From contig NZ_CAAGSW010000002.1 of the NCBI RefSeq assembly GCF_900774055.1, positions 310,001 through 374,000 on the forward strand: a stretch of 64,000 nt of DNA. Reading direction: 5' to 3'. Origin of the DNA: Methanococcoides sp. AM1. GTDB taxonomy: Archaea; Halobacteriota; Methanosarcinia; Methanosarcinales; Methanosarcinaceae. Each line of letters begins with the position of its first letter. The stretch's first letter is position 1. The translations under genes were made by a program, and so were the position numbers. The notes beneath the pieces were generated by a model. The model was not told the origin of the DNA, made no database searches, and worked only from the letters and a program-made list of their open reading frames with translations. Positions 1 through 64,000 of this stretch are shown in pieces.

Positions 1-37
1 AATGTTGCATATTATCTATCATCTTAAGGTGAGAACA

Positions 38-217
38 ATGCCAAAAGTAAGTGTTGATATTCCACAGGAATTACTTGACGATCTTAACAAACATGTGGGG
101 AACGATAAGAAGTTCGTCAGCCAGTCTGATGCTATCAGAACGGCCATTCGCAAAATGCTTGATATGATGGACGATATAGACAGGCGTCATGGAAGGCTCG
201 AACAGGATAGACCCTGA
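38..217 (+). CDS. Ribbon-helix-helix (CopG-like) DNA-binding protein
   Basis: The 59-residue product has the ribbon-helix-helix plan: a short beta strand (residues 2-8, KVSVDIP), a first helix (about 9-20) and a second helix after a turn (about 26-43, QSDAIRTAIRKMLDMM). Such proteins dimerise through the strand, which enters the DNA major groove. It carries almost nothing beyond the DNA-binding fold, so no ligand domain is visible (NikR, by contrast, has a nickel-sensing C-terminus). The ATG at 38 is preceded by AAGGTGAG at 25-32; an upstream in-frame ATG at position 2 has no visible ribosome site. The target is unknown, and the upstream neighbour lies outside the window. Confidence 0.8.
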   Translation: MPKVSVDIPQELLDDLNKHVGNDKKFVSQSDAIRTAIRKMLDMMDDIDRRHGRLEQDRP

Positions 218-307
218 TGTATTTTCATATGGGTTTGTTCAGGTCGAAATAATTGAGGGTCAAAAATAGTAACTAACTAACTAAATAAATAAAAGCTAGG
301 TTCCGGA

Positions 308-1081
308 TCAAAGCCCTTTAAGGAACTCAAGGCTTTCTCTTCCTTCTTCCGGATTGCTCATCTCTGTGACGAGCCTGCCTTTGTAATTTGACAATCCTTT
401 TTTCACAGCTTTCCAGTTGACGGTACCCCTTCCTGCCGGGAGATGTTCGTCCCTTTTTCCCATGTTGTCATGCAGATGTACATGTATTATTCTGTCACTG
501 CATTTTTCAAGGAAACTTTCTACGAATCCGGTTGTGTTCGCGTGTCCTATATCCAGCGTCATACCGACGTTGTCGCGGTCAACATCATCCAGCATCCTTA
601 ATATTTCATCAGGTTCCCTGCCAAATATCATCGGGAAATCGGGCATGTTCTCCACAGCAATGGAGATGCCATATTCTTCAGCAGTATCACATAGTTCCTG
701 GATGGAACGGACGTTCGTATCCCATGCACGTTCAGGTAACTTCTTTCCGTATGGTGAAAGGTATCCGGGGTGTACGACTGCAACTTCCACAAGTCCGGAT
801 GCCAGTGAGAGGCAGTTCTTCATTTGCCTGACCACTTCTCCGTGTATGCCGGGGTTGAGGCCTGCCAAGTTCATGTCAGAGAATGGCATGTGCATAGTAA
901 GCACAAGATTGGTGGTATCAAGTACTTCCCTTATCTTTGGCAGATTTTCTTCGCTGAGACTCTGGGTACCTTCCTGTACCATCTCCCAACCTGTGAATCC
1001 GATGTCCTCAAGTTCATAGACCCATGGAAAGGGTTCCTCAAGGACCGCATTTGATGAGAAACTTGATCTGCTGACGTCCAT
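308..1081 (-). CDS. Sugar phosphate isomerase/epimerase-like TIM-barrel protein
   Basis: A 257-residue protein of the xylose isomerase-like/AP endonuclease 2 TIM-barrel superfamily. Typical metal-ligand positions are visible: Glu in AVENMPD, Asp and His in TLDIGHAN, the paired His in IIHVHLHDN, and a C-terminal Glu in LVTEMSN. The family includes sugar isomerases, epimerases and endonuclease IV; the short length and lack of the longer endonuclease IV insertions favour a small-molecule isomerase, but the substrate cannot be named. It is the last gene of a three-gene minus-strand operon, 21 bases after the UPF0201 gene. No sugar gene lies next to it. Confidence 0.8.
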   Translation of the reverse strand: MDVSRSSFSSNAVLEEPFPWVYELEDIGFTGWEMVQEGTQSLSEENLPKIREVLDTTNLVLTMHMPFSDMNLAGLNPGIHGEVVRQMKNCLSLASGLVEVAVVHPGYLSPYGKKLPERAWDTNVRSIQELCDTAEEYGISIAVENMPDFPMIFGREPDEILRMLDDVDRDNVGMTLDIGHANTTGFVESFLEKCSDRIIHVHLHDNMGKRDEHLPAGRGTVNWKAVKKGLSNYKGRLVTEMSNPEEGRESLEFLKGL

Positions 1082-1102
1082 GCTGTCTCACTTCCGGATG
1101 TT

Positions 1103-1543
1103 TTAGAGCTTTGGCATTTCAGGTTCAAAGAGTGGAATTCCTTCCTCTGTTGGTGGTGTTAACCACTCGATGAGGATCTCCATATCTTCTGCGGTATCCG
1201 TTGTTATATCAACGTGTATGGAACCAAGAGGTTCTTCGATAGCAGGAAAGTTCAGTTTTCCGATCGTTGCTACCTGTTTGTTAATAAGGAACCTGGTTCT
1301 TGTCGGGTTCCTGTAACTGCCTGCTTCCAGTCTGGTGCGGGCAGTATCAATGATCAGTTCTCTCCTGAACAGGTCATGGATGTTCCTGAGGCTCTCGATA
1401 TCGCCGGTACCTTCGAGGAAATCACCTTCGTCGGTAGTTACCGTTCCTATATCTATTAGTGGGAACATGTTCATGACCGCCATCTCCACTCGTTCCTTAT
1501 CTTCTGTGGGATTGACGGCAGTGCTGACTTTTACTTCGATCAT
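1103..1543 (-). CDS. UPF0201 family protein
   Basis: A 146-residue archaeal protein matching the UPF0201 (DUF54) family, recalled from its opening (MIEVKVSTAVNPTEDKERV) and the R-N-P-T-R-T-R-F-x-I-N-K-Q segment near residue 80. The family is broadly archaeal, and an RNA-associated role has been suggested, but no biochemical function is established. Its ATG overlaps the stop of the upstream UPF0200 kinase-like gene by four bases (ATGA), so the two are probably translationally coupled. Assignment to the family is fairly sure; function is unknown. Confidence 0.8.
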   Translation of the reverse strand: MIEVKVSTAVNPTEDKERVEMAVMNMFPLIDIGTVTTDEGDFLEGTGDIESLRNIHDLFRRELIIDTARTRLEAGSYRNPTRTRFLINKQVATIGKLNFPAIEEPLGSIHVDITTDTAEDMEILIEWLTPPTEEGIPLFEPEMPKL

Positions 1544-2079
1544 GCGTTCTCCAGTATTCCGTTGATCGTATTCCTGAATGCATCGATGCTGTCGGTGTTA
1601 TCGACAGTTATGTCTGCCACTTTGATGGCTTCTGCAAGTCCCCATCCAAGTTCTCGTTCATCTCTTACCTTCAGTGCCTTGATATCGGTCATATCATCGC
1701 TTCTGCCACGGTTCGTTACTCTTTCAAAACGTATCTCCAGAGGTGCATCGATGAAGACCAGTGTAAAATCTTCTCCGAAATGTTCCTTGAAAAATGTGAC
1801 CTCTGCTATTCCGCGTACTCCGTCCACAACGACAAGGTCTTTTTCTAAAGCCTCTATCTTTGGAACACAACGCTTTGCAACAGCATCCATTCCTTCCTTA
1901 TCTCGCAGGTCGTTTGCCACGCCGCCGGTGTTGGCATCTGTGGGTTCGAGTCCCCTTGCTTTGACCTCGTCGCGTATAACATCTCCCATGTTTACAACAT
2001 CGATATTCTCTTCCTTTACAACATCTGATGCTACGGATTTGCCTGCTGCCGGCATTCCTACAAAAGCTATGATCTTCAT
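1540..2079 (-). CDS. UPF0200 family P-loop nucleotide kinase-like protein
   Basis: A 179-residue P-loop NTPase of the UPF0200 family, related to dephospho-CoA kinase and adenylate kinase. The Walker A motif GMPAAGKS lies at residues 8-15, directly after the first strand, and a DGVRG segment near residue 90 corresponds to the Walker B region. Arg-rich lid-like residues (RFERVTNRGRSDD) fit a small-molecule kinase. Substrate unknown; archaeal dephospho-CoA kinase activity has been assigned to a different family, so I do not name it coaE. First gene of the operon with UPF0201 and the TIM-barrel gene, divergent from the Dus-like gene. Confidence 0.8.
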   Translation of the reverse strand: MKIIAFVGMPAAGKSVASDVVKEENIDVVNMGDVIRDEVKARGLEPTDANTGGVANDLRDKEGMDAVAKRCVPKIEALEKDLVVVDGVRGIAEVTFFKEHFGEDFTLVFIDAPLEIRFERVTNRGRSDDMTDIKALKVRDERELGWGLAEAIKVADITVDNTDSIDAFRNTINGILENA

Positions 2080-2188
2080 ATTTTATGACCCTGTTGTGGT
2101 TTAAGTAATAATAATTGAAATTATAATGTTCATTACACCGATCAGTGTATATTATAAGTATGGTGAACGGGATTATCAAGGTTTTGAT

Positions 2189-2196
2189 TTTATATA
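2189..2196 (+). promoter_or_regulatory. Putative TATA box of the Dus-like gene
   Basis: TTTATATA centred near 2193 would place transcription initiation near 2218, about 10 bases before the ATG at 2228. It lies inside the upstream extension of the reading frame (in-frame ATG at 2126), which argues that translation begins at 2228 instead. Confidence 0.5.
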
Positions 2197-2227
2197 TCAG
2201 TATGTCTTTGTGTGGGTTGAGCTTAAT

Positions 2228-3184
2228 ATGAGACTGGGCGGCGTGGATCTTACTGGTAACCTTTTGCTTGCACCTATGGCGGATGTAACGAATCTGGCCT
2301 TCAGGCTTATGTGCAAGAGATATGGCGCATCCCTTACATTTACTGAGATGATAAGCTCGGATGCTGTTGTACACGGTAATGAGAAAACTTTCCTTCGGGG
2401 GATGACCTGTGAAGAAGAGCGACCATTTGGAGTGCAGCTGTTTGGTCACTGTCCGGAAACGATAACATCTGCAGCACTTGTTATTGAGGGAATGTTCGAG
2501 CCAATGGTAATTGATGTGAACCTGGGATGTCCGTCTCCCGCTATTACAAGTGCCGGATGTGGTTCTGCATTACTTCGCTCACCTGACATTGTGAGTGAGA
2601 TCTTCGGGGATCTTTGTGAGAACGTGAACACACCGGTAACTGCAAAGATACGTATTCTCGAAAGCATGGATGCTACTCTTGATATTGCCAACCGGCTGGA
2701 AGAAGCTGGTGTTTGTGCGATCACTGTTCATGGACGTACAAGGGAACAGGGGTATCAGGGGTTTGCAGATCATAGCTATGCAAAGCGTATCAAAGAGGAA
2801 TTATCTATTCCGGTTATCGCCAATGGGGATGTAAAGGATGGAGAGTCTGCAAAACGTATTCTGGAATATACTGGCTGTGACGGGCTGATGATCGGGAGGG
2901 CAGCTATGGGTGACCCTCATGTTTTCTATCGAATATCCCGCTACCTTGAGGATGATGAGTTCATTGGAACTTGCTGTGGACAGCGCAGGGATGATCTGCT
3001 TGAATACATTGAACTGCTTGAAAAGTTCGACCTGATGTCACATGTGAACATGAAGGCACATTCGCAGTGGTTTACCAGGGGCTTAAAAGATAGCAGGCGT
3101 ATGCGCATGGAGATGGGTAATGCCGATTCTCACGTTTCTCTTGTGGAATGCATTCGCAATATGTGCGGGAATAATTCTAAATAA
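2228..3184 (+). CDS. tRNA-dihydrouridine synthase-like flavoprotein
   Basis: A 318-residue FMN-dependent TIM barrel of the tRNA-dihydrouridine synthase family. It opens with the typical LLAPMADVTNLAFR segment, keeps the catalytic cysteine in NLGCPSP, the HGRTREQGY motif and the flavin-phosphate loop (IANGDV, GLMIGRAAMGDP). The family reduces a uridine in tRNA using NAD(P)H. Immediately after the catalytic Cys the sequence is PSPAITSAGCGSALL, lacking the usual lysine of the CPxKK type, so substrate or role may differ. I chose the ATG at 2228 because homology starts there and a TATA box lies just upstream; an ATG at 2126 would add an unconserved hydrophobic stretch. Confidence 0.82.
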   Translation: MRLGGVDLTGNLLLAPMADVTNLAFRLMCKRYGASLTFTEMISSDAVVHGNEKTFLRGMTCEEERPFGVQLFGHCPETITSAALVIEGMFEPMVIDVNLGCPSPAITSAGCGSALLRSPDIVSEIFGDLCENVNTPVTAKIRILESMDATLDIANRLEEAGVCAITVHGRTREQGYQGFADHSYAKRIKEELSIPVIANGDVKDGESAKRILEYTGCDGLMIGRAAMGDPHVFYRISRYLEDDEFIGTCCGQRRDDLLEYIELLEKFDLMSHVNMKAHSQWFTRGLKDSRRMRMEMGNADSHVSLVECIRNMCGNNSK

Positions 3185-3333
3185 CATTTTGTACATATGT
3201 GCATTAAATATAATATGTGCCTTTTGATATCGTTTTTTAAGCCTATTCTTCTATTTTCTTGTTGATATTTTTCATTGATTTACCGAAAGACTAAATAGTA
3301 ATTAGGATTGTACACAATTAAACATTGCATTTA

Positions 3334-3359
3334 GACTGCGATATATATTTTTGGCAGTC
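3334..3359 (+). promoter_or_regulatory. por operon promoter: TATA box bracketed by an inverted repeat
   Basis: The AT box ATATATATTT (3341-3350) is flanked by a perfect 6-bp inverted repeat, GACTGC at 3334-3339 and GCAGTC at 3354-3359. An element bracketing the TATA box could be an operator blocking TBP/TFB, or part of a hairpin. Transcription would begin near 3370, leaving a leader of about 130 bases before porC. The direct repeat ATATGTGC lies further upstream at 3195-3202 and 3213-3220. Promoter placement is inference. Confidence 0.4.
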
Positions 3360-3382
3360 AATGTGTGTGAAAAACAACTGCG

Positions 3383-3449
3383 GCCTAAAGGTTCATGCCT
3401 TTTGGCGCTACATTCCAAATACTATTGGACCTTGTCCAAAAACGAATGT
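3383..3449 (+). promoter_or_regulatory. Structured 5' leader of the por operon
   Basis: The predicted leader contains several adjacent inverted repeats: GCCTAAAGG (3383-3391) with CCTTTTGGC (3398-3406), one mismatch; ACATTC (3410-3415) with GAATGT (3444-3449); and nested TTGGAC-CTT-GTCCAA (3425-3439), a perfect hairpin. A competing CCAA/TTGG pairing shares bases with the last hairpin. This density in a non-coding stretch suggests a cis-regulatory RNA; no known riboswitch class was recognised. Confidence 0.4.
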
Positions 3450-3503
3450 GGTAGTTGTTCATTATTGAATAATTATACACTTATTGTCTTACGGAGAATA
3501 CAC

Positions 3504-4046
3504 ATGAAAGAAATAAGAATACACGGTCGAGGCGGACAGGGTTCTGTCACTGCTGCCGAGCTGCTGGCTGTTGCAGCTTTTGCTGATGGTAAGTTCAGCC
3601 AGGCATTCCCGGCTTTTGGTGTGGAACGCCGTGGTGCACCTGTTCAGGCATTTACAAGGATCAGTGATGATCCTATCAGACTCAGAGCTCAGGTCTATGA
3701 GCCGGACTATGTTATCGTCCAGGACCCAACGCTTCTTGAGGTAGTCAGTATCGCAAGCGGTGCAAAGGACGACGGAATCATTCTTATTAACAGTGATTTT
3801 GATCCGGAACACTTCGACCTTGACACCAATGCTAAGATCATGACGGTCAACGCTACCAAGATCGCCCTTGATATTATTGGAAGGCCTATTGTGAACACTG
3901 TTCTCTTAGGTGCTTTCGCAGGTGCATCAGGTCTTATCGACCCGGCATCCATCAAGGAAGCTGTCATGGAGCGCTTCCCCGGCAAGGTCGGCGAGAAGAA
4001 CGCAGAGGCTATCCAGAAAGCCTACGATATGATGATGGAGGCTTAA
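3504..4046 (+). CDS. porC: Pyruvate:ferredoxin oxidoreductase, gamma subunit
   Basis: A 180-residue gamma subunit of the four-subunit pyruvate synthase, which interconverts pyruvate plus CoA with acetyl-CoA, CO2 and reduced ferredoxin in the cytoplasm. The family opening ([20 protein letters not shown], residues 2-21), [12 protein letters not shown] and the C-terminal [14 protein letters not shown] are all present. The ATG at 3504 follows CGGAGAA at 3491-3497; the frame is open further upstream but not conserved. First of porC-porD-porA-porB, the order found in methanogens, with tight spacing implying one transcript. In methanogens it links acetyl-CoA from methanogenesis to biosynthesis. Confidence 0.95.
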
Positions 4047-4049
4047 ATT

Positions 4050-4310
4050 ATGACAATCCCACCAGGAGGAGTCTGTGCTCCAGGTTCCACTCTTGTTAAC
4101 AAGACCGGAGGATGGAGAACATTCAAACCTGTTTACGATTATGACAAATGCGTCAAATGCAAGCTGTGTGAGCTCTTATGTCCGGATATGTCCGTTGATC
4201 CAAGGGACGATGGTTTCTTTGAGTTCAACTATGACTTCTGCAAAGGATGCGGTATTTGTGCTAACGAATGTCCAAAGGACGCTATTGAAATGGTTCTGGA
4301 GGAAAAATAA
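4050..4310 (+). CDS. porD: Pyruvate:ferredoxin oxidoreductase, delta (ferredoxin) subunit
   Basis: An 86-residue electron-transfer subunit carrying two [4Fe-4S] motifs of the CxxCxxCxxxCP type: KCVKCKLCELLCPD (about residues 33-46) and FCKGCGICANECPK (about 63-76). It passes electrons from the catalytic subunits to external ferredoxin. It starts three bases after porC ends, and its TAA overlaps the ATG of porA by one base (TAATG). Length and motif layout match stand-alone PorD of methanogens. Confidence 0.95.
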   Translation: MTIPPGGVCAPGSTLVNKTGGWRTFKPVYDYDKCVKCKLCELLCPDMSVDPRDDGFFEFNYDFCKGCGICANECPKDAIEMVLEEK

Positions 4311-5524
4311 TGAAGCGTGATTTTGAGAAAGACAAGAAGGACATGGTTGTCGTTGAGGGATCATATGCAGTTGCAAGCGCTGTGAAATCCTGCAGACCAA
4401 ATGTTATCTCAGCATATCCTATCACTCCGCAGACCCATATTGTGGAAGATCTTTCACAGTTGATGGCTGACGGTGCGATACCAAATTGTGAGTATATCAA
4501 CGTAGAATCCGAGTTCTCTGCCCTTTCCGCACTGGTAGGTTCATCCGCAGCAGGAGCAAGGAGCTACTCTGCAACAACTTCCCAGGGTCTTGAGCTTATG
4601 CACGAGGTACTGTTCAACGTTTCAGGTATGAGATTACCTGTTGTAATGACCGTTGCGAACAGAGCAGTAAGTGCACCGATCAACATCTGGAACGACCAGC
4701 AGGATTCCATCTCCCAGAGAGACACCGGCTGGATCCAGCTCTATGCAGAGGACACGCAGGAAATTTCCGATATGACCGCACAGGCATTCAAGATCGCTGA
4801 GGATCCGGATATCCTGCTTCCGGTAATGACCTGTATGGATGGTTTCATCCTGTCACACGTTTATGAACCGGTCGTACTTCTTGATGATGACATGGTAGCA
4901 GAATACCTGCCACCATTCGAGCCTGAGTTCAAGCTCGACCCGAAAAACCCAAAGACCTTTGGTGCATTCGCAGATCCAAACTCTTACACCGAGTTCAGGT
5001 ACCTGCAGCAGCAGGCAATGGACAAGGCACTGAAGACGATCGAAGATGCTGCAGATGAGTTCTATGACCTCTTTGGCAGGCATTATGGTGGTCTTATTGA
5101 CACATATGAGACAGAAGATGCAGATATCATCCTCATGGCAATGGGTTCAATTGTAGGTACCATCAAGGATTCCATTGACAAGCTCAGGGCAAAAGGCGTC
5201 AAGGTAGGTCTGTTAAAGGTCAGGTCCTTCCGTCCGTTCCCTGTTGAAGCTATCAAGAATGTCGTTAAGGATGCAAAGGTAGTTGTTGCACTCGATAAGA
5301 ACATCTCTATCGGTCTTAACGAAGGTGCACTGTTGACAGAGACCAAGTCAAGTCTGTACAATACTAAGATCAATGTTCCTGTGATCGGCTTCATGATCGG
5401 TCATGGTGGACGAGATATTCCTACGGGAACTATAGATAACATCATTGATGAGGCAAAGAAAGTAATGGATTCAGGTATCACTGTCGAAAGCCAGTTCACT
5501 GACCTGAAGGAGGAGTTGTTATGA
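4310..5524 (+). CDS. porA: Pyruvate:ferredoxin oxidoreductase, alpha subunit
   Basis: The 404-residue alpha subunit provides the pyrimidine-binding domain for thiamine diphosphate. Typical landmarks are [16 protein letters not shown], the [22 protein letters not shown] segment (about residues 63-84; the Glu contacts the TPP aminopyrimidine in the family), SQGLELMHE and the transketolase-C-like C-terminal half (residues about 260-390). It overlaps porD by one base and porB by four (ATGA at 5521-5524), so translation of the three is probably coupled. Full length, no frameshift. Confidence 0.95.
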
Positions 5525-6396
5525 AATCACTGTTAGCACCAGGACACAGGGGATGCGCAGGTTGCTGTGACGCAATGGCTGCAAAGTTCACACTCATGGC
5601 AGCTGGCGAGGACTGTATTGTTGTAAGTCCTACCGGATGCCTTGAAGTTATGACAACCCCATACCCTGAATCATCATGGGATGTCCCATTTATCCACTCC
5701 CTTTTCGAGAACAATGCAGCAGTAGCATCAGGAATCGAAGCTGCTCTTAAGGCAAAGGGCGAGATGGGCAATACAAAGATCATTGCAATGGGCGGTGACG
5801 GTGCAACCCTTGATATCGGTATGCGCTCCGTATCCGGTGCATTCGAGCGTGGACATGATTTCACATTCGTCTGTATCGACAACGAAGCATACATGAACAC
5901 CGGTGTACAGAGAAGTGGTGCAACACCATTTGCTGCATCTACCACAACCAGTCCATCAGGTGAGGTATCTTTCGGTAACCTCCGTCCAAAGAAGAACATG
6001 CCTGCTATCATAGCTGCACACGGTTCACCATATGTTGCAACAACTTCCATCGGATATCCAAAGGATATGATCAGGAAGGTAAAGGCAGCAATTGATGTTG
6101 AAGGTCCTACCTACGTGCACGCACATTCACCATGTACAACAGGATGGGGATTTGATACTTCCAAGACCGTAGAGGTCGCAAAGATGGCAGTAGAGACATG
6201 CCTCTGGCCACTCTATGAAATGGAAGATGGTGAGGTCACCAAGGTCAAGAAGATCAAGAACCCAAAACCAGTCGAAGATTATCTCAAGATGCAGCGCCGT
6301 TTCAAGCACCTTTTCATAAAGGAAGGCGGAGACGATTTCATAAAACAGATCCAGGCGCTCGCTGACAAGAACATTGAGAAATTCGGGTTACAGTAA
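5521..6396 (+). CDS. porB: Pyruvate:ferredoxin oxidoreductase, beta subunit
   Basis: The 291-residue beta subunit binds the pyrophosphate of thiamine diphosphate and the proximal [4Fe-4S] cluster. The N-terminal [12 protein letters not shown] cysteines and the later GCLEVMTTP cysteine fit the cluster ligands, and [13 protein letters not shown] followed by [11 protein letters not shown] is the TPP/Mg2+ motif (GDG...N). The C-terminus ([30 protein letters not shown]) is typical. Last gene of the operon; its stop codon sits inside the 9-bp terminator stem at 6381-6404. Confidence 0.95.
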
Positions 6397-6404
6397 ACCC
6401 GAAT
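6381..6404 (+). terminator. Hairpin terminator of the por operon
   Basis: ATTCGGGTT (6381-6389) and AACCCGAAT (6396-6404) form a perfect 9-bp stem with a six-base loop, followed by long T runs at about 6411-6427. The porB stop codon lies in the hairpin. The facing symporter gene ends at 6501, so the T-rich stretch separates convergent transcripts. Confidence 0.7.
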
Positions 6405-6500
6405 CTCATTTCTTTTTTTCTTTTTTTACCGATCCTGATTTTGTATAATTGTTATTTCCGGTTCTTTCTGTCCTTATCATCTTCGTTCCAGCTATTAATC

Positions 6501-7901
6501 TCAGTAGCTATCGCTTTCCTCTTCAAGACCATCAAAGTACTTCCTTGTCTCCCGGATGATTATCTTGCGTAATGCCAGAATAGCTATCAGGTTCGGGATC
6601 ACCATAAGGCCGTTGACGATGTCTGCAAGGATCCAGATGGTGTCCAGCGTCAGGTAAACTCCGCCTCCTACAAGTGCTATGTAGATCACCCTGTAAGGCA
6701 TGATACCCCGGACACCCACAAGGAAATGTACACATCTTTCACCGTAGTAGTTCCATCCAAGTATGGTCGTAAATGCAAAGAACATCAGTCCTATTCCGAC
6801 AATATAGATCCCGATGCTTTCAAGGCCGGTTGAAAATGCATAGCTTGTCATGTAAGCTCCTTCGTATTCACTGGTCCATGATCCTGTCATTACAAGGACG
6901 ATCCCAGTCATCGTACAGAGGATTATCGTGTCGAAGAATGTCCCGGTCATAGAAATGAGTCCCTGTTTTGCAGGCTCCTTTATCCTGGCTGCAGCTGCTG
7001 CGATTGGTGCACTTCCAAGTCCTGATTCATTGGAGAACACTCCTCTTGCAATTCCCATCTGGATCGCGAGGATCATGGTGGATCCAAGGAAACCTCCTGC
7101 TGCGGCTGTTGGGGTAAAGGCGGAACTTATGATAATTGAAATTGCTGAAGGCAGTGAGCTGATATTTATGGTTATTATGAGTAGGCATCCAAGTACATAG
7201 GCTATAGCCATGAAAGGAACCACCACTTCTGCTACCTTCGCTATACTTCTGATACCGCCTATGGTTACCATGGCCACCAAGATGGTAATTGCTGCTGCTG
7301 TATAGAACGGAGGGACATTGAATGTTATAGCTGCTGAATCAGCGATGGCATTGACCTGGGGGAAGATGCCGATCCCGAAGAACGCGACGCCGACTCCACT
7401 AAAGGCAAAGAAGGTTGCAAGTGGCTTGCTATAGGACTTGTCTGCCAGGCCTCTGGTGATGTAATGCATGGGTCCGCCTGCCATATGCCCGTTCTCATCG
7501 ATGGTTCTGTACTTCACTGCAAGCATGCATTCGGCATATTTTGTTGCCATTCCGAAGAACGCTGCCAGCCACATCCAGAAAAGAGCCCCTGGTCCTCCGG
7601 CTTTGATAGCAGTAGCAACCCCTACGATATTACCGGTGCCAATTGTGGCTGCAAGTGCTGTTGTCAGGGCTGCGAAGCTGGAGATGTCTCCAGCATTTTT
7701 ATTGTCAGAAGGGTCCGACCTGATCACATATCGTAATGCCAGGGGGAGTCTGAAAACCTGTATGAAACCAAGGCTGAGTGTGAGGTAGACTCCTGTTCCT
7801 ACAAGAAAGAGAAGTAATGGTGGCCCCCATACAAAACTATCGATGTTCCTGAGAATACTGAGAATATCAGTTTCGGCATTGAACAGGTTAAGAAAATCCA
7901 T
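6501..7901 (-). CDS. Sodium:alanine/glycine symporter (AGCS family)
   Basis: A 466-residue polytopic membrane protein of the alanine/glycine:cation symporter family, which imports small neutral amino acids with Na+. The signature GALFWMWLAAFFGMATKYAE, the preceding ATIGTGNIVGVATAI, and the late GWNYYGERC segment are visible, with about ten hydrophobic segments. Methanogens of saline habitats commonly carry it; alanine or glycine is the likely substrate by family. Monocistronic, ending opposite the por operon. GAGAAG lies just ahead of the ATG. Confidence 0.9.
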   Translation of the reverse strand: MDFLNLFNAETDILSILRNIDSFVWGPPLLLFLVGTGVYLTLSLGFIQVFRLPLALRYVIRSDPSDNKNAGDISSFAALTTALAATIGTGNIVGVATAIKAGGPGALFWMWLAAFFGMATKYAECMLAVKYRTIDENGHMAGGPMHYITRGLADKSYSKPLATFFAFSGVGVAFFGIGIFPQVNAIADSAAITFNVPPFYTAAAITILVAMVTIGGIRSIAKVAEVVVPFMAIAYVLGCLLIITINISSLPSAISIIISSAFTPTAAAGGFLGSTMILAIQMGIARGVFSNESGLGSAPIAAAAARIKEPAKQGLISMTGTFFDTIILCTMTGIVLVMTGSWTSEYEGAYMTSYAFSTGLESIGIYIVGIGLMFFAFTTILGWNYYGERCVHFLVGVRGIMPYRVIYIALVGGGVYLTLDTIWILADIVNGLMVIPNLIAILALRKIIIRETRKYFDGLEEESDSY

Positions 7902-8069
7902 ATTCTTCTCTATAAGCTCTTAAAGTATATTTATTTCAATGGTACTACCTGTGGGGCTTTTGCAGGATACTCTCTTTAATTCAATGGCTAACTCAATTGT
8001 TGATCCAATTACCCTCCATTTCAGGAAAACGTTTTGTATTGTGCTAACAAAATAACTGTGAGGATCACA

Positions 8070-8702
8070 ATGGACAATACCGAAAATTTCAACCAGATAT
8101 GGTCTATACTGAAAAATGAATATCCTGATCCACAACCTGAGCTGGATTACACTAATGAGTTCGAACTTCTGATCGCGACCATCCTTTCAGCACAGTGTAC
8201 GGATACACAGGTGAACAAAGTGACATCTGAGCTTTTTAGCAAGTATCCTGATGTCGGATCACTTGCTGCTGCTGATATCAATGATCTTGAAAAGGAGATA
8301 TATTCTACCGGATTCTATCGTGCAAAATCAAAGAACATCAAAAGGACATCACAGTTGATAATCTCTGATTTTGGTGGGAATGTCCCGGATACCATGGAGG
8401 ATCTGACCTCGCTTCCCGGGGTTGCAAGGAAGACTGCTAATATCGTGCTTGCAAGAGGGTTTGGGAAAGTTGAAGGCATTGCCGTGGACACTCATGTGAA
8501 AAGGGTTTCCGGTAAGTTAGGGCTTACTGAGAACACAGACCCGAAGAAGATCGAAAAGGACCTGATGAAGCTTACGGAACAGGCGGAATGGGATGACCTT
8601 TCAATGACCCTTATCCTTCATGGACGTCGGGTTTGTGATGCGAAGAAACCTAGGTGCAGTATATGCATGGTTGCAGAATTGTGTCCGTCAAGTATCGAAT
8701 GA
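8070..8702 (+). CDS. nth: Endonuclease III (DNA glycosylase/AP lyase)
   Basis: A 210-residue base-excision repair glycosylase of the HhH-GPD family that removes oxidised pyrimidines. The helix-hairpin-helix LPGVARKTANIVLA contains the catalytic lysine, AVDTHVKR the catalytic aspartate, and the C-terminus the [4Fe-4S] loop with C-x6-C-x2-C-x5-C spacing (CDAKKPRCSICMVAELC). The ATG at 8070 follows GTGAGG; homology begins near NFNQIWSIL, so the longer upstream frame is unlikely. A membrane protein gene follows after 24 bases and is probably co-transcribed. Confidence 0.94.
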   Translation: MDNTENFNQIWSILKNEYPDPQPELDYTNEFELLIATILSAQCTDTQVNKVTSELFSKYPDVGSLAAADINDLEKEIYSTGFYRAKSKNIKRTSQLIISDFGGNVPDTMEDLTSLPGVARKTANIVLARGFGKVEGIAVDTHVKRVSGKLGLTENTDPKKIEKDLMKLTEQAEWDDLSMTLILHGRRVCDAKKPRCSICMVAELCPSSIE

Positions 8703-8726
8703 GCAATATTTCCGGGAGCAATTAAT

Positions 8727-9476
8727 ATGAATATCCGTTCAAAATATTTAATGTTTGGATTTGGACTTGTTTTGGCATCGGCTATCCTCCACCTGATACA
8801 TTACCTCATATTCCATGATATGCACCACATTTCCATCTATCTTGTGGGAAGAATTGCTTTTGTGCCACTGGAAGTCCTGCTTGCCTCTTTGATCATCCAC
8901 CACTTCCTTGAGCGTATCGAGAAAAAGCACCAGATGGAAAAACTGAACATGATAATCGGGAGTTTTTTCAGTGAGGTTGGTACCAACCTTCTTACAGTGA
9001 TCTCTGATGCTGATCCGGACCTTGACAGGGTAAGGGAGAAATTTGTCATAAAGGATATATGGTCTGAAAGCGACTTCTCAAATCTTGAGTTATTCCTTAA
9101 GAACTATGATTACAAGGTCGATACAAGAAAGATCGATCTGGTCTCATTCTCTTCGTCACTGGTCAGCAAAAGAGCGTACATGGCATCTCTGTTACAGAAC
9201 CCTATAATGTTCGAGCATGAGCCATTCACTGAGCTTCTCAGGGCTGTATTCCATATGACGGAGGAATTGGATTACAGGGAAGACCTTTCAGCTCTTCCGG
9301 AGTCTGATAAGATTCATCTTTCAGGTGACATTAAAAGGGTTTACAGTTTACTGGCACGCGAATGGCTGGTGTATATGCAGTATCAGAAAGCCAACTATCC
9401 GTTCCTGTTCTCACTTGCGATGAGGACAAATCCGTTCGATAAGGATGCAAGTGTTGTAATAAACAATAATTCCTGA
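8727..9476 (+). CDS. Uncharacterised two-helix membrane protein
   Basis: A 249-residue protein I do not recognise. The N-terminus has two hydrophobic segments (about residues 7-28 and 35-58) joined by a short His-rich stretch (HYLIFHDMHH), followed by a basic turn and a long soluble, mostly helical domain (about 65-249) expected in the cytoplasm. No catalytic motif is apparent. GGGAG precedes the ATG, and it follows nth closely. The layout resembles small methanogen membrane proteins with a helical cytoplasmic tail, but no function can be supported. Confidence 0.75.
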   Translation: MNIRSKYLMFGFGLVLASAILHLIHYLIFHDMHHISIYLVGRIAFVPLEVLLASLIIHHFLERIEKKHQMEKLNMIIGSFFSEVGTNLLTVISDADPDLDRVREKFVIKDIWSESDFSNLELFLKNYDYKVDTRKIDLVSFSSSLVSKRAYMASLLQNPIMFEHEPFTELLRAVFHMTEELDYREDLSALPESDKIHLSGDIKRVYSLLAREWLVYMQYQKANYPFLFSLAMRTNPFDKDASVVINNNS

Positions 9477-9607
9477 GAATTTCCTATGAATATTTTCATT
9501 TTGGAAAATCAGGGTATCTTAGTGGAATGCAGGTCTTTCTCTTGACCTCACTTTCACTTCACTTGCCAAATCCTTAAAACCAACTTAATACATAATAACT
9601 CTTTACA

Positions 9608-10702
9608 ATGTCACGAGTTATCCTCCATGTTGATATGGATTACTTCTACGCTGCTATCGAAGAGCGTGAGGACCCTTCTATCAAGGGCAAAGCTGTTGTT
9701 GTCTGCATGTATTCCAACAGGGGTGAAGAGGGAGGGGCTGTCAGCACCTGTAACTACATTGCGAGGGAAGATGGCATTCATTCTGCCATGCCATGCAGGC
9801 TTGCAAAATCCATAAACCCTGATGCTGTCTATTTGCCTGTCAGGAAAGAGTTCTACACTGAAGTATCGGACCGTATAATGGAAATTCTCAGGTCATATGG
9901 TGATGGTGATGGTGAACTTTTTGAAAAGATCGGTATCGATGAGGCATTTATTGAGATCACGCACAGATCCGACGGTGACTTCGATGCAGCAGAGGAGATC
10001 GCAAAACAGATCAAAGAGGATGTAAAAAAGCTGGAGGGTCTTACCTGTTCGGTAGGTATCGGACCTAACAAGATCATTGCCAAGATGGCGTCCTCCCGGC
10101 AGAAACCGGATGGTGTTACTCTCATTCGACCTGAGGATGTTGAGAGCTTCCTTATGGAAATGCCTGTGTCAAAGCTCTGGGGCATAGGAAATGTCACAGA
10201 AGGAAAACTGGCTGAAATGGGCATTGAGACGGTGAAGGATCTTGCAGGATGGGATGTGCAGGAGCTAATTGGCGCTTTCGGAAAGACCCGGGGAACCTGG
10301 CTCAAAATGGCTGCATCGGGTATCGATGACAGTCCTGTGAAAGAGAAGACTGCTTCTGACCAGATTGGCAGGATGGCTTCACTGACCCACGATACTCGCA
10401 AGAGTGACCTTGTGCTTTCCCTGCTGGATGAGCTTGTGGATGATGTGTTCGGAAAAGTTCAGGCACGAAGTGTATCTTTCAGGTCTGTTACAGTAACTGT
10501 CATTTATTCCAATTTTAAAACAGTTACCAAGAGCCGCACATTGAATCTCCCTGTTTCAGATAAGTCAATGCTCAGGGAGACATCTTACCAGATAATGACC
10601 GAGCTGCTGGATAATAGTACGCTTAATCTCAGGCGCATAGGTGTGCGCGTGGGTAACCTTCAGGAAAGCAAGGGGCAGAAAACGCTGGCAGATTTCTTCT
10701 AA
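9608..10702 (+). CDS. dinB: DNA polymerase IV (Y-family translesion polymerase)
   Basis: A 364-residue Y-family polymerase. The palm motif HVDMDYFYAAIEER (from about residue 7) supplies the first metal-binding Asp, IGIDEAFIEI the second acidic site, and SVGIGPNKIIAKMASSRQKP the finger/palm signature. HhH-type little-finger features follow (KLWGIGNVTEGKLAEMGIETV). The last residues, GQKTLADFF, form a PCNA-interacting (PIP-like) motif, expected to recruit it to the sliding clamp encoded at 31973-32710. Full length; roughly 130 non-coding bases precede it. Confidence 0.93.
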   Translation: MSRVILHVDMDYFYAAIEEREDPSIKGKAVVVCMYSNRGEEGGAVSTCNYIAREDGIHSAMPCRLAKSINPDAVYLPVRKEFYTEVSDRIMEILRSYGDGDGELFEKIGIDEAFIEITHRSDGDFDAAEEIAKQIKEDVKKLEGLTCSVGIGPNKIIAKMASSRQKPDGVTLIRPEDVESFLMEMPVSKLWGIGNVTEGKLAEMGIETVKDLAGWDVQELIGAFGKTRGTWLKMAASGIDDSPVKEKTASDQIGRMASLTHDTRKSDLVLSLLDELVDDVFGKVQARSVSFRSVTVTVIYSNFKTVTKSRTLNLPVSDKSMLRETSYQIMTELLDNSTLNLRRIGVRVGNLQESKGQKTLADFF

Positions 10703-10764
10703 TAACTATTTTTAGCTTATGTGGTAGATGCTGGTATTAAGTAATAAAAAAGGAATAATGACCA

Positions 10765-11487
10765 ATGTTCTTAAGGACAATTTCACTAAGGGACTCAGAA
10801 GACGTTGATAAAAGCACTTACCCTTTCACAATTCCTGTTATCAGGAACTTTCGAGAACTCGAACTGACGGGCAACGTAACCTTCTTTGTCGGCGAGAACG
10901 GTTCCGGCAAATCCACAATGCTGGAAGCCATAGCCCATCAGGCAGGTTTCAATACCGCCGGGGGGAGCCGCAATAACCTGTATGAGGTCCACAGGTCTAC
11001 TTCTGTTTTCGGTGAACATCTCCGTTTCTCATGGATGCCAAAGGTCTCAGAGGGTTTTTTCCTGAGGTCGGAAACCTTCTACGATTTTGCATCCCATATC
11101 GATGAACTCCAAAAAGTTGATGGCAGGGCCTACGATGCCTATGGTGGCAAGTCCCTTCATGAGCAGTCCCACGGAGAGTCGTTCCTCTCCCTTTTCAACA
11201 ACCGGTTCAGGAACGGCCTGTATCTTCTTGACGAGCCTGAAGCTGCCCTCTCTCCGTTGAGGCAGTTGTCCCTGCTGAAGATAATCCATGACATGGAATC
11301 AAGTGGAAGGGCACAGTTCATAATTGCCACACATTCTCCCATACTCATGGGATATCCGGACTGCCGGATACTTGACTTTGATGGCGATCACATAACTGAA
11401 GTTGAGTATGAGGATACGGACCATTACAACATCACAAAGGATTTCCTCAATGCGAGGGAGCGTTATTTCAGGGAACTTTTTCGTTGA
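10765..11487 (+). CDS. Predicted ABC-type ATPase (AAA, SMC/RecF-like fold)
   Basis: A 240-residue soluble ATPase with a full ABC-type nucleotide site: Walker A GENGSGKST (residues 43-51), signature-like QSHGESFLSLF (about 134-144), Walker B LYLLDEPE (about 152-159) and the H-loop in IIATHSPILMGY (about 186-197). There is no transmembrane domain and the coiled-coil arm of SMC/RecF is missing, so it is one of the compact predicted ATPases (COG3910-like). It lies 62 bases after dinB on the same strand; a repair link is only positional. Confidence 0.85.
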   Translation: MFLRTISLRDSEDVDKSTYPFTIPVIRNFRELELTGNVTFFVGENGSGKSTMLEAIAHQAGFNTAGGSRNNLYEVHRSTSVFGEHLRFSWMPKVSEGFFLRSETFYDFASHIDELQKVDGRAYDAYGGKSLHEQSHGESFLSLFNNRFRNGLYLLDEPEAALSPLRQLSLLKIIHDMESSGRAQFIIATHSPILMGYPDCRILDFDGDHITEVEYEDTDHYNITKDFLNARERYFRELFR

Positions 11488-11512
11488 ATGACCTTTTGCT
11501 TTTACTCAACTT

Positions 11513-14500
11513 TCATTCACCTTTTCCGAAACCCCCGCCTCCAGGTGTTTCTATCACTAATAGATCCCCTTCATCCATATCGATCTCAGCAGTTCCTTCG
11601 ATCTCCTCGCATTCCCCCCTCTTTCTTATGACCATATTACTGCCACATTTCCCACCCTCACCACCGTTCATGCCGAAAGGAGGGTACTTCCTGTGTGAAG
11701 AAAGGATTGCTGCTTTCATCTTTTCAAGGAATCGAACCTTGCGGACAACGCCGTTCCCGCCGGCGTGTCTTCCCCGACCTCCGCTTCCTTTTCGGATAGA
11801 GAACTCCTCGAGCAGCACCGGGAAGCGCAGTTCAAGTACCTCCGGATCGGTTATCCGGGAGTTGGTCATATGCGTCTGCACAGCATCGGTCCCGTTAAAG
11901 TCATTTCCTGCACCGGAACCCCCGCAGATGGTCTCATAATACTGGTATTCGTGATTCCCGAAGGTGAAATTGTTCATTGTTCCCTGCGATGCGGCCATTA
12001 CTCCTAAAGCAGCATAAAGAGAGTCAACGATGTACTGAGAGGTCTCAACATTCCCTGCCACCACTGCAGCAGGACAGGATGGATTCAAAAGGCACCCTTG
12101 TGGTATGATGATCTCAAGCGGTTTCATGCATCCTGCATTCAGCGGGATGTTCTCTTTTACCAGGGTGCGGAAAACATAGAGTACGGCAGCCCTGCAAATT
12201 GAGGCAGGTGCGTTGAAGTTGCTATCCTGTTGTGGTGAGGTGCCGGTAAGATCGATGCAGGCAGAGCGTTTCTCATGATCGATGGTAATATTTACACATA
12301 TCTGGCTTTCATCATCAAGTATGTAGGTAAAACTTCCATCATGAAGTACTTCGATAACTCTTCGGACTGCTTCCTCTGCGTTGTCCTGAATATGCTGCAT
12401 GTATGAACTGACGGTTTCAAGTGAATATTTCTCCACCATCTTCTCAAGTTGTTGTATCCCTTTCTCATTAGCAGCCATCTGTGCTTTTAGGTCTGCTATG
12501 TTCTGTTGGGGATTGCGTGACGGGTGATCGTTCGATCTCAGAAGCTTCAGGATCTCTGCTTCCTGAAATATGCCTCCATCCCTCATTTTGAAATTCTCTA
12601 TCAGGATGCCCTCTTCGGATATCTTCCTGCTCTTTGGTGGCATGGAGCCGGGCGTTACACCTCCTATGTCTGCATGGTGACCACGGGATGCCACATAGAA
12701 CTTTGCTTCTTCGGTGCTGCAAAAAACAGGTGATATCACCGTGATGTCCGGAAGGTGAGTACCTCCTGAATATGGGGAATTGAGCATGTAGGCATCCCCT
12801 GATCTCATTTTTCCGTTCGTTGATCGAATGATGGCCTTGACCGATCCCTCCATGGATCCCAGATGGACCGGGATGTGGGGTGCGTTGGCTATGAGGTTCC
12901 CGTTGTTGTCGAAGATAGCACAGGAAAAGTCCAGGCGTTCCTTTATGTTGACTGAATGTGCGGTGTTCTGCAAACGGTATCCCATCTGCTCGGCAATGGA
13001 CATGAAACGGTTATTGAACACTTCGAGCATCACCGGGTCAGCATCAGTACCGATTGCAACATGTTCTGCCGGTGCTTCCGTGCGAGTTAGTACAATATGG
13101 TCCAGGGCCGTGATCTCCGCTTCCCATGATGGTTCCACAACGATCGTGGTCGTATCTTCAATGATAAGTGCAGGTCCTTTCACCACATGACCGGGTTTCA
13201 GGCATTTTCTTATGAATACTGGTGTGTGGTGGTATTCTCCGCATGTGTACATCTCAACGTTTGTCTCATGCATGCACTCGCCTTCCGCGACCTCGTTATT
13301 GATGCTCTCTTCCGGGATCTCATTTAGTCCTATGATCTCCAGTGAAATGCTGGAAATTACAAGGTTGCGTTCTTCCATCACAAAACCAAATTGCTCTTTG
13401 TGAGCTTCAAGGAAACTTTCCAGGATCGCTTCGAACTTCCCAAAGAAGACCTCAAGGGATGTGTCGGTGCCACTATATCTCACATGTACCTTACGTTCGA
13501 CCACAATATTCTCTTCCGTAACTCCCTGCTTTTTCATGGCAGCAGATCCATGATTTTCCAGTTCTTCGAACAATTTATGAATATCATTGATCGCTTTATC
13601 GGTAAGTTCTTCTTCCACAGATTTCTCAAGGATCATCCTCTGGTCTGCAAGCCCCATTCCGTACGCTGATAGCACGCCGGCATATGGGTGTATGAACACA
13701 CTTGTCATCCCAAGAGAATCTGCAACAAGGCATGCATGCTGGGCACCTGCACCTCCGAAACAGCACAATGTGTAATCTTTCAGGTCGTATCCTCTTTGCG
13801 TTGAGATCTTCTTGATCGCATTTGCCATGTTCTCTACGGCAACGGTAAGGAACCCTTCGGCAACCTGTCCAGGCGTGGTGTTCTCTCCTGTGTCTGCAGA
13901 TATTTTCCCTGCAATTTTGATAAAACGAGAGCTTACTACATCAGAGTCCATTGGCAATGTTCCGGATTCCCCGAAAACATTAGGGAAGAACCCGGGTATT
14001 ATCCTTGACAGCATCACGTTACAATCTGTAACTGTCAGCGGACCTCCATGTCTGTAACAGGAAGGTCCGGGATCAGAGCCTGCAGAATCAGGACCGACCT
14101 GATATCTTCCATCATCAAAATGCAATATAGAACCTCCTCCGGCTGCAACGGTATGGATGTTCATCATTGGTGAATAGAGGTGTATCCCTGCGACCTCGTT
14201 CTCAAAAGAGCGCTCATATTCCCCGTTGTAATGTGCCACGTCGGTGGATGTTCCGCCCATATCAAAACTGATGATCTTCTCGAATCCTGCCATTCCTGAT
14301 ACTCTGGCAGCTCCGACGATTCCTCCCGCGGGGCCCGAAAGTATGCTGTCCTTCCCCCTGAAGGACATTGCATCGGTCAATCCGCCATTGGATTGCATGA
14401 ACAGCAACTTTGTATTATTCCCATCCGCATGCAGGACAGACAGTATCCTGTTCACATATCGCTGCAGGACAGGGGAGAGATAAGTATCGACCATTGTGGT

Positions 14501-15127
14501 CTCCCCACGACCAACGATCTTTATAAGTGGACTGACCCTGTGGGAAAGTGATATGTTGTTAAAACCAATGCCCTGTGCTATTCTCTCAATGGCCAGTTCA
14601 TGCTCAGGGTAGCGGTATGAGTGCATAAGTACAACTGCAAGTGACCGTATCCCGCTAGCATAGACGACTTCAAGGTCTTTCCGGATCTTTTCTTCATCAG
14701 GCACTATTAGTTCTTCACCTCTGGCACTGTGTCTCTGTTCCACTTCGAGTACCTCTTCATAGAGTACTTCAGGCAGTTCTATTTCAAGTGCGAAAATATC
14801 CGGGCGGTTCTGGTAACCGATCCGCAGTGCATCCTTGAAGCCTTTGGTTATAACAAGTGCAGATGCCTCCCCTTTCCTTTCCAGAAGTGCATTCGTTCCC
14901 ACGGTGGTTCCCATCTTAATGCAGTCTATTTTCTGTCTGGGGAGTTCATCATCTTTTGAAAGCCCAAGCAATCGACGTATGCCCTGTATGGCTGCATCCT
15001 CATAGTGCTCAGGGTCTTCTGAGAGCAATTTCTGTGTAACAATGCTTCCATCCGGTCTCATGGCGACAACATCGGTGAAAGTACCGCCTCTGTCGATCCA
15101 GAAATGCCATTTTTTATCATTGGACAT
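11513..15127 (-). CDS. Fused HyuA-HyuB hydantoinase/5-oxoprolinase-like protein
   Basis: A 1204-residue protein combining both halves of the ATP-dependent hydantoinase/oxoprolinase family. The HyuA half (about residues 1-665) opens with WIDRGGTFTDVVA and has the actin-like ATPase elements FDMGGTSTDVAHYNGE and GGAGAQHAC; the HyuB half (about 680-1204) runs from DPVMLEVFNNRF to the Gly-rich TPGGGGFGKGE end. The family hydrolyses cyclic amides such as 5-oxoproline or N-methylhydantoin with ATP. Many archaea encode HyuA and HyuB separately; this is a single fused frame. ATG at 15127 has GAGG upstream; a TTG at 15148 is the alternative. Substrate unknown. Confidence 0.88.
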   Translation of the reverse strand: MSNDKKWHFWIDRGGTFTDVVAMRPDGSIVTQKLLSEDPEHYEDAAIQGIRRLLGLSKDDELPRQKIDCIKMGTTVGTNALLERKGEASALVITKGFKDALRIGYQNRPDIFALEIELPEVLYEEVLEVEQRHSARGEELIVPDEEKIRKDLEVVYASGIRSLAVVLMHSYRYPEHELAIERIAQGIGFNNISLSHRVSPLIKIVGRGETTMVDTYLSPVLQRYVNRILSVLHADGNNTKLLFMQSNGGLTDAMSFRGKDSILSGPAGGIVGAARVSGMAGFEKIISFDMGGTSTDVAHYNGEYERSFENEVAGIHLYSPMMNIHTVAAGGGSILHFDDGRYQVGPDSAGSDPGPSCYRHGGPLTVTDCNVMLSRIIPGFFPNVFGESGTLPMDSDVVSSRFIKIAGKISADTGENTTPGQVAEGFLTVAVENMANAIKKISTQRGYDLKDYTLCCFGGAGAQHACLVADSLGMTSVFIHPYAGVLSAYGMGLADQRMILEKSVEEELTDKAINDIHKLFEELENHGSAAMKKQGVTEENIVVERKVHVRYSGTDTSLEVFFGKFEAILESFLEAHKEQFGFVMEERNLVISSISLEIIGLNEIPEESINNEVAEGECMHETNVEMYTCGEYHHTPVFIRKCLKPGHVVKGPALIIEDTTTIVVEPSWEAEITALDHIVLTRTEAPAEHVAIGTDADPVMLEVFNNRFMSIAEQMGYRLQNTAHSVNIKERLDFSCAIFDNNGNLIANAPHIPVHLGSMEGSVKAIIRSTNGKMRSGDAYMLNSPYSGGTHLPDITVISPVFCSTEEAKFYVASRGHHADIGGVTPGSMPPKSRKISEEGILIENFKMRDGGIFQEAEILKLLRSNDHPSRNPQQNIADLKAQMAANEKGIQQLEKMVEKYSLETVSSYMQHIQDNAEEAVRRVIEVLHDGSFTYILDDESQICVNITIDHEKRSACIDLTGTSPQQDSNFNAPASICRAAVLYVFRTLVKENIPLNAGCMKPLEIIIPQGCLLNPSCPAAVVAGNVETSQYIVDSLYAALGVMAASQGTMNNFTFGNHEYQYYETICGGSGAGNDFNGTDAVQTHMTNSRITDPEVLELRFPVLLEEFSIRKGSGGRGRHAGGNGVVRKVRFLEKMKAAILSSHRKYPPFGMNGGEGGKCGSNMVIRKRGECEEIEGTAEIDMDEGDLLVIETPGGGGFGKGE

Positions 15128-15182
15128 GTTGGGGAACCTCGATTGCAAAAATGTTTATCCTATACAGTTCCTACAATTATTT

Positions 15183-15701
15183 ATGTCGTTCTCATCCATG
15201 GAGGTCCAGATAGTTCAGATGCTGAACTCCTATCCTGTACTGGATCCTTTTATGGTGTTCCTTTCTGTTGTGGGTGAGGGTCCTTTGTGGATATTAATAG
15301 GGTCGTATCTTTACCTCTCTGGCTCAAAAAGAGCCGCAGTGTATTTTGGTCTGATGCTACTATCTGTGTGGATCGCGGCCACCGTTCTGAAATCCTGGCT
15401 AATGGTCCCAAGGCCTGAGGACGTACGCTTTGTTCTAGAAACATCAGGATATTCAATGCCAAGTATTCACTCTGGCATGGCATTTGCAACAGCAATGTTC
15501 CTGCACCCGATAGCAGGAAAAATCAAATTTCTTTTGTGGGCTGGTGCTATATTAATGGCATTTAGTCGTGTTTTTGCAGGGGTCCACTATCCATCAGATG
15601 TGATAGCTGGTGCTGTTCTTGGTGTCGTTATGGGGTTCCTCTGGATAAGAATGGAACTCTATACAAATGTATATTTACAAAAAAGAGAGGATTCGGATTA
15701 A
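15183..15701 (+). CDS. PAP2 superfamily membrane phosphatase
   Basis: A membrane phosphatase of the PAP2 family, about 172 residues from the ATG at 15183. All three catalytic blocks are visible: K-x6-RP in KSWLMVPRP, PSxH in PSIHSGMAF and SRx5HxxxD in SRVFAGVHYPSD. About five hydrophobic segments surround them. Substrates in the family are lipid phosphates such as undecaprenyl or archaeal polyprenyl diphosphate. The open frame runs upstream to 15042 but overlaps the divergent HyuAB gene, so starts at 15183 or 15198 are preferred; no strong ribosome site. It overlaps the end of purF by four bases, tail to tail. Confidence 0.87.
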   Translation: MSFSSMEVQIVQMLNSYPVLDPFMVFLSVVGEGPLWILIGSYLYLSGSKRAAVYFGLMLLSVWIAATVLKSWLMVPRPEDVRFVLETSGYSMPSIHSGMAFATAMFLHPIAGKIKFLLWAGAILMAFSRVFAGVHYPSDVIAGAVLGVVMGFLWIRMELYTNVYLQKREDSD

Positions 15702-17122
15702 TCCTTGTCCTTGAACTCATCGAGTTTGAGTTGCTTGCGGTGGCACTTTTCACCAGGGATCTCTACAGGGTAAAGTTCAGTGAGGCATCCGAGACAAAGT
15801 TCATTTCTGTCAATGCCGATAGACCTGACGAGGCCGTCGATGCTAAGATATCCAAGTGAGTCTGCAGTTATCGCATCCCTGACCATTTCCACGGGTTTCT
15901 TGGCAGCTATAAGCTCATCCCTTGAGGCCATATCAATTCCAAGGTAACATGGTGCAATGATCGCTGGACTTCCGATCCTTGCGTGAATCTCTTTAGCTCC
16001 TGCTTTGCGTACCATGTCAATGATACGTCGGGAGGTGGTTCCACGCACGATGCTGTCATCGATGAGAACGACCTTTTTATCCTTGAGGTTCTCAGAGATG
16101 GTGTTCATCTTAAGACGTACTGCTGTTTCCCGCATTGCCTGTCCGGGCAAGATAAATGTGCGTCCGATATAACGGTTCTTCATCAGCCCTTCCTGGTATT
16201 TGATCCCGGACTCTTCAGCATATCCTATAGCTGATGTGATCCCTGAGTCAGGTACCGGGGACACTATGTCGGCTTCTACCGGATGCTCGTGTGAAAGTTC
16301 CCTTCCGATCTTTTCACGAACCTTGTAAACAAGCTGTCCGTCAATAATGGAATCAGGCCTTGCAAAATAAATATATTCAAAAACACAATGTGCAGCGTTC
16401 TTCTCGTTGAACATCTGGTGGCTTTCAAAGCCATTTTCTGTGATCTCTACAACTTCACCGGGTCTTACATCCCTTGTAAGTTCACCGTTGAGCGTGTCAA
16501 TAGCCACACTCTCTGATGCGACAACATATCCGCCGCTGATCTCTCCTATGCATAATGGTTTGAATCCCAGTGGGTCGCGGGCAGCAAAAAGCCGATCATC
16601 GATCATCAGGGCAAGGGAATATGATCCCTTAAGTCTTGACATCACTGCTTTGATGGATTCCAGGTGATCACGCTTTAGCATCTCCTTGACAAGAAGATGT
16701 GCGATGACCTCTGTATCAGAATTAGTAATAAAAATGCGCCCTTCGGATTCCAGTTCATCCCGAAGTTCCTGACCGTTCACAAGATTGCCGTTGTGTGCAA
16801 TTGCAACGGTACCACTCTTGTAATTGACCATTAGTGGCTGGCAGTTCTCGATCTTTGAATCGCCGGTAGTGGAGTATCGGACATGTCCGAGACCAATGTT
16901 ACCTTTGAGCTTCAGAAGATCCTCTTTGGAATAAACTTCCGGAACAAGCCCCATGCCTTTGATGGACTTGACGGTCTCTCCACATTTGACCGTAATTCCG
17001 GTAGATTCCTGTCCCCTATGCTGCAAGGCATAGAGGGCATAGTATATCTGAAGTGAAGCTGGTTTTGCCTGTGCATCTGCATTATGCATCAACACGCCGA
17101 CAACGCCGCATTCTTCTTTCAT
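15698..17122 (-). CDS. purF: Amidophosphoribosyltransferase
   Basis: A 474-residue first-step enzyme of purine synthesis making 5-phosphoribosylamine from PRPP and glutamine. The N-terminus MKEECGVVG has the nucleophile Cys at residue 5 after a short propeptide, as in the processed Bacillus-type enzyme. The PRPP motif VVLIDDSIVRGTTS is intact. Cysteines at HCVFEY, APCYLG and LCLGCL match the [4Fe-4S] ligand pattern of that type. It follows rpl37e by 28 bases on the same strand, so LSm-L37e-PurF may form one transcript. Confidence 0.95.
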   Translation of the reverse strand: MKEECGVVGVLMHNADAQAKPASLQIYYALYALQHRGQESTGITVKCGETVKSIKGMGLVPEVYSKEDLLKLKGNIGLGHVRYSTTGDSKIENCQPLMVNYKSGTVAIAHNGNLVNGQELRDELESEGRIFITNSDTEVIAHLLVKEMLKRDHLESIKAVMSRLKGSYSLALMIDDRLFAARDPLGFKPLCIGEISGGYVVASESVAIDTLNGELTRDVRPGEVVEITENGFESHQMFNEKNAAHCVFEYIYFARPDSIIDGQLVYKVREKIGRELSHEHPVEADIVSPVPDSGITSAIGYAEESGIKYQEGLMKNRYIGRTFILPGQAMRETAVRLKMNTISENLKDKKVVLIDDSIVRGTTSRRIIDMVRKAGAKEIHARIGSPAIIAPCYLGIDMASRDELIAAKKPVEMVRDAITADSLGYLSIDGLVRSIGIDRNELCLGCLTELYPVEIPGEKCHRKQLKLDEFKDKD

Positions 17123-17150
17123 TTATACTCCGATTGAGAAAAAGTATTTT

Positions 17151-17321
17151 TTAGTATTTGCACTTTCTCTGCCACTGGTAGCTTCTCATGCGTGATGTTT
17201 TTCCGAAACCGCATGATGTGCACTGTTTTGTATGGATGTTGAGTGAAACGCTTCCACAGCGTCTGCATTTAGCGTGTGTGCGTTTTTGCCTCTTACCCAT
17301 TGATGGAGTACCTTTTGACAT
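17151..17321 (-). CDS. rpl37e: Large ribosomal subunit protein eL37 (L37e)
   Basis: Reading the minus strand by hand gives a 56-residue protein starting [20 protein letters not shown] and ending with a basic stretch before TAA at 17151-17153. It has the zinc-ribbon cysteines of L37e, CRRC and CTSC (C-x2-C about 12 residues before C-x2-C), and a strongly basic composition. It is below a 60-residue cutoff; a 62-residue frame at 17186-17374 covering it in another phase is a shadow. The upstream neighbour is LSm, a pairing well known in archaea, which supports the call. Confidence 0.95.
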
Positions 17322-17435
17322 CTCTTAATCACCTTTTGTAAATCTATAATGTAATATGTTCCAGTATATCTCAACTGCTGTTAGCTGTAATTATATTGGT
17401 GGGTTTATCCCTGATGCACCTATTATTCTTATAGG

Positions 17436-17666
<231 letters not shown>

Positions 17667-17717
17667 CTAATGCATTATGATTTTGATAAGCTATGTTACT
17701 TTCGAACTTAATAAGGT

Positions 17718-17741
17718 TTTAGTTCTTGATTTAGTTCTTGA
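17718..17741. repeat. Tandem 12-bp direct repeat in the LSm/thiDN divergent region
   Basis: TTTAGTTCTTGA occurs twice in immediate tandem (17718-17729 and 17730-17741). It is 65 bases ahead of the LSm ATG (in LSm orientation) and about 28 bases before the TATA box assigned to thiDN. It may be a chance AT-rich duplication or a two-site operator. Confidence 0.4.
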
Positions 17742-17768
17742 TTAGAATCTCCATTGTTGCAAATACTC

Positions 17769-17776
17769 TATATAAA
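17769..17776 (+). promoter_or_regulatory. thiD: Putative TATA box of thiDN
   Basis: TATATAAA is a strong archaeal box A match. Initiation near 17800 would leave a leader of about 80-100 bases before the thiDN start. No recognisable TPP riboswitch was seen in that leader. Confidence 0.5.
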
Positions 17777-17901
17777 CCTGTCGAAGATTGGCCTATGTCA
17801 GTGTGTCTCTTTAATAATCTCGTCATATCCTTGCGATGTAACCACTTGGTTTTTATTTAACAAGTTCAATCTTAAACTTCATGATAATAGAAGGCAGGAA
17901 C

Positions 17902-19251
17902 ATGGATGAGATGGATATAACTCCCGTAGTATTGACCATCGCCGGCTCAGATTCAGGCGGTGGGGCAGGTATCGAGGCTGACATCAAGACCTTTGGGTCA
18001 CTATATGTGCACGGGACATGTGCCATAACCTCAGTAACGTCACAGAACACCACAGGTGTGAAGGCTGCATACGATCTGCCACCTTCAGTTGTATCTGACC
18101 AGATCGAAGCTGTCTGTACTGATATGGACGTCAGGTGGGCAAAGTCGGGCATGCTTTCATCTGCTGATATTGTCAGGGCAGTGGCAAAAAGTGTGAAAGA
18201 ATATGGTCTTCATATCATCGTGGACCCTGTGATGGCCGCAGAGGCCGGCGGAGATCTTCTGAAGGAAGATGCCGTTTCCGTCCTGAAAGAAGAGCTACTG
18301 CCTCTTAGCTATGCCACAACCCCCAACATAGGTGAGGCACAGGTCCTTTCCGGCATCCCAATAAATTCGCGTGAGGATGCTAAGGAAGCCGCAAAGGCCA
18401 TTGCTGCACTTGGGGTAAAGAACGTAGTGATCACAGGAGGTCATTCTGATGCTGTGGACCTGGTCTATGAATCTGAAAGTGATCTCTTCGCAGAGGTGCC
18501 CGGAAGGTTCATTGAAGGTGGTACTCATGGCTCGGGTTGCACATACTCTTCTGCACTTACGTCCTACCTTGCAAGAGGATACCCCATTGTAGATGCTGCC
18601 GCAGCTGCAAAGGAATTCGTTGAATATGGCATCCTTCTGAGCAGAAATATTGGAAAGGGCGTATCTCCTGTGAACCAGATGGGCTATCTCCAGATGATGG
18701 CAACAAAGGATGAAGTGCTTGCTAACACTGAAAAGGCCGTTAAGATGCTTGAGGACAGCCCCAATTTCTCCAGGCTTGTCGCAGAGGTCGGCTGTAATAT
18801 AGCAATGGCCCTGCCGCACGCAAGGAAAGTATCTGATGTCGCTGCTGTCAATGGCAGGATCGTAAGGCTTCAGGGCAGGCCAAAGGTAGTAGGATGTGTC
18901 AGCTTTGGTGCAAGCAGCCACGTTGCAAGGATCGTTCTTGCGGCAATGGAGTTCGATCCGGAAATTCGTGCATCGGTCAACATAAGCTATTCAGGGAACG
19001 TGCTGGCTGTCTGTGAGGATATGGGACTTACAATGTCATCTTTTAGCCGTGCAGAAGAGCCGGAACACACCCACACTATGGACTGGGGTGTGACCTATGC
19101 AATTGATTCTTATGGCAGGGTTCCCGCCATTATCTCTGATGCCGGAGGCATGGGTAAGGAACCAATGGTCCGTGTTCTGGGAAGAGATGCAATAGAAGTT
19201 GCAAGTATCGCCCTGGAGGTCGCAGACCGTCTTGCAGTTCTGGAGGCTTAA
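17902..19251 (+). CDS. thiDN: Bifunctional HMP-P kinase / ThiN-type thiamine phosphate synthase
   Basis: A 449-residue fusion for thiamine synthesis. The ThiD half (about residues 6-260) has the ribokinase-fold opening [21 protein letters not shown] and the anion-hole [13 protein letters not shown]; it phosphorylates hydroxymethylpyrimidine phosphate. The ThiN half (about 275-449; [32 protein letters not shown]) joins pyrimidine and thiazole moieties, replacing ThiE in archaea. The ATG at 17902 is preceded by GAAGGCAGG; another in-frame ATG is at 17881. Downstream is a hairpin terminator. Confidence 0.93.
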
Positions 19252-19329
19252 GGTCTCCTTCTTTTTTTTAATATTTTTGTTCTTAATTTCATCTTATATT
19301 AAGATCATTTTAAGATACTATTTATTTCC

Positions 19330-19346
19330 AAGATCATCTTGATCTT
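19330..19346 (+). terminator. Hairpin at the thiDN/uspA convergence
   Basis: AAGATCA-TCT-TGATCTT is a perfect 7-bp stem with a three-base loop, followed by TTTT and immediately adjoining the uspA stop codon at 19347. T-rich tracts just after thiDN (19259-19270) may also stop transcription. Confidence 0.5.
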
Positions 19347-19877
19347 TTACCTGACGACCAGAAGTTCTGTCGGTGAGTTCCTTATCACTTTTTCCGCAAC
19401 ACTGCCAAGCCTGAATCTGCCATCCGCGGTCTTTCCAAGTGTGCCGATTACCAGGAGGTCCACATTCTCTTTCTCTGCAATATCAAGAATAACGTTTGCA
19501 GGGTGACCTTCCTCTACACGTGTTTCGACCTCGGCACCAAGCTCTTTGCAAAGGTCTTCCACATAGGAAGTAACAGCATTACCTTTCTCTTCCAGATGCT
19601 TGTGTCTTTCAGTTTTCCACATCTCATCTGCTACCCGGGCAAATTCATGCCATTGTTCCTGGGTCATGTGTTCGGTGACCGCCATTTTCATTGATGCGAC
19701 GTAGTCCCTGTGGACGGCTTCAGGAGTAACACCTACGGTCTCCATCTCAACAACATAAAGTGCCAGTACTTTAGCACCGCTCAAAGCTGCTATCTTCACC
19801 CCTGACCTTGCAGCCTTTTCTGCATTCTCTGAACCGTCGGTAGCTACCAGTATCCTGTTGTACTCTTTATTAACCAT
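19347..19877 (-). CDS. Universal stress protein (UspA family)
   Basis: A 176-residue UspA-domain protein. The opening strand and ATDGS motif (residues 11-15) and the C-terminal ATP-binding pattern G-x2-G-x9-G-S (GTLGKTADGRFRLGS) are present, so it probably binds ATP. An insertion of about 40 residues in the middle (EAVHRDYVASMKMAV to HKHLEEKG) makes it longer than the typical 140-150 residues. Its ATG follows a perfect hairpin and T run by only a few bases, leaving no room for a ribosome site outside the hairpin. Confidence 0.92.
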   Translation of the reverse strand: MVNKEYNRILVATDGSENAEKAARSGVKIAALSGAKVLALYVVEMETVGVTPEAVHRDYVASMKMAVTEHMTQEQWHEFARVADEMWKTERHKHLEEKGNAVTSYVEDLCKELGAEVETRVEEGHPANVILDIAEKENVDLLVIGTLGKTADGRFRLGSVAEKVIRNSPTELLVVR

Positions 19878-19882
19878 AAAAA

Positions 19883-19919
19883 ACCCCCGCTTTTAGTTAT
19901 ATAAAACTAGAGCGGGGGT
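19883..19919 (-). terminator. GC-rich hairpin between valS and uspA
   Basis: ACCCCCGCT-TTTAGTT (from 19883) pairs with AACTAG-AGCGGGGGT (ending 19919) as a long stem with one bulge and a small loop. Read on the minus strand it ends GCGGGGG followed by TTTTTT and then the uspA ATG at 19877. It has the form of an intrinsic terminator for valS but sits directly against the next start codon. Confidence 0.7.
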
Positions 19920-19936
19920 AAAAATAACTGTTTTGG

Positions 19937-22534
19937 TCAGCGGACTATCACTACGACAGTACCATTGACATCAAGGACATCCACAGCCCTGCCGGCAGAG
20001 ATGACCTCTTTCTCAATGACAACACTTTCAGGCGCAAGCTCAATGTCCTCTCCATCAACTGTTATGTTGATGTTGCCCTTTGAAGCGATATTGGCAACTT
20101 CCACAGGGTCCATTGATGTAAGCGTCTTGATGATGGCACCTGCCTGCTTCCTGAACTTTGGACCAATGATGCCCATGTTCGGCTTGATGTTCACTGGAAC
20201 ATGCTCAAAGTCAGGCTCGCCTTCGATGATCTCTACGGTTGAGTTCGTCACACCGATAAGATCGGAAGCGTCTCCGAGTGTACCGTATACCTCAATTTTC
20301 TCAAGAGGGGCATTTAGTGCCATGCCTGACTCGGATTTGTATCTTCTGACATTGCTTGCAATTTCCTTGATGAGCTCTCCGTCCTTCTCTACGGATTCAC
20401 TTATTAGCGACTTGTCAGCTTCCGGCCACTCCTGCGCATGTACGCTGCCTTCTCCAATCCTTGAGTACATCTCTTCAGCAAAGAATGGTGCGAAAGGTGC
20501 AAGCATGCGTGAGAGTGCATCCATTGCCAGATAAAGCGTGTACTGAGCTGTCCTGCGGGCATCTTCGTCATCTCCGTATAGTCTGGATTTGACAAGCTCG
20601 ATATAGTTGTCTGCGAGGGTCTCCCATGCAAATCCCCTGATGGACTTGTATGCTTCATCGAACTGGTATGCATCAAGGCTTTCAGTTACTGACATAATGA
20701 GCCTGTTAAGATTGCTCAGCAACCATCTGTCAATGATCGCAAGCTCTTCTGGCTTGTTTTTCACAATGTCTGAAAGATCATCCTCAAGGTGTGACATGGA
20801 GAACCGGTAGATACTCCACATCTTTGTAAAGAATCGTGATGCTGATACGACGTCCTTCCATCTGAACATTACATCTGATCCGGTGGAGCCACCTACGGCA
20901 GCCCACTGCCTGAATGAATCAGCACTGTATTTTGCGATTACTTCTTCCGGTGAGATGATGTTTCCAAGTGACTTGCTCATCTTGTGGCCATCCTCTCCGA
21001 GCACCATTCCGTTAACGAGTATGGAATCCCATGGTCTCTTGCCGGTGAGTGCCTTTGAACGCAGTATGCTGTAGAATGCCCATGTGCGTATGATGTCGTG
21101 TCCCTGTGGACGCAGCTGTGTTGGGTTTCTCATCTCCTTATCGCTTAACCAACCGGCAACGTGCAGGGCTGTGAGGGAAGAGTCCATCCAGGTGTCAAGC
21201 ACATCTTCTTCTGCTTCGAAGTCAGTGGAACCACACTTGCATGCTACAGGTGGCTGTTCCTGTGTAGGGTCCATTGGTAGCCATTCTTCTTCTGCTACCA
21301 TTACCTCTCCACAGTTCTTACAGTACCAGACAGGTATTGGTGTTGCAAATATCCTCTGGCGTGAGATACACCAGTCCCATTCCATTGTTCCTGTCCAGTT
21401 CTGGAGCCTGACCTTCATGTACTCAGGCAGCCACTCGATCTCATCGGCAGTTTTGAGTATGTCCTCATTGTCGATCTTCACGAACCACTGGCGTTCAGAC
21501 AGGATCTCAATAGGGGTTTTGCACCTCCAGCACATGCCGACATTCTGGTCGAGCGTTTTCTGGTCATAGAGGTATCCTTCCTTTTTAAGATCCTCAATAA
21601 TGGCTGCCTTGCATTCAGGGATAGTCATGCCTGCATACTTGCCTGCGATCTCTGTGATGAGCCCGTTCTTGTCAATAGCTTTCCTTAGTGGCAGATCATG
21701 CTCTGCCCACCATCTTACATCCTGCTTGTCACCAAAGGTACAGATCATGACAACCCCCGTACCGAATGCCGGGTCCACATCCTTGTCCCCTATGACCTTT
21801 ACCTCGTGGCCGAACAATGGTACCTTGACGGTCTGTCCGATATTCTCATTATATCTTTCATCATCAGGATTGATGGCAACTGCCACACATGCTGCAAGCA
21901 GTTCAGGCCTTGTGGTTGCGATCTCCAGTTTGTCGAAGTGCAGGAAGTTCAGTTTTGTGTCCCTTGCATCGTATTCTACTTCAGCAAAAGCAATAGCTGT
22001 TTCACATCTTGGACACCAGTTCACAGGATGCTCTGACTGGTATAAGCGTCCCATTTCCTTCATCTTGACAAAGGATCTCTGGGTCTTGACATAGTAGTCA
22101 GGGTCCATTGTGATGAACTCATTACTCCAGTCCGTGGAGAACCCGAGACGGAGCATTGTGGCGCGCATCTTCTCAATGTTGCCGACGGTCATTTCCTCGC
22201 ACAGTTTTCTGAACTCAGTACGTGGTATCTGGTTCTTGGTAATGCCGTGGATCTCCTCTACCTTTACTTCGGTAGGAAGGCCGTGGCAGTCCCAACCCTG
22301 TGGGAACATTACATTGAATCCCTGCATTCTCTTATATCGTGCAACGAAATCGATGTAACACCAGTTGAGTGAATTCCCGATGTGGAAATTTCCTGTAGGA
22401 TATGGAGGTGGTGTATCGATTATGTACTGTGGACGGCTTTCATCCTTCCAGTCAAAATGATACATAGACATATCCCATGTGTCCTGCCATTTTACTTCTA
22501 TTTCATTAGAATCGTATTCTTTAGGAATCTCCAT
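19937..22534 (-). CDS. valS: Valyl-tRNA synthetase
   Basis: An 865-residue class Ia synthetase charging tRNA-Val. It has the HIGH-type motif [17 protein letters not shown] (about residues 42-58), the CP1 editing domain with [14 protein letters not shown], zinc-like Cys pairs (WCPRC, CWRCKTP, CKNCGEV) and KMSKS in [10 protein letters not shown]. The length fits archaeal ValRS and is well short of IleRS (about 1050), which is why I reject ileS. GGAGTG precedes the ATG. A strong hairpin follows the gene, then uspA. Confidence 0.95.
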
Positions 22535-22673
22535 TAAAACACTCCGATGATAGTTAAACAGTTATAGTGTATTTTGTTAGATTGAGAGGTTTTAGATTAT
22601 TTAAAATATCTGGTTGGAACTATGTTATCGCTCTGTTTTTGAGTTAGTATAAAAAAGTTAAAAAAAGAGGTTT

Positions 22674-23744
22674 TTAATTGGAATCCGCTTCCTTGGGTTC
22701 CCATCCAAATCTTTTCATGACCATCTTGATACGGGCATTGATCTCCCTTTTATCAAATGGTTTTGAGATGTAATCATCGATTCCAAGCTGCATACCTTTG
22801 AGCTTGTCCTCGACCTCTGTCTTTGCAGAGACCATTATGACTGCAATATCCTGTGCATCGCTGTTCTGCTTGAGCTTCTCTACGACCTCATATCCATCCA
22901 TGTCCGGCATCATGATGTCCAGTAGTATCAGGTCGGGAACTTCTTCGATGGCTTTCTTTACAGCTTCTTCTCCGCTGTATGCTATCAGGAAATCGTAGGG
23001 TTCTGTGGCAAGTGAAAGTCTGATCAGTTCAGGAATGTCCGGTTCATCGTCCACGACCAGGATCTTCAGTCTTTCCTTTTGCATCTTTTTTTGACTGTAA
23101 GTCAGGTCTATCTTTCCATCAACGATGGTGTAGTGGGCATCAAGAATATTCATTCCGATGTCGGTATGTAACTTCCCCTGTTCCGTAATATCGATTATGA
23201 CCTCAAAGAACGAGCGCATCAGGCCTTCGGTCTCAGCCGGAAGGGCACCTTTGCCCAGCATGGAGATTATGCTTCCCTGATTTTCACGAACGTTTCTTTC
23301 AAGGAATTTAATAAAATTCTCTACTATCTGCAGGTTGTCTTTGGAAAGTACTGTAAGGTCATCAAGGACGAGGATCGATCCGGGGTTTTGGCCAAATAAT
23401 TTTGATGTATGTGAACCGATCTTAATGTAATCTGTTACAGAATTGCAATAAAGGGTATTAGGGTCGTTCTTGCCAGGTCCCTCTGTGTCAATGAACCATA
23501 TTCTTTCCATAAGATTTTCGACTTCAAGGCCGTATTCTTCAAATTTTTCAAGAACATGTTTCCTGGATGTCTTCAGGCAAAGCCATACAACGTTGCGGGA
23601 AGGATCACACTTCATTGCAGAATATGTATAATAATAGATCATCCTCTCACTGAACACATTGATCGGCGCTAACAATAATGCATTCTTTGTGGCTAGTTCC
23701 TTACAAAGCGTGCCCATGATCTCATCAGTTTCTTCTGCAGACAT
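22674..23744 (-). CDS. Response regulator with an N-terminal RecA/KaiC-like domain
   Basis: A 356-residue two-domain protein. Residues about 1-215 look like a RecA/KaiC-type alpha/beta fold: a Walker B-like strand SILVLDDL (123-130) is present but no GxxxxGK P-loop, so ATP binding is doubtful. Residues about 227-345 are a CheY-like receiver with the acidic pair VVDDEPD, the phospho-acceptor Asp276 in LILLDIMMPDMDGYE, and the conserved lysine in ISKPF. There is no DNA-binding output domain. No histidine kinase is adjacent; the nearest lies at 39275. GTGAGGG precedes the ATG. Confidence 0.88.
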   Translation of the reverse strand: MSAEETDEIMGTLCKELATKNALLLAPINVFSERMIYYYTYSAMKCDPSRNVVWLCLKTSRKHVLEKFEEYGLEVENLMERIWFIDTEGPGKNDPNTLYCNSVTDYIKIGSHTSKLFGQNPGSILVLDDLTVLSKDNLQIVENFIKFLERNVRENQGSIISMLGKGALPAETEGLMRSFFEVIIDITEQGKLHTDIGMNILDAHYTIVDGKIDLTYSQKKMQKERLKILVVDDEPDIPELIRLSLATEPYDFLIAYSGEEAVKKAIEEVPDLILLDIMMPDMDGYEVVEKLKQNSDAQDIAVIMVSAKTEVEDKLKGMQLGIDDYISKPFDKREINARIKMVMKRFGWEPKEADSN

Positions 23745-23944
23745 CTTACCCTCACAATTTCAGTACATTCTATTGTTTTTTTTCTAATATTAATCTTTTC
23801 AAATCAATTGGTATTTTTTGATGTGTTTATGCATGTATTTTCCGGTCACATGATATATTATCGAGTTGAAGGGCAACAAATACAATAAATATAGCAAAAA
23901 AGTAAAGAATAGTATGATGTCTGCTACAATAGCAATCTTCGATC

Positions 23945-23993
23945 AGCACCTGAACATTATTAAAAGGTGCTCCTTTTGGCAGTGCCGCAAAAG
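23945..23993. repeat. Two adjacent inverted repeats between alaS and the response regulator
   Basis: AGCACCT (23945-23951) pairs perfectly with AGGTGCT (23965-23971), and CTTTTG (23973-23978) with CAAAAG (23988-23993). They lie 28 bases past the alaS stop (minus strand) and 200 bases before the next start, so they may terminate alaS or form a leader element. The rest of the 276-base gap shows nothing recognisable. Confidence 0.45.
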
Positions 23994-24020
23994 AGCTCCT
24001 TGTTTAAGTTCAATTTCCGA

Positions 24021-26792
24021 TCATTCGAGTTGTTCTTTTAACAGCTCAATGCCGCGATCAAGTGCGCCGGTCATGTTTGATGGGTCAGTTCCTCCACCAC
24101 GTGCCATGTTAGGGCGTCCTCCGCCACCGCCGCCGACAATTGCGGACATCTCTTTGACTATTGAGCCCACGTTGACGCCGTTCTTAACAGCTTCATCTCC
24201 GGCAGCTGCTACGATCTTAACACCATCCAGCTCACTTATCAGTACAGCAACAACATCGCTCTCATGTGTCAGTTCACCGGCTGTTTTTGTGAGTTCATCA
24301 CTGTCTGCATGCGGAACCGCCTTTGCGATCACCCTGATGCCGTTGATGGTCTCAGCGTCTGTTATCAGCTGGCTTACCCTCACATGAGCAAGCTCGTCTT
24401 TGAGCTTTGTGTTCTCTTTCTTAAGGTCCTTCCATTCATCAAAGAACCTCTCGATAGTAGATGGCAACTGTTCTGCTGATACGCGCAGTGTTTCTGATGA
24501 ATCGCGCACAAGTGACTCAAGATCCTGCATTGCTTTGACAGCAGCTTCTCCGGCAGCATATTCCAGACGCTCAACACCATCCTGTATGCGTTCGGTCTTT
24601 AGTATCTTGATCGGACCCACAAGGCCTGTGTTCGTGCAGTGAGTGCCTGCACATGCCTCAATGTCATTACCCACCTGCATGACACGGATCATCTTTCCTG
24701 GAGGTACGCCACCCTGGTAAAGGCGGAACCCATATTTCTGTTCGGCCTCCGTCCTGTCCATCCAGTCACTCAGCACCCGCTTGTTCTCCATGACCGTACG
24801 GTTTGCGATCAGCTCTATCTGGTCAAGTTCTTCCTGTGTGATGCGCTTGTAGTGTGAAAGGTCAAGGCGCGCCCTGTCTCTGAACTTCTGGGCACCTGCC
24901 TGCCAGATATGGCTTCCAAGGACATCCCTTGCAGCATCATTGATGATGTGGGTTGCAGTGTGATGTCTTGCATGTGCCATACGGCGCTCTTCATCAACCC
25001 TGCCGACCACAAGGTCACCTTTTCTGATGTGCAGTTCGTCCTCGATATGATCAATTGTATGGACCACTACGCCGTTGTAGATCTGGGTGTCCACCACATT
25101 AAGTACAACATCCTCAACGGTCAATGTGCCGTGATCAGCTGGCTGTCCGCCGCCCTCGGGGTAAAGAAGCGTATTGTCAAGTACGATATGTTTTTCAAAT
25201 ATGTCAAGGACAACACCTTCGAATTCCATCCTGTTGGGCTCGTCATAGAACAGGCGCTTTGTCTTTGGCAACTTTGCGATCCTGTCTGCAAAAGGAATTA
25301 CCTTTTCTTCCTTCTCTTCGGACTTGCTGTGCTTATCGGCTACCAGTGAATAGAAATTGTCAGGAAGATCTACTTCCACGCCGACCTCTGATGCAACAGA
25401 CTTTGAGATCTCTGGTGGGATGCCCTGACTGTCATACATGTCTATGATGGTTTCAAGAGGGATCTTCTCTCCACTCTTCTTGTAGTGCTTGGCGGATTTC
25501 TCCATCATTCTCCTGCCGCGTTGAAGGGTGTCCGCAAACTTGCGTTCCTCATGGACAAGGATGTCCTCCATGACATCAAAGTTCTCCTGGAACTCAGGAT
25601 ACTCTGGCAGGTTTTCGATGTGCATCTGCACGATCTCAGATATGGGTGTCTTGATTCCAAGGTCTTTCATCATCCTGAGCGTCCTGCGTATAACAAGCCT
25701 TGCAAGGTATCCTGCCTTGACATTTGATGGTATGCCACCGTCACCGAGCATAAATGTCAGGCATCTTGTGTGATCTGTGATAGCATAGACGCTTTCCACA
25801 GGTTCCATTATCGAGCTGAGCTTTTCTACGGTAGTCCCAATGCTGGAAGCGACCTGCTTCCTCAATTCGAACAGGTTTGCTTTCTCGCTGACGTCCATAA
25901 GTCCTGCCAGGCGTGCATTCTGTGAAAGGATATTAGTATACTCCTCGTTCTCAAGTTCATGCTCTATACCTGCAAGTCCCATGAGTTCGTTCACAATGCT
26001 GGGGAAGACTGCATCATATATTGTAGGTGAACCCTTTGATGCCCACACGAACCTCTCAAGTCCGTATCCGGTATCCACGATGTAATTGTCCATCTTGGAA
26101 TACTGGTCTCCCTTGATGTTTATGTCTCCCTTCTTGTCCTGCTTCAGGTCCATGAACACAAGTGTTGCGACCTCAAGTCCACCGATAAGTGTTTCCACGC
26201 ATGGTCCGGCATTTCCTCCGCCTGCCCATGGCTCTTCCTTGTATGTAACAGCCATCGGGTCCGCACCAAGAGAGTTGAGAAGTCCGTCACACAGTTCAAG
26301 TGTGTGGTCCTTCCAGTAGATCTCCTTCTTCTGGTTGTTGAAGGCATGGTGTGCCATCATCTCAAAGGTTGTAAGGTGCCTGCCACTCCTTCCCACAGCA
26401 TCAAGATCAGAAAGTCTGATGCATGGCTGGGAAATGGTAAGTGGGTTTGCCGGTGGTGGTACCTGTCCGGATGTTACAAATGGCTGGAAATCAGCAATTG
26501 ATGCAATGGTCAGGTAAATGTCGTCTCTCCATCTGGCAATGACCGGGTATCTGTCGATGCGGGTATGGCCCTGTTCCTCGAAAAATTTAAGGTAGAATTC
26601 CCGCATGTCTGCAAGTTCCATTTTTTTCTTGAATACGGGATTGCCTATGAATGAATAGGGGTCGCATGGTGCATCTCCACATGTCGACCTATCCTGGTCT
26701 CGTGTCCAGAAGTATTTTCCACATTTAGGACACTGTTTTCTGATAAATCCGTTATCAGAGAAAAAATCGATTTGATATTCATCTTCAAGCAT
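24021..26792 (-). CDS. alaS: Alanyl-tRNA synthetase (archaeal type)
   Basis: A 923-residue class II synthetase charging tRNA-Ala. The archaeal N-terminal extension with Cys residues (CPKCGKYFW, CGDAPC) precedes the catalytic core (MMAHHAFN, GYGLERFVWASKG). The editing domain has the HxxxH motif in HTATHIIND and CAGTHC. The C-terminal Gly-rich end (GGGGGGRPNMARGGG) belongs to the C-Ala domain involved in tRNA binding and dimerisation. Full length and intact. A 297-base AT-rich gap with no gene separates it from the divergent 94-residue gene at 27090. Confidence 0.96.
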   Translation of the reverse strand: MLEDEYQIDFFSDNGFIRKQCPKCGKYFWTRDQDRSTCGDAPCDPYSFIGNPVFKKKMELADMREFYLKFFEEQGHTRIDRYPVIARWRDDIYLTIASIADFQPFVTSGQVPPPANPLTISQPCIRLSDLDAVGRSGRHLTTFEMMAHHAFNNQKKEIYWKDHTLELCDGLLNSLGADPMAVTYKEEPWAGGGNAGPCVETLIGGLEVATLVFMDLKQDKKGDINIKGDQYSKMDNYIVDTGYGLERFVWASKGSPTIYDAVFPSIVNELMGLAGIEHELENEEYTNILSQNARLAGLMDVSEKANLFELRKQVASSIGTTVEKLSSIMEPVESVYAITDHTRCLTFMLGDGGIPSNVKAGYLARLVIRRTLRMMKDLGIKTPISEIVQMHIENLPEYPEFQENFDVMEDILVHEERKFADTLQRGRRMMEKSAKHYKKSGEKIPLETIIDMYDSQGIPPEISKSVASEVGVEVDLPDNFYSLVADKHSKSEEKEEKVIPFADRIAKLPKTKRLFYDEPNRMEFEGVVLDIFEKHIVLDNTLLYPEGGGQPADHGTLTVEDVVLNVVDTQIYNGVVVHTIDHIEDELHIRKGDLVVGRVDEERRMAHARHHTATHIINDAARDVLGSHIWQAGAQKFRDRARLDLSHYKRITQEELDQIELIANRTVMENKRVLSDWMDRTEAEQKYGFRLYQGGVPPGKMIRVMQVGNDIEACAGTHCTNTGLVGPIKILKTERIQDGVERLEYAAGEAAVKAMQDLESLVRDSSETLRVSAEQLPSTIERFFDEWKDLKKENTKLKDELAHVRVSQLITDAETINGIRVIAKAVPHADSDELTKTAGELTHESDVVAVLISELDGVKIVAAAGDEAVKNGVNVGSIVKEMSAIVGGGGGGRPNMARGGGTDPSNMTGALDRGIELLKEQLE

Positions 26793-27089
26793 AATGATTC
26801 CAACTGTAAGTGTTATTTTGTAATCATGCTGTATGCAATGTATGTAGTACGTATAATGTGTTCTACCACGTATCGTTCAATAGTTTAAATAAATTTCTCA
26901 TTTTGAGTGCAAACATGTGTCACTTCCTGTTGCATAATGATTTATTGTGTCGATTGGTGCTGTTATTTGAAGTAAATGTTATTTCATCATTTTTTGGCAT
27001 GTCCACATATCCTTCATTTATGCAAAAATCATGAACACACTGGATATATGCATGTCCATAAAAACTATGTATTGTTACGTTAGGAAAAG

Positions 27090-27374
27090 ATGATTACAAT
27101 GCAGGCAGTCAAATATATGTCATTGGTCTTCAGGGGCGCAGTAGAAGAGTACAATAATACAGGTGTTCGACCATCTGTTTTTATGGATGGGTCAGGGGAT
27201 CTGCAGATATACCTTTGTGACCCGATACTTGATGATCCTGAGACGGTTGAACCCATCCCTGATATGGAACTTGAGGTCAATGGCGGACAGTTTGCAGGGT
27301 CCATTGGTAACGGCTTTAATGCTGCCTATAACAAGGTAAGGCCAGAAGTAGGGTCTGAACAGTTACCACTTTAA
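27090..27374 (+). CDS. Small conserved-looking hypothetical protein
   Basis: A 94-residue protein I do not recognise. It is mildly acidic, with alternating hydrophobic strands (VKYMSLVFRGAVEEY, LQIYLCDPIL, LEVNGGQFAGSIGNGF) suggesting a compact alpha/beta fold; there is no signal peptide or membrane segment. AGGAAAAG at 27080-27087 directly precedes the ATG at 27090; a second ATG at 27099 is possible. Codon use matches the neighbours. It stands alone between alaS and surE. Confidence 0.65.
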   Translation: MITMQAVKYMSLVFRGAVEEYNNTGVRPSVFMDGSGDLQIYLCDPILDDPETVEPIPDMELEVNGGQFAGSIGNGFNAAYNKVRPEVGSEQLPL

Positions 27375-27502
27375 TTCCTCTATTTGAATAAGACCTTTCT
27401 ATTGGCATTGGTCTAGATCTGTTTTTAATTTCACATTCCACAACTCCTTTTTCTCTTTTTGTCCCATTAACTATAATAGTACAGAGAGCAAAGAAAGCAC
27501 CA

Positions 27503-28288
27503 ATGTCAACACGAATACTGCTCACCAATGATGACGGTGTCTACGCTGCCGGCATCAGGGCGGCCTACAGGAGTGTATCCGATCTGGGTAATGTCACTGT
27601 TTCAGCACCTGCTATGCAGCAAAGTGGTGTGGGACGCTCTATATCCATATTTGAGCCATTGCGCATTAATCGTACAGTTATAGACGGCATAGAAGTAAAT
27701 GCAGTGGGTGGGACTCCTACTGATTCCGTAATACTTGGAATTTTTACTATCATGAAGGAATTGCCTGATCTTATCCTTTCAGGCTTCAATATCGGGGAGA
27801 ACATAAGTACTGATACTATCACAACATCCGGTACCATCGGTGCTGCACTCGAAGGTGCAAGTTATGGTGTTCCTGCTATTGCAGCTTCCATACAGGTAAA
27901 GGAAGAAGGTCTTAAGTTCGATGATCTCAGGGATTTCCAGCATGACTTTGATGTAGGTGTGAAGTTTGTGAATCGGGTGGCAAAAAAAGTGTTGAAGAAT
28001 GGTCTTCCTGAAAATGTGGACCTTTTGAACATTAACATCCCGCATTTTGCGGAAGAAAATTGTGAGGTGGAAATAACAAGCCTTGCACGCAAGTTCTTCA
28101 AGACTGATGTGGAAGAGCGTCATGATCCTCGGGGAACTTCATATTACTGGATCACAGGTGACCTTATCCATGAAGCAGAAGATGGTACGGATGTCAATGC
28201 CATTGAGAATGGTCATATATCTGTGACACCTATCTCGCTGGATGCGACATCTCCGATAAAGTTCTCAGATATAGAACATCTGGTCTGA
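27503..28288 (+). CDS. surE: 5'/3'-nucleotidase SurE
   Basis: A 261-residue metal-dependent nucleoside-monophosphate phosphatase. The signature ILLTNDDGVYAAGIRA (residues 5-20) supplies the Asp-Asp metal ligands, with PAMQQSGVGRSIS and GINxGxN-type SGFNIGENISTDTITTSGTIGAA (about 93-115) completing the active site. The family removes phosphate from nucleotides in stationary-phase or stress survival. It is transcribed alone and faces the moaA-coupled small gene. Confidence 0.94.
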   Translation: MSTRILLTNDDGVYAAGIRAAYRSVSDLGNVTVSAPAMQQSGVGRSISIFEPLRINRTVIDGIEVNAVGGTPTDSVILGIFTIMKELPDLILSGFNIGENISTDTITTSGTIGAALEGASYGVPAIAASIQVKEEGLKFDDLRDFQHDFDVGVKFVNRVAKKVLKNGLPENVDLLNINIPHFAEENCEVEITSLARKFFKTDVEERHDPRGTSYYWITGDLIHEAEDGTDVNAIENGHISVTPISLDATSPIKFSDIEHLV

Positions 28289-28325
28289 TTGTGTGATACC
28301 TCTGGCCGGATGATAATTACCAGAT

Positions 28326-28475
28326 TTATTTTTTCAGTTTGATGGTGATGTCCTTCCAGTCCGGGTCGACACCGTGAAGTGTCTCCACAGAAGAACTTGC
28401 CATTGCTCCAAGTATCTTCTGTACGAAATGGTTGATCTCGATATCATTACCGTCAACTGTAAGCTCTACTTCCAT
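28326..28475 (-). CDS. Tiny protein coupled to moaA
   Basis: A predicted 49-residue protein starting at the ATG at 28475 (MEVELTVDGNDIEIN), with a beta strand, an amphipathic helix (HFVQKILGAMASSSVETL) and a second strand (DITIKLKK) at the end. TTGGAG, inside the end of moaA, serves as ribosome site, and only one base separates the moaA stop from the ATG, implying translational coupling. A longer in-frame start at 28508 would overlap moaA. No family recognised; position suggests a role tied to molybdopterin synthesis or an accessory of MoaA. Confidence 0.65.
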   Translation of the reverse strand: MEVELTVDGNDIEINHFVQKILGAMASSSVETLHGVDPDWKDITIKLKK

Positions 28476-28476
28476 T

Positions 28477-29433
28477 TTATTGATCTCCAATGATTGTTTT
28501 TTTGTCAATGATCCTTCTTTCTTTCGAGTCCCTGTAGAAAGGTATTCTACGTTCTATGGATGATCTCAGGAGTTCAGGAAGGTCTTCAGGATCAGCATTT
28601 GAGAAGTCTATAAGATTATCATTGACAAGAAGGCAGGGTTTTAACTTACCATCCGCAGTTATCCTGAGCCTGTTGCAATTAGCACAGAATTCCGCATTGT
28701 CAATAGGTCGTACGAACTCAACTTCTGCCCCGTCGATAATATAGCTTTTACGGTGATGCATTTTGCGCATCCTGATCGTATCGGCACGCCTTTCAAGATC
28801 ATTTTCGATCTCCTCAGCATCGAGGTTGTATTGAGCACCTTCCCTGAAGTCCATGACCTGTATAATTTGCAACACAAGGTCTCCCTTGTGACTTCGAACG
28901 AACTCCAGCATATCATCTATCTCATCCTCATTTATGCCTTTGAGGAGGACCATGTTGATCTTCACAGGGGTCAGGCCAGCATCGATTGCTGCATTTATCC
29001 CTTCGAGGACATCATTCAGGTTTTCCGGTTTTCCATGTGTGATGTAGGCATATTTTTCCGGGTCAAGGGTGTCAAGACTGACATTGGCGCGGTCCAGACC
29101 TGCTTCTTTAAGACTGTATGCCCGTTCTTTCAGGAGAACGCCGTTAGTTGTCACTGAGACATCTTTAAGCTCCGGCAATGCCCTGAGTATCTCCTCGAAA
29201 TCTTTCCTGACAAGAGGTTCACCGCCTGAGAACTTGACCTTATTGACGCCGAACTTTGCTGATGTGGTCACTATGTCGGAGATCATTTCAACCGTCATCT
29301 CATTTCTGCTGCCTTCATCTCCTTCACTGTGGCAATAGATGCAGTCAAGGTTGCAGCGGTTGGTAAGTGATATCCGAAGACTTTTGACCGTTCGGCCGAA
29401 CTTGTCTGTAAGAAGATCATTTGAAGTTTTCAT
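28477..29433 (-). CDS. moaA: GTP 3',8-cyclase MoaA (radical SAM)
   Basis: A 318-residue radical SAM enzyme for the first step of molybdopterin synthesis, converting GTP to 3',8-cyclo-GTP. The N-terminal cluster motif CNLDCIYC (C-x3-C-x2-C) follows RISLTNR, FSGGEPL is the SAM-binding GGEP motif, and the C-terminal second cluster is CANCNRLR...C as in MoaA. The C-terminal tail ends IIGDQ rather than the usual GG. ATG at 29433 chosen over a GTG at 29445. Molybdopterin is needed for formylmethanofuran dehydrogenase in methanogens. Confidence 0.94.
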   Translation of the reverse strand: MKTSNDLLTDKFGRTVKSLRISLTNRCNLDCIYCHSEGDEGSRNEMTVEMISDIVTTSAKFGVNKVKFSGGEPLVRKDFEEILRALPELKDVSVTTNGVLLKERAYSLKEAGLDRANVSLDTLDPEKYAYITHGKPENLNDVLEGINAAIDAGLTPVKINMVLLKGINEDEIDDMLEFVRSHKGDLVLQIIQVMDFREGAQYNLDAEEIENDLERRADTIRMRKMHHRKSYIIDGAEVEFVRPIDNAEFCANCNRLRITADGKLKPCLLVNDNLIDFSNADPEDLPELLRSSIERRIPFYRDSKERRIIDKKTIIGDQ

Positions 29434-29477
29434 GCTCGTATACACTAGAATGGCTTAAGTTATGAACAGGAATAGTA

Positions 29478-30830
29478 ATGGATATATATAAAACCAACTC
29501 AATTAGTGGCATGAAACGATCGGTCCTAATTGCAGGAACACATAGCGGCGTAGGCAAGACCACCGTGGCAATGGGTGTTATGGCCGCCCTTACGAAAAGG
29601 AATATGAAAGTACAGCCTTACAAGGTTGGTCCTGATTACATAGATCCTACTCATCATACTGCTATCTGTGGCAGGTCCTCAAGAAATCTTGATACGTTCA
29701 TGATGGGCGTTGATGGTGTTCGCAGGACTGTTGCTAACAGCTACAAGGATGCTGATATCTCTGTCATCGAAGGCGTAATGGGTCTTTACGATGGCATGAA
29801 CTCAACGGAGATCGCCAGTTCAGCCCATGTTGCCAAGTCTCTTTGTATCCCTGTTATTCTGGTAGTGAACGTGCACGGCATGTCCAGAAGTGCAGCTGCC
29901 ATCGTTAAAGGCTTCACCGAGTTCGACAAGGATGTGAACATTGCCGGTGTCATCCTGAACAGGGTGGGCAGCCCCCGGCATGCCCAGATGATCAAAGATG
30001 TTCTTCCCGACATTCCTGTTGTGGGAACTGTTCCAAGGAACAACGACATAAAGGTACCTTCAAGGCATCTTGGCCTGCACATGGCCTCAGAACAGGATTA
30101 TGATATTGGCAAGCTTGCAGAGTTCATTGAAGAAAATGTTGACATCGATGAGATCCTCTCCCTTGCTTCCGAGCCAAAGAAACCTGAGGTCGAAGATGAC
30201 CGGTGTGTTGGCAATATGTCGGAGGTCACAATTGGTGTTGCCCGTGATGATGCATTCTGTTTCTATTATGAAGAAATGTTCGATATGTTCCGTAAATGTG
30301 GTGCCAGGATCGAGTTCTTCAGTCCTCTTGATGGTGATATCCCTGAAGTGGATGGTATGTACTTTGGTGGCGGATATCCTGAACTTAACATTGCCGAGCT
30401 TGAAAAGTCAAGGACGACCAAAAAGCTCAAAGACTTCTCAGCAGATGGCATGCCGATCTATGGTGAATGCGGAGGGTTACAATACCTTTGCAGTTCCTAT
30501 GAGATCGAGGATGTTGTTTACAAAATGGCAGACCTTTTCCCTGCAGAGACTATCCTTACAAAGAGACTTCAGGCACTGGGATACACCGAAGGTGTTGCAA
30601 AGGGCAAGTTCATAAAAGGACCTGTCAGGGGACATGAGTTCCACTACTCGCTCACAGAATGTGACAGTGATTCAAGACTTGTTTACGAGATGTCTCGTGG
30701 AAAAGGTATCATGAACGGCAAGGATGGTATCACAGAGCACAATTCACTGGCAAGCTATATGCATGCACATCCAGGTTCTTTCCCTGTGGACAGTTTTGTG
30801 GAACAGTGCCGCAAATATAGTCGAAAATAA
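29478..30830 (+). CDS. cfbB: Cobyrinate / Ni-sirohydrochlorin a,c-diamide synthase
   Basis: A 450-residue ATP-dependent amidotransferase amidating the a and c acetates of a corrin or Ni-sirohydrochlorin ring. The P-loop GTHSGVGKTT starts near residue 20, the substrate region has GPDYIDPTHH, and the class I glutaminase domain has its nucleophile in YGECGGLQYL with a late catalytic His (GHEFHYS). CbiA (cobalamin) and CfbB (coenzyme F430) cannot be told apart from sequence here; no neighbouring F430 or B12 gene is present. An alternative start is the ATG at 29511. Confidence 0.88.
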   Translation: MDIYKTNSISGMKRSVLIAGTHSGVGKTTVAMGVMAALTKRNMKVQPYKVGPDYIDPTHHTAICGRSSRNLDTFMMGVDGVRRTVANSYKDADISVIEGVMGLYDGMNSTEIASSAHVAKSLCIPVILVVNVHGMSRSAAAIVKGFTEFDKDVNIAGVILNRVGSPRHAQMIKDVLPDIPVVGTVPRNNDIKVPSRHLGLHMASEQDYDIGKLAEFIEENVDIDEILSLASEPKKPEVEDDRCVGNMSEVTIGVARDDAFCFYYEEMFDMFRKCGARIEFFSPLDGDIPEVDGMYFGGGYPELNIAELEKSRTTKKLKDFSADGMPIYGECGGLQYLCSSYEIEDVVYKMADLFPAETILTKRLQALGYTEGVAKGKFIKGPVRGHEFHYSLTECDSDSRLVYEMSRGKGIMNGKDGITEHNSLASYMHAHPGSFPVDSFVEQCRKYSRK

Positions 30831-30872
30831 GGCGTAAGAAAAACAGAATATAATGCTACTATGGTAGGAAAT

Positions 30873-30888
30873 GGTTCTCGGTAGAACC
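30873..30888. terminator. Hairpin between cfbB and priL
   Basis: GGTTCT-CGGT-AGAACC is a perfect 6-bp stem with a four-base loop in the 82-base gap between the convergent cfbB and priL genes. It is followed by TTATAAAAG rather than a clean T run, so terminator function is only likely. Confidence 0.45.
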
Positions 30889-30912
30889 TTATAAAAGTTC
30901 AAAAGAATGGCT

Positions 30913-31971
30913 TCAAGCCTTCTTTTCGTTCTCTTTTTCCATTTTGTTCTTGATCCACATCCTTCTGCTGTAATAGCCTAAAGGGTGCTTTGTGTTTTTA
31001 CAGATCTCATCAGGATTGTAGCAGTTGCCGTATGTGCGCATCGTATTGCATGATGGTGGCTTATAAGATGTTCCTGATGAGCCGGCAATATGCTGGATCT
31101 GGTATCTTGTTTTCTCCTCGTCAAAGTCCGGAGATACATTGAACATAGCGACGACCTCGTCCACGGTCATTCCAATGTTCAATAGGAACGATGTCATTGC
31201 AAATCTCATCGAATGGGCAAGGTTCACGCCTGCCCTGACATTTGCTATGGCCTGTACGACGCATGGTGGGAACAGTTCACTTTCCACTTTCTGGAACTCT
31301 CCAATGCCGAAATCGGATTTTTTCTCCTCAAGGATCTCGCTGATCTCTGCAAGGTATGATGTGCATGCCTGGCTGATCTCTTCAGGGACTGAAAGTGGAA
31401 GCGCATTCTGTATGCGTGAGCGTATAGCTTCCTGCAGCAGGCGTGCAAACTCTTCCTTGCTGATCCTGACATGTCCTGCTTTCATTTTCCTGTTGACAAG
31501 TTTCCAGTTCAGGTCCTTTAAGGTAGTTGCAAGTTTGATGTAATCAGTAAAATGAAGATCAAAAAGGATATCGTGGGATTCCATATTTTCGTAGGTTTCG
31601 GCATTGATCTGGAAATCAAGGCCAAGTTCCTGTAGGAATTCCGGTTGCTGCGTCTTAAGAAGCCTGTATGCAGCTTTTGCTTCTGCAAGTGCATATTTTC
31701 TTATCAGGAATTGGTCATCGATACAGGATACCAGTATCCTTGCAAAAGGGTATGACAAAAGTTCGGTGAGGATCTTTCCCTCTTCCGAAGCCGAAGGTGA
31801 TGGTTTTTCGATCTCTCCTGATAATGATTGTATTACACGCTCCTTTCCTCTCATGCGGGCAGAGTCAAGTGCGCGGGAGGATAGGAGTTTCTCTGGTGAA
31901 AAACCGAGGCCACCGACATATTCGGATGCCTCGGATACAAAAGGATATAAGGCGAGATCTCTGCTGTCCAT
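30913..31971 (-). CDS. priL: DNA primase large subunit
   Basis: A 352-residue regulatory subunit of the archaeal/eukaryotic-type primase. Iron-sulphur cysteines are visible in FPPCVVQ, PSCNTMRTYGNC and EICKNTKHPLGYY, matching the C-terminal [4Fe-4S] domain of PriL. The family PLxFYxxR-type element appears as HPLGYYSRR. The ATG at 31971 lies one base after the PCNA stop codon; a longer frame into pcn (to 32031) is rejected because it overlaps. Translation is probably coupled to pcn; PriS is not in the window. Confidence 0.92.
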   Translation of the reverse strand: MDSRDLALYPFVSEASEYVGGLGFSPEKLLSSRALDSARMRGKERVIQSLSGEIEKPSPSASEEGKILTELLSYPFARILVSCIDDQFLIRKYALAEAKAAYRLLKTQQPEFLQELGLDFQINAETYENMESHDILFDLHFTDYIKLATTLKDLNWKLVNRKMKAGHVRISKEEFARLLQEAIRSRIQNALPLSVPEEISQACTSYLAEISEILEEKKSDFGIGEFQKVESELFPPCVVQAIANVRAGVNLAHSMRFAMTSFLLNIGMTVDEVVAMFNVSPDFDEEKTRYQIQHIAGSSGTSYKPPSCNTMRTYGNCYNPDEICKNTKHPLGYYSRRMWIKNKMEKENEKKA

Positions 31972-31972
31972 T

Positions 31973-32710
31973 TTAGTCAGATTCGATCCTTGGTGCCAGG
32001 AGATATCCGATAGTACCAGCTCCGTTAGCAATGGAGAAGTTGATCTTTATCGGGAAGTCCTTTCCAAGGTGTAGTGTTACTTCATTGGATTTAGAGGCGG
32101 GTTTGATTATGTCTGACAGGTAGTCCAGTGAGAACAGTGAACGTGTATCATTTGCTTTGATATCGATCAGCTGGTCGCGTGACATTGTGAGTTTTACACG
32201 GTCAGTATCGCCTTCAGCTTCCATGAAGAAATTTTCTCCTTCAACACCAAGTAACATGTGGTCACTAATCTTCTCTGCAGCTTTGACAGCCTTCTGGAGG
32301 TCCTTTCCGTTGAGAACGATCTCGGCCGGGAGCTCGAGCTGTGGGATCCTTGGTTCTGCACGGATGGTTGACGGGTCAAGTAGTGAGAGTGTGTATGAGA
32401 AACCACCGATCTGTATCTTCAGTTTCTTTGTATCTTCATCAAGTTCCATCTGGACCTTGTCGTCCCTGTCTGCAACTGCAAGTATGTCACTTACTCTTGA
32501 CAGGTCTAATCCCAATTCGCAGTCATCTGCACTAAAATCATCAAAAGCATCAGTTGCCAGGTCAAAACTGACCATTGCAACGTTTGCAGGATCTACTGCC
32601 CGGACCGCGATTCCTTCCGGTGAGATCCTGAATCTTGCTTCATCCACGAGTACAGATAGTGTTTCGATTGAATCTTTTAGAAGATATGCATCAATTGTCG
32701 CCTTGAACAT
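31973..32710 (-). CDS. pcn: DNA polymerase sliding clamp (PCNA)
   Basis: A 245-residue clamp of the PCNA family, forming a trimer ring around DNA. It opens with FKATIDAYLLKDSIETL, has VDPANVAMVSFDL (the centre loop region), the interdomain connector near residues 115-130 (LDPSTIRAEPRIPQLELP), and a conserved C-terminal APRIE. It binds PIP-box proteins, two of which (DinB, RfcL) are encoded in this window. First of the pcn-priL pair; tfs lies 87 bases upstream. Confidence 0.96.
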   Translation of the reverse strand: MFKATIDAYLLKDSIETLSVLVDEARFRISPEGIAVRAVDPANVAMVSFDLATDAFDDFSADDCELGLDLSRVSDILAVADRDDKVQMELDEDTKKLKIQIGGFSYTLSLLDPSTIRAEPRIPQLELPAEIVLNGKDLQKAVKAAEKISDHMLLGVEGENFFMEAEGDTDRVKLTMSRDQLIDIKANDTRSLFSLDYLSDIIKPASKSNEVTLHLGKDFPIKINFSIANGAGTIGYLLAPRIESD

Positions 32711-32797
32711 GTTGTTTCTCCGCCAAATAGTTTCGATTTCAACTTCTTTATATCATTTACAGTATATATGCTTTCACTGTTCTTTGCACACATATCC

Positions 32798-33109
32798 TCA
32801 GTCATATTCACGCCATGTGAAGCTGCATTTGGTACACTTGAAGAACCTGGTCTCGGATTCATCAGCAGATCTGAGCTGTCTTAACCACCAGTATGCTACG
32901 TTGTTCTCACATTCAGGGCACCTTGCTGTAGTTGTGGGGAGTCCTTCGTCAATGTCGCCTTCAAGTACAGTGACCTCTCTTTCTTCACGGTTCGATCTTG
33001 ATACAAGTTCAGGGTTTGTTTCCTTATCTTTTGTGTACCCACATTTTTTGCATTTTAATGAGCCTTCGATGGGGAACATCATGCTCTTACATTTTGGACA
33101 GAATTCCAT
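32798..33109 (-). CDS. tfs: Transcription factor S (TFS, TFIIS-like)
   Basis: A 103-residue protein that helps arrested RNA polymerase cleave its transcript. It has an N-terminal zinc ribbon (CPKC...CKKC, residues about 4-25) and a C-terminal ribbon (CPEC...CTKC) with the acidic hairpin tip [11 protein letters not shown] containing the Asp-Glu pair needed for cleavage stimulation. The ATG at 33109 is preceded by GGAGATGAT, a strong ribosome site, and overlaps the end of the nudix gene by 23 bases; in-frame starts further upstream overlap it more. Confidence 0.94.
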
Positions 33110-33506
33110 TAATATCATCTCCTGCGTCTTCAATCATTTTTCGGTGGTCGAAAGCTATATCTGGTAGCTCCTTCAGGTCGAATAGGGCTACTTCAGCTGC
33201 GTCAGTGGCGGCCTTTGGTTCGCCGTGACCTATAGCAAGGTAACATACAGATACGGTATGTCCTCTCGGATCACGCGAAGGCTCTGAATACACTCCTATC
33301 AATTTAACAAGATTGATAGATAGTCCGGTCTCTTCATACGCTTCCCGAATTGCCGCAGCTTCGGTAGTCTCGCCTATCTCCACGAAACCACCCGGTAGTG
33401 CAAATCCGTTTTTGAAAGGGGGATTCTTTCTTTTTATCAGTATAATCTTACCATTTAAGATGATTACGGCATCAACTGTGAGCAGGGGGGTGGTGGGAAC
33501 TGTCAT
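33087..33506 (-). CDS. Nudix hydrolase
   Basis: A 139-residue Nudix hydrolase. The Nudix box Gx5Ex7REUxEExGU is complete in [23 protein letters not shown]. The SQPWPFPxS-type and other specificity markers are absent, so the substrate (ADP-ribose or another nucleoside diphosphate) is open. It starts the nudix-tfs-pcn-priL minus-strand series, opposite artA, and tfs begins inside its 3' end. Confidence 0.9.
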
Positions 33507-33572
33507 TTGAACAAAACCTTAATACAATTAGCAAGATACTATATATGATACCTGTGATAAAGGTGTTTGATA

Positions 33573-34385
33573 ATGATAGAAAACGTACTATGGATCGCAG
33601 TTGCCCTGATGGTATTATCCTCGATCATACCTGTAACAAGAGGAATAAAGTTCCTCGTAGGTGGGGTAGGGTGGATATTCTTTTCTCTTCATTGGGCATA
33701 CCAGCCGCTTCATTATATTGAGATCAGTGACTATTTCAATGTAGTACTGACCCTGGCAATTGCTGCTTTCTGCCTTTTTATGGCACATAATATGATACGT
33801 GAGTACAGGGAACCTTCGGCATCCGGTCGGAGTCAGGATCTCAATGTCATTCTGATGGTTACGAGCGCAACGGCAATAGGCTCATTGTTCTACTTCCCTT
33901 TCGCGAACATTCCTTCCCTGAACCAGTGGATCATATCTAATGTGACCAATGCTACAGCCGGTTTGCTTGGCTTCCTGGGTTATAATGTAGAGTCAACATG
34001 GCATAAGATAACCTACAATGGTTATACTGTGCAGATCATACTTGCCTGTACTGCCATCGAAAGTATTGCCCTGTTCACGGGACTTATCATCTCCATCAAT
34101 GGGTCTTTCAAGAGAATAATGTCGGCATTCATGGTCTCTGTGCCTGTAATATTTATGCTTAACATCGTCAGGAATGTCTTTGTAATAGCAGCTTATGGGG
34201 ACCAGTGGTTCGGACCTGAAAGTTTTGAGATCGCTCATCACGTGATCGCAAAGATCGGTTCAGCCATTGCACTCTTTGTGATCGCTTACGTTGTGATGCG
34301 AATATTGCCTGAACTTCTTGACATGATCGATGGGTTGTGGCAAATGACAACTAAGCATATCCTGAAAATTGTAAGGAAAGGCTAA
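33573..34385 (+). CDS. artA: Archaeosortase A
   Basis: A 270-residue polytopic membrane transpeptidase of the exosortase/archaeosortase family. Catalytic residues typical of the family are in view: Cys159 in ILACTAIES, Arg200 in NIVRNVFV and His222/223 in EIAHHVIAK. About seven to eight hydrophobic helices. ArtA cuts a C-terminal PGF-CTERM signal of surface proteins and attaches archaetidyl lipid. The neighbouring genes make archaetidylethanolamine, the lipid pathway ArtA depends on. ATG at 33573 has AAGGTG upstream; TTG at 33567 is the alternative. No PGF-CTERM protein lies in the window. Confidence 0.93.
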   Translation: MIENVLWIAVALMVLSSIIPVTRGIKFLVGGVGWIFFSLHWAYQPLHYIEISDYFNVVLTLAIAAFCLFMAHNMIREYREPSASGRSQDLNVILMVTSATAIGSLFYFPFANIPSLNQWIISNVTNATAGLLGFLGYNVESTWHKITYNGYTVQIILACTAIESIALFTGLIISINGSFKRIMSAFMVSVPVIFMLNIVRNVFVIAAYGDQWFGPESFEIAHHVIAKIGSAIALFVIAYVVMRILPELLDMIDGLWQMTTKHILKIVRKG

Positions 34386-34396
34386 GGACTTCAGAA

Positions 34397-35026
34397 ATGT
34401 TAGCTAAAGATTCTACCTCGTGGATCGCTGTTGTGGGCTTTTTTGCTCTGGCAAGCACAATAGCATCCTCTCTGACAGACCTTGCATTACTTCGTTACCT
34501 ATCATATTTTGGTCTTGCTCTCTTTGTCTTTATAATATGGTTCTTCAGGGATCCCGAAAGGAAGACAAAGATATGTGACCATTGCCTGTTCTCTGCCGCT
34601 GATGGTAAGGTAATAGACGTGGCCAATGGCAAGGTCTGCGTTTTCATGAACGTTCACAATGTTCATGTCAACCGTGCTCCGATCTCCGGAACTATCCGTA
34701 GCATAACTCATAAAAAAGGCGGGCACATGCCAGCTTTCAATAAGGATTCCGAACGTAACGAGCGTACGATCACAGTTATTGAAAGCAGCCACGGGGATGT
34801 AGAAGTAACTCAGATCGCCGGTGTCCTTGTACGCAGGATAGTGTCATATTTGCAGGTGGGCGACAACGTAGCCAGCGGACAAAAGATCGGGATGATACGC
34901 TTCGGTTCCCGGGTCGATGTGATCATTCCTTCTGATTTTGAGATATCGTGCAAGGTCGGTGATCGTGTGTATGCAGGGGAAACCATGATCGCAAAAGAAA
35001 AGGGATTCAAGAGGAATAAACAATGA
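34397..35026 (+). CDS. asd: Archaetidylserine decarboxylase proenzyme
   Basis: A 209-residue pyruvoyl-dependent decarboxylase making archaetidylethanolamine from archaetidylserine. The self-cleavage site is RFGSRVDV (about residue 173), where the Ser becomes the pyruvoyl group. Two hydrophobic N-terminal segments (about residues 8-50) anchor it to the membrane, and NVHNVHVNRAP is a conserved family stretch. The stop overlaps the ATG of pssA by four bases (ATGA). It is the short archaeal/bacterial type, distinct from the longer bacterial Psd. Confidence 0.93.
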   Translation: MLAKDSTSWIAVVGFFALASTIASSLTDLALLRYLSYFGLALFVFIIWFFRDPERKTKICDHCLFSAADGKVIDVANGKVCVFMNVHNVHVNRAPISGTIRSITHKKGGHMPAFNKDSERNERTITVIESSHGDVEVTQIAGVLVRRIVSYLQVGDNVASGQKIGMIRFGSRVDVIIPSDFEISCKVGDRVYAGETMIAKEKGFKRNKQ

Positions 35027-35703
35027 TGTTCAAAGCCCTCCGGGTCCCGGATCTTGTAACACTTGGAAATGCCCTTTTTGGCATGATGGCTATATTCAGT
35101 GCATGCTCCGGGTATGCGGATCTTGCTTTTATATTCATCTTTTTTGCAGCTATTGCTGATGGCATGGATGGTTTCCTGGCACGCAGGATGCCTAACAGTG
35201 CTATCGGTGAGTATCTGGATTCCCTCGCAGATGCCATTTCCTTTGGTGTTGCGCCTGCAGCTGCCTTATATTTCATCTATGGTTATTCTCATCCTTACAT
35301 AATGGCCATTGGGGCATGTTTCTATCTGTTCTGTGGAATAATCCGCCTTGCAAGGTTCAACACAAAACAGAAAAGCATACCTGATTTTGAAGGTCTGCCT
35401 ATAACCGCATCTGCTGTAGTGATCGCCTCTTATATGCTCATGGCAGACAGGTATGTCCAGTTCTACGGAGTTATCGCAATTGTGCTGTTGCTCTCTTTCC
35501 TTATGGTAAGTGAGTATCCTTATCCTAAGTTAAGGGGTGCAAAAGCAATGGCTTTTGTAGCGATCGTATTCATTTTGCCCATAGCATCTTACATTGTATT
35601 GCCTGCATATCTTTCAATATTCTCAACAGCAATGTTCCTGCTTCTATTACTCTATCTTGAATCTCCTATAATGAGGATCCCAAGGAAGTATTACGAGGAC
35701 TAA
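35023..35703 (+). CDS. pssA: Archaetidylserine synthase (CDP-archaeol serine transferase)
   Basis: A 226-residue CDP-alcohol phosphatidyltransferase. The signature DGx2ARx8Gx3Dx3D is present as DGMDGFLARRMPNSAIGEYLDSLAD. About six hydrophobic helices. It transfers serine to CDP-archaeol, and the product is decarboxylated by asd just upstream. ATG codons at 35023 and 35026 are both possible; GAGGAAT precedes them. Third gene of the artA-asd-pssA operon. Confidence 0.93.
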   Translation: MMFKALRVPDLVTLGNALFGMMAIFSACSGYADLAFIFIFFAAIADGMDGFLARRMPNSAIGEYLDSLADAISFGVAPAAALYFIYGYSHPYIMAIGACFYLFCGIIRLARFNTKQKSIPDFEGLPITASAVVIASYMLMADRYVQFYGVIAIVLLLSFLMVSEYPYPKLRGAKAMAFVAIVFILPIASYIVLPAYLSIFSTAMFLLLLLYLESPIMRIPRKYYED

Positions 35704-35734
35704 TGGGGTTTAAGTGGGAATCTAAAATAGAAAT

Positions 35735-35751
35735 GGGGGCTGGAAACCCCC
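35735..35751. terminator. Bidirectional hairpin between pssA and clpB
   Basis: GGGGG-CTGGAAA-CCCCC forms a 5-bp GC stem followed by CTTTAAT, 32 bases after pssA and 10 before the clpB stop codon on the opposite strand. A bidirectional terminator is a reasonable reading. Confidence 0.55.
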
Positions 35752-35760
35752 TTTAATGTC

Positions 35761-38367
35761 TTATTCTTCATCCTGAATGGCTACTTCAACAGTTATGCCG
35801 CGTTCATTCGCATCCACAATTATTGTGCATCCTTCGGGAGCTTTGCCTTCAACGATCAGTTTTGCAACCGGTGTCTCTACCTCGTTCTGAATTACACGTT
35901 TTAGCGGTCGTGCTCCGAACGACTCGCTGTATCCCGCATCTCCAAGATAATGCTTTGCACCATCAGTGATCTCAAGTGTGATCCTCTTGTCCTTAAGCCT
36001 GTGGACAAGGTCCGCCACCTTGATATCCACTATCTGTACAAGCTGGCCCTTTGTCAGCGGTCTGAAGATCGCCAGCTCATCGATACGGTTGATGAATTCC
36101 GGTCTGAAATGTTTGGTCAGCTCGTTCTGTGCCATCTCCTGCATGCTAGCGTAGTCTTCACCCTTCTCGAGTTTTGAGATGGCGTAGTCCACACAGATGT
36201 TCGATGTCATGATGATCAACGTGTTCTTGAAGTTCACAGTCCTTCCGTGTGAATCTGTCAGGCGCCCGTCATCAAGTATCTGGAGCATGACATTGAACAC
36301 GTCATGATGAGCCTTTTCGATCTCGTCGAACAGGACGACCGAATAAGGTCTCCTGCGCACTGCTTCGGTAAGCTGTCCGCCTTCCTCATGACCGATGTAT
36401 CCTGGTGGTGCACCGATCAGCCTTGAAACGGTGTGTTTTTCCATGTACTCGGACATGTCGATTCGGATCATGTTGTTCTCATCATCGAAGAGCTCAGTTG
36501 CCAGTGCTTTGGCAAGCTCTGTCTTACCCACACCGGTCGGTCCGAGGAAAATGAAACTTCCTATAGGCCTCTTCGGGTCCTTGATGCCTGCATAGGCACG
36601 GATGACCGCGTCAGAGACAGCTTTTACTGTTTCATCCTGTCCGATCAATCTCTCATGGAGCTTGTCTTCCAGATGGGTGAGCTTCTCACGTTCTCCTTCC
36701 ATGAGCTTCGTGATCGGGATGTTCGTCCACTGGCTGACCACCTGTGCTATATCCTCTTCACCAACCTCTTCTTTGAGGAGCATCTCTTCCTGCTGTTCCT
36801 GAAGCTTTGCCTCTTCTTCATTATACTGATGTTCAAGAGGGGTCAGTGTGCCGTATTTCAGCTTTGAGGCCTGTTCGAAGTCACCGCTGTTCTCAGCCAG
36901 TTCAAGCTGGATCTTGATCTCTTCGATCTGCTGTTTTAAGGAACTCAGGTTTGCGATGATATCCTTCTCTCCCTGCCATTTTGCACGCATGGCATCGGAT
37001 TCAGCACGAATGTCCGCAAGCTCCTTTTCAAGATCTGCAAGTCTCTCCTTTGAAACCGCATCTTTTTCTTTCTTGAGTGCTTCGCGTTCCATCTCCAGCT
37101 GCAGGATCTTCCTGTCAGCTTCGTCCAGTTCAGATGGTTTGCTGTCTATGGATGTCCTGACCTTTGCAGCGGCCTCATCCACAAGATCGATGGCTTTGTC
37201 AGGCAGGAACCTGTCTGAGATGTAACGGTCGCTGAGAACCGCTGCTGCCACAAGTGCAGTATCCTTAAGCCTCACTCCGTGGTGGACCTCATATCTTTCT
37301 TTTAATCCTCTCAGGATAGAGATGGTATTCTCAACATCCGGCTGGTCCACCAGTACCGGGAGGAATCTTCTCTCAAGAGCTGCATCTTTTTCGATATATT
37401 TGCGATACTCATCAAGGGTCGTAGCACCGATACAGTGCAGTTCTCCTCTCGCAAGCATCGGTTTTAGCAGGTTGCCTGCATCCATGGCGCCTTCAGTGGC
37501 ACCTGCACCTACAATTGTGTGCAATTCATCGATAAAGAGAATGATCTGTCCTTCGGAGTCTGCAACTTCCTTCAGTACCGCTTTGAGACGTTCCTCGAAC
37601 TCTCCTCTGAACTTTGCTCCTGCGATAAGTGAACCCATGTCAAGTGCGATGATCTTCTTATCTTTCATGGCATCTGGAACATCCCTCTTTGCAATACGCA
37701 ATGCAAGGCCCTCTACAATTGCTGTCTTTCCGACACCGGCTTCTCCGATGAGGACCGGGTTGTTTTTCCTGCGTCGGGAAAGGATCTCGATGGTGTGTCT
37801 TATCTCCTGGTCCCTTCCGATAACAGGGTCTAGTTTTCCCTGTGCAGCAAGTTCGGTAAAGTCAATGCCGTATTTCTTGAGCGGTTCCATAGTATCTTCG
37901 GGATTCTCACTTGTAATGCGTCGGTTCCCCCTTAGTTCTTTTATAGCCTGTAAAGCAGCTTCAAGTGTGATCCCCGCTTCTTCAAGTATGCGATAGCCAG
38001 GGCTTCCTTTTTCTTTTAATAATGCTATGAGTAGGTGCTCTACACTGACATACTCATCGTTCATGGTGCGAGCTTCCTTGTCAGCAGTATCGAGTACCCT
38101 GTTATATGACTGGCTCACGTATGCCTGCTCGTTTCCCGGACCTGAAACCTGCGGCAGTCCGGACAAATGCTCCTCCAGTTTTCGGACAATTGCCTGTGTG
38201 TCAGAGCCCATGTTATTAAGAAGTGTAGGGACAAGACCACTGTCCTGTTCCATTAATGCAAGGAACAGATGTTCACAATCTGTCTGCTGGTTGTAATACC
38301 TTGCAGAAATGGTGAATGACTTCTGGACAGCTTCCTGTGCTTTCTGTGTAAAACGGTTTAGATCCAT
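35761..38367 (-). CDS. clpB: ClpB disaggregase (Hsp100)
   Basis: An 868-residue AAA+ disaggregase. It has the Clp N domain (residues about 1-145), NBD1 with Walker [10 protein letters not shown], a coiled-coil middle domain (about 400-530) and NBD2 with Walker [10 protein letters not shown]. It pulls aggregated proteins apart with DnaK. ClpB is common in Methanosarcinaceae and is likely bacterial in origin. AAGGAGGTTC before the ATG is a strong ribosome site. It is divergent from a winged-helix regulator gene, with an 8-bp palindrome beside its TATA box. Confidence 0.96.
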
Positions 38368-38415
38368 TTGAACCTCCTTATGTTATTGGTTATGTAATGG
38401 TTTCTTCTACGTCAT

Positions 38416-38430
38416 GTGATCACTATATGG
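38416..38430 (-). promoter_or_regulatory. clpB promoter: TATA box with an adjacent palindrome
   Basis: On the minus strand CCATATAG (about 38423-38430) is a TATA-like box 55-60 bases ahead of the clpB ATG at 38367, so initiation would fall near 38401. The perfect palindrome GTGATCAC at 38416-38423 lies between them, a place where a bound repressor would block initiation. The divergent regulator at 38697 is a candidate binder. Confidence 0.4.
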
Positions 38431-38666
38431 ATTACATGCGCGTACTCAGCGATGACCCGATTGCATCATTAAAGCATACTCCCCTTGCTCATTTGATGGC
38501 ATAATTATATTTTCAGGTCACAACCGGTCATATTTGTGAATTGCATGATTTACACTTCAAATTATCTGTCTTAGTATTTAAGTGTTTTGTATATATTGCA
38601 AATTAAACTCGATTTTATAGTTTTCATATTAATTTTATCGATATGATTTGTACAAAAATGAAAAGG

Positions 38667-38673
38667 TATATAT
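38667..38673 (+). promoter_or_regulatory. TATA box of the winged-helix regulator
   Basis: TATATAT is centred 27 bases before the ATG at 38697, so transcription should start at or within a base or two of the start codon: a leaderless mRNA. This supports 38697 over the upstream in-frame ATG at 38643. Confidence 0.5.
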
Positions 38674-38696
38674 GTTGTAAAATCAATGTATCTTTG

Positions 38697-39104
38697 ATGG
38701 CTCGTCAAATCATCCTTATCAATATTGAAAAACCCGTGGAAAAGGACCTTGAGAAAGATATCCATTGGGTTTGCGATAGTTTTGGTCTTTCCTCAGGAAG
38801 GGATGTCGAAGACATCTCCAAAAAGATAGTCATGGGCCTGCTTTCAAATCTGTCCCGTGATGAAGGAGTTACCTCTGAAATGCTTGCGCGTTCTCTGGAT
38901 ATCAACTTACCTCGTCTAAATCATCATCTTCGCAACCTTATAGGGTCGGGTCTTGTCTACCGAAGAAAAAAAATGCTATATCTTCGTGGTGGAAGCCTTA
39001 AAGCCGCGGTCTGCGAGATGAGAAAAGATTCTGAAAGGATATTCGATGAGCTGGAACAAATTGCAGAAGAGATAGACGATGAGGTCGGTTTGATGAGTAG
39101 GTGA
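38697..39104 (+). CDS. Winged-helix transcriptional regulator, divergent from clpB
   Basis: A 135-residue protein with a winged-helix domain in its middle (about residues 45-100): GVTSEMLARSLDINLPRLNHHLRNLIGSGLVYRRKK reads as helix-turn-helix plus wing. The C-terminus is a charged helix that could dimerise (RIFDELEQIAEEIDDEV). No ligand domain or metal-binding Cys set is visible. The back-to-back position with clpB suggests a heat-shock or protein-quality regulator analogous to HSR1 of Archaeoglobus, but that is inference, and homology to HSR1 is not demonstrated. Confidence 0.75.
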   Translation: MARQIILINIEKPVEKDLEKDIHWVCDSFGLSSGRDVEDISKKIVMGLLSNLSRDEGVTSEMLARSLDINLPRLNHHLRNLIGSGLVYRRKKMLYLRGGSLKAAVCEMRKDSERIFDELEQIAEEIDDEVGLMSR

Positions 39105-39274
39105 GCTTACTCATCTTGATTTTCAAAAGACTGGCCTATAGTTCGCCATCCTTATATATTGCTTGTTTATATAATATGAATTGAATGATTGTGGGGACAA
39201 TTGTTCATATTGGGTGAACGGGAGGGATTGTTATCATTGCAAATGGTGAATCCGAGGTAGATGATGAGCTTAGC

Positions 39275-40426
39275 GTGGATTCGTTGATTTCATCTTTTAA
39301 AGATAGGTGCAACGAAGAAATATCCGAACATCATATAGCGGAGAATCTGTCAAATAATAATTATTTCCTTCTAAGGAACGTTCTGGAATCTACGGATGAT
39401 GGAATTTCTTTTTTTGATAACAACGGGACTATCCGGCTGGTGAACAATAAGTTCAGGGAGATCTGGAATATTCCTGATGATGCCGACACTGAGAAGAACT
39501 ACATTGATGCATTTGTCAAATATGGTTTAGCTCAACTGAAAAATCCGGATCACATCCTTTCAAAGATCAGGAGATTTCCACGATCAGCTGAAAATAGTTC
39601 CGATGTCCTTTATTTCAAGGACGGTCGAATATTTGAGTACCATCTTTTCCCTGTTGTTACGGAGGGGGTCATCAAGGGGCATGTTTGTAGTTATCGTGAT
39701 ATCACCAGGAGGAAAAAGGCAGAGTCCGATTTTCAGGAATACGCCCGGGAACTGGAACGATCAAATGAGATCAAAGACCTGTTCACTGATATTATACGGC
39801 ATGATCTGCTTAATCCTGCAGGCCTTGTAAAGGGGTTTGTGGAAATATTGCTTAAGAGGGAGTTCGATCCGGACACTACTGAAAAGCTCTGTGCTATTAA
39901 AAGAAGTAACCGAAAGCTTATTGAAATGATCGAATCAGCTTCTAAGCTTTCAAGGCTGGAATCCATTAGTGAACTGGAATTCAGGGAGTTTGATGTTGGT
40001 GGATTTATGAGGATGGCAGTAGAGGCTCTCCATGGTCAGTTCGAAAGTAAACATATAGTTCTTGAAAACAATATAACTGGTGCACATAAAGCAAAAATAA
40101 GTCCGATTATAGAAGAGGTCTTTGTGAATTTGCTTTCAAATGCAGTAAAATATAGTCCTGAGAACAGCAAGGTGATCGTTGGTATTCTTGACAACGGTGA
40201 TAGGTGGAAGGTAACAGTAACCGATTTCGGTGAAGGGGTTGCTGATGAGGACAAACCATACGTTTTCGAAAGATTCAAGCGTGTTAACAAGGTTGCAGTG
40301 AAAGGAACAGGTTTGGGTCTTGCTATTGTCAAAAGGATAATTGACCTGCATGGTGGCGAAGTGGGTGTGGAGGACAATTCTGAAGGAAAAGGAAGTGTTT
40401 TCTGGGTAACAGTGAAGAAGGCCTGA
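39275..40426 (+). CDS. Soluble PAS-domain sensor histidine kinase
   Basis: A 383-residue histidine kinase with no membrane segment, so it senses an internal signal. PAS domain about residues 30-150, phospho-acceptor His176 in IIRHDLLNPAG, and an ATPase domain about 270-383 with N-box NLLSNAVKYS, G1 DFGEGVAD and G2 KGTGLGLAIVKR. The start is unsure: GTG at 39275 has no close ribosome site, while the frame is open upstream past GGAGGG at 39221-39226 without an ATG/GTG/TTG in frame. TATA-like boxes at about 39152 and 39166 are upstream. No response regulator gene is adjacent. Confidence 0.85.
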   Translation: MDSLISSFKDRCNEEISEHHIAENLSNNNYFLLRNVLESTDDGISFFDNNGTIRLVNNKFREIWNIPDDADTEKNYIDAFVKYGLAQLKNPDHILSKIRRFPRSAENSSDVLYFKDGRIFEYHLFPVVTEGVIKGHVCSYRDITRRKKAESDFQEYARELERSNEIKDLFTDIIRHDLLNPAGLVKGFVEILLKREFDPDTTEKLCAIKRSNRKLIEMIESASKLSRLESISELEFREFDVGGFMRMAVEALHGQFESKHIVLENNITGAHKAKISPIIEEVFVNLLSNAVKYSPENSKVIVGILDNGDRWKVTVTDFGEGVADEDKPYVFERFKRVNKVAVKGTGLGLAIVKRIIDLHGGEVGVEDNSEGKGSVFWVTVKKA

Positions 40427-40519
40427 TCTTTTTTCCTGATCGTACTAATTTTAAGGGACCGTATTGGCTTTATATTTTTAGGTCAATTCCGTTGCAGCAA
40501 TGATCATGGTAGGTAACAT

Positions 40520-40876
40520 ATGGCCGAAAACACAATAACCGACAGGGATAACGTTTTTTTTGAAGCTGGAATTAAACTTGGAGCTTTGTATCATCAGTTC
40601 ACCGGTTCTCCTGTGAGCCTGAGGACGGTGGAAAGTCTTGAGACTGCTATTGCGCAGAGCATCTCTGTGCAGCCCTGTGTTGAAAAGATAACCGTTTCTA
40701 TCGACAGGGATATGGTACGTTCAAAGCTTAATGATGAATTTGGTTACTGTGAGCTGGAAGGTCGCATGCTCAATGTCCAGATCGATGCAAAATACGGCTC
40801 CGTAAGAGCCCATGTCTCAATGGAGTTCAATAAAGAGCTGGATTATCCGTTAATGAAAATAGATAAGGTCTACTGA
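40520..40876 (+). CDS. mptD: Archaeal dihydroneopterin aldolase MptD
   Basis: A 118-residue protein matching the archaeal MptD family (MJ1585-like), which cleaves 7,8-dihydroneopterin to 6-hydroxymethyldihydropterin for methanopterin synthesis. The conserved IKLGALYHQFTGSPVS stretch (about residues 18-33) and SLETAIAQSI are recognisable. It has no similarity to bacterial FolB. AGGT precedes the ATG. It stands alone between the kinase and hisC; a small hairpin follows it. Confidence 0.88.
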   Translation: MAENTITDRDNVFFEAGIKLGALYHQFTGSPVSLRTVESLETAIAQSISVQPCVEKITVSIDRDMVRSKLNDEFGYCELEGRMLNVQIDAKYGSVRAHVSMEFNKELDYPLMKIDKVY

Positions 40877-40877
40877 C

Positions 40878-40892
40878 TGCCTTTATCAGGCA
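40878..40892. terminator. Small hairpin between mptD and hisC
   Basis: TGCCT-TTATC-AGGCA is a 5-bp stem that can extend by GA/TC across one mismatch. It lies directly after the mptD stop in the 47-base gap between convergent genes. A weak terminator candidate. Confidence 0.35.
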
Positions 40893-40923
40893 ATCAGATG
40901 GAAGACCTTAAGATGTTAATGGG

Positions 40924-42012
40924 TTAAATGGAAGTGAAACCTTCCACAACCTTTTTGTTCTGTTCTTCTGTGCCAATGGTAATTCGTATGAGTGAATCTC
41001 CCGCATTGGCAAAGGAAGTGCAGTCACGCACAATGATCCCTTTTTTAAGTAATTCTGTGGTAATATCACGTGCTTTGTGTGGGGCTACGTCAACAAGGAC
41101 AAAGTTTGCCTGGGTGTCATAGACCTTGAACGGGATGTTATCCTGAAGATATTTCTTACCCGCACGAGCCAGTTCAATGCTCCTGTTCAGGTGTTCGGTA
41201 TCTGAAAGTGCAGCAACACCTGCAGAGACTGCTGCGGTGCTGACATTGAATGGAGTTGCTATCTTCATGTATTCTTCCCTGAGCCATATTGGAAGCATTC
41301 CGTATCCGATCCTCATTCCGGCAAGACCGAATGCTTTTGAGAATGTCCTTCCGACAATGATGTTGTCATATTCCGGAACAAGGTGTGCGATATTCTTGTC
41401 AGAAAATTCCACGTATGCTTCATCAACGAATACAAGGGCTTTAGTGGCTTCTGCGATCCGGAGTATGTCCTCTTCCGGTACAACATTACCTGAAGGGTTG
41501 TTTGGTGAGCACAGGAAGATGATCTTTGTGAGTGGTGTGATGGCATCAAGTACTTTTTCAACGTCCACTGAGAAGTCTTCTTCACGCTGGACGTAAATAG
41601 GAATTGCACCGTTTGCACGTGCAGAGATCTCGTAGTAGGAGAATGTCGGTGTTGTAAGGATGACCTCATCACCGCGGCTGATGACAAGTCTTGTGAGGCC
41701 GTCCAGAAGTCCGTCCATGCCGGGACCTGAAGCTACGATGTGATCAGCAGTTATCCCCGTGTATTTGGATATCGCTTCTACAAGCTCACGTGCATCTGCT
41801 GAAGGGTAAATACTGATCCCCTGTGCATCTTTTATTAGTGCTTCCACTGCTTTTGGTGAAGGTCCCAGTGGGTTCTCGTTCGAACCGAGTTTGATGACCG
41901 ATGCAGGGTCCAGTCCATAGACTCTTACAATATCATCAATTGATTTGCCCGGAACATACTTTGCAATGGATGCAACTTCTTCTTTTATCAGTTCATATCT
42001 GGGCAAGTACAT
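40924..42012 (-). CDS. hisC: Histidinol-phosphate aminotransferase
   Basis: A 362-residue class I/II PLP aminotransferase of histidine biosynthesis. Landmarks: [14 protein letters not shown] near residue 35, SPNNPSGN (about 155-162), the Asp in FVDEAYVEF, the PLP lysine in [19 protein letters not shown] and the Arg in SLIRITIGT. The ATG at 42012 gives [12 protein letters not shown], where homology begins; the longer frame (to 42132) lies inside argD. It overlaps argD by 20 bases. Other his genes are absent, so an alternative aromatic aminotransferase role cannot be fully excluded. Confidence 0.9.
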
Positions 42013-43165
42013 CCACCACCGTGTCGATCTGTTCTTTGGTGATAACCAGAGGAGGTGCGATACGGATAACTTTCTCGGATGTGCAGTTAAGGAGCACACC
42101 ATTTTCTCTTGCAAGGTCCACAATGTCTGCACAGGGTTTGTTGATCTCCACGCCTATCATGAGTCCGCGTCCACGAACTTCCACAATGTTGTCAAGCTCA
42201 AGTAACCTGAGCTTGTCCATGAAATACTCTCCCTTCTGTGCTGAGTGCTCCACAAGACCTTCGTCCCTGATCACATTAATGGATGCAAGGGATGCTGCAC
42301 ATGCCAGTGGCCCGCCTCCGAAGGTTGCAGCATGCTGGCTCTTTCCAAAGGATATGCCATCACGTGCCACAATAGCACCCATTGGGAATCCTCCGCCGAT
42401 TGCTTTTGCCATGGTCATGATGTCCGGAACTACCTTTGAATGGTCTTTACAGAACCATTTTCCTGTCCTTCCAAAACCGGTCTGGACCTCATCGAATATC
42501 AGGAGCATGTCGTTCTCATCACAGATCTCACGTACCTCTTTGAGATACTCGTCTGATGGGACATTGATACCGCCTTCTCCCTGTATGGGTTCTACGATAA
42601 CTGCTGCAGTATCTTTTGTTATTTCATCCCTGATCGCCTGTGCATCGTTGTAGGCAACAAACTTTTCCCCCTGTATAAGAGGTTCAAACGGTGTCCTGTA
42701 AATGGATTTGTGTGTTACTGTAAGAGAACCCATTGTACGGCCATGGAATGAGTGTTCCGCTGCGATGAACTCGGTCTTTCCTGTTGTGACCCTTGCCAGT
42801 TTCATTGCGGCCTCAACGGCTTCGGTACCGGAGTTACAGAAGAATGCACGGCCCATGCTGGTAATATTGATAAGTTCCTCGGCAAGTTGTGCCTGCACAT
42901 CGGTATAGTATATGTTTGAAACGTGTATGAGCTTCTCTGCCTGTTTGCTGATCGCCTCTACGACGCGAGGGTGGCAGTGTCCCACATTGTTTACGGCAAT
43001 TCCTGCCACACAATCAATGAACTCATTACCGTTGATATCGCGGACAACTGAACCTTTCCCACTCTCAAGAGCGATGGGTTGGCGTGTGTATGTCTGCATT
43101 ACGTACTTTCCGTCCTTTTCTACAATTGATTTGTAATCCTTTGATAGGGTAGTCTCTTTGGTCAT
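41993..43165 (-). CDS. argD: Acetylornithine aminotransferase
   Basis: A 390-residue class III PLP aminotransferase of arginine biosynthesis, converting N-acetylglutamate semialdehyde to N-acetylornithine. Features: [28 protein letters not shown], the PLP region [13 protein letters not shown] and the catalytic lysine in [15 protein letters not shown]. The ATG at 43165 has GAGGG upstream; a TTG at 43177 is the alternative. It overlaps hisC by 20 bases and follows the bactofilin-like gene by 27. Confidence 0.93.
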
Positions 43166-43192
43166 AGAATCCCTCAAAATTAGTTATGTTCG

Positions 43193-44089
43193 TCAAATAT
43201 CGAGTGTCATCAGTTCTTTTTCGTTGAGGACATCCTCTTCTTCACGCTCGAAGACTATCCCGCCTGATGCTCTCATGACACCGTCCACACGTGCGCTTTC
43301 ATGTATCCTTATGGAACTGGCATTTATCTCTCCAAGAACGTGTGTACCTTTATGGATATGTACATTTCCACGTGAAACTATGTTTCCGTGTATGGTATTG
43401 TTCTCACCAAGGTTCACGGCGTCCATGGTACGTATGCTTCCGTAGAGCGTAGTGCCATTTGCCAGATCAAGCGACGTAGCGCGTATGTTCCCCACAAGGC
43501 GGCAATCACTTCCGATAACAGCATTTGAAGGGACCCTTATTGAATCGATGGATATCTTGGAGCCGTTTGGTATGATCATGGCAGCAGTGCCGATGGTCTC
43601 AACTTCTTCATCAAACATCTCGCTTAATGCCTTTTCGACCTCTTCGTCCTTGCCCATGCGCAAAAGTTCGGTCAGGTACAGGAATAGATATGCGATTACA
43701 GGAACCGGATTCCTTACAACGATCCATCCCTTTGCCTCGAATCCGTCACTGATCTTTACATTGTTGCCGATATCAAGGTCACCTTTGACCACAAGCTTCC
43801 CGTCAATGGAGACGAACTCTCCGATGTAGGCGTTCTCTTTTGTCTTGACAGTTCCGCCAATGTGGGACCAGATATCGATCCTGATATCAGATCTGGCATT
43901 GATATCGCCGGAAACCTCAACCCTTTCTCCGAGGATCGCAGAATCAGCTATCAGGCCATATCGTACATCTGAATGGTTACCTACTATGATGTCTCCATCC
44001 AGCACAATATTGTGCTCTTCCATTTTTGTATTGTCCGGAATGACAAACGTTTTAAAGAGTTCCTCTTCTGCGATGATTTCACCCTCCAA
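43193..44089 (-). CDS. Bactofilin-like polymer-forming beta-helix protein
   Basis: A 298-residue protein with two right/left-handed beta-helix-like repeat regions (about residues 20-125 and 170-285) of the V-x-G-D/N-I pattern typical of bactofilins and hexapeptide proteins, separated by a hydrophobic helix (PVIAYLFLYLTELL) and a charged helix. The first ATG is at residue 23, yet conserved-looking sequence begins earlier, so TTG at 44089 is used; GGAGGGTGAA immediately after it looks like a ribosome site for a rarer start. A TATA box at 44108-44115 fits a leaderless TTG start. Probably a surface or cytoskeletal scaffold; function inferred only. Confidence 0.75.
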   Translation of the reverse strand: MEGEIIAEEELFKTFVIPDNTKMEEHNIVLDGDIIVGNHSDVRYGLIADSAILGERVEVSGDINARSDIRIDIWSHIGGTVKTKENAYIGEFVSIDGKLVVKGDLDIGNNVKISDGFEAKGWIVVRNPVPVIAYLFLYLTELLRMGKDEEVEKALSEMFDEEVETIGTAAMIIPNGSKISIDSIRVPSNAVIGSDCRLVGNIRATSLDLANGTTLYGSIRTMDAVNLGENNTIHGNIVSRGNVHIHKGTHVLGEINASSIRIHESARVDGVMRASGGIVFEREEEDVLNEKELMTLDI

Positions 44090-44107
44090 CGAGATGAATT
44101 TGAGGCG

Positions 44108-44115
44108 ATATATAA
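44108..44115 (-). promoter_or_regulatory. Putative TATA box of the bactofilin-like gene
   Basis: On the minus strand TTATATAT lies about 23 bases before TTG at 44089. Initiation would fall close to that codon. Confidence 0.4.
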
Positions 44116-44197
44116 GTTCACAGCTTATTTAACCTGTTGCTATATGTATATTTTGACGTTAGCCCCATCTGACGGGACCTTCCGGATGCCTGCAGGG

Positions 44198-44668
44198 TTA
44201 CTGTTCACATCCACAACGTACGTCCACTGCAGCGCCTGTATCAAGTGCTTCAACCTCATCGGGTGAAAGCATGAGCTGTCCTGTAGCAATGGCCTTATCG
44301 TTCTCATCTACAATGATGACCTCATCACCGCTTCGAAGACCGGGGTCTATGGATGTCACATGTTTTGCGAATGTGGTCTTTCCCTTTGAAACAAATGGTA
44401 CTGCATCATCGCATACTGTTACCCTTAAGGCTGGTGCAGGAACGTGTGAGTGGATCGCTGTAGCCGCTTCCATGCTAAGTGTGAACATTCCATCCCTTGC
44501 TCTTGCTGTTGCAATACGCTTGCCATCGATCATGATCTGCCTGATACGTTTTGTCCTTGAGAGTTGGAATGTCACGTCATCAGAAAAAAGAATCTCTCCG
44601 CATCCTTTGCCGAACTGGTAGTCAGCCATAATACGAACCTTTTTGATCATCTTCGTCTTTTTATCCAT
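44198..44668 (-). CDS. Stand-alone PUA-domain RNA-binding protein
   Basis: A 156-residue protein resembling the C-terminal portion of archaeosine tRNA-guanine transglycosylase: a small alpha/beta domain (about residues 10-75, DYQFGKGCGEILF) followed by a PUA domain (about 78-150, RVTVCDDAVPFVSKGKTTFAKHV, GLRSGDEVIIVDENDKAIATG). The catalytic TGT domain is absent. PUA domains bind structured RNA, often tRNA. First of a minus-strand series with the bactofilin-like gene, argD and hisC. The 406 bases upstream hold nested inverted repeats. Confidence 0.82.
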   Translation of the reverse strand: MDKKTKMIKKVRIMADYQFGKGCGEILFSDDVTFQLSRTKRIRQIMIDGKRIATARARDGMFTLSMEAATAIHSHVPAPALRVTVCDDAVPFVSKGKTTFAKHVTSIDPGLRSGDEVIIVDENDKAIATGQLMLSPDEVEALDTGAAVDVRCGCEQ

Positions 44669-45074
44669 GGGCGCAAGATTAAGGATAGAGCTTAAAATGG
44701 TTGACGGTCGGATATTGAAAAAAGGAGTTGCAATAAAATTCTACTAACTTCTTTTATATTTAAATGATATCGAACATCTTTAAATATCATTATCTCTATT
44801 TATTATTTGAGGAAGCGGACAGATTGCTTGCAAACTTTTGTGTTGTAAATGACTGTAATCAAGCAAACCATTCATCCCCTCAAACAAAGCCGTTTCCTCA
44901 CTCTCTTGTAGTTTTTTCTTATAAATATTTCTTAATGTCTTTCTGTTGTTCTTCTTTTGTTTCTAGTGATATTTCTTTGATGTTTTAACTTCTCTTAATA
45001 TTTAGACAACTCTAAGCAAAGCTATGCTGTTCTAATATCTTACCCGATCAGTTCTTAAGGAATATTCTGTCGGA
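44669..45074. other. 406-base gene-free region between PUA gene and rtcB
   Basis: No convincing gene: a 74-residue frame (44764-44988, plus) is dominated by aromatic and hydrophobic residues without coding character. The first half holds the candidate RNA described separately; the second half (44925-45074) is T-rich with short repeats such as GATCAG but nothing recognisable. Confidence 0.6.
44753..44920 (+). ncRNA. Candidate structured RNA in the PUA/rtcB gap
   Basis: A 406-base gene-free gap (44669-45074) contains, in order, the AT box TTTATATT (44753-44760), an 8-bp inverted repeat AATGATAT/ATATCATT (44763-44770, 44784-44791), an 11-bp stem TGAGGAAGCGG/CCGTTTCCTCA (44808-44818, 44890-44900; one G-T pair), and inside it a perfect 7-bp stem TTGCTTG/CAAGCAA (44824-44830, 44860-44866), followed by a T-rich tract. 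That is promoter, structure and terminator in the right order on the plus strand for a roughly 130-base RNA. Minus-strand orientation, as a leader of the PUA gene, is also possible. No known family recognised. Confidence 0.45.
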
Positions 45075-46535
45075 TCAGCCTTTAACAACGCCCAGTGGCA
45101 TCATTCTTGCGACCTTTCTTGCGATTCCAAGATCGTGTACAACATTGACGACATCACTGCTGGACTTGTAAACGCCAGGTGCTTCCTCTGCGATCACGGA
45201 TGGATGGGCAGCTCTGACCATTATTCCGCTTTTCTCAAGTTGGCTCTTGATATCTTCCCCGTGGAATTCCTTCTTCGCATGTGCACGGCTCATGACTCTG
45301 CCTGCTCCATGACATGCGCTTCCGAAAGAGATATCCATTGAAGCTTCTGCTCCGTGAAGTACGAACGAAGCTGTTCCCATGCTTCCAGGTATCAGGACCG
45401 GTTGGCCGACATCGCGGTATGCCTGTGGTACATCCTTGTGTCCTGGGGGGAATGCTCTTGTAGCTCCTTTCCTGTGTACGTAGACGTTCTTTTTCTTACC
45501 ATCTACGGTATGTTCTTCCAGTTTTGCCACATTGTGTGCAACATCATAGACCAGATCAAGTCCAAGCTCATCAATGTCGGACCTGAACACCTCTGAAATG
45601 ATCTCCCTGGTCCAGTGGGTAATGATCTGCCTGTTGTTCCATGCATAGTTTGCAGCACATATCATGGATCGGAAGTAGTTCTGTGCTTCATCGGACTGTG
45701 CCGGAGCACATGCAAGCTGTTTGTCAGGAAGTGCGATCTTATACTTCTTTGAAGCCTGTGAGATCGTACGCAGGTGATCTGTGCATATCTGGTGTCCGGT
45801 GCCTCGTGAACCGCAGTGGATCATGAAGGATACCTGTCCTTCTTCCAGGCCAAATTTATCAGCAACTTCCTGGTCGTATATCTTATCGATATACTGTACC
45901 TCAAGGAAGTGATTGCCGCTGCCTAATGTTCCTGCCTGTGGACGTCCTCTCTTGCGTGCCTTGGTGCTGATGTGGCTTACATCTCCGCCTTCTATGCATC
46001 CGCCACCTTCGCAGTGTTCAAGATCTGCTTTCTCGCCGTAACCGTTCTCAACTGCCCAGCGGGAACCATGCAGGAATATATCATCAAGCTCGCTATCGGA
46101 TGCCCTCAGGCGGCTCTTGGAACCGACTCCTGCAGGTACGGACTGGAATAGTTTCTCAGTAAGTTCTTTCATGACCGGACGAACCTCTTCAACGGTGAGG
46201 TTCGATCGAACAAGGCGTACTCCGCAGTTGATATCAAAACCCACTCCTCCCGGGCTGATGACTCCTTCCTCTTCGTCAAAGGCGGCAACGCCTCCGATAG
46301 GGAATCCGTATCCAAGGTGTGCATCCGGCATCGCCATGGAATATTTCTGTATTCCGGGAAGCATTGCAACGTTTGCGACCTGGTCGAGTGCTTCCGGTTC
46401 AAGGTTGTGGATAAGCTTATCTGAGAGGTATATCCTTCCCGGGACGTTCATTCCAGGTTTCGATCCGACCGGGATCTCCCATATATTATCGTCTATCCTC
46501 TTGAGTGATTCCTTTATGCTGCTTGCATTTTCCAT
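45075..46535 (-). CDS. rtcB: RNA-splicing ligase RtcB
   Basis: A 486-residue Mn2+/GTP-dependent ligase that joins 2',3'-cyclic phosphate and 5'-OH RNA ends, sealing tRNA exons in archaea. Metal and guanylylation residues are visible: GVGFDINCGVR, MIHCGSRGTGHQ, DVAHNVAKLEEH, and the nucleophile His region GSACHGAGRVMSR. No intein is present. The ATG at 46535 sits after GGGAGGG; a GTG at 46550 is the alternative. The archease gene is 48 bases upstream, the well-known functional partner. Confidence 0.95.
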   Translation of the reverse strand: MENASSIKESLKRIDDNIWEIPVGSKPGMNVPGRIYLSDKLIHNLEPEALDQVANVAMLPGIQKYSMAMPDAHLGYGFPIGGVAAFDEEEGVISPGGVGFDINCGVRLVRSNLTVEEVRPVMKELTEKLFQSVPAGVGSKSRLRASDSELDDIFLHGSRWAVENGYGEKADLEHCEGGGCIEGGDVSHISTKARKRGRPQAGTLGSGNHFLEVQYIDKIYDQEVADKFGLEEGQVSFMIHCGSRGTGHQICTDHLRTISQASKKYKIALPDKQLACAPAQSDEAQNYFRSMICAANYAWNNRQIITHWTREIISEVFRSDIDELGLDLVYDVAHNVAKLEEHTVDGKKKNVYVHRKGATRAFPPGHKDVPQAYRDVGQPVLIPGSMGTASFVLHGAEASMDISFGSACHGAGRVMSRAHAKKEFHGEDIKSQLEKSGIMVRAAHPSVIAEEAPGVYKSSSDVVNVVHDLGIARKVARMMPLGVVKG

Positions 46536-46583
46536 GCGTGTCCCTCCCACTGTGATTTTGAACTATTATTGTTACTGATGTGA

Positions 46584-47024
46584 TCATGTATCAACTGTTA
46601 CCTGTACCATAAAACCTTCCGGAACTTCCTCTGCCTTCAGGTCATTGTAGGTCACAGCTTTGACTTCGGTGTCGATCTCATGTTTCCCAAGGTCTATCTC
46701 TTCACCGCTTGCGTGTGCTGATATTGTGTATTCGCCATCAACCTGTGTGATGCTCTCCACTTTGAACTCCCCAAAGGCTATGAAATCCACTTCGAAGAGG
46801 AACAGAAGTTCTGAGAGCCAGTCCACCAGAAGATCGTCGATATCAGGCGCTGTAAGTTTGATGCTCTCTGTGTGTTTGCAGTCAACCTTTGATGTATTGA
46901 TCATCACATTGAACATGGCGACAGCTGCGTTCTCAAAGGCCTCTTCCATTGTTTTCCCGTAGGCCTTGAACTTTGCATCCGCCGTGTGTTCAAGATATTC
47001 GTATTTCAGGTCAGGGAACTGCAT
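46584..47024 (-). CDS. Archease (RtcB activator)
   Basis: A 146-residue archease that speeds RtcB guanylylation and turnover. The family opening YEYLEHTADAKFKAYG, the metal-site Asp in HTAD and DIDDLLVDWLSELLFLFE, and the C-terminal AVTYNDLKAEE are all present. Its coupling to rtcB is conserved across archaea. Cytoplasmic, no membrane segment. Confidence 0.94.
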   Translation of the reverse strand: MQFPDLKYEYLEHTADAKFKAYGKTMEEAFENAAVAMFNVMINTSKVDCKHTESIKLTAPDIDDLLVDWLSELLFLFEVDFIAFGEFKVESITQVDGEYTISAHASGEEIDLGKHEIDTEVKAVTYNDLKAEEVPEGFMVQVTVDT

Positions 47025-47093
47025 GTTTTTTAGATGGTCTTTGCTCTACTTTAAACTATTCCAAAAATAATCGGGATCGGAAGGCCAAACCGA

Positions 47094-47702
47094 TTAGAGG
47101 CGCTTCCATATACTGCCCATTCTCTGTATTGTTGTTATATGGCTTCCAAGTCCAATGACAATAATACTCCAGCCTATCATGGTATAACCCAGAACTGGTT
47201 CGCTATAGATGTAATAGGCTATCGAGGCTATCAGTATCAGGGCCAATCTGTCAGCTCTGCCCATGATGCCACCGTAAAATCTTCCGATTCCCAGTGCCTG
47301 TGCCTGTGTTCCGAGATAGCTTACCAACAGTACCAGGATTATGGTTATGGTGCCGATCTGCCACTGCACATGCCCGCCGAAGAACATTCCACAGATGATG
47401 AAAACATCGGAATAACGGTCGATGACATGGTCAAGGAAGTCGCCTTTCTTGCTATCTGTGCGAAGATACCTTGCAACTGCGCCGTCAAGGGCATCAAAGG
47501 AAGAATTGAGCCCGACAAAAAGGATGGCTGCAAGTGCAAAGAATGGCCTTTCGACCGAGAAGTAGAAACAGATACCTGCCAGTACTGCAAATCCAAAGGA
47601 AGCTATCGAAAGGGAGTTTGGGGATATCCTCCTGTTTGCGAGAGCTATGGCTACAGGGTTCAATATCCTTGTAGCGGCCGGTCTTAGTGCATCAATGGTC
47701 AT
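47094..47702 (-). CDS. CDP-alcohol phosphatidyltransferase (archaetidylinositol-phosphate-synthase-like)
   Basis: A 202-residue integral membrane lipid synthase with the signature DGx2ARx8Gx3Dx3D as DALDGAVARYLRTDSKKGDFLDHVIDRYSD and about five hydrophobic helices. The N-terminus RPAATRILNPVAIALANRRISPNSLS resembles archaetidylinositol phosphate synthases, which join CDP-archaeol and inositol 1-phosphate. That subclass call is tentative. Same strand as archease and the class II aldolase. Confidence 0.85.
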   Translation of the reverse strand: MTIDALRPAATRILNPVAIALANRRISPNSLSIASFGFAVLAGICFYFSVERPFFALAAILFVGLNSSFDALDGAVARYLRTDSKKGDFLDHVIDRYSDVFIICGMFFGGHVQWQIGTITIILVLLVSYLGTQAQALGIGRFYGGIMGRADRLALILIASIAYYIYSEPVLGYTMIGWSIIVIGLGSHITTIQRMGSIWKRL

Positions 47703-47756
47703 GGATTATCCTTTATTTTGCTCTTTCTTATTAGTTGTTATGCTTTTCCCTGATCT

Positions 47757-48308
47757 TTACTTCTTTGCAAGATCGACCAGGTATTTGATCCTGCAGGAAT
47801 GCTCTATCTGTGTTGTGACTATGTAAGCATCAGCAAGCGTCTTACCCAATGCGAAGGTGCCATGGCTGTATGCGATCGCTCCCCTGTGGTTGGATAATGC
47901 TTTTGCTGCTTCTTCTGCCAGTTCGGCTGTTCCCATCATTCCCTTGAAGATGGGTATCTCGTGAAGGAAGTGGATGCCTTCGCTGTCAAAAGGGATAATA
48001 TTGTCTGAATCTGCTATAAGCGTCTGGGCCACCGAATATGGGCAGTGTGCATGCAGGATCGCAAGCGCAGGCGTGTTCCTGTAAATGGCACGGTGCACGA
48101 TGGTCTCTGTGGATGCGATCCGGTCGAGTTCCGATGTTCTCTCGATGGGAACTTCCACCACACTGTTATCAGTGATCTCGTCAAGTGCTGCACCACTTCG
48201 TGTTATCATCATTCTGCTCCCTATACGCACGCTGATGTTTCCAAAATTGGATTCGACCAACCCGTGGTCGACCAGCTTTTTCCCATATTTTGCTATTTCC
48301 TGCCACAT
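47757..48308 (-). CDS. Class II aldolase/adducin family protein (fuculose-phosphate aldolase-like)
   Basis: A 183-residue zinc-dependent class II aldolase. Metal ligands of the fold are HAHCPY (two His) and AYSHGTFALG (third His), and an N-terminal NFGNISVRIGSRMMITRSG matches the phosphate/substrate region. The archaeal members act on fuculose 1-phosphate or similar ketose/aldose phosphates, yielding lactaldehyde or DHAP. The exact substrate cannot be inferred. Last gene before the tRNA-Thr region. Confidence 0.88.
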   Translation of the reverse strand: MWQEIAKYGKKLVDHGLVESNFGNISVRIGSRMMITRSGAALDEITDNSVVEVPIERTSELDRIASTETIVHRAIYRNTPALAILHAHCPYSVAQTLIADSDNIIPFDSEGIHFLHEIPIFKGMMGTAELAEEAAKALSNHRGAIAYSHGTFALGKTLADAYIVTTQIEHSCRIKYLVDLAKK

Positions 48309-48382
48309 GATGTTTCTACTATGTTAAAATCAACCATAACATTTATTTGTTATTATGCATTCTAAGGGTACGTTTCAATAGC

Positions 48383-48456
48383 GCCTCGATGGCTCAGCCC
48401 GGCAGAGCGAGTGATTTGTAATCACTAGGTCGCGTGTTCAAATCACGCTCGAGGCT
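48383..48456 (+). tRNA. tRNA-Thr (anticodon TGT)
   Basis: A complete cloverleaf: acceptor GCCTCGA/TCGAGGC, D stem GCTC/GAGC, anticodon stem AGTGA/TCACT with loop TTTGTAA, T stem GCGTG/CACGC with loop TTCAAAT. The anticodon TGT at 48417-48419 reads ACA. The discriminator is T, as usual for archaeal tRNA-Thr, and CCA is encoded directly after it (48457-48459). No intron. Confidence 0.97.
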
Positions 48457-48628
48457 CCATTCTTATTTTCTTTAGGTTTTTCGATGCGTAGTGAAGGGTC
48501 GGTCTTAATAAAGAAATACAGATCTCCGGCGTTGGAAGCTTAGTACATATGGTTTACTTGCAGCACATATACTTCACTTATATAATACTCATACTACCTT
48601 CTGCTTTCGATCTAATAAAGTAAGTAAG

Positions 48629-49492
48629 TCACTTCAAAACAGCATCCTTGAAACTTTCGATTCCTTCCCTGTCCATCACATCACCAAGCCTCTCATCTTT
48701 CCCGCCATTTTCGCGGTAGTATTCGATGGTCCTGTTGACGATGTCATATACCTCTTTTTCGCTATGGACTTCCGCAAGCCTTGTGCCCTCATGTGGGAAT
48801 CTGCCCACCTTGCCACCACAGAATATCATATATCCCGTTTTTGAAGCAACGATGGCATCCTTTGGGCAGGCGAGGATACATTCTCCGCAAAGTATGCATT
48901 TGTCCATGTCGATATGCAGATTACCACCTTCCATTGTTATGGCATTGGCTTTGCAGCGTTTTACGCACACGCCACATTCTGTGCATGTGTCCTTTATCCA
49001 TTCAGGATGCACTGTGCCCATGATCCCAAGATCATTCTCCTGGGGTTTCAGGCATGCTGCAGGACATCCTGTGATAGCTATCTTGAACTTGTATGGAACA
49101 TCTGCTCCGAAATGTGCCCTGTCTATCTTTTCAGCAAGGCCCTGACAATCTATCAGCCCATGATTGCAGACCCGGTTGCCCTGGCATGCAACGACAGCAC
49201 GCACTCTTCTTCCGGCAACACCCGGGCGAACGGCTGCATTTTTCATATCTTCCTTCGCAGCTTCCACGTTCTCAAAATTAACAAAAGGTACTTCGATCCC
49301 CTGCCTTGAGGTAATGTGTATATGTCCCTGTCCATACTTCTCAGCAGCGTCTGCAATGGCTCTTAACTGGTCGGCTTCAACATAGCCGCCAGTGATGCCA
49401 ACTCGCATGGAACACAAGTTATTCTGTCTCTGGGGGAGATATCCATCTTTCTTTAATTGTTCTTTGCTAATCTTATTTTGCATTGATTTCAT
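48629..49492 (-). CDS. Siroheme/iron-sulphur protein, Dsr-like (F420-dependent sulfite reductase-type)
   Basis: A 287-residue protein of the dissimilatory sulfite reductase-like group. Residues about 25-160 have the sulfite/nitrite reductase ferredoxin-like half and the siroheme-cluster cysteines C-x5-C (ACQGNRVC) and C-x3-C (TGCPAACLKP). Two [4Fe-4S] ferredoxin motifs (CTECGVCVKRC; CILCGECILACP) follow. It lacks the F420-binding N-terminal half of Fsr, so it is the small stand-alone type common in methanogens, of uncertain role in sulfite or other oxyanion reduction. A 285-base gap with no recognisable gene separates it from the MFS gene. Confidence 0.88.
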   Translation of the reverse strand: MKSMQNKISKEQLKKDGYLPQRQNNLCSMRVGITGGYVEADQLRAIADAAEKYGQGHIHITSRQGIEVPFVNFENVEAAKEDMKNAAVRPGVAGRRVRAVVACQGNRVCNHGLIDCQGLAEKIDRAHFGADVPYKFKIAITGCPAACLKPQENDLGIMGTVHPEWIKDTCTECGVCVKRCKANAITMEGGNLHIDMDKCILCGECILACPKDAIVASKTGYMIFCGGKVGRFPHEGTRLAEVHSEKEVYDIVNRTIEYYRENGGKDERLGDVMDREGIESFKDAVLK

Positions 49493-49777
49493 CTCAGTTT
49501 GATGATGTTAATCCAATCAACTTGAGTTGGATGGGGCTTGCTACGCTGAACTGCTATATACGGATTGTGATTTGCAATGGTCGAATAGATCTTCGATTTG
49601 GTCTCTTGTCGAATCAGAGTTTCAGGGGTTTAGGCAGTTGAAAATACTTCCAGATTCCTGGGTTATCTCGAACAATATATGTCAATTTATTCAGCAAGGA
49701 CTAGAAATTTGTTCAGCTTTATGCTATATGAATTCTGCATAACGTTTTTGACGTTGTTTGGTGTTATTGTTGAATTA

Positions 49778-50944
49778 ATGGAATTCAAATCCTATCACCT
49801 CCTGTTCCTTGCAACAACTGTTTTCTTTGCAATGGCAGGGGGTGCCATACTTGCCCCGGTACTGCCACAGATGGTGGAGCCATTAAGCAGCACACCCAAT
49901 GAAGTAGCCCAGCTCATGGCGGTCTACACCATATCAACAGCGATCTTCTCTCTTGTCATCGGGCACTTTGTTGACCGCGTGAACAGGAAGGCTGTGCTTG
50001 TGCCCTGTCTCATCATCAATGGATTGATGGGACTTTTCAGTTTCTTTGCAACCGATCTGCATACTCTGCTTATACTGAGATTTGTTCAGGGTATAGGGAT
50101 CGCCGGGATGATGTCACTGGTGATGCTGGTGATCGGGGATGTCTATAAGGGGCTTGACCGGGTTCATTCAATGGGCAGGGTTAGTATGGCAATAGCCATT
50201 GGTTCAGTTACTGCACCCCTTATTGGTGGTGGATTGGCCACCATCGGCTGGAATTATCCTTTCCTCTTCTATGTCCTGTCACTGCCATTTGCCCTGCTGG
50301 TTTTCCTGTTGCTTCCTGAAACAAAAGAATCTGTGGGATCTCATGGTAGCGGACTGGGAAATGCAGTTCGTGAACTTCGGGACTTCAGGATATTTTACAC
50401 CGTGTTCCTGAGCTTTGCTATCTTCTTCCTGTTGTTCTCGATCGTTGTCTTTCTGCCATTCATGCTCAAGGATGTTTTCGGGTTTGGTGCAAAAGAGGCA
50501 GGAATGGTGCTTTCTATTCAGGGAATTGCCATCATCATGGTGGCATCTAACATAAAGAAGCTTGCAGAAAAACTTCCATTGATAGTCCTCATAGGTTTGG
50601 GTTTTTCACTTGTAGGAATATCTATTTTCCTTATCTCATGGACGGTTTCTCTTCCTGTACTTTTCCTGTTATTGCTGGTCTTTGGCGGTGGTTTCGGGCT
50701 TTGCCAGACGGCCATAGACTCCCAGATCATCCAGATATCACCACCAAAGTCCCGTGGCGGTGTCCTTTCCATTCACAATACCATGAAATATGTTGGCCAG
50801 AGTGCTTCACCCGTGGTACTGGGTTTCATATTGCTTTACTTCGATCTGCAGGTAGTGTTCCTGCTTTCAGGTGTCTTTGGAATAATGGTGGCAGTCGTGA
50901 CCCTGGCATTCAGGAAAAAGTTTGTTGTGGAAAGTAATATCTAA
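49778..50944 (+). CDS. Major facilitator superfamily transporter
   Basis: A 388-residue membrane transporter with about twelve hydrophobic segments. An MFS motif A-like loop GHFVDRVNRKAV and a conserved QGIGIAGM region lie in the N-terminal half, and a second repeat is visible in the C-terminal half. Substrate unknown; related to drug-efflux MFS proteins. The open frame extends to 49679, but the start at 49778 (MEFKSYHLLF) begins where the first membrane helix does. The ogt gene follows 22 bases later. Confidence 0.88.
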   Translation: MEFKSYHLLFLATTVFFAMAGGAILAPVLPQMVEPLSSTPNEVAQLMAVYTISTAIFSLVIGHFVDRVNRKAVLVPCLIINGLMGLFSFFATDLHTLLILRFVQGIGIAGMMSLVMLVIGDVYKGLDRVHSMGRVSMAIAIGSVTAPLIGGGLATIGWNYPFLFYVLSLPFALLVFLLLPETKESVGSHGSGLGNAVRELRDFRIFYTVFLSFAIFFLLFSIVVFLPFMLKDVFGFGAKEAGMVLSIQGIAIIMVASNIKKLAEKLPLIVLIGLGFSLVGISIFLISWTVSLPVLFLLLLVFGGGFGLCQTAIDSQIIQISPPKSRGGVLSIHNTMKYVGQSASPVVLGFILLYFDLQVVFLLSGVFGIMVAVVTLAFRKKFVVESNI

Positions 50945-50966
50945 TTCAAAATTGATGTTATATTGA

Positions 50967-51470
50967 ATGTATTATGCTCTCATAAGGACGAAACTTGGAA
51001 CTGTACTGGTGGCTGGCAATTCTGAAGGGCTGAAGGTGCTGAACATCCAGGATGGTAAAAGGAAATATTCCATCCCTTCTGATTGGAAGCAGAACAGCAC
51101 TTTCTTTAAGGTGGTCGAAGAACAGTTACACAAGTATCTTGCAGGTGAGTTAAAGGAATTTGATGTAGTGCTCTCTCCGGATGGTTCTGATTTCCAGAAG
51201 AAGGTTTGGAATGCTTTAACAAAGATCCCTTATGGCAAGACCGTATCCTATGGTTATGTGGCTGAAATGATCGGCAAGCCAAAAGCTGCAAGGGCAGTTG
51301 GGCTTGCAAACTCTTTGAATCCGATCCAGATCATCATCCCATGCCACCGTGTTGTAAGCTCTAACGGGAAACTGGCAGGTTATGCAGGCGGGCTTGATGT
51401 AATGGTGGAACTTCTTGAGATCGAAGGCATAAAGGCCAAAGATAACGGGTCTGGGAAGTTCAGCATCTAA
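50967..51470 (+). CDS. ogt: Methylated-DNA-protein-cysteine methyltransferase
   Basis: A 167-residue suicide repair enzyme removing O6-methyl from guanine. The nucleophile is in IPCHRVV near residue 131, and VWNALTKIPYGKTVSYG and ANSLNPI mark the helix-turn-helix DNA-binding part. Cytoplasmic. It follows the MFS gene closely. No other alkylation repair gene is near. Confidence 0.95.
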   Translation: MYYALIRTKLGTVLVAGNSEGLKVLNIQDGKRKYSIPSDWKQNSTFFKVVEEQLHKYLAGELKEFDVVLSPDGSDFQKKVWNALTKIPYGKTVSYGYVAEMIGKPKAARAVGLANSLNPIQIIIPCHRVVSSNGKLAGYAGGLDVMVELLEIEGIKAKDNGSGKFSI

Positions 51471-51589
51471 ATGATGGGGTCTTCATTACTGAAAAGTAGA
51501 TACTTCATTTTGGTATGCCTGCAAAAAAATAAATTATGGGACATGGGCAGTTCCATTGTCCCTTTGATCATTATCCGCCAGAAGTTTTC

Positions 51590-53110
51590 TCAGAAGTCGA
51601 ATAAGGTTTTCTGAGGCTTTGCTTTTGCAGCCGGTTTCGGGTCTGGTTTTGGATTGTCCTTTGGAGCTGAGCTCACTGGTTTTGAAGTTTCTTCAGCTTT
51701 TGGATTTCCGTTGGAAGCAGCACTTTCCATTATCTGGTTCAGGTCCATCTGCTTTTTATCCTGTACCTTTTTCACCGCCTTTTTCTCAAAAAAGACCGGA
51801 GCGTCATCATTGCCATAGGCGCTGCGTTGTGCCTGTGCAAGATCATAGATCTTCTGTATTCCTTTTGTGACCTTTTTGCCACCGGTAAGATAAACGATCT
51901 CATCGACGCTCAGTTCAAGGTCAACAGCGACATCTACTGCGTAGGAATCATCCTTCAACATCCTGCCGTAAAGATGTGCCAGGTCTGTGCGGGAATAACG
52001 CATGGATTCGTTGCAATGGTAGCCGATTCTGGAAGCAATATTGTCCCTCATGTCACGTTTTGCCCTTAACTGACCCATTTTACGCCAGAACGAGGGTGGC
52101 TGGTATTTTGTGAATCCGCGACTGACATGGGATTTAGATACAACAGTCCCACAGGTCATGAGGACGCCTGCATATCTCCAGAGGCGATAGCTCTGTCGTT
52201 TTCTCACACGTCCAAGATACCTGTCCGCCTTTGAAAGATGCCTGTATCCGGTTATCAGGTCCTCTTCGGTTCCTTCCTCGGTGCCATATTGTAATGGCAG
52301 GTTCTCATCGATCCAGTGGATGAGGTTCTCAGGGGTCTCGTCCAGTCCGTATGTGGCCTGCAATGCACTTTTCGGGTCAGTGCTCTTGAAGATCTTCCCG
52401 AGTGCCTTGAAGATCGATTCTTTCGTATCCCTCTCGGATGTGGCGATATCTTCAATGTATATCTCATCCCTTCCCAATGCCACAGCCTGAAGGTCCTTGA
52501 CAGCACTTCTCATGTCTCCGCCAGCATTGTCTGCCAATTTCTCAAGGACGCCAACACCGCACATGATCTTCTCTTCGACGCATATCTTCTTGAGCGCCGG
52601 TATCATTGACCTGCCCTGGACGGAATTGAACTTGAGCTCAATGCAACTGGAGCGTATCGAAGGTGTAAGTCCGTAGAGGTCGTTGGCAATTAGCACGATG
52701 GGCTGGTCAGTTGTTTTGATAATGCTGCCCACAGCACGGGCTCCGCCCCTATCGGCATTTCCGTGCATGTTGTCGGCTTCGTCCAGAATGATCAGTCTCT
52801 TTGTGGAAGTGCCCGTAAGTGAGCTCATCTTTGATGCAGAACCTGCGACCCTTTCAATAGCACCTGCCGTTCTCTGGTCACTTGCATTCAGCTCGATGGT
52901 CTCCCAGTCGAAGTCCTTTGCAAGTGCGTGTGCTGCGGATGTTTTTCCAACTCCTGCAGGTCCGTGAAGTATGACCGCACGCTTCTCCGGCACTCCGGAG
53001 AGCCATGACTCTGCCCACTCGCGCATATCAATGATTGACTTCTTATTCCCCACAAGATCTGATAGGGATTTGGGCCTGTATTTTTCAACCCATTCGATAG
53101 ATTCTTCCAT
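51590..53110 (-). CDS. rfcL: Replication factor C large subunit
   Basis: A 506-residue AAA+ clamp-loader subunit that opens PCNA rings. Walker A is [13 protein letters not shown], Walker B-like ILDEADNM (a DEAD-type variant), and the C-terminal 110 residues are a charged tail ending QKTLFDF, a PCNA-interacting peptide box. It is the partner of small RfcS, which is not in the window. Minus strand, next to mtxX but transcribed away from it. Confidence 0.94.
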
Positions 53111-53230
53111 CTGTGATCATACCTTCAATAAAAGGGAAAATTAATTAATGTTTGCATCTCTTTGTTGATTCTGATTAATATCATTTCTGGCAGGTGACCT
53201 GGCATGTAGAACAATAGCACGACAAGTCTT

Positions 53231-54055
53231 ATGGATGTTGTTCGGAAAAGGGCTCTTTCAAACACTGCAAAAGTGGCTATTGGTGTTCGTGATCCAACTC
53301 CTAAGATGCTATCCAGTATAGAGAATGCACACAATGAGGGATATGCACATGTTATCCTTGTAGGGGATAAGCAGGAGATCGATGCTATTGGCACTTCTCT
53401 TGAGATCATTAACACCCATGAGCCGGAGTACGTTCTGGGCGACCTGTTGGCATCGGGTTCAGTTGATGCAGCTGTCAGGGGAACTGCAAAAGCATCAGGT
53501 GCGCTGTCCCATCTAAAGCAGGTCCTGAAAATAGAGCGGCTTCATCGTATGGCTTTTCTCCTTACCTCTGAAGGTGTTCCATTCTTCCTTGCACCTGTGG
53601 GCATCGATGAGGGCAATGACCTCTCGGACAAGATCACACTTGTTAAGCTTGGTGTGGAACACATGCGCAGGTTCGGAGTTGAACCGGTGGTAGGAGTGCT
53701 TTCGGGTGGCAGGATGGACGATCTTGGAAGGCATGAGACGATCGATCGCACACTTGCAGACGCTGACTTCCTCGCAAGCCGGCTTCGGGAAAATGGTATA
53801 TGTGCAAAGCATTATACAATACTCATTGAGGACGCCATAAAGGAAGCGAACTTCATCTTTGCTCCTGACGGGATAACTGGTAACCTGATATTCAGGACAC
53901 TTGTGTTCCTTGGAGGAGGGGACGGTATCGGTGCGCCTGTATTAATGGATGACCATGTCTTCGTGGACACATCACGCGTGGGTGGTCACTACACAAAAGC
54001 TATTATGCTTGCAAGTGCCCTTGTGGATATGAAAAACGAGAGAAACAGATCTTGA
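53231..54055 (+). CDS. mtxX: Methanogen MtxX (phosphotransacetylase-like) protein
   Basis: A 274-residue protein of the MtxX family, with the fold of phosphate acetyl/butyryl transferases; TPKMLSSIENAHNEGYAHVILVGD and LGGGDGIGAPVLMDDHVFVDTS are its typical stretches. It is methanogen-specific and was named for its position beside mtrA- and mtrH-like genes in Methanosarcina. Catalysis is not established. No strong ribosome site precedes the ATG. Followed by mtxA and mtxH. Confidence 0.88.
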   Translation: MDVVRKRALSNTAKVAIGVRDPTPKMLSSIENAHNEGYAHVILVGDKQEIDAIGTSLEIINTHEPEYVLGDLLASGSVDAAVRGTAKASGALSHLKQVLKIERLHRMAFLLTSEGVPFFLAPVGIDEGNDLSDKITLVKLGVEHMRRFGVEPVVGVLSGGRMDDLGRHETIDRTLADADFLASRLRENGICAKHYTILIEDAIKEANFIFAPDGITGNLIFRTLVFLGGGDGIGAPVLMDDHVFVDTSRVGGHYTKAIMLASALVDMKNERNRS

Positions 54056-54081
54056 TTATATGTGATTTATGAGGTGTTGAC

Positions 54082-54675
54082 ATAGAAACTGTTGCATGTG
54101 GCTGGCCTGTTGTGAAAGGAGATTGCATTGCCGGAATGAATGATTCCTGTATTGCAGTTATAACTCTTGCAAGCTCACTTGAACCTTATGATGAAGCTGC
54201 CATGTGGGGTAGCTGCAAGACCGAGAACCTTGGTGCAGAGAAGATCATTATAAACACGGTTTCAAATTCGAATATCAGGTATCTCCTGATATGCGGTAAT
54301 GAATCCAGGGGTCATCTTGCAGGAAAGACACTTATTGCACTTCACAAGAACGGCATCGATGAGGATGGTCGGATCATTGGTTCGGATGGAGCGATACCCT
54401 TTATCGAGAACGTCGGAAGGGATGTAATTGAACGTTTCCAGAAGCAGGTAAGTCTCATCGAACGCATCGGCCTGATCGACATTGATGAGATCCGCCGGAT
54501 CGTTGATGAGTATAAAGAAAAAGAAGGTCCGTACTGTGAAGCAGCTTTCGTTGTAGAGAGCGCAAAAAAGAAAAGCAGGCCGGTTATGGATGTCACTTCC
54601 GGGGATATCATGGTATCAGGCAATGTAATGCTTGATTCGGCTTCCGGAATTGTTTGTGAAGTAGAGTCCGATTAA
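54082..54675 (+). CDS. mtxA: MtrA-like corrinoid protein (non-canonical start)
   Basis: A soluble homologue of MtrA, the cobamide-carrying subunit of methyl-H4MPT:coenzyme M methyltransferase. The motif GWPVVKGDCIAGMNDSC (from about residue 7) is the MtrA N-terminus, and ICGNESRGHLAG holds the histidine equivalent to the cobalt-ligand His. PFIENVGRDVIERFQKQV is also typical. The C-terminal membrane anchor of MtrA is absent. The conserved part begins upstream of the first canonical start (GTG, 54112): the frame runs back to a stop at 54070-54072 with only ATA at 54082 after GAGGTG. I report the ATA start (197 residues); the GTG version would lose the GWPVV motif. Confidence 0.8.
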   Translation: METVACGWPVVKGDCIAGMNDSCIAVITLASSLEPYDEAAMWGSCKTENLGAEKIIINTVSNSNIRYLLICGNESRGHLAGKTLIALHKNGIDEDGRIIGSDGAIPFIENVGRDVIERFQKQVSLIERIGLIDIDEIRRIVDEYKEKEGPYCEAAFVVESAKKKSRPVMDVTSGDIMVSGNVMLDSASGIVCEVESD

Positions 54676-54743
54676 GTAGGATCTAATTAAGTATCGATTT
54701 AGTATTATCTTTATCATTGTTATATTTCGTAGAGGTTATGTTC

Positions 54744-55676
54744 ATGTTCAGGTTCCAGAAAGAGCAGGAGATCGTCAATATCGCAGGTGTGAAGATCGGA
54801 GGTCAGCCGGGTGAGCTGCCAACAGTACTTGCAGGTACCATATTCTATGAAGGTCACAGCATCGTGGAAGATGCGGATGCTGGCATATTCGACAGGGCAG
54901 AGGCAGAAGTCCTTGTGAACCTGCAGGATTCCATGTCCGATGAGACCGGGAATCCCGCGATCGTCCATATCTTCGCCAACACCTTTGAGAGTATGCAGAA
55001 GTACATCGATTTTGTAACATCAGTAAGCGATTCTCCTTTTATCATCGATTCCCCGCAGCCTGCTGTGAGGATGGCTTCTGCAGAATACGTGACCGACATA
55101 GGACTTGCCGATAAGACGATCTACAATTCCATTAACATGAGCATAAGTGACGATGAATGTGCTTCTCTTGCAAATTCTGACATCGATAGTTCTATAATTC
55201 TCGGTTTCAATGCAATGGACTCATCCCTTGATGGGAGGATGGCATTGCTGGAGAACGGGGGTAAATTGATGGACAGGGGGCTGCTGGAGGTTGCCGGAGA
55301 ATGTGGTATAAAGAACATCCTTATCGATCCAAGCATTACTCCCATGGGTGATGGTGCAGGTATTGCTCTTCGTATGACAATGACAGCAAAGGCGAAATGG
55401 GGATACCCTGTAGGGTCCGGTATCCACAATGCTCCTTCTTCCTGGAGCTGGCTTAAGGCTAAAAAGAAGGAAGATCCACTGGTCTATCAGATGTGCGATA
55501 TAGGTACGGTTTCCATGCAGCAGCTTGCAGGTGGCGATTTTGTTCTCTATGGTCCTATCGAGAATGCACGCTACACCTTCCCACTGGCCGCCATGGGTGA
55601 TATTATGGTCGCGGAGGCATCTTCCGATCTTGATATAGAACCATCATCCTCACACCCGCTTAACCTGCTGGTGTGA
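54744..55676 (+). CDS. mtxH: MtrH-like methyltransferase
   Basis: A 310-residue homologue of MtrH, the methyltransferase subunit that moves a methyl group between a tetrahydromethanopterin-type carrier and a corrinoid protein. FRFQKEQEIVNIAGVKIGGQPGE is the MtrH opening, and the TIM-barrel strands (FIIDSPQPAVRM, IILGFNAMDSS, NILIDPSITPMG) match a pterin-binding fold. ATG at 54744 is favoured over 54738: AGAGG at 54731-54735 is 8 bases away. With mtxA it probably forms a separate methyl-transfer module. Confidence 0.9.
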   Translation: MFRFQKEQEIVNIAGVKIGGQPGELPTVLAGTIFYEGHSIVEDADAGIFDRAEAEVLVNLQDSMSDETGNPAIVHIFANTFESMQKYIDFVTSVSDSPFIIDSPQPAVRMASAEYVTDIGLADKTIYNSINMSISDDECASLANSDIDSSIILGFNAMDSSLDGRMALLENGGKLMDRGLLEVAGECGIKNILIDPSITPMGDGAGIALRMTMTAKAKWGYPVGSGIHNAPSSWSWLKAKKKEDPLVYQMCDIGTVSMQQLAGGDFVLYGPIENARYTFPLAAMGDIMVAEASSDLDIEPSSSHPLNLLV

Positions 55677-55752
55677 ATCCTCTCTTTTTTTTGGAAATGC
55701 TTATGTATCCCCTGCGCGCATATTCTTTTTAGCTTTCCAGGGTTGATGCAGC

Positions 55753-57051
55753 ATGAAAGAACTTAAGATCAGTATATCTGATGAGTTGTATGAGGAACTA
55801 TCTAATGTTCCTGATAAGGATTCCTTTTTGATAGAACTTCTTGAGAACAAGCTGAATATATCTGCTGAGGATAATGCCGGCTCGGTGAAAGATGCTGATG
55901 AACCTTGTTTTGAAGAACCACAGGATATTGCTGGAACAACAGGTGATGTTCCTGATGGTGGCAATGATACTGACGACCAGGTTACAGAAGTTATGAATGC
56001 TGGGGACGCCGGTGAAGAAAATCCAGATGAAGCATACCTTGAACTTGAAGATGTCTTTGAAGAGGAAGACATAATTGCTGATGATGAGGGAAATTATCTG
56101 ACTTTATGTTGCAATTGCAGTCTTGTAGGGCCGGATGATCTTGAAGATTGCAAAGAACCTGTTCTCGATGTCGACTTTGAACATCCTGCCGGGGAGAGCT
56201 CAGAGTCAGTTTCGGAGTTAAATCCTTCTCCTGAATAGGAAAACAATTCTTCTATTGAAAATATGGCATGTTTTGAGAGCATCATCGTTGATCTTACAGA
56301 TCGTATCTGTGAGCTTGAGATGCAGGTCATTGATATGAATGCCAGTGTTCAGTTGCTTAAAGAAAGATCCATCTTATCCGATACCGGGGATAATAAAGCA
56401 GAGTCTGATCCGGTCTTTCCTGCAAGATCCGCTAGCATTGTGGCAGAATGCCAGGAAGAAGCAGTTCCATATGCTACTCTTTCCTTCCCGGAGTTGAAGA
56501 TCCCTCCGGAATTGCTATCTGATGTTGAAGTACCGGTAGCAGAAATTCAGCACGATGATGTAATTGATACTTCAATTCCAATTGATACTCGTTCTCCGGA
56601 TGTTCCGGAAGATGCCGTTGGAAAAGCTCCTTTTTCGGAATCATTCAAACCTGTGCTATTCGATGTTGATACCTCCCCGCTAACTTCTTCAGGGAATCCA
56701 ATGGTAAGTCCGGGTCAAGAGGTCTCATCATTAACTGATGGTGAAGTTGCTACTGATAATATAGAGGATGAGGATGGTGGGGAAAATTCTTCCCAGATTG
56801 CTAAGCCGGATGCACCTGTCCCGGATGTAAATTTTCCGGTTGCGAACAAGCTTGAAAGTTGTATATTTGCTTATCTTCCCTCTGGGTCAGATGTAAAGAA
56901 AGATGTGATCAAAAGCCTTCTTTCCAAGAGATATCTGGATGACGAAGTGGAGTCTAAGATCGATCAGCTTCTTTCAGCAGGGAAGATCTCCAATATTGTA
57001 AAGGATGACAGTGTCTACCTTATGAGGCTTCCTGAAAAGAAATCTGCATGA
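55753..57051 (+). CDS. Acidic protein read through an amber codon (putative pyrrolysine)
   Basis: One open frame of 432 residues interrupted only by TAG at codon 162 (56236-56238). The N-terminal part (1-161) has a ribbon-helix-helix-like start (KELKISISDELYEEL) and a long acidic linker with CCNC. The eight codons after TAG (gaa to aat) lead into the second part: a coiled-coil-like helix (about residues 175-200), a disordered acidic Pro-rich linker and a helical C-terminus (about 360-425, KKDVIKSLLSKRYLDDEVESKIDQLLSAG) resembling a winged helix. The internal ATG at 56263 has no ribosome site. Methylotrophic Methanosarcinaceae read TAG as pyrrolysine. If TAG stops, two separate genes (55753-56238 and 56263-57051) remain. 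Confidence 0.65.
56236..56238 (+). other. In-frame amber (TAG) codon
   Basis: TAG at codon 162 joins two frames with no other stop between them. It is the only TAG at the end of a frame among the roughly sixty genes whose stop I read, all others using TAA or TGA. The surrounding sequence is GAA TAG GAA. Confidence 0.8.
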
Positions 57052-57177
57052 TCTTATCTTGCAAGTTGCATCAGTTTAGAGTCCAATGATCATAACTTAT
57101 GGTCGGATCATGAGCTTGTCATCTGGGATCAAAAAATAAGAATATAAAAAAAGGAATGAGCTGCTTAAACAGCAGCT

Positions 57178-58839
57178 TTAATCCCTGATCGCTCCCCTGT
57201 TCGCGGAGCTAACTGTTTTTCGATATCTTGAAAGGTAGCCTGTGACTTCCTTTTCGACCGGTTTGAAATCTGCCCTTCTCTTTTCCAGTTCTTCGTCCGG
57301 GACATTGAGCTCAAGCTTCCTTGCAGGCATGTCGATCTCAATGATGTCGCCTTCCTGTATCAGGCCGATAGGTCCGCCTTCATAGGCTTCCGGTGAGATG
57401 TGACCTATGCATGGTCCTCTTGTACCGCCTGAGAACCTTCCGTCTGTGATAAGTGCTACTGAATCGATCAGTCCCATTCCTGCAATAGCTGATGTTGGTG
57501 AGAGCATCTCACGCATGCCAGGACCTCCTTTTGGTCCTTCGTACCTGATGACAACAACATCTCCTGACTTTATTCCGCCTTTCATGATGATTGCCATTGC
57601 ATCTTCTTCACTATCGAATACTCTTGCAGGACCTGTGTGCCTGAGCATTTTCTCATCGACAGCTGCCTGCTTTACAACTGCTCCATCAGGTGCCAGGTTT
57701 CCTTTAAGGACTGCAATTCCGCCTTCTTCGTGCAGTGGATTATCGAGTGTTGTCAGGATACGGGCGTTCAGCTTCGGATTGACAATGACGAATTCTTCGA
57801 CATTTTCACCAACGGTCTTTCCAGTGATGGTCTTCTCATCAAGGTTGAGCTTTGTTTTCAGCCTCTTCATGATCGCATGAACTCCGCCGGCTCTCTCAAA
57901 ATCGAGCATGAAATTCTCTCCGCCTGGTCTGAGTCCGATCAGGTGAGGGGTTGTCTTGCTAAGCTCATCGAACTTCTCAAGTGGAAGTTCAAGTCCGAAT
58001 TCATGGGCGATGGCAGGCAGGTGAAGGGTAGTGTTCGTACTTCCTCCGACTGCAAGGTCTACCATGATAGCATTCTCAAAGGATTTCTCAGTGACTATCT
58101 GGCGTGCAGAAATTCCTTCTTTTACAAGCTCTACGATCCTTTCACCGGAATCTTTTGCAATACGCATCTTCTTTGCATCGACCGCATGAGCAGTTGCACA
58201 ACCGGGAAGACTGAGTCCCAGTGCTTCTGTCATGCATGCCATGGTATTAGCTGTGAACATTCCGGCACATGAACCTGCGCCACAACAACAGAGATCTTCA
58301 AGCTGTTTCAGTTTTTCAGATGAGACCTTACCGCTCTGGCATGATCCAACACCTTCAAAGACAGAAACGAGGTCAGTGTATTTGTCATCAACATATCCTG
58401 GCAGCATCGGACCGCCTGTAACGACCATTGTCGGAATGTCGACCCTTCCTGCAGCCATGAGGTGACCTGGTGTGATCTTGTCACATGATGTTACCATGAC
58501 CATACCATCCATCTGCTGGCCCTGTATCATGATCTCAATGGTGTCTTCGATGGCTTCCCTGCTTGGGAGGGAATATTTCATTCCTTCGTGTCCCATCGCG
58601 ATACCATCACAGATGCCTATGGTATGGAATTCGAAAGGAACACCGCCTGCATTGCGAATACCGGCCTTTACCGCTTCTGCAACCTTATCAAGGTGGATGT
58701 GTCCCGGAATGAACTCTGTCCATGAATTCACAACAGCTATGAACGGCTTCTTCATTTCAGAATCGGTCACTCCTATCGCTTTCAAAAGCGAACGGTTTGG
58801 CGCACGTGCATCTCCTTTCTTTGTATTGTCACTTCTCAT
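57178..58839 (-). CDS. ilvD: Dihydroxy-acid dehydratase
   Basis: A 553-residue Fe-S dehydratase of branched-chain amino-acid synthesis, converting 2,3-dihydroxy-acids to 2-keto acids. Cluster cysteines are in [17 protein letters not shown] and [16 protein letters not shown], and the metal/carbamylated lysine region [13 protein letters not shown] is present. C-terminal [14 protein letters not shown] holds the active-site Ser/Thr. Length is standard. Monocistronic; a 117-base gap separates it from the divergent radical SAM gene. Confidence 0.95.
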
Positions 58840-58926
58840 ATGATAACCTCAGTAAAACTCCATGACGTACTATCCTACACGATTAAAGTATAAGTATACT
58901 ATGACAAATCCTCTTCAAAAGGTTCA

Positions 58927-58933
58927 TTTATAA
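58927..58933 (+). promoter_or_regulatory. TATA box of the radical SAM gene
   Basis: TTTATAA is centred 27 bases before the ATG at 58957, predicting a leaderless transcript. Confidence 0.55.
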
Positions 58934-58956
58934 GGAATCCTCCCATTCTAATCCTC

Positions 58957-60651
58957 ATGAGAACAGTGATCATAGACGGTTATGTGGATGAGCCTGCGTG
59001 CTTCGGGGTTCCGCCATACATCTCCCCGTACATACGTTACATAGCCGGTGCCCTGCGTGAAAGGGGCATAGCAGAGGATGATATCCATTATTTAACCATC
59101 GATGGTCTTAGAACAGCAACTCCGGAGGATGTCCTTGCTCTTAAAAATGCTGATCTTGTGGTCATATTGTCAGGAATTACGGTACCGGGAAAATACCTTC
59201 GTTCATCTCCTATTACTCCCGGTGAGATCGAGAATATCTGCGGTCTTTCATCAGGGTTGAAAGTCATCGGTGGTCCCATACGTCTCGGTTTCAGCAAAGA
59301 GGGTGGTACAGGTGCCAAAGAACTGGGTATCGAAGCAGAAGATGTTGTGATCGCAAAGAAGGACATTGAAGCTTTTGTTTATGATATCTTCGGGGAAGGC
59401 TCCCTGCTCGATCCGGAAGATGTCGGTCACAGGCTGAGGACAGTAGATGAGATCGGCAAATGGTCTCGCCTTGGTGCTTTTATCATCGAAAGACATCCGG
59501 ATTATCCTTATGTCATGTGCGAGCTTGAGACCTACCGTGGCTGTGGTCGCAAGGTTCACTGCTCCTTCTGCACTGAAAGGTTCTATGGTCCTTCGGATTA
59601 TCGTCCTGTATCCGATGTGATCGATGAGGTCTCTTCCCTCTATGGTGTCGGTGCCAGACATTTCCGTATAGGCAGGCAACCGGACCTGTTCAGTTTTCAT
59701 GCAAAGGATATAGGTGCGGACATCCTGCAACCGGATCCCTCAGTACTGGAATCGCTCTATAGCGGTATACGCAAAGTTGCACCTGAACTTAAGGTCCTTC
59801 ATATGGACAACGCAAATCCGGCTACTATCGCTGCATACCCTGAGCAGAGCCGTGAGATCATGAAGACCATTATACGCCATCACACATCCGGCGACATTGC
59901 TGCTCTTGGAATGGAAAGTGCTGATCCTGCTGTGGTGCGTGCCAATGACCTGAAGGCAATGCCTGAAGATGTGATGGATGTCATCAAAATGATCAATGAA
60001 GTTGGTGCTGTAAGGGGCAGTAGCGGCCTTCCGGAACTTTTGCCGGGGCTGAACTTTGTTCATGGACTGCCCGGTGAGACAAAGAAGACATTTGAGATGA
60101 ACTATGATTTCCTCAGGAATGTGCTGGATTCAGGTCTTCTTGTCAGAAGGATCAATATCCGTCAGGTCATGGCATTTCCGGATACCCGGGTCTATGGCAA
60201 CGATGAGCTTGTGGGAAAACACAAGAAACTGTTCCTGAAATACAAGGAAAAGATACGAAAAGAAATAGACCTGCCAATGCTTCGCAAGGTCGTTCCTAAA
60301 GGGACCGTACTTCGGGATGTGATGTGCGAAGTACACGATGAGAGTTCAAAGAACAATCTGACATTTGGAAGGCAGTTCGGATCCTATCCTTTACTTGTGG
60401 GGATACCGCTGACCCTCCCTCTGGGCAAGTTCACTGACGTGCTCATCGTAGATCATGGGCAGCGTTCTGTAAAGGCTATTCCTTACCCGCTTGAAATTAA
60501 TTCTGTGCCCTTGTCGGTTATCAGGGAAATACCTGGTGTAAGTGATCTTGAAGCTTCTAATATCTTCAGTGGTGTGCCTTATGCAAATGAGAATGAGATC
60601 CTGGAGAGGGTGCAGGACGTGGGGGAATTGCTGAGTTATATAACAGTTTGA
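58957..60651 (+). CDS. Radical SAM protein with a B12-like N-terminus and helix-hairpin-helix C-terminus
   Basis: A 564-residue radical SAM protein, COG1031-like. Residues about 1-165 resemble a Rossmann/B12-binding-type domain. The Fe-S motif near residues 193-202 is CGRKVHCSFC, that is C-x5-C-x2-C instead of the normal C-x3-C-x2-C. The barrel continues to about residue 410 (FVHGLPGETKKTFEMNYDFL is typical), and a C-terminal helix-hairpin-helix (IREIPGVSDLEASNIF) suggests nucleic-acid binding. Substrate unknown. A TATA box sits 27 bases before the ATG. Confidence 0.85.
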   Translation: MRTVIIDGYVDEPACFGVPPYISPYIRYIAGALRERGIAEDDIHYLTIDGLRTATPEDVLALKNADLVVILSGITVPGKYLRSSPITPGEIENICGLSSGLKVIGGPIRLGFSKEGGTGAKELGIEAEDVVIAKKDIEAFVYDIFGEGSLLDPEDVGHRLRTVDEIGKWSRLGAFIIERHPDYPYVMCELETYRGCGRKVHCSFCTERFYGPSDYRPVSDVIDEVSSLYGVGARHFRIGRQPDLFSFHAKDIGADILQPDPSVLESLYSGIRKVAPELKVLHMDNANPATIAAYPEQSREIMKTIIRHHTSGDIAALGMESADPAVVRANDLKAMPEDVMDVIKMINEVGAVRGSSGLPELLPGLNFVHGLPGETKKTFEMNYDFLRNVLDSGLLVRRINIRQVMAFPDTRVYGNDELVGKHKKLFLKYKEKIRKEIDLPMLRKVVPKGTVLRDVMCEVHDESSKNNLTFGRQFGSYPLLVGIPLTLPLGKFTDVLIVDHGQRSVKAIPYPLEINSVPLSVIREIPGVSDLEASNIFSGVPYANENEILERVQDVGELLSYITV

Positions 60652-60680
60652 TCCTGCTATTTTTCCTCCCTTCCTTTTTC

Positions 60681-61715
60681 TTACTTCTGGATTGAATTAT
60701 TCAGGAAATCCGCATCTTTCAGGACTTTCAGGCTAACAAAGCTTCCTGCGACTATGTTAGTATAATATGTGAGTGCTCTCCAGGTCAGCACGGTTATACC
60801 TATTAAGGCAGGGGAGGCAAGAAGTACTGAGAATAGCGAACTTGCACCTAACTCTGCCACTCCGCTTGCACCGGGGGTTGCAGGTATGATCATTATTATT
60901 GTCAATAGGATCTGTGCTGTGAATGCAAGAACTATGTTTGGGGGCTGGTTCAGTCCTACAAGTATGATCGGCAGGATGGAATATAGGGCACAGCGATATA
61001 TGATGGTGCATACTGTTCCATACAATAATCCTCTTCTTCCTTTTTTCAGAAGGTATCGAAGACCATAGTGGAAATCATCCAGTTCACGATCTACTTTCTT
61101 CAACAGGGTTGTGATCGCTTCATCGGTTTTTTTTCCATGAAAACGGGTAGTTCTGTTCACCAGAAAATGAATGGTGCTCTTTGTCCGATCAGGTTTCCAT
61201 ATACCATATATCAGTATTCCAAGGGCTGAGAGCAGTACTGCTTCTCCTGTAATAAATAGGATGTCAAAATTTTCTCCGGGGATAACGCCTCTGAAGATGT
61301 AGAGTGCAACAGGTGCTGTCAGGAGTATCAAAAAGGCATCAGTGAGCCGCTCACCAATTACCACTGCCGTTGCCTGTCCGATAGGTATTTCGTTCTTTGA
61401 AAGAAGATGGACTCTCAGGGCCTCTCCTCCGGCAGAAGATGGCGTGACCGCAGCTACGAGGAGGCTGGATATGGCTATTTCAGTGGTTTTAAATGAGCTG
61501 ATGTCATGGCCCATGGATTGGCACATGAACTTCGTGCGCAATCCCCAGATAATATATGAAAACACCTGAAGTGCGATGGCAGCGATGATCGCTTCTTTTT
61601 TAATGTTGAGGATCGAATCGATGGTGGTCGTGTCCACTGTGAAGAACAGTAGAATTACAATTGATGTGAAGCTTAACAGCAATGAGATTACGAGCCACTT
61701 AAAGAATCGATTCAT
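60681..61715 (-). CDS. UPF0104/AglD-like flippase-fold membrane protein
   Basis: A 344-residue membrane protein of the lysylphosphatidylglycerol synthase-TM (UPF0104) family, with about eight hydrophobic segments. TPSSAGGEALRVHLL and TPGASGVAELGASSLF are typical conserved loops. Related proteins act in lipid or glycan transfer and as putative flippases. It follows the sugar nucleotidyltransferase on the same strand (20 bases), so a surface-glycan role is plausible, though not shown. Confidence 0.87.
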   Translation of the reverse strand: MNRFFKWLVISLLLSFTSIVILLFFTVDTTTIDSILNIKKEAIIAAIALQVFSYIIWGLRTKFMCQSMGHDISSFKTTEIAISSLLVAAVTPSSAGGEALRVHLLSKNEIPIGQATAVVIGERLTDAFLILLTAPVALYIFRGVIPGENFDILFITGEAVLLSALGILIYGIWKPDRTKSTIHFLVNRTTRFHGKKTDEAITTLLKKVDRELDDFHYGLRYLLKKGRRGLLYGTVCTIIYRCALYSILPIILVGLNQPPNIVLAFTAQILLTIIMIIPATPGASGVAELGASSLFSVLLASPALIGITVLTWRALTYYTNIVAGSFVSLKVLKDADFLNNSIQK

Positions 61716-61735
61716 GCTTTCAGGTGTTCTATTTT

Positions 61736-62896
61736 TTAGTCCAGGTCAGGGTTGATTATGGTCTCCTTTATCCTTGAGCCCGGTTTGATATTGATCTCCG
61801 GCCATATCTTTACATCGGAGTGGATGGTGGAATCATCATTGATGATTACACGGGGCCCGATCACCGTTCCGTTCTCCATGCTACAGTTCTCTCCTATCAC
61901 AGTATTGTTGTCGATGATCGAACCGGATGCATTGGAGTTGTTCCCGATGGTAACTTCATTGAATATATATGATGATAATATCCTGCAGTTGTCCTTGATA
62001 ACGCAATTGCAGCCAATGGCTGTATATGGCCCGATCAGGACGTTGTCTCCAATAACTGTGTTCTCTCCGATCACAATTGGTCCCACAAGCGCGGAGTTTG
62101 AACCCACTGCTACGTTATTTCCGATCTTGAGAGGTCCTACGATACGTGAATTCTTGGTTTTGAAGTTACCTTCAATGGAGGTTCCAGGGAGGGAGTCGAG
62201 CATCCATCTCTGTGCCTGTCTGTATGCGTTCGCACTACCCACATCCGTCCAGTGGCCGCGTACAAGCATGCCATTGATCGGCTTGTCCTTTTCCATCAAT
62301 GCCGGGAAAAGATCCTTTGCAAAATCATATTGCTTTCCTTCAGGTATCCAGTCGAATATCTCCGGACTGCACATATATATGCCTGTGCTGGCGAGATTGC
62401 TGAAAATTTCTCCGGGACCTGGCTTTTCAAAAAAGCGGTGTATCCTGTTGTTGACATCCATGTCAGCGATACCGAATTCCCTTGGATCATCAATGGACAT
62501 CAGTCCGATGGTAACTATGGAATCGTTGATCTCATGGAATCGATACATATTGCGAAGATTAAGGTCCATGACATGGTCGCCACCTACAATAATGAATGGC
62601 TCGTCCTTAAGATATTCTTCTGCGTTCTTCACACCGCCAGCAGTTCCGAGTTTCTCTTCTTCATAGACGTAGTCGATATGTACTCCATACATACGTCCGT
62701 CCCCAAGGCTCTCTTCGATCTTTTCTGCCATATATCCGATCGTAATGACAATCTCAGTAAACCCCTCTTTTGCAAGGTGTTCTATCAGATGCACAACCGA
62801 AGGCTTGTTCAAAATAGGTATGCTTGGCTTTGGTCTTTCAAAAGTTAAAGGGCGAAGTCGTGTGCCTTCCCCTCCACACATGATACACGCTTTCAT
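61736..62896 (-). CDS. Sugar-1-phosphate nucleotidyltransferase with beta-helix domain
   Basis: A 386-residue nucleotidyltransferase. The N-terminal GT-A domain opens MKACIMCGGEGTRLRPLTFE, with the G-G-x-G-T-R-L-x-P motif and downstream lysine (KPSIPI), IVGGDHVMDL supplying an Asp metal ligand. The C-terminus (about 240-375) is a left-handed beta-helix of hexapeptide repeats (IGENTVIGDNVLIGPYTAIG). Mannose-1-phosphate guanylyltransferase or a GlmU-like enzyme; which one cannot be decided. Feeds nucleotide sugars to surface glycans. Confidence 0.87.
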   Translation of the reverse strand: MKACIMCGGEGTRLRPLTFERPKPSIPILNKPSVVHLIEHLAKEGFTEIVITIGYMAEKIEESLGDGRMYGVHIDYVYEEEKLGTAGGVKNAEEYLKDEPFIIVGGDHVMDLNLRNMYRFHEINDSIVTIGLMSIDDPREFGIADMDVNNRIHRFFEKPGPGEIFSNLASTGIYMCSPEIFDWIPEGKQYDFAKDLFPALMEKDKPINGMLVRGHWTDVGSANAYRQAQRWMLDSLPGTSIEGNFKTKNSRIVGPLKIGNNVAVGSNSALVGPIVIGENTVIGDNVLIGPYTAIGCNCVIKDNCRILSSYIFNEVTIGNNSNASGSIIDNNTVIGENCSMENGTVIGPRVIINDDSTIHSDVKIWPEINIKPGSRIKETIINPDLD

Positions 62897-62957
62897 ACAT
62901 CAGAAAACGACCTTTTCACTTATATTGTTACCGTTGTGAATTTTTTTGTAATCACTT

Positions 62958-63338
62958 TCAGGGGGTTCTCACATCTTTTGCTTTCTGGACGATGATCTCA
63001 AGTTCCCCTTCATATTCATCCAGTATGCCGGTAACATGCACCTGTTCATTGGCAGAGATCTTTTCATTGATCTCTTCAGCTCCACGGTTGTTTGGTATAA
63101 AGACCTTTATGGGTTGTGGGCTGTAATCGACTTCCAGTATAAGGTGGTCTCCGGTGTATGTGATGCGCTTGCTGAGGACGGTTCCTTCCACAAAGACCTT
63201 TTCTCCAAGTCCGGATGAATCTGCCAGTGGCCGGATATCTCCCGTAAGCTCGCCGGGGAGGTAGGTAAAATAAGCTACTGCCAGTGACAGGATGGCCATC
63301 ACCAGCAGGACTACTACGATCTTTTCTTCTTTTTCCAT
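62958..63338 (-). CDS. Membrane-anchored OB-fold protein
   Basis: A 126-residue protein with an N-terminal membrane helix (about residues 7-27, IVVVLLVMAILSLAVAYFTYL) and an outside-facing OB-fold-like beta domain (about 40-126; GEKVFVEGTVLSKR, EQVHVTGILDEYEGELEIIV). OB-folds of this kind occur in archaeal membrane proteins of unknown role. A 22-base gap separates it from the upstream FKBP gene on the same strand, so they may be co-transcribed. Confidence 0.78.
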   Translation of the reverse strand: MEKEEKIVVVLLVMAILSLAVAYFTYLPGELTGDIRPLADSSGLGEKVFVEGTVLSKRITYTGDHLILEVDYSPQPIKVFIPNNRGAEEINEKISANEQVHVTGILDEYEGELEIIVQKAKDVRTP

Positions 63339-63360
63339 CCTTGATCAGATGTTGTTTGTT

Positions 63361-63906
63361 TTATTCCTGTCCTATGGAGACCAGTGTTATCTTAAAGACA
63401 AGTGTCTTTCCTGCAAGGTGGTGGTTGTAGTCGATGAAAGCATGAGTGTCGTTCATTTTAGCTACAGTTACCTGTCCGTGCTGGGTGTAAAGTGGCATTC
63501 CTACCTCAGGCTCGATCCCCATCTCTTTGAGATGATTTATCTCTACTGGCTGGACAAGTTCCTCGTCGTACTCTCCATATGCTTCTGCTGCCGGCATCGT
63601 GACTGTACGTTCCTCTCCGATCTCCATTCCGATCACGCCGTTGTCAAAGCCTTTGATCATCTGGCCTGCACCCACAGTGAATCCAAGCGGGTTATACTCC
63701 CTTGCAGGGTTGTATTGTCCGGCTTCCTTTGCGACCTCTTCCAGTGATGTGTCAAAAATTGTTCCATCTTCAAGCTGGCCAATGTAATTGACAGTGATAT
63801 AATCTCCTTCGTTTACCATAATATCTTCCTGATCCCCGGAATTGCTTGCACAACCGCTAATGAGGACCATGCCTGCAAGTATAACAAGTAATATTGCTTT
63901 TTTCAT
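63361..63906 (-). CDS. FKBP-type peptidyl-prolyl isomerase lipoprotein (SlyD-like)
   Basis: A 181-residue FKBP-type isomerase that helps proteins fold outside the cell membrane. The N-terminus has a signal peptide and lipobox LISGCAS, giving a lipid-anchored Cys near residue 20. The FKBP core (about 38-180) includes YIGQLEDGTIFDTS and IKGFDNGVIGMEIGEERTV, with a SlyD-like insert (EINHLKEMGIEPEVGMPLYT). ATG at 63906 is chosen because it begins the signal; a TTG at 63915 exists. Confidence 0.9.
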   Translation of the reverse strand: MKKAILLVILAGMVLISGCASNSGDQEDIMVNEGDYITVNYIGQLEDGTIFDTSLEEVAKEAGQYNPAREYNPLGFTVGAGQMIKGFDNGVIGMEIGEERTVTMPAAEAYGEYDEELVQPVEINHLKEMGIEPEVGMPLYTQHGQVTVAKMNDTHAFIDYNHHLAGKTLVFKITLVSIGQE

Positions 63907-64000
63907 TGGAATCAATATTTCTAAACATATAATATGTGATAAGCATTTTGATATTCTATATTTGAGTTTTTATATGTTTTGCTCTTATTTTCTATGAAAT

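Follow-up and report, generated by a model that had tools for sequence, protein, structure and literature searches.

Where does translation of mtxA begin? The window analysed here, a stretch of 64,000 nucleotides from Methanococcoides sp. AM1, holds a gene for an MtrA-family corrinoid protein in which a conserved N-terminal motif is encoded ahead of the first canonical start codon. A sequence-only reading of this DNA had proposed that the protein is initiated at an ATA codon further upstream. We compared the locus with its counterparts in related genomes and looked for similar starts elsewhere in the window and its contig.

The mtxA reading frame

Read from the in-frame stop at 54070, the mtxA frame runs TGA GGT GTT GAC ATA GAA ACT GTT GCA TGT GGC TGG CCT GTT GTG and contains no ATG, GTG or TTG between that stop and the GTG at 54112 (Table 1). 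The motif GWPVVKGD is coded from the GGC at 54100, upstream of this GTG, and a Shine-Dalgarno (SD) sequence, GAGGTG, lies five bases ahead of the ATA at 54082; on both points the frame itself bears out the sequence-only reading. The same reading had warned that a standard gene caller would truncate the protein, and the ORF lister does begin mtxA at GTG 54112.

When started at the ATA, the predicted protein finds its best match in the MtxA-type model NF010654 with 295.5 bits (cut-off 279), its residues 2-196 aligning with positions 2-196 of 197, and the match to PF04208 scores 179.9 bits (cut-off 25). Homologues flank the gene on both sides, with mtxX (TIGR03270) upstream and mtxH (PF02007/TIGR01114) downstream. 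Judged by the full-length family match and these two neighbours, the product is MtxA; methyl transfer by a bound corrinoid is predicted from sequence alone. The gene order and the families agree with the mtxXAH operon of the Methanosarcinales (group II mtrA), as far as the accessible part of its description goes (PMC4632066). In this genome, the gene for canonical MtrA begins with ATG.

Table 1. Features of the window, with proposed start codons and the SD sequences that precede them
Feature	Position	Strand	Remarks
mtxX (Mmp4/MtxX, TIGR03270)	53231..54055	+	operon gene upstream of mtxA; its own stop, TGA, lies 26 nt before the ATA
TGA in the mtxA frame, upstream	54070..54072	+	bounds the search for a start
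SD GAGGTG of mtxA	54071..54076	+	5 nt (TTGAC) before the ATA
ATA, proposed mtxA start codon	54082..54084	+	in 10/10 genus genomes with the gene; outgroup TTG/ATG within two codons at 20/20 loci
mtxA, MtrA-family corrinoid protein	54082..54675	+	197 codons; PF04208; NF010654 above cut-off
GTG, first canonical codon of the mtxA frame	54112..54114	+	rejected as start: cuts into the conserved GWPVVKGD; GTA in four relatives
mtxH (MtrH family)	54744..55676	+	ATG 54744 kept in the relatives compared; further ATG at 54738
PAS/histidine-kinase gene, frame	39218-40423	+	first canonical codon a GTG 19 codons in
SD GGAGG of the histidine-kinase gene	39221..39225	+	before the ATC
ATC, probable histidine-kinase start	39233..39235	+	ATC/ATT in 6/6 close orthologues
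Bactofilin-like gene (PF04519)	43196-44128	-	putative AUC/AUU/AUA start conserved across Methanosarcinaceae
ATC, proposed bactofilin-like start	44072..44074	-	ATC/ATT/ATA at 21/21 Methanosarcinaceae loci
SD GGAGGGTGA of the bactofilin-like gene	44079..44087	-	upstream of the ATC

Conservation of the ATA codon in Methanococcoides

Eleven Methanococcoides genomes were searched, and ten of them hold mtxA; in the remaining one (G003, 97% complete) the search returned an MtrA match only. M. vulcani (L032), whose mtxA is identical to that of another locus, L007, was left out of the counts. All ten genomes have ATA at the aligned codon, which rules out a sequencing slip in one genome, the circumstance that the sequence-only reading had named as able to overturn its proposal. 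The SD sequence lies exactly 5 nt before the ATA throughout, as GAGGTG in four loci and GGGGTG in six. No canonical codon precedes the ATA in frame in eight of the ten; in L005 and L006 there is an in-frame TTG 8 codons upstream, right behind the mtxX stop and with no visible SD.

Alignment with other MtxA and MtrA N termini, which had been suggested as a check, points to the same codon. The first methionine of NF010654 falls on ATA 54082 in the profile alignment, and in the 20 outgroup loci read (L012-L031) the start codon is never more than two codons away: it stands exactly at the ATA codon as TTG in 10 and as ATG in 3, one codon downstream as TTG in 2 and two codons upstream as ATG in 5.

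The invariance of the triplet is by itself only modest evidence, because other isoleucine columns are codon-invariant too. In the alignment of the ten genes, 4 of 16 conserved isoleucine columns keep one codon, ATA at position 1 among them, and with 3 of the other 15 equally invariant we dropped this measure as a stand-alone proof for mtxA. The case is instead carried by the match to the relatives' start codon, the spacing of the SD sequence and the lack of an alternative start in most loci. On these grounds, the ATA initiation put forward by the sequence-only reading is supported, with methionine at the AUA remaining an inference.

In four Methanococcoides species (L008-L011) mtxA and mtxH are fused into one frame of 485 codons. 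The fused frame of L011, the sole one scanned for domains, contains both the MtrA and the MtrH domain. The frame is counted from the ATA, which in L010 and L011 is locus position 1501; L008 and L009 are on the minus strand. This fusion, like the ATA start found throughout the genus, sets the locus apart from the mtxXAH operon as presented in the available portion of PMC4632066.

Similar putative starts in other genes

From its sequence pattern, mtxA is one case of a wider one, as similar putative starts recur in other genes. A search of the window for frames with a late first canonical start gave two further candidates, a bactofilin-like gene and a histidine-kinase gene. In the bactofilin-like gene the codon aligned with the proposed start is ATC in 17, ATA in 2 and ATT in 2 of the 21 Methanosarcinaceae loci read, and all four loci of a sister family (L094-L097) have an ATG two codons downstream. 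Left out were G011, G018 and G019, for which there was no locus, and G024, which gave no match.

In the six close orthologues of the histidine-kinase gene, the codon found 6-7 nt after GGAGG is ATC in five and ATT in one. The predicted start at ATC 39233 is only probable, because in five of the six there is, in addition, a canonical codon that precedes it by 14-17 codons. Matches from clade B (L043-L047), which align only from residue 24-26, were excluded from this count.

Outside the window, one of three thermosome-related genes found in the same genome (C2:143861-145507, plus strand; locus L111:13861-15507, plus strand) has an ATC at its proposed start in all 11 Methanococcoides, with GGAGG 7 nt upstream. 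Its next canonical codon is at +35 or +37, and 10 of the 11 loci have none upstream. In other genera the gene has a different beginning.

The proposed start codon of radB

The radB gene of the same genome, which encodes a DNA-repair protein, lies on the minus strand at C2:283346-284014 (locus L118:13346-14014, minus strand). The protein scores above the cut-off of TIGR02237; NF006861 aligns from position 2 but stays below its own cut-off. Our survey of 25 Methanosarcinaceae genomes yielded 24 readable loci from 13 genera (G018, without a locus, was not counted), and the codon at the proposed start is ATA in 23 of the 24 and ATC in one (L185). An SD sequence of the form G[AG]GGTG (GAGGTG or GGGGTG) lies 5-7 nt upstream, as computed for 23 rows and seen by eye in L173. 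Canonical in-frame codons are absent upstream in 12 of the 24.

Elsewhere in the 24-row alignment, 12 other columns dominated by isoleucine mix ATA, ATC and ATT, ATA making up 120 of 276 isoleucine codons, and of the 77 degenerate columns that are fully conserved only 2 keep a single codon. At the pooled ATA share of 120/276, the binomial probability of ATA in at least 23 of 24 rows is 7e-8, shared ancestry being ignored. Among the genes considered here radB is the strongest case of a putative AUA start, its codon being constrained, to judge by these alignments, as a triplet and not as isoleucine.

Outside the family, radB has ATG in L187, L190 and L191. At the position concerned, L189 has ATA and L186 ATT behind GGAG-type sequences, and the ATG of L187 stands there as well. 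Since L186 and L189 belong to another family of the same order, similar radB starts may extend past the Methanosarcinaceae.

A wider scan of the contig

A 364-kb stretch that includes the window (C2:10001-374000) was scanned against syntenic stretches of G010, G001 and, in part, G005. The sample comprised 355 ORFs, 314 of them with orthologues in both G010 and G001. A scan for an SD sequence plus codon without a filter on canonical starts returned mostly noise, and a stricter filter was used instead. This gave six rows from five loci: mtxA, the bactofilin-like gene, radB, the thermosome gene and C2:70492-71994. As a control, every sense codon that follows an SD sequence was counted, and the comparison shows a modest enrichment of ATH (6/212, against 14/1805 for the others; Fisher p 0.014).

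Two loci remain undecided candidates. At C2:70492-71994 (plus strand) an ATA stands behind an SD sequence and a conserved TTG lies downstream. At C2:293550-294089 (minus strand) ATT or ATA stands behind an SD sequence; this locus appears only in the sense-codon control and has no NCBIfam match.

Alternative explanations

Translation of mtxA could begin at GTG 54112, the conserved codons upstream being an untranslated leader. This GTG is the first canonical start and is kept, at +10, in 6 of the 10 relatives, but the remaining four have GTA in its place and TTG at +32 as their next canonical codon, a start at which would remove the conserved N terminus. Even where it is present, the GTG would cost the protein WPVV, which belongs to the part of the family domain where the models and the solved MtrA chains begin to align; furthermore, codons 2-10 match outgroup proteins whose TTG or ATG start precedes those codons. 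A start at this site is refuted for those four relatives, and we consider it highly unlikely in general. A still fainter prospect is that ribosomes pass from mtxX into mtxA by frameshifting or readthrough, making a fused protein that needs no start codon. At the 10 loci measured, mtxX ends only 11-33 nt before the ATA, and in three loci no stop interrupts the mtxA frame over the 40 codons that precede it. However, an in-frame stop precedes the ATA by 4 codons in L001, L003, L004 and L007 and by 9-11 codons in L005, L006 and L010, so that frameshift entry is ruled out at seven of the ten loci. In addition, the thermosome gene and radB share the same type of start, and in radB a stop lies 2 codons ahead of the ATA in nine rows. 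For radB, the true start might be the GTG inside the SD sequence, the ATA then being an ordinary isoleucine codon. That GTG is in frame, three codons ahead of the ATA, in 10 of the 24 loci (L184 and L177 have further canonical codons upstream), but at the other loci it is out of frame or is then met by an in-frame stop (nine rows, and L173 by eye). The ATA also lacks the variation of other isoleucine codons in radB, and in mtxA the GTG of the SD sequence is never in frame, which leaves this explanation with very little to commend it.

The explanation that deserves more weight, though we think it unlikely, accepts initiation at AUA and holds it to be accidental: a start codon drifted by losing its G, and the loss was tolerated as the product is dispensable, AUA itself being unselected. 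In its favor, mtxA is missing from the 97% complete G003, and relatives use the weak TTG, so low expression may suffice. Against it, the mtxA ATA is retained in both Methanococcoides clades, which are ~72% identical in this gene, and radB has kept AUA in 23 of 24 genomes even though one A-to-G transition would give AUG. That AUA persists speaks for selection in favor of a weak start driven by the SD sequence, and, as far as comparison of genomes can tell, starts of this kind seem purposeful and not a product of chance. Taken together, mtxA of Methanococcoides very probably starts at the AUA at 54082 in an SD-driven manner, as one of a small set of AUA, AUC and AUU starts in the Methanosarcinaceae; that it starts with methionine is inferred, without protein or ribosome data. 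Our confidence, which is grounded in comparative sequence data, is high that the ATA is used and moderate that it is under selection, and it does not extend to the efficiency of initiation.

A putative mechanism and its relation to known systems

The proposed set has family-wide members, radB and the bactofilin-like gene, and genus-wide ones, mtxA and one thermosome gene; a histidine kinase probably belongs to it as well. Every proposed start in it is an AUN codon. In mtxA, the SD sequence GAGGUG, 5 nt away, would set the AUA into the ribosomal P site, where the normal initiator tRNA (anticodon CAU) would begin with methionine despite the mismatch at the third position. Both the positioning by the SD sequence and the tolerance of the mismatch by Met-tRNAi, whose use is itself inferred, are deduced from the sequence pattern and from general knowledge of initiation. 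That initiation is inefficient, and that selection favors a start which is weak or regulated, are likewise inferences.

In bacteria, infC and pcnB start at AUU, and the AUU of infC serves feedback by IF3. The starts proposed here resemble these in being near-cognate AUN codons with a mismatch at the third position that would be kept by selection. They differ in being archaeal, mostly AUA and spread over several unrelated genes, and the gene of the fidelity factor, aIF1, starts at ATG. An infC-like autoregulatory loop on aIF1 was not seen in the 12 loci read (24 were fetched), all of which have the ATG. The resemblance to archaeal GUG and UUG starts is that these are also SD-assisted and weak, and UUG is the start of most mtxA orthologues in other genera. 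Unlike those, however, AUA, AUC and AUU lie beyond the set that common gene callers accept, and we found no mention of them as archaeal starts in the literature, as far as its accessible portions allow.

The sources, each available in part, define the background. Archaeal starts are named as AUG, GUG and UUG (PMC7531240), and Ribo-seq of M. mazei gives ATG, GTG, TTG and CTG as starts of small ORFs (PMC11456600). AUU switches are described as rare in prokaryotes (PMC5622118), and aIF1 is reported to favor discrimination against non-canonical starts (PMC6237735). The sole archaeal AUA start that we found in these partial texts is a mutation of the nadA start codon from ATG to ATA in an engineered Halobacterium strain (PMC11834397). 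Within the accessible open-licence literature, there was no report of conserved AUA, AUC or AUU starts in the Methanosarcinaceae; protein databases, which possibly already place the RadB methionine at the ATA, were outside this search.

Implications

On balance we favor, without regarding it as settled, the reading that the Methanosarcinaceae hold AUA, AUC and AUU starts with SD sequences by selection, as a built-in control of expression. For radB and the bactofilin-like gene this would date from the ancestor of the family at least, and for mtxA and the thermosome gene from the ancestor of Methanococcoides. Five loci among the 314 orthologous ORFs scanned would imply tens of such genes per genome, all mis-started or lost by gene callers. 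Conserved starts of this kind would indicate a systematic error in the annotation of methanogen genes. They would also form a natural test set for the start fidelity set by aIF1, aIF2 and the SD sequence, in a family for which laboratory genetics exist (Methanosarcina). Non-canonical translation in Archaea has been demonstrated only for elongation and termination, according to the part of PMC8211752 that was available; conserved AUA, AUC and AUU starts would extend it to initiation.

Follow-up and report, generated by a model that had tools for sequence, protein, structure and literature searches.

An in-frame TAG at a lysine position of a conserved Methanococcoides gene is probably read as pyrrolysine

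Introduction

Does an in-frame TAG divide a locus beside the mtxXAH genes of Methanococcoides sp. AM1 into two genes, or is it read through to give a single protein? The locus lies at positions 55753–57051 (+) of a 64,000-nucleotide stretch of contig NZ_CAAGSW010000002.1 (the window). An earlier note, made from the letters of this DNA, had proposed one gene whose product either contains pyrrolysine (Pyl) or arises by read-through. We followed up this proposal by comparison with related genomes, a census of stop codons in the source genome and a structure model of the predicted protein.

One reading frame across an in-frame TAG

The frame at 55753–57051 (+) comprises 433 codons, with a final TGA and one internal stop, the TAG at codon 162 (56236–56238, +), which is the proposed pyrrolysine codon. 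With TAG taken as sense, the gene encodes 432 residues. Mechanical ORF calling splits the locus into 55753–56238 (161 aa) and 56263–57051 (262 aa). Our translation agreed with the earlier note that the frame runs past codon 162 without another stop, and the 270 codons after the TAG are likewise free of frameshifts. The claim that the other stops of the window are TAA or TGA also held: among predicted genes 100 aa or longer, 24 end in TGA, 23 in TAA and one in TAG, the last being codon 162. Both parts of the protein are acidic, as had been observed, with D+E making up 31% of residues before the TAG and 20% after it.

The ATG at 56263–56265 (+) is not credible as a separate start. As the earlier note had remarked, it has no ribosome site; the sequence upstream of it (GAATAGGAAAACAATTCTTCTATTGAAAAT) contains no Shine-Dalgarno-like stretch. 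Its Met is replaced by Thr in one relative (G020).

An open frame after the TAG was dropped as evidence by itself. At five further places in the window a TAG likewise has 100 or more open codons both before and after it; we regard these as probable shadows cast by long genes in other frames. The case for a single gene therefore rests on homology.

Orthologues carry a lysine codon at the TAG site

Relatives were sought with the read-through protein in 112 Methanosarcinaceae genomes. Full-length, unbroken relatives were present in three congeneric species, with identities over all 432 residues of 81% in Methanococcoides vulcani SLH 33 (G025), 69% in G019 and 67% in G021; the source genome itself belongs to a Methanococcoides close to M. 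vulcani. Shorter relatives, also continuous, were seen in further Methanococcoides and in other genera. The two halves are joined in the orthologues of all genera examined, and homologues with the halves as unlinked genes, the finding that would have spoken against the original proposal, did not appear. A sense codon at the TAG site, which the proposal had led us to look for, is present as well: all three nearest orthologues have AAG (Lys), which points to one substitution, A to T, in the lineage of the source species as the origin of the TAG. Elsewhere the codon is GAA in G020, and AAT in G016 and in G017, which we take to be M. burtonii, although the stretch is loosely aligned in these two. 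Among the relatives compared, TAG at codon 162 is confined to the source species, where it is known from one assembly. The homologues of the gene in G057 and G048, from another genus (g10), end at TAG, so that TAG does serve as a terminator among relatives.

Selection on the two parts was compared by the Nei-Gojobori method. Before and after the TAG, dN/dS was 0.42 and 0.49 between the source and M. vulcani, 0.44 and 0.36 between the source and G021, and, around the corresponding site, 0.46 and 0.42 between M. vulcani and G021. These ratios indicate purifying selection on the part after the TAG. Nonsynonymous and synonymous changes in this part stood at 16:8 in the source lineage and 4:4 in M. 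vulcani, a difference that is not significant (Fisher p = 0.43).

Domain architecture and gene neighbourhood

A structure model was built from an alignment of 19 relatives and was poor overall (mean pLDDT 55). The most conserved N-terminal part is a ribbon-helix-helix (RHH)-like segment (MKELKISISDELYEEL...; residues 1–39, 55753–55869, +) with helices at residues 10–17 and 22–39, in which M1, K2, L4, S7, S9, D10, L12, L16, F25 and L34 are invariant in the alignment. An acidic linker follows (residues 41–162, 55873–56238, +), with pLDDT below 50 over most of its length, and ends with the TAG codon, so that the TAG site lies in a poorly conserved region predicted to be disordered. In the M. burtonii orthologue (L043:5764-7692) a repeated motif (SPSLPDPLDSPL...) has undergone a long expansion within the linker; this region varies freely.

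Just past the TAG begins a long coiled-coil-like helix (residues 164–209, 56242–56379, +), predicted by the model and by weak profile matches to coiled-coil proteins. A second disordered linker is predicted between this helix and a C-terminal winged-helix-like domain (residues 366–425, 56848–57027, +), whose conserved columns make it the best conserved part after the TAG and whose pLDDT exceeds 90 at residues 370–420. Its best PDB matches in Foldseek are winged-helix regulators, for example HlyU, BlaI and PerR, all weak, with E 0.03 or worse.

Sequence-profile searches of Pfam, NCBIfam and the PDB yielded no family for the protein. The cut-off for the ribbon-helix-helix (CopG/VapB) families was not reached; the best match, PF02697, had E 0.25 and 12.6 bits against a cut-off of 27.9. 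The protein does not match MtmB, MtbB or MttB, in keeping with the earlier view that it is not a methylamine methyltransferase. The accompanying guess that it is a regulator fared less well: the predicted C-terminal fold does resemble winged-helix regulators, but no Pfam or NCBIfam family matches, and we regard the guess as reasonable but weak.

Upstream of the gene lie mtxX (methanogenesis marker 4; 53231–54055, +; NCBIfam TIGR03270), mtxA (MtrA-like; 54112–54675, +; NF010654) and, directly adjacent, mtxH (MtrH-like; 54717–55676, +; TIGR01114), all assigned from family matches and synteny. The position of the studied gene between mtxX(AH) and ilvD is kept in most Methanosarcinaceae examined. 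For mtxXAH, a part in transferring methyl groups from trimethylamine or methanol has been suggested (Harms and Thauer, 1997, as cited in PMC4632066).

Pyrrolysine machinery and use of TAG in the genome

The earlier note had suggested a check for pylTSBCD, and the source genome proved to contain a complete cluster of pylT, pylS, pylB, pylC and pylD. PylS was matched at 420 bits, and adjoining its gene are a tRNA-Pyl with anticodon CUA and PylB (TIGR03910, 569.5 bits). From gene order and sequence, we identify ORFs in the cluster as putative PylC and PylD; a search with PylC_N (PF21360) gave no match, and PylC was recognised directly in the cluster instead. Each of two mtmB copies has one TAG within an otherwise open frame, and mttB (TIGR02369) carries an in-frame TAG too.

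Stop codon usage was surveyed in a 530 kb sample of the source genome, taken in stretches and including methyltransferase and pyl neighbourhoods fetched on purpose. The main filter retained 308 genes, ending in TGA (150), TAA (153) or TAG (5). All five TAG-ended ORFs, namely both mtmB copies, mttB, an aspartate ammonia-lyase-like gene and the studied gene, continue as long coding-like sequence. The chance of finding no TAG end among 303 genes would be 2e-7 if TAG ended 5% of genes, and 0.05 if it ended 1%. A sixth TAG-ended gene, pylB, emerged only at laxer thresholds. Its 42-codon extension scores as non-coding, so TAG may still terminate in places, which, like the incomplete amber read-through reported for M. 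acetivorans (PMC2933860), counts against Pyl insertion in the studied gene. TAG would thus rarely be a terminator in the source genome, perhaps in pylB only.

Several TAG codons outside this set were also recorded. In a small sample from G074, presumably M. acetivorans, one TAG end lacked a coding extension among about 94 genes. An ORF of M. burtonii (L118:14240-15532, −) without an NCBIfam match has an in-frame TAG and is coding-like on both sides of it. A predicted gene of M. vulcani (L073:10629-11036, +) ends in TAG followed, after one codon, by a second stop, possibly a true TAG stop with a back-up. The pylB TAG (L038:3913-5046, −) stands directly before pylC, as it also does in M. vulcani (L075), and could be a real stop or lead into a Pyl-dependent 42-codon extension overlapping pylC. 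According to a review, TAG closes the pylB genes of M. burtonii, M. mazei and M. acetivorans (PMC2933860). When all TAG triplets of the 530 kb sample were compared with M. vulcani by tblastn, 359 'supported' sites were returned; the comparison was discarded as uninformative, since genomes this closely related also share antisense and out-of-frame translations.

The aspartate ammonia-lyase-like gene (L063:8237-9592; G000:C4:338237-339592) contains its in-frame TAG as codon 210. This site is TAG in seven of nine Methanococcoides genomes; in the remaining two it is TGG and CAG, which each differ from TAG by one base. A TAG kept across the genus in a well-known enzyme family is not a set of sequencing errors, and its conservation indicates that TAG is read as sense outside the methyltransferases in Methanococcoides. 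In the source genome, this gene and the studied one thus carry in-frame TAGs although they are unrelated to methylamine use.

The roughly 100 nt after the UAG of the studied gene were examined for RNA structure. No stable fold was predicted there (z −0.28 against shuffled sequences), in disagreement with PYLIS-dependent decoding; decoding of this codon need therefore not depend on a local element. PYLIS has been reported to be dispensable (PMC2933860).

Discussion

We consider it very probable that the locus is one gene in which a lysine codon, AAG, mutated to TAG at position 162 in the source Methanococcoides lineage, and from which a full-length protein containing Pyl is made. The original suggestion of a pyrrolysine-containing or read-through protein is thereby strengthened by the fused AAG orthologues, by pylTSBCD and by the in-frame TAGs of mtmB and mttB. 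With pyrrolysine and tRNA-Pyl (CUA) at hand, and with TAG seldom serving as a stop, the cell would read the UAG with Pyl-tRNA; the ribosome would insert pyrrolysine and complete all 432 residues. Within a disordered acidic linker just ahead of the coiled coil, the exchange of Lys for Pyl may have been nearly neutral and so have persisted. Pyl is probably tolerated here rather than needed, because the linker is disordered, relatives have lysine and the TAG is unique to the source species. The protein itself is probably a DNA-binding or scaffold protein, as its RHH-like N-terminus and winged-helix-like C-terminus suggest, tied by position to mtxXAH.

Other readings of the TAG were weighed against this one. 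It could be a base-calling error in the single assembly from which it is known, the true codon being AAG and the protein having lysine; the TAG occurs in the source genome only and is one base away from the AAG of its relatives. However, the assembly has a completeness of 99.93% and a contamination of 0.11%, the region is otherwise without frameshifts, and isolated A-to-T errors are rare in assembled contigs, all of which make a sequencing or assembly error improbable. A recent pseudogene, truncated by the TAG and with a dead second half, would fit the restriction of the TAG to one lineage and the slight excess of nonsynonymous changes after it (16 vs 8 synonymous). Such decay is very unlikely in view of the 270 codons that remain intact, a dN/dS that is purifying, a ratio of changes not significantly different from that of M. 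vulcani and the cell's own TAG-decoding genes. We give hardly any credence to two separate genes: an in-frame ATG does follow the TAG by eight codons, at 56263, but it has no ribosome site, its Met is not conserved and the orthologues are fused throughout.

The TAG might also be a partial stop that acts as a switch, yielding a short RHH-acidic form when Pyl is scarce and the full protein when methylamines induce Pyl. In the model it separates the RHH-like part from the coiled coil, and the gene adjoins mtxXAH with its proposed role in methyl transfer from trimethylamine or methanol (as cited in PMC4632066). Amber read-through is moreover incomplete in M. acetivorans, where an introduced amber codon gave only 20–30% full-length product (PMC2933860). 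Yet this TAG is found in one species and is kept by no relative, no RNA element follows it, and TAG seems almost never to end genes in the source genome, so that we regard a switch as unlikely. Its extension to a pyrrolysine-gated regulator, whose short RHH and long forms would report methylamine use to the neighbouring mtxXAH genes, is if anything less probable.

With Pyl insertion as the preferred reading, the gene can be compared with known systems. It shares an in-frame TAG and the pyl machinery with MtmB, MtbB and MttB; in those enzymes Pyl is conserved and catalytic, whereas here it would be specific to one species, and the protein is not a methyltransferase. An archaeal 'Pyl code', in which TAG generally stands for pyrrolysine, was reportedly described by Kivenson and colleagues in Science in 2025, with Methanococcoides burtonii among the organisms studied. 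Our data resemble such a code in that gene ends at TAG are almost absent from the sampled genome, where several unrelated genes also have in-frame TAGs; they differ in that pylB appears to end in TAG, and they comprise a 530 kb sample read from sequence alone. In its N-terminal pattern and predicted C-terminal fold the protein resembles RHH (CopG/VapB-like) and winged-helix regulators, although it reaches no family cut-off and its Foldseek matches have E 0.03 or worse.

The closest parallel is Thg1, the tRNA-His guanylyltransferase of M. acetivorans, whose species-specific in-frame amber codon is translated as Pyl that is dispensable for activity (PMC2933860; likewise Heinemann et al., 2009, as cited in PMC3639795). 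In both cases a single species has acquired an in-frame amber codon in a conserved gene that does not encode a methyltransferase. Thg1 is a different protein, in which Pyl has been physically observed, whereas at codon 162 we infer it; the site studied here is lysine in relatives and sits in a disordered linker. By analogy, the gene would follow the Thg1 pattern, described as neutral evolution, and a neutrally acquired Pyl is our best reading.

The locus would provide a clean, polarised change from lysine to pyrrolysine outside the methyltransferases. It also illustrates how standard gene calling splits TAG-containing genes in two. Together with the TAG of aspartate ammonia-lyase that is conserved across the genus, it lends weight to the idea that Methanococcoides uses TAG mainly as a sense codon.
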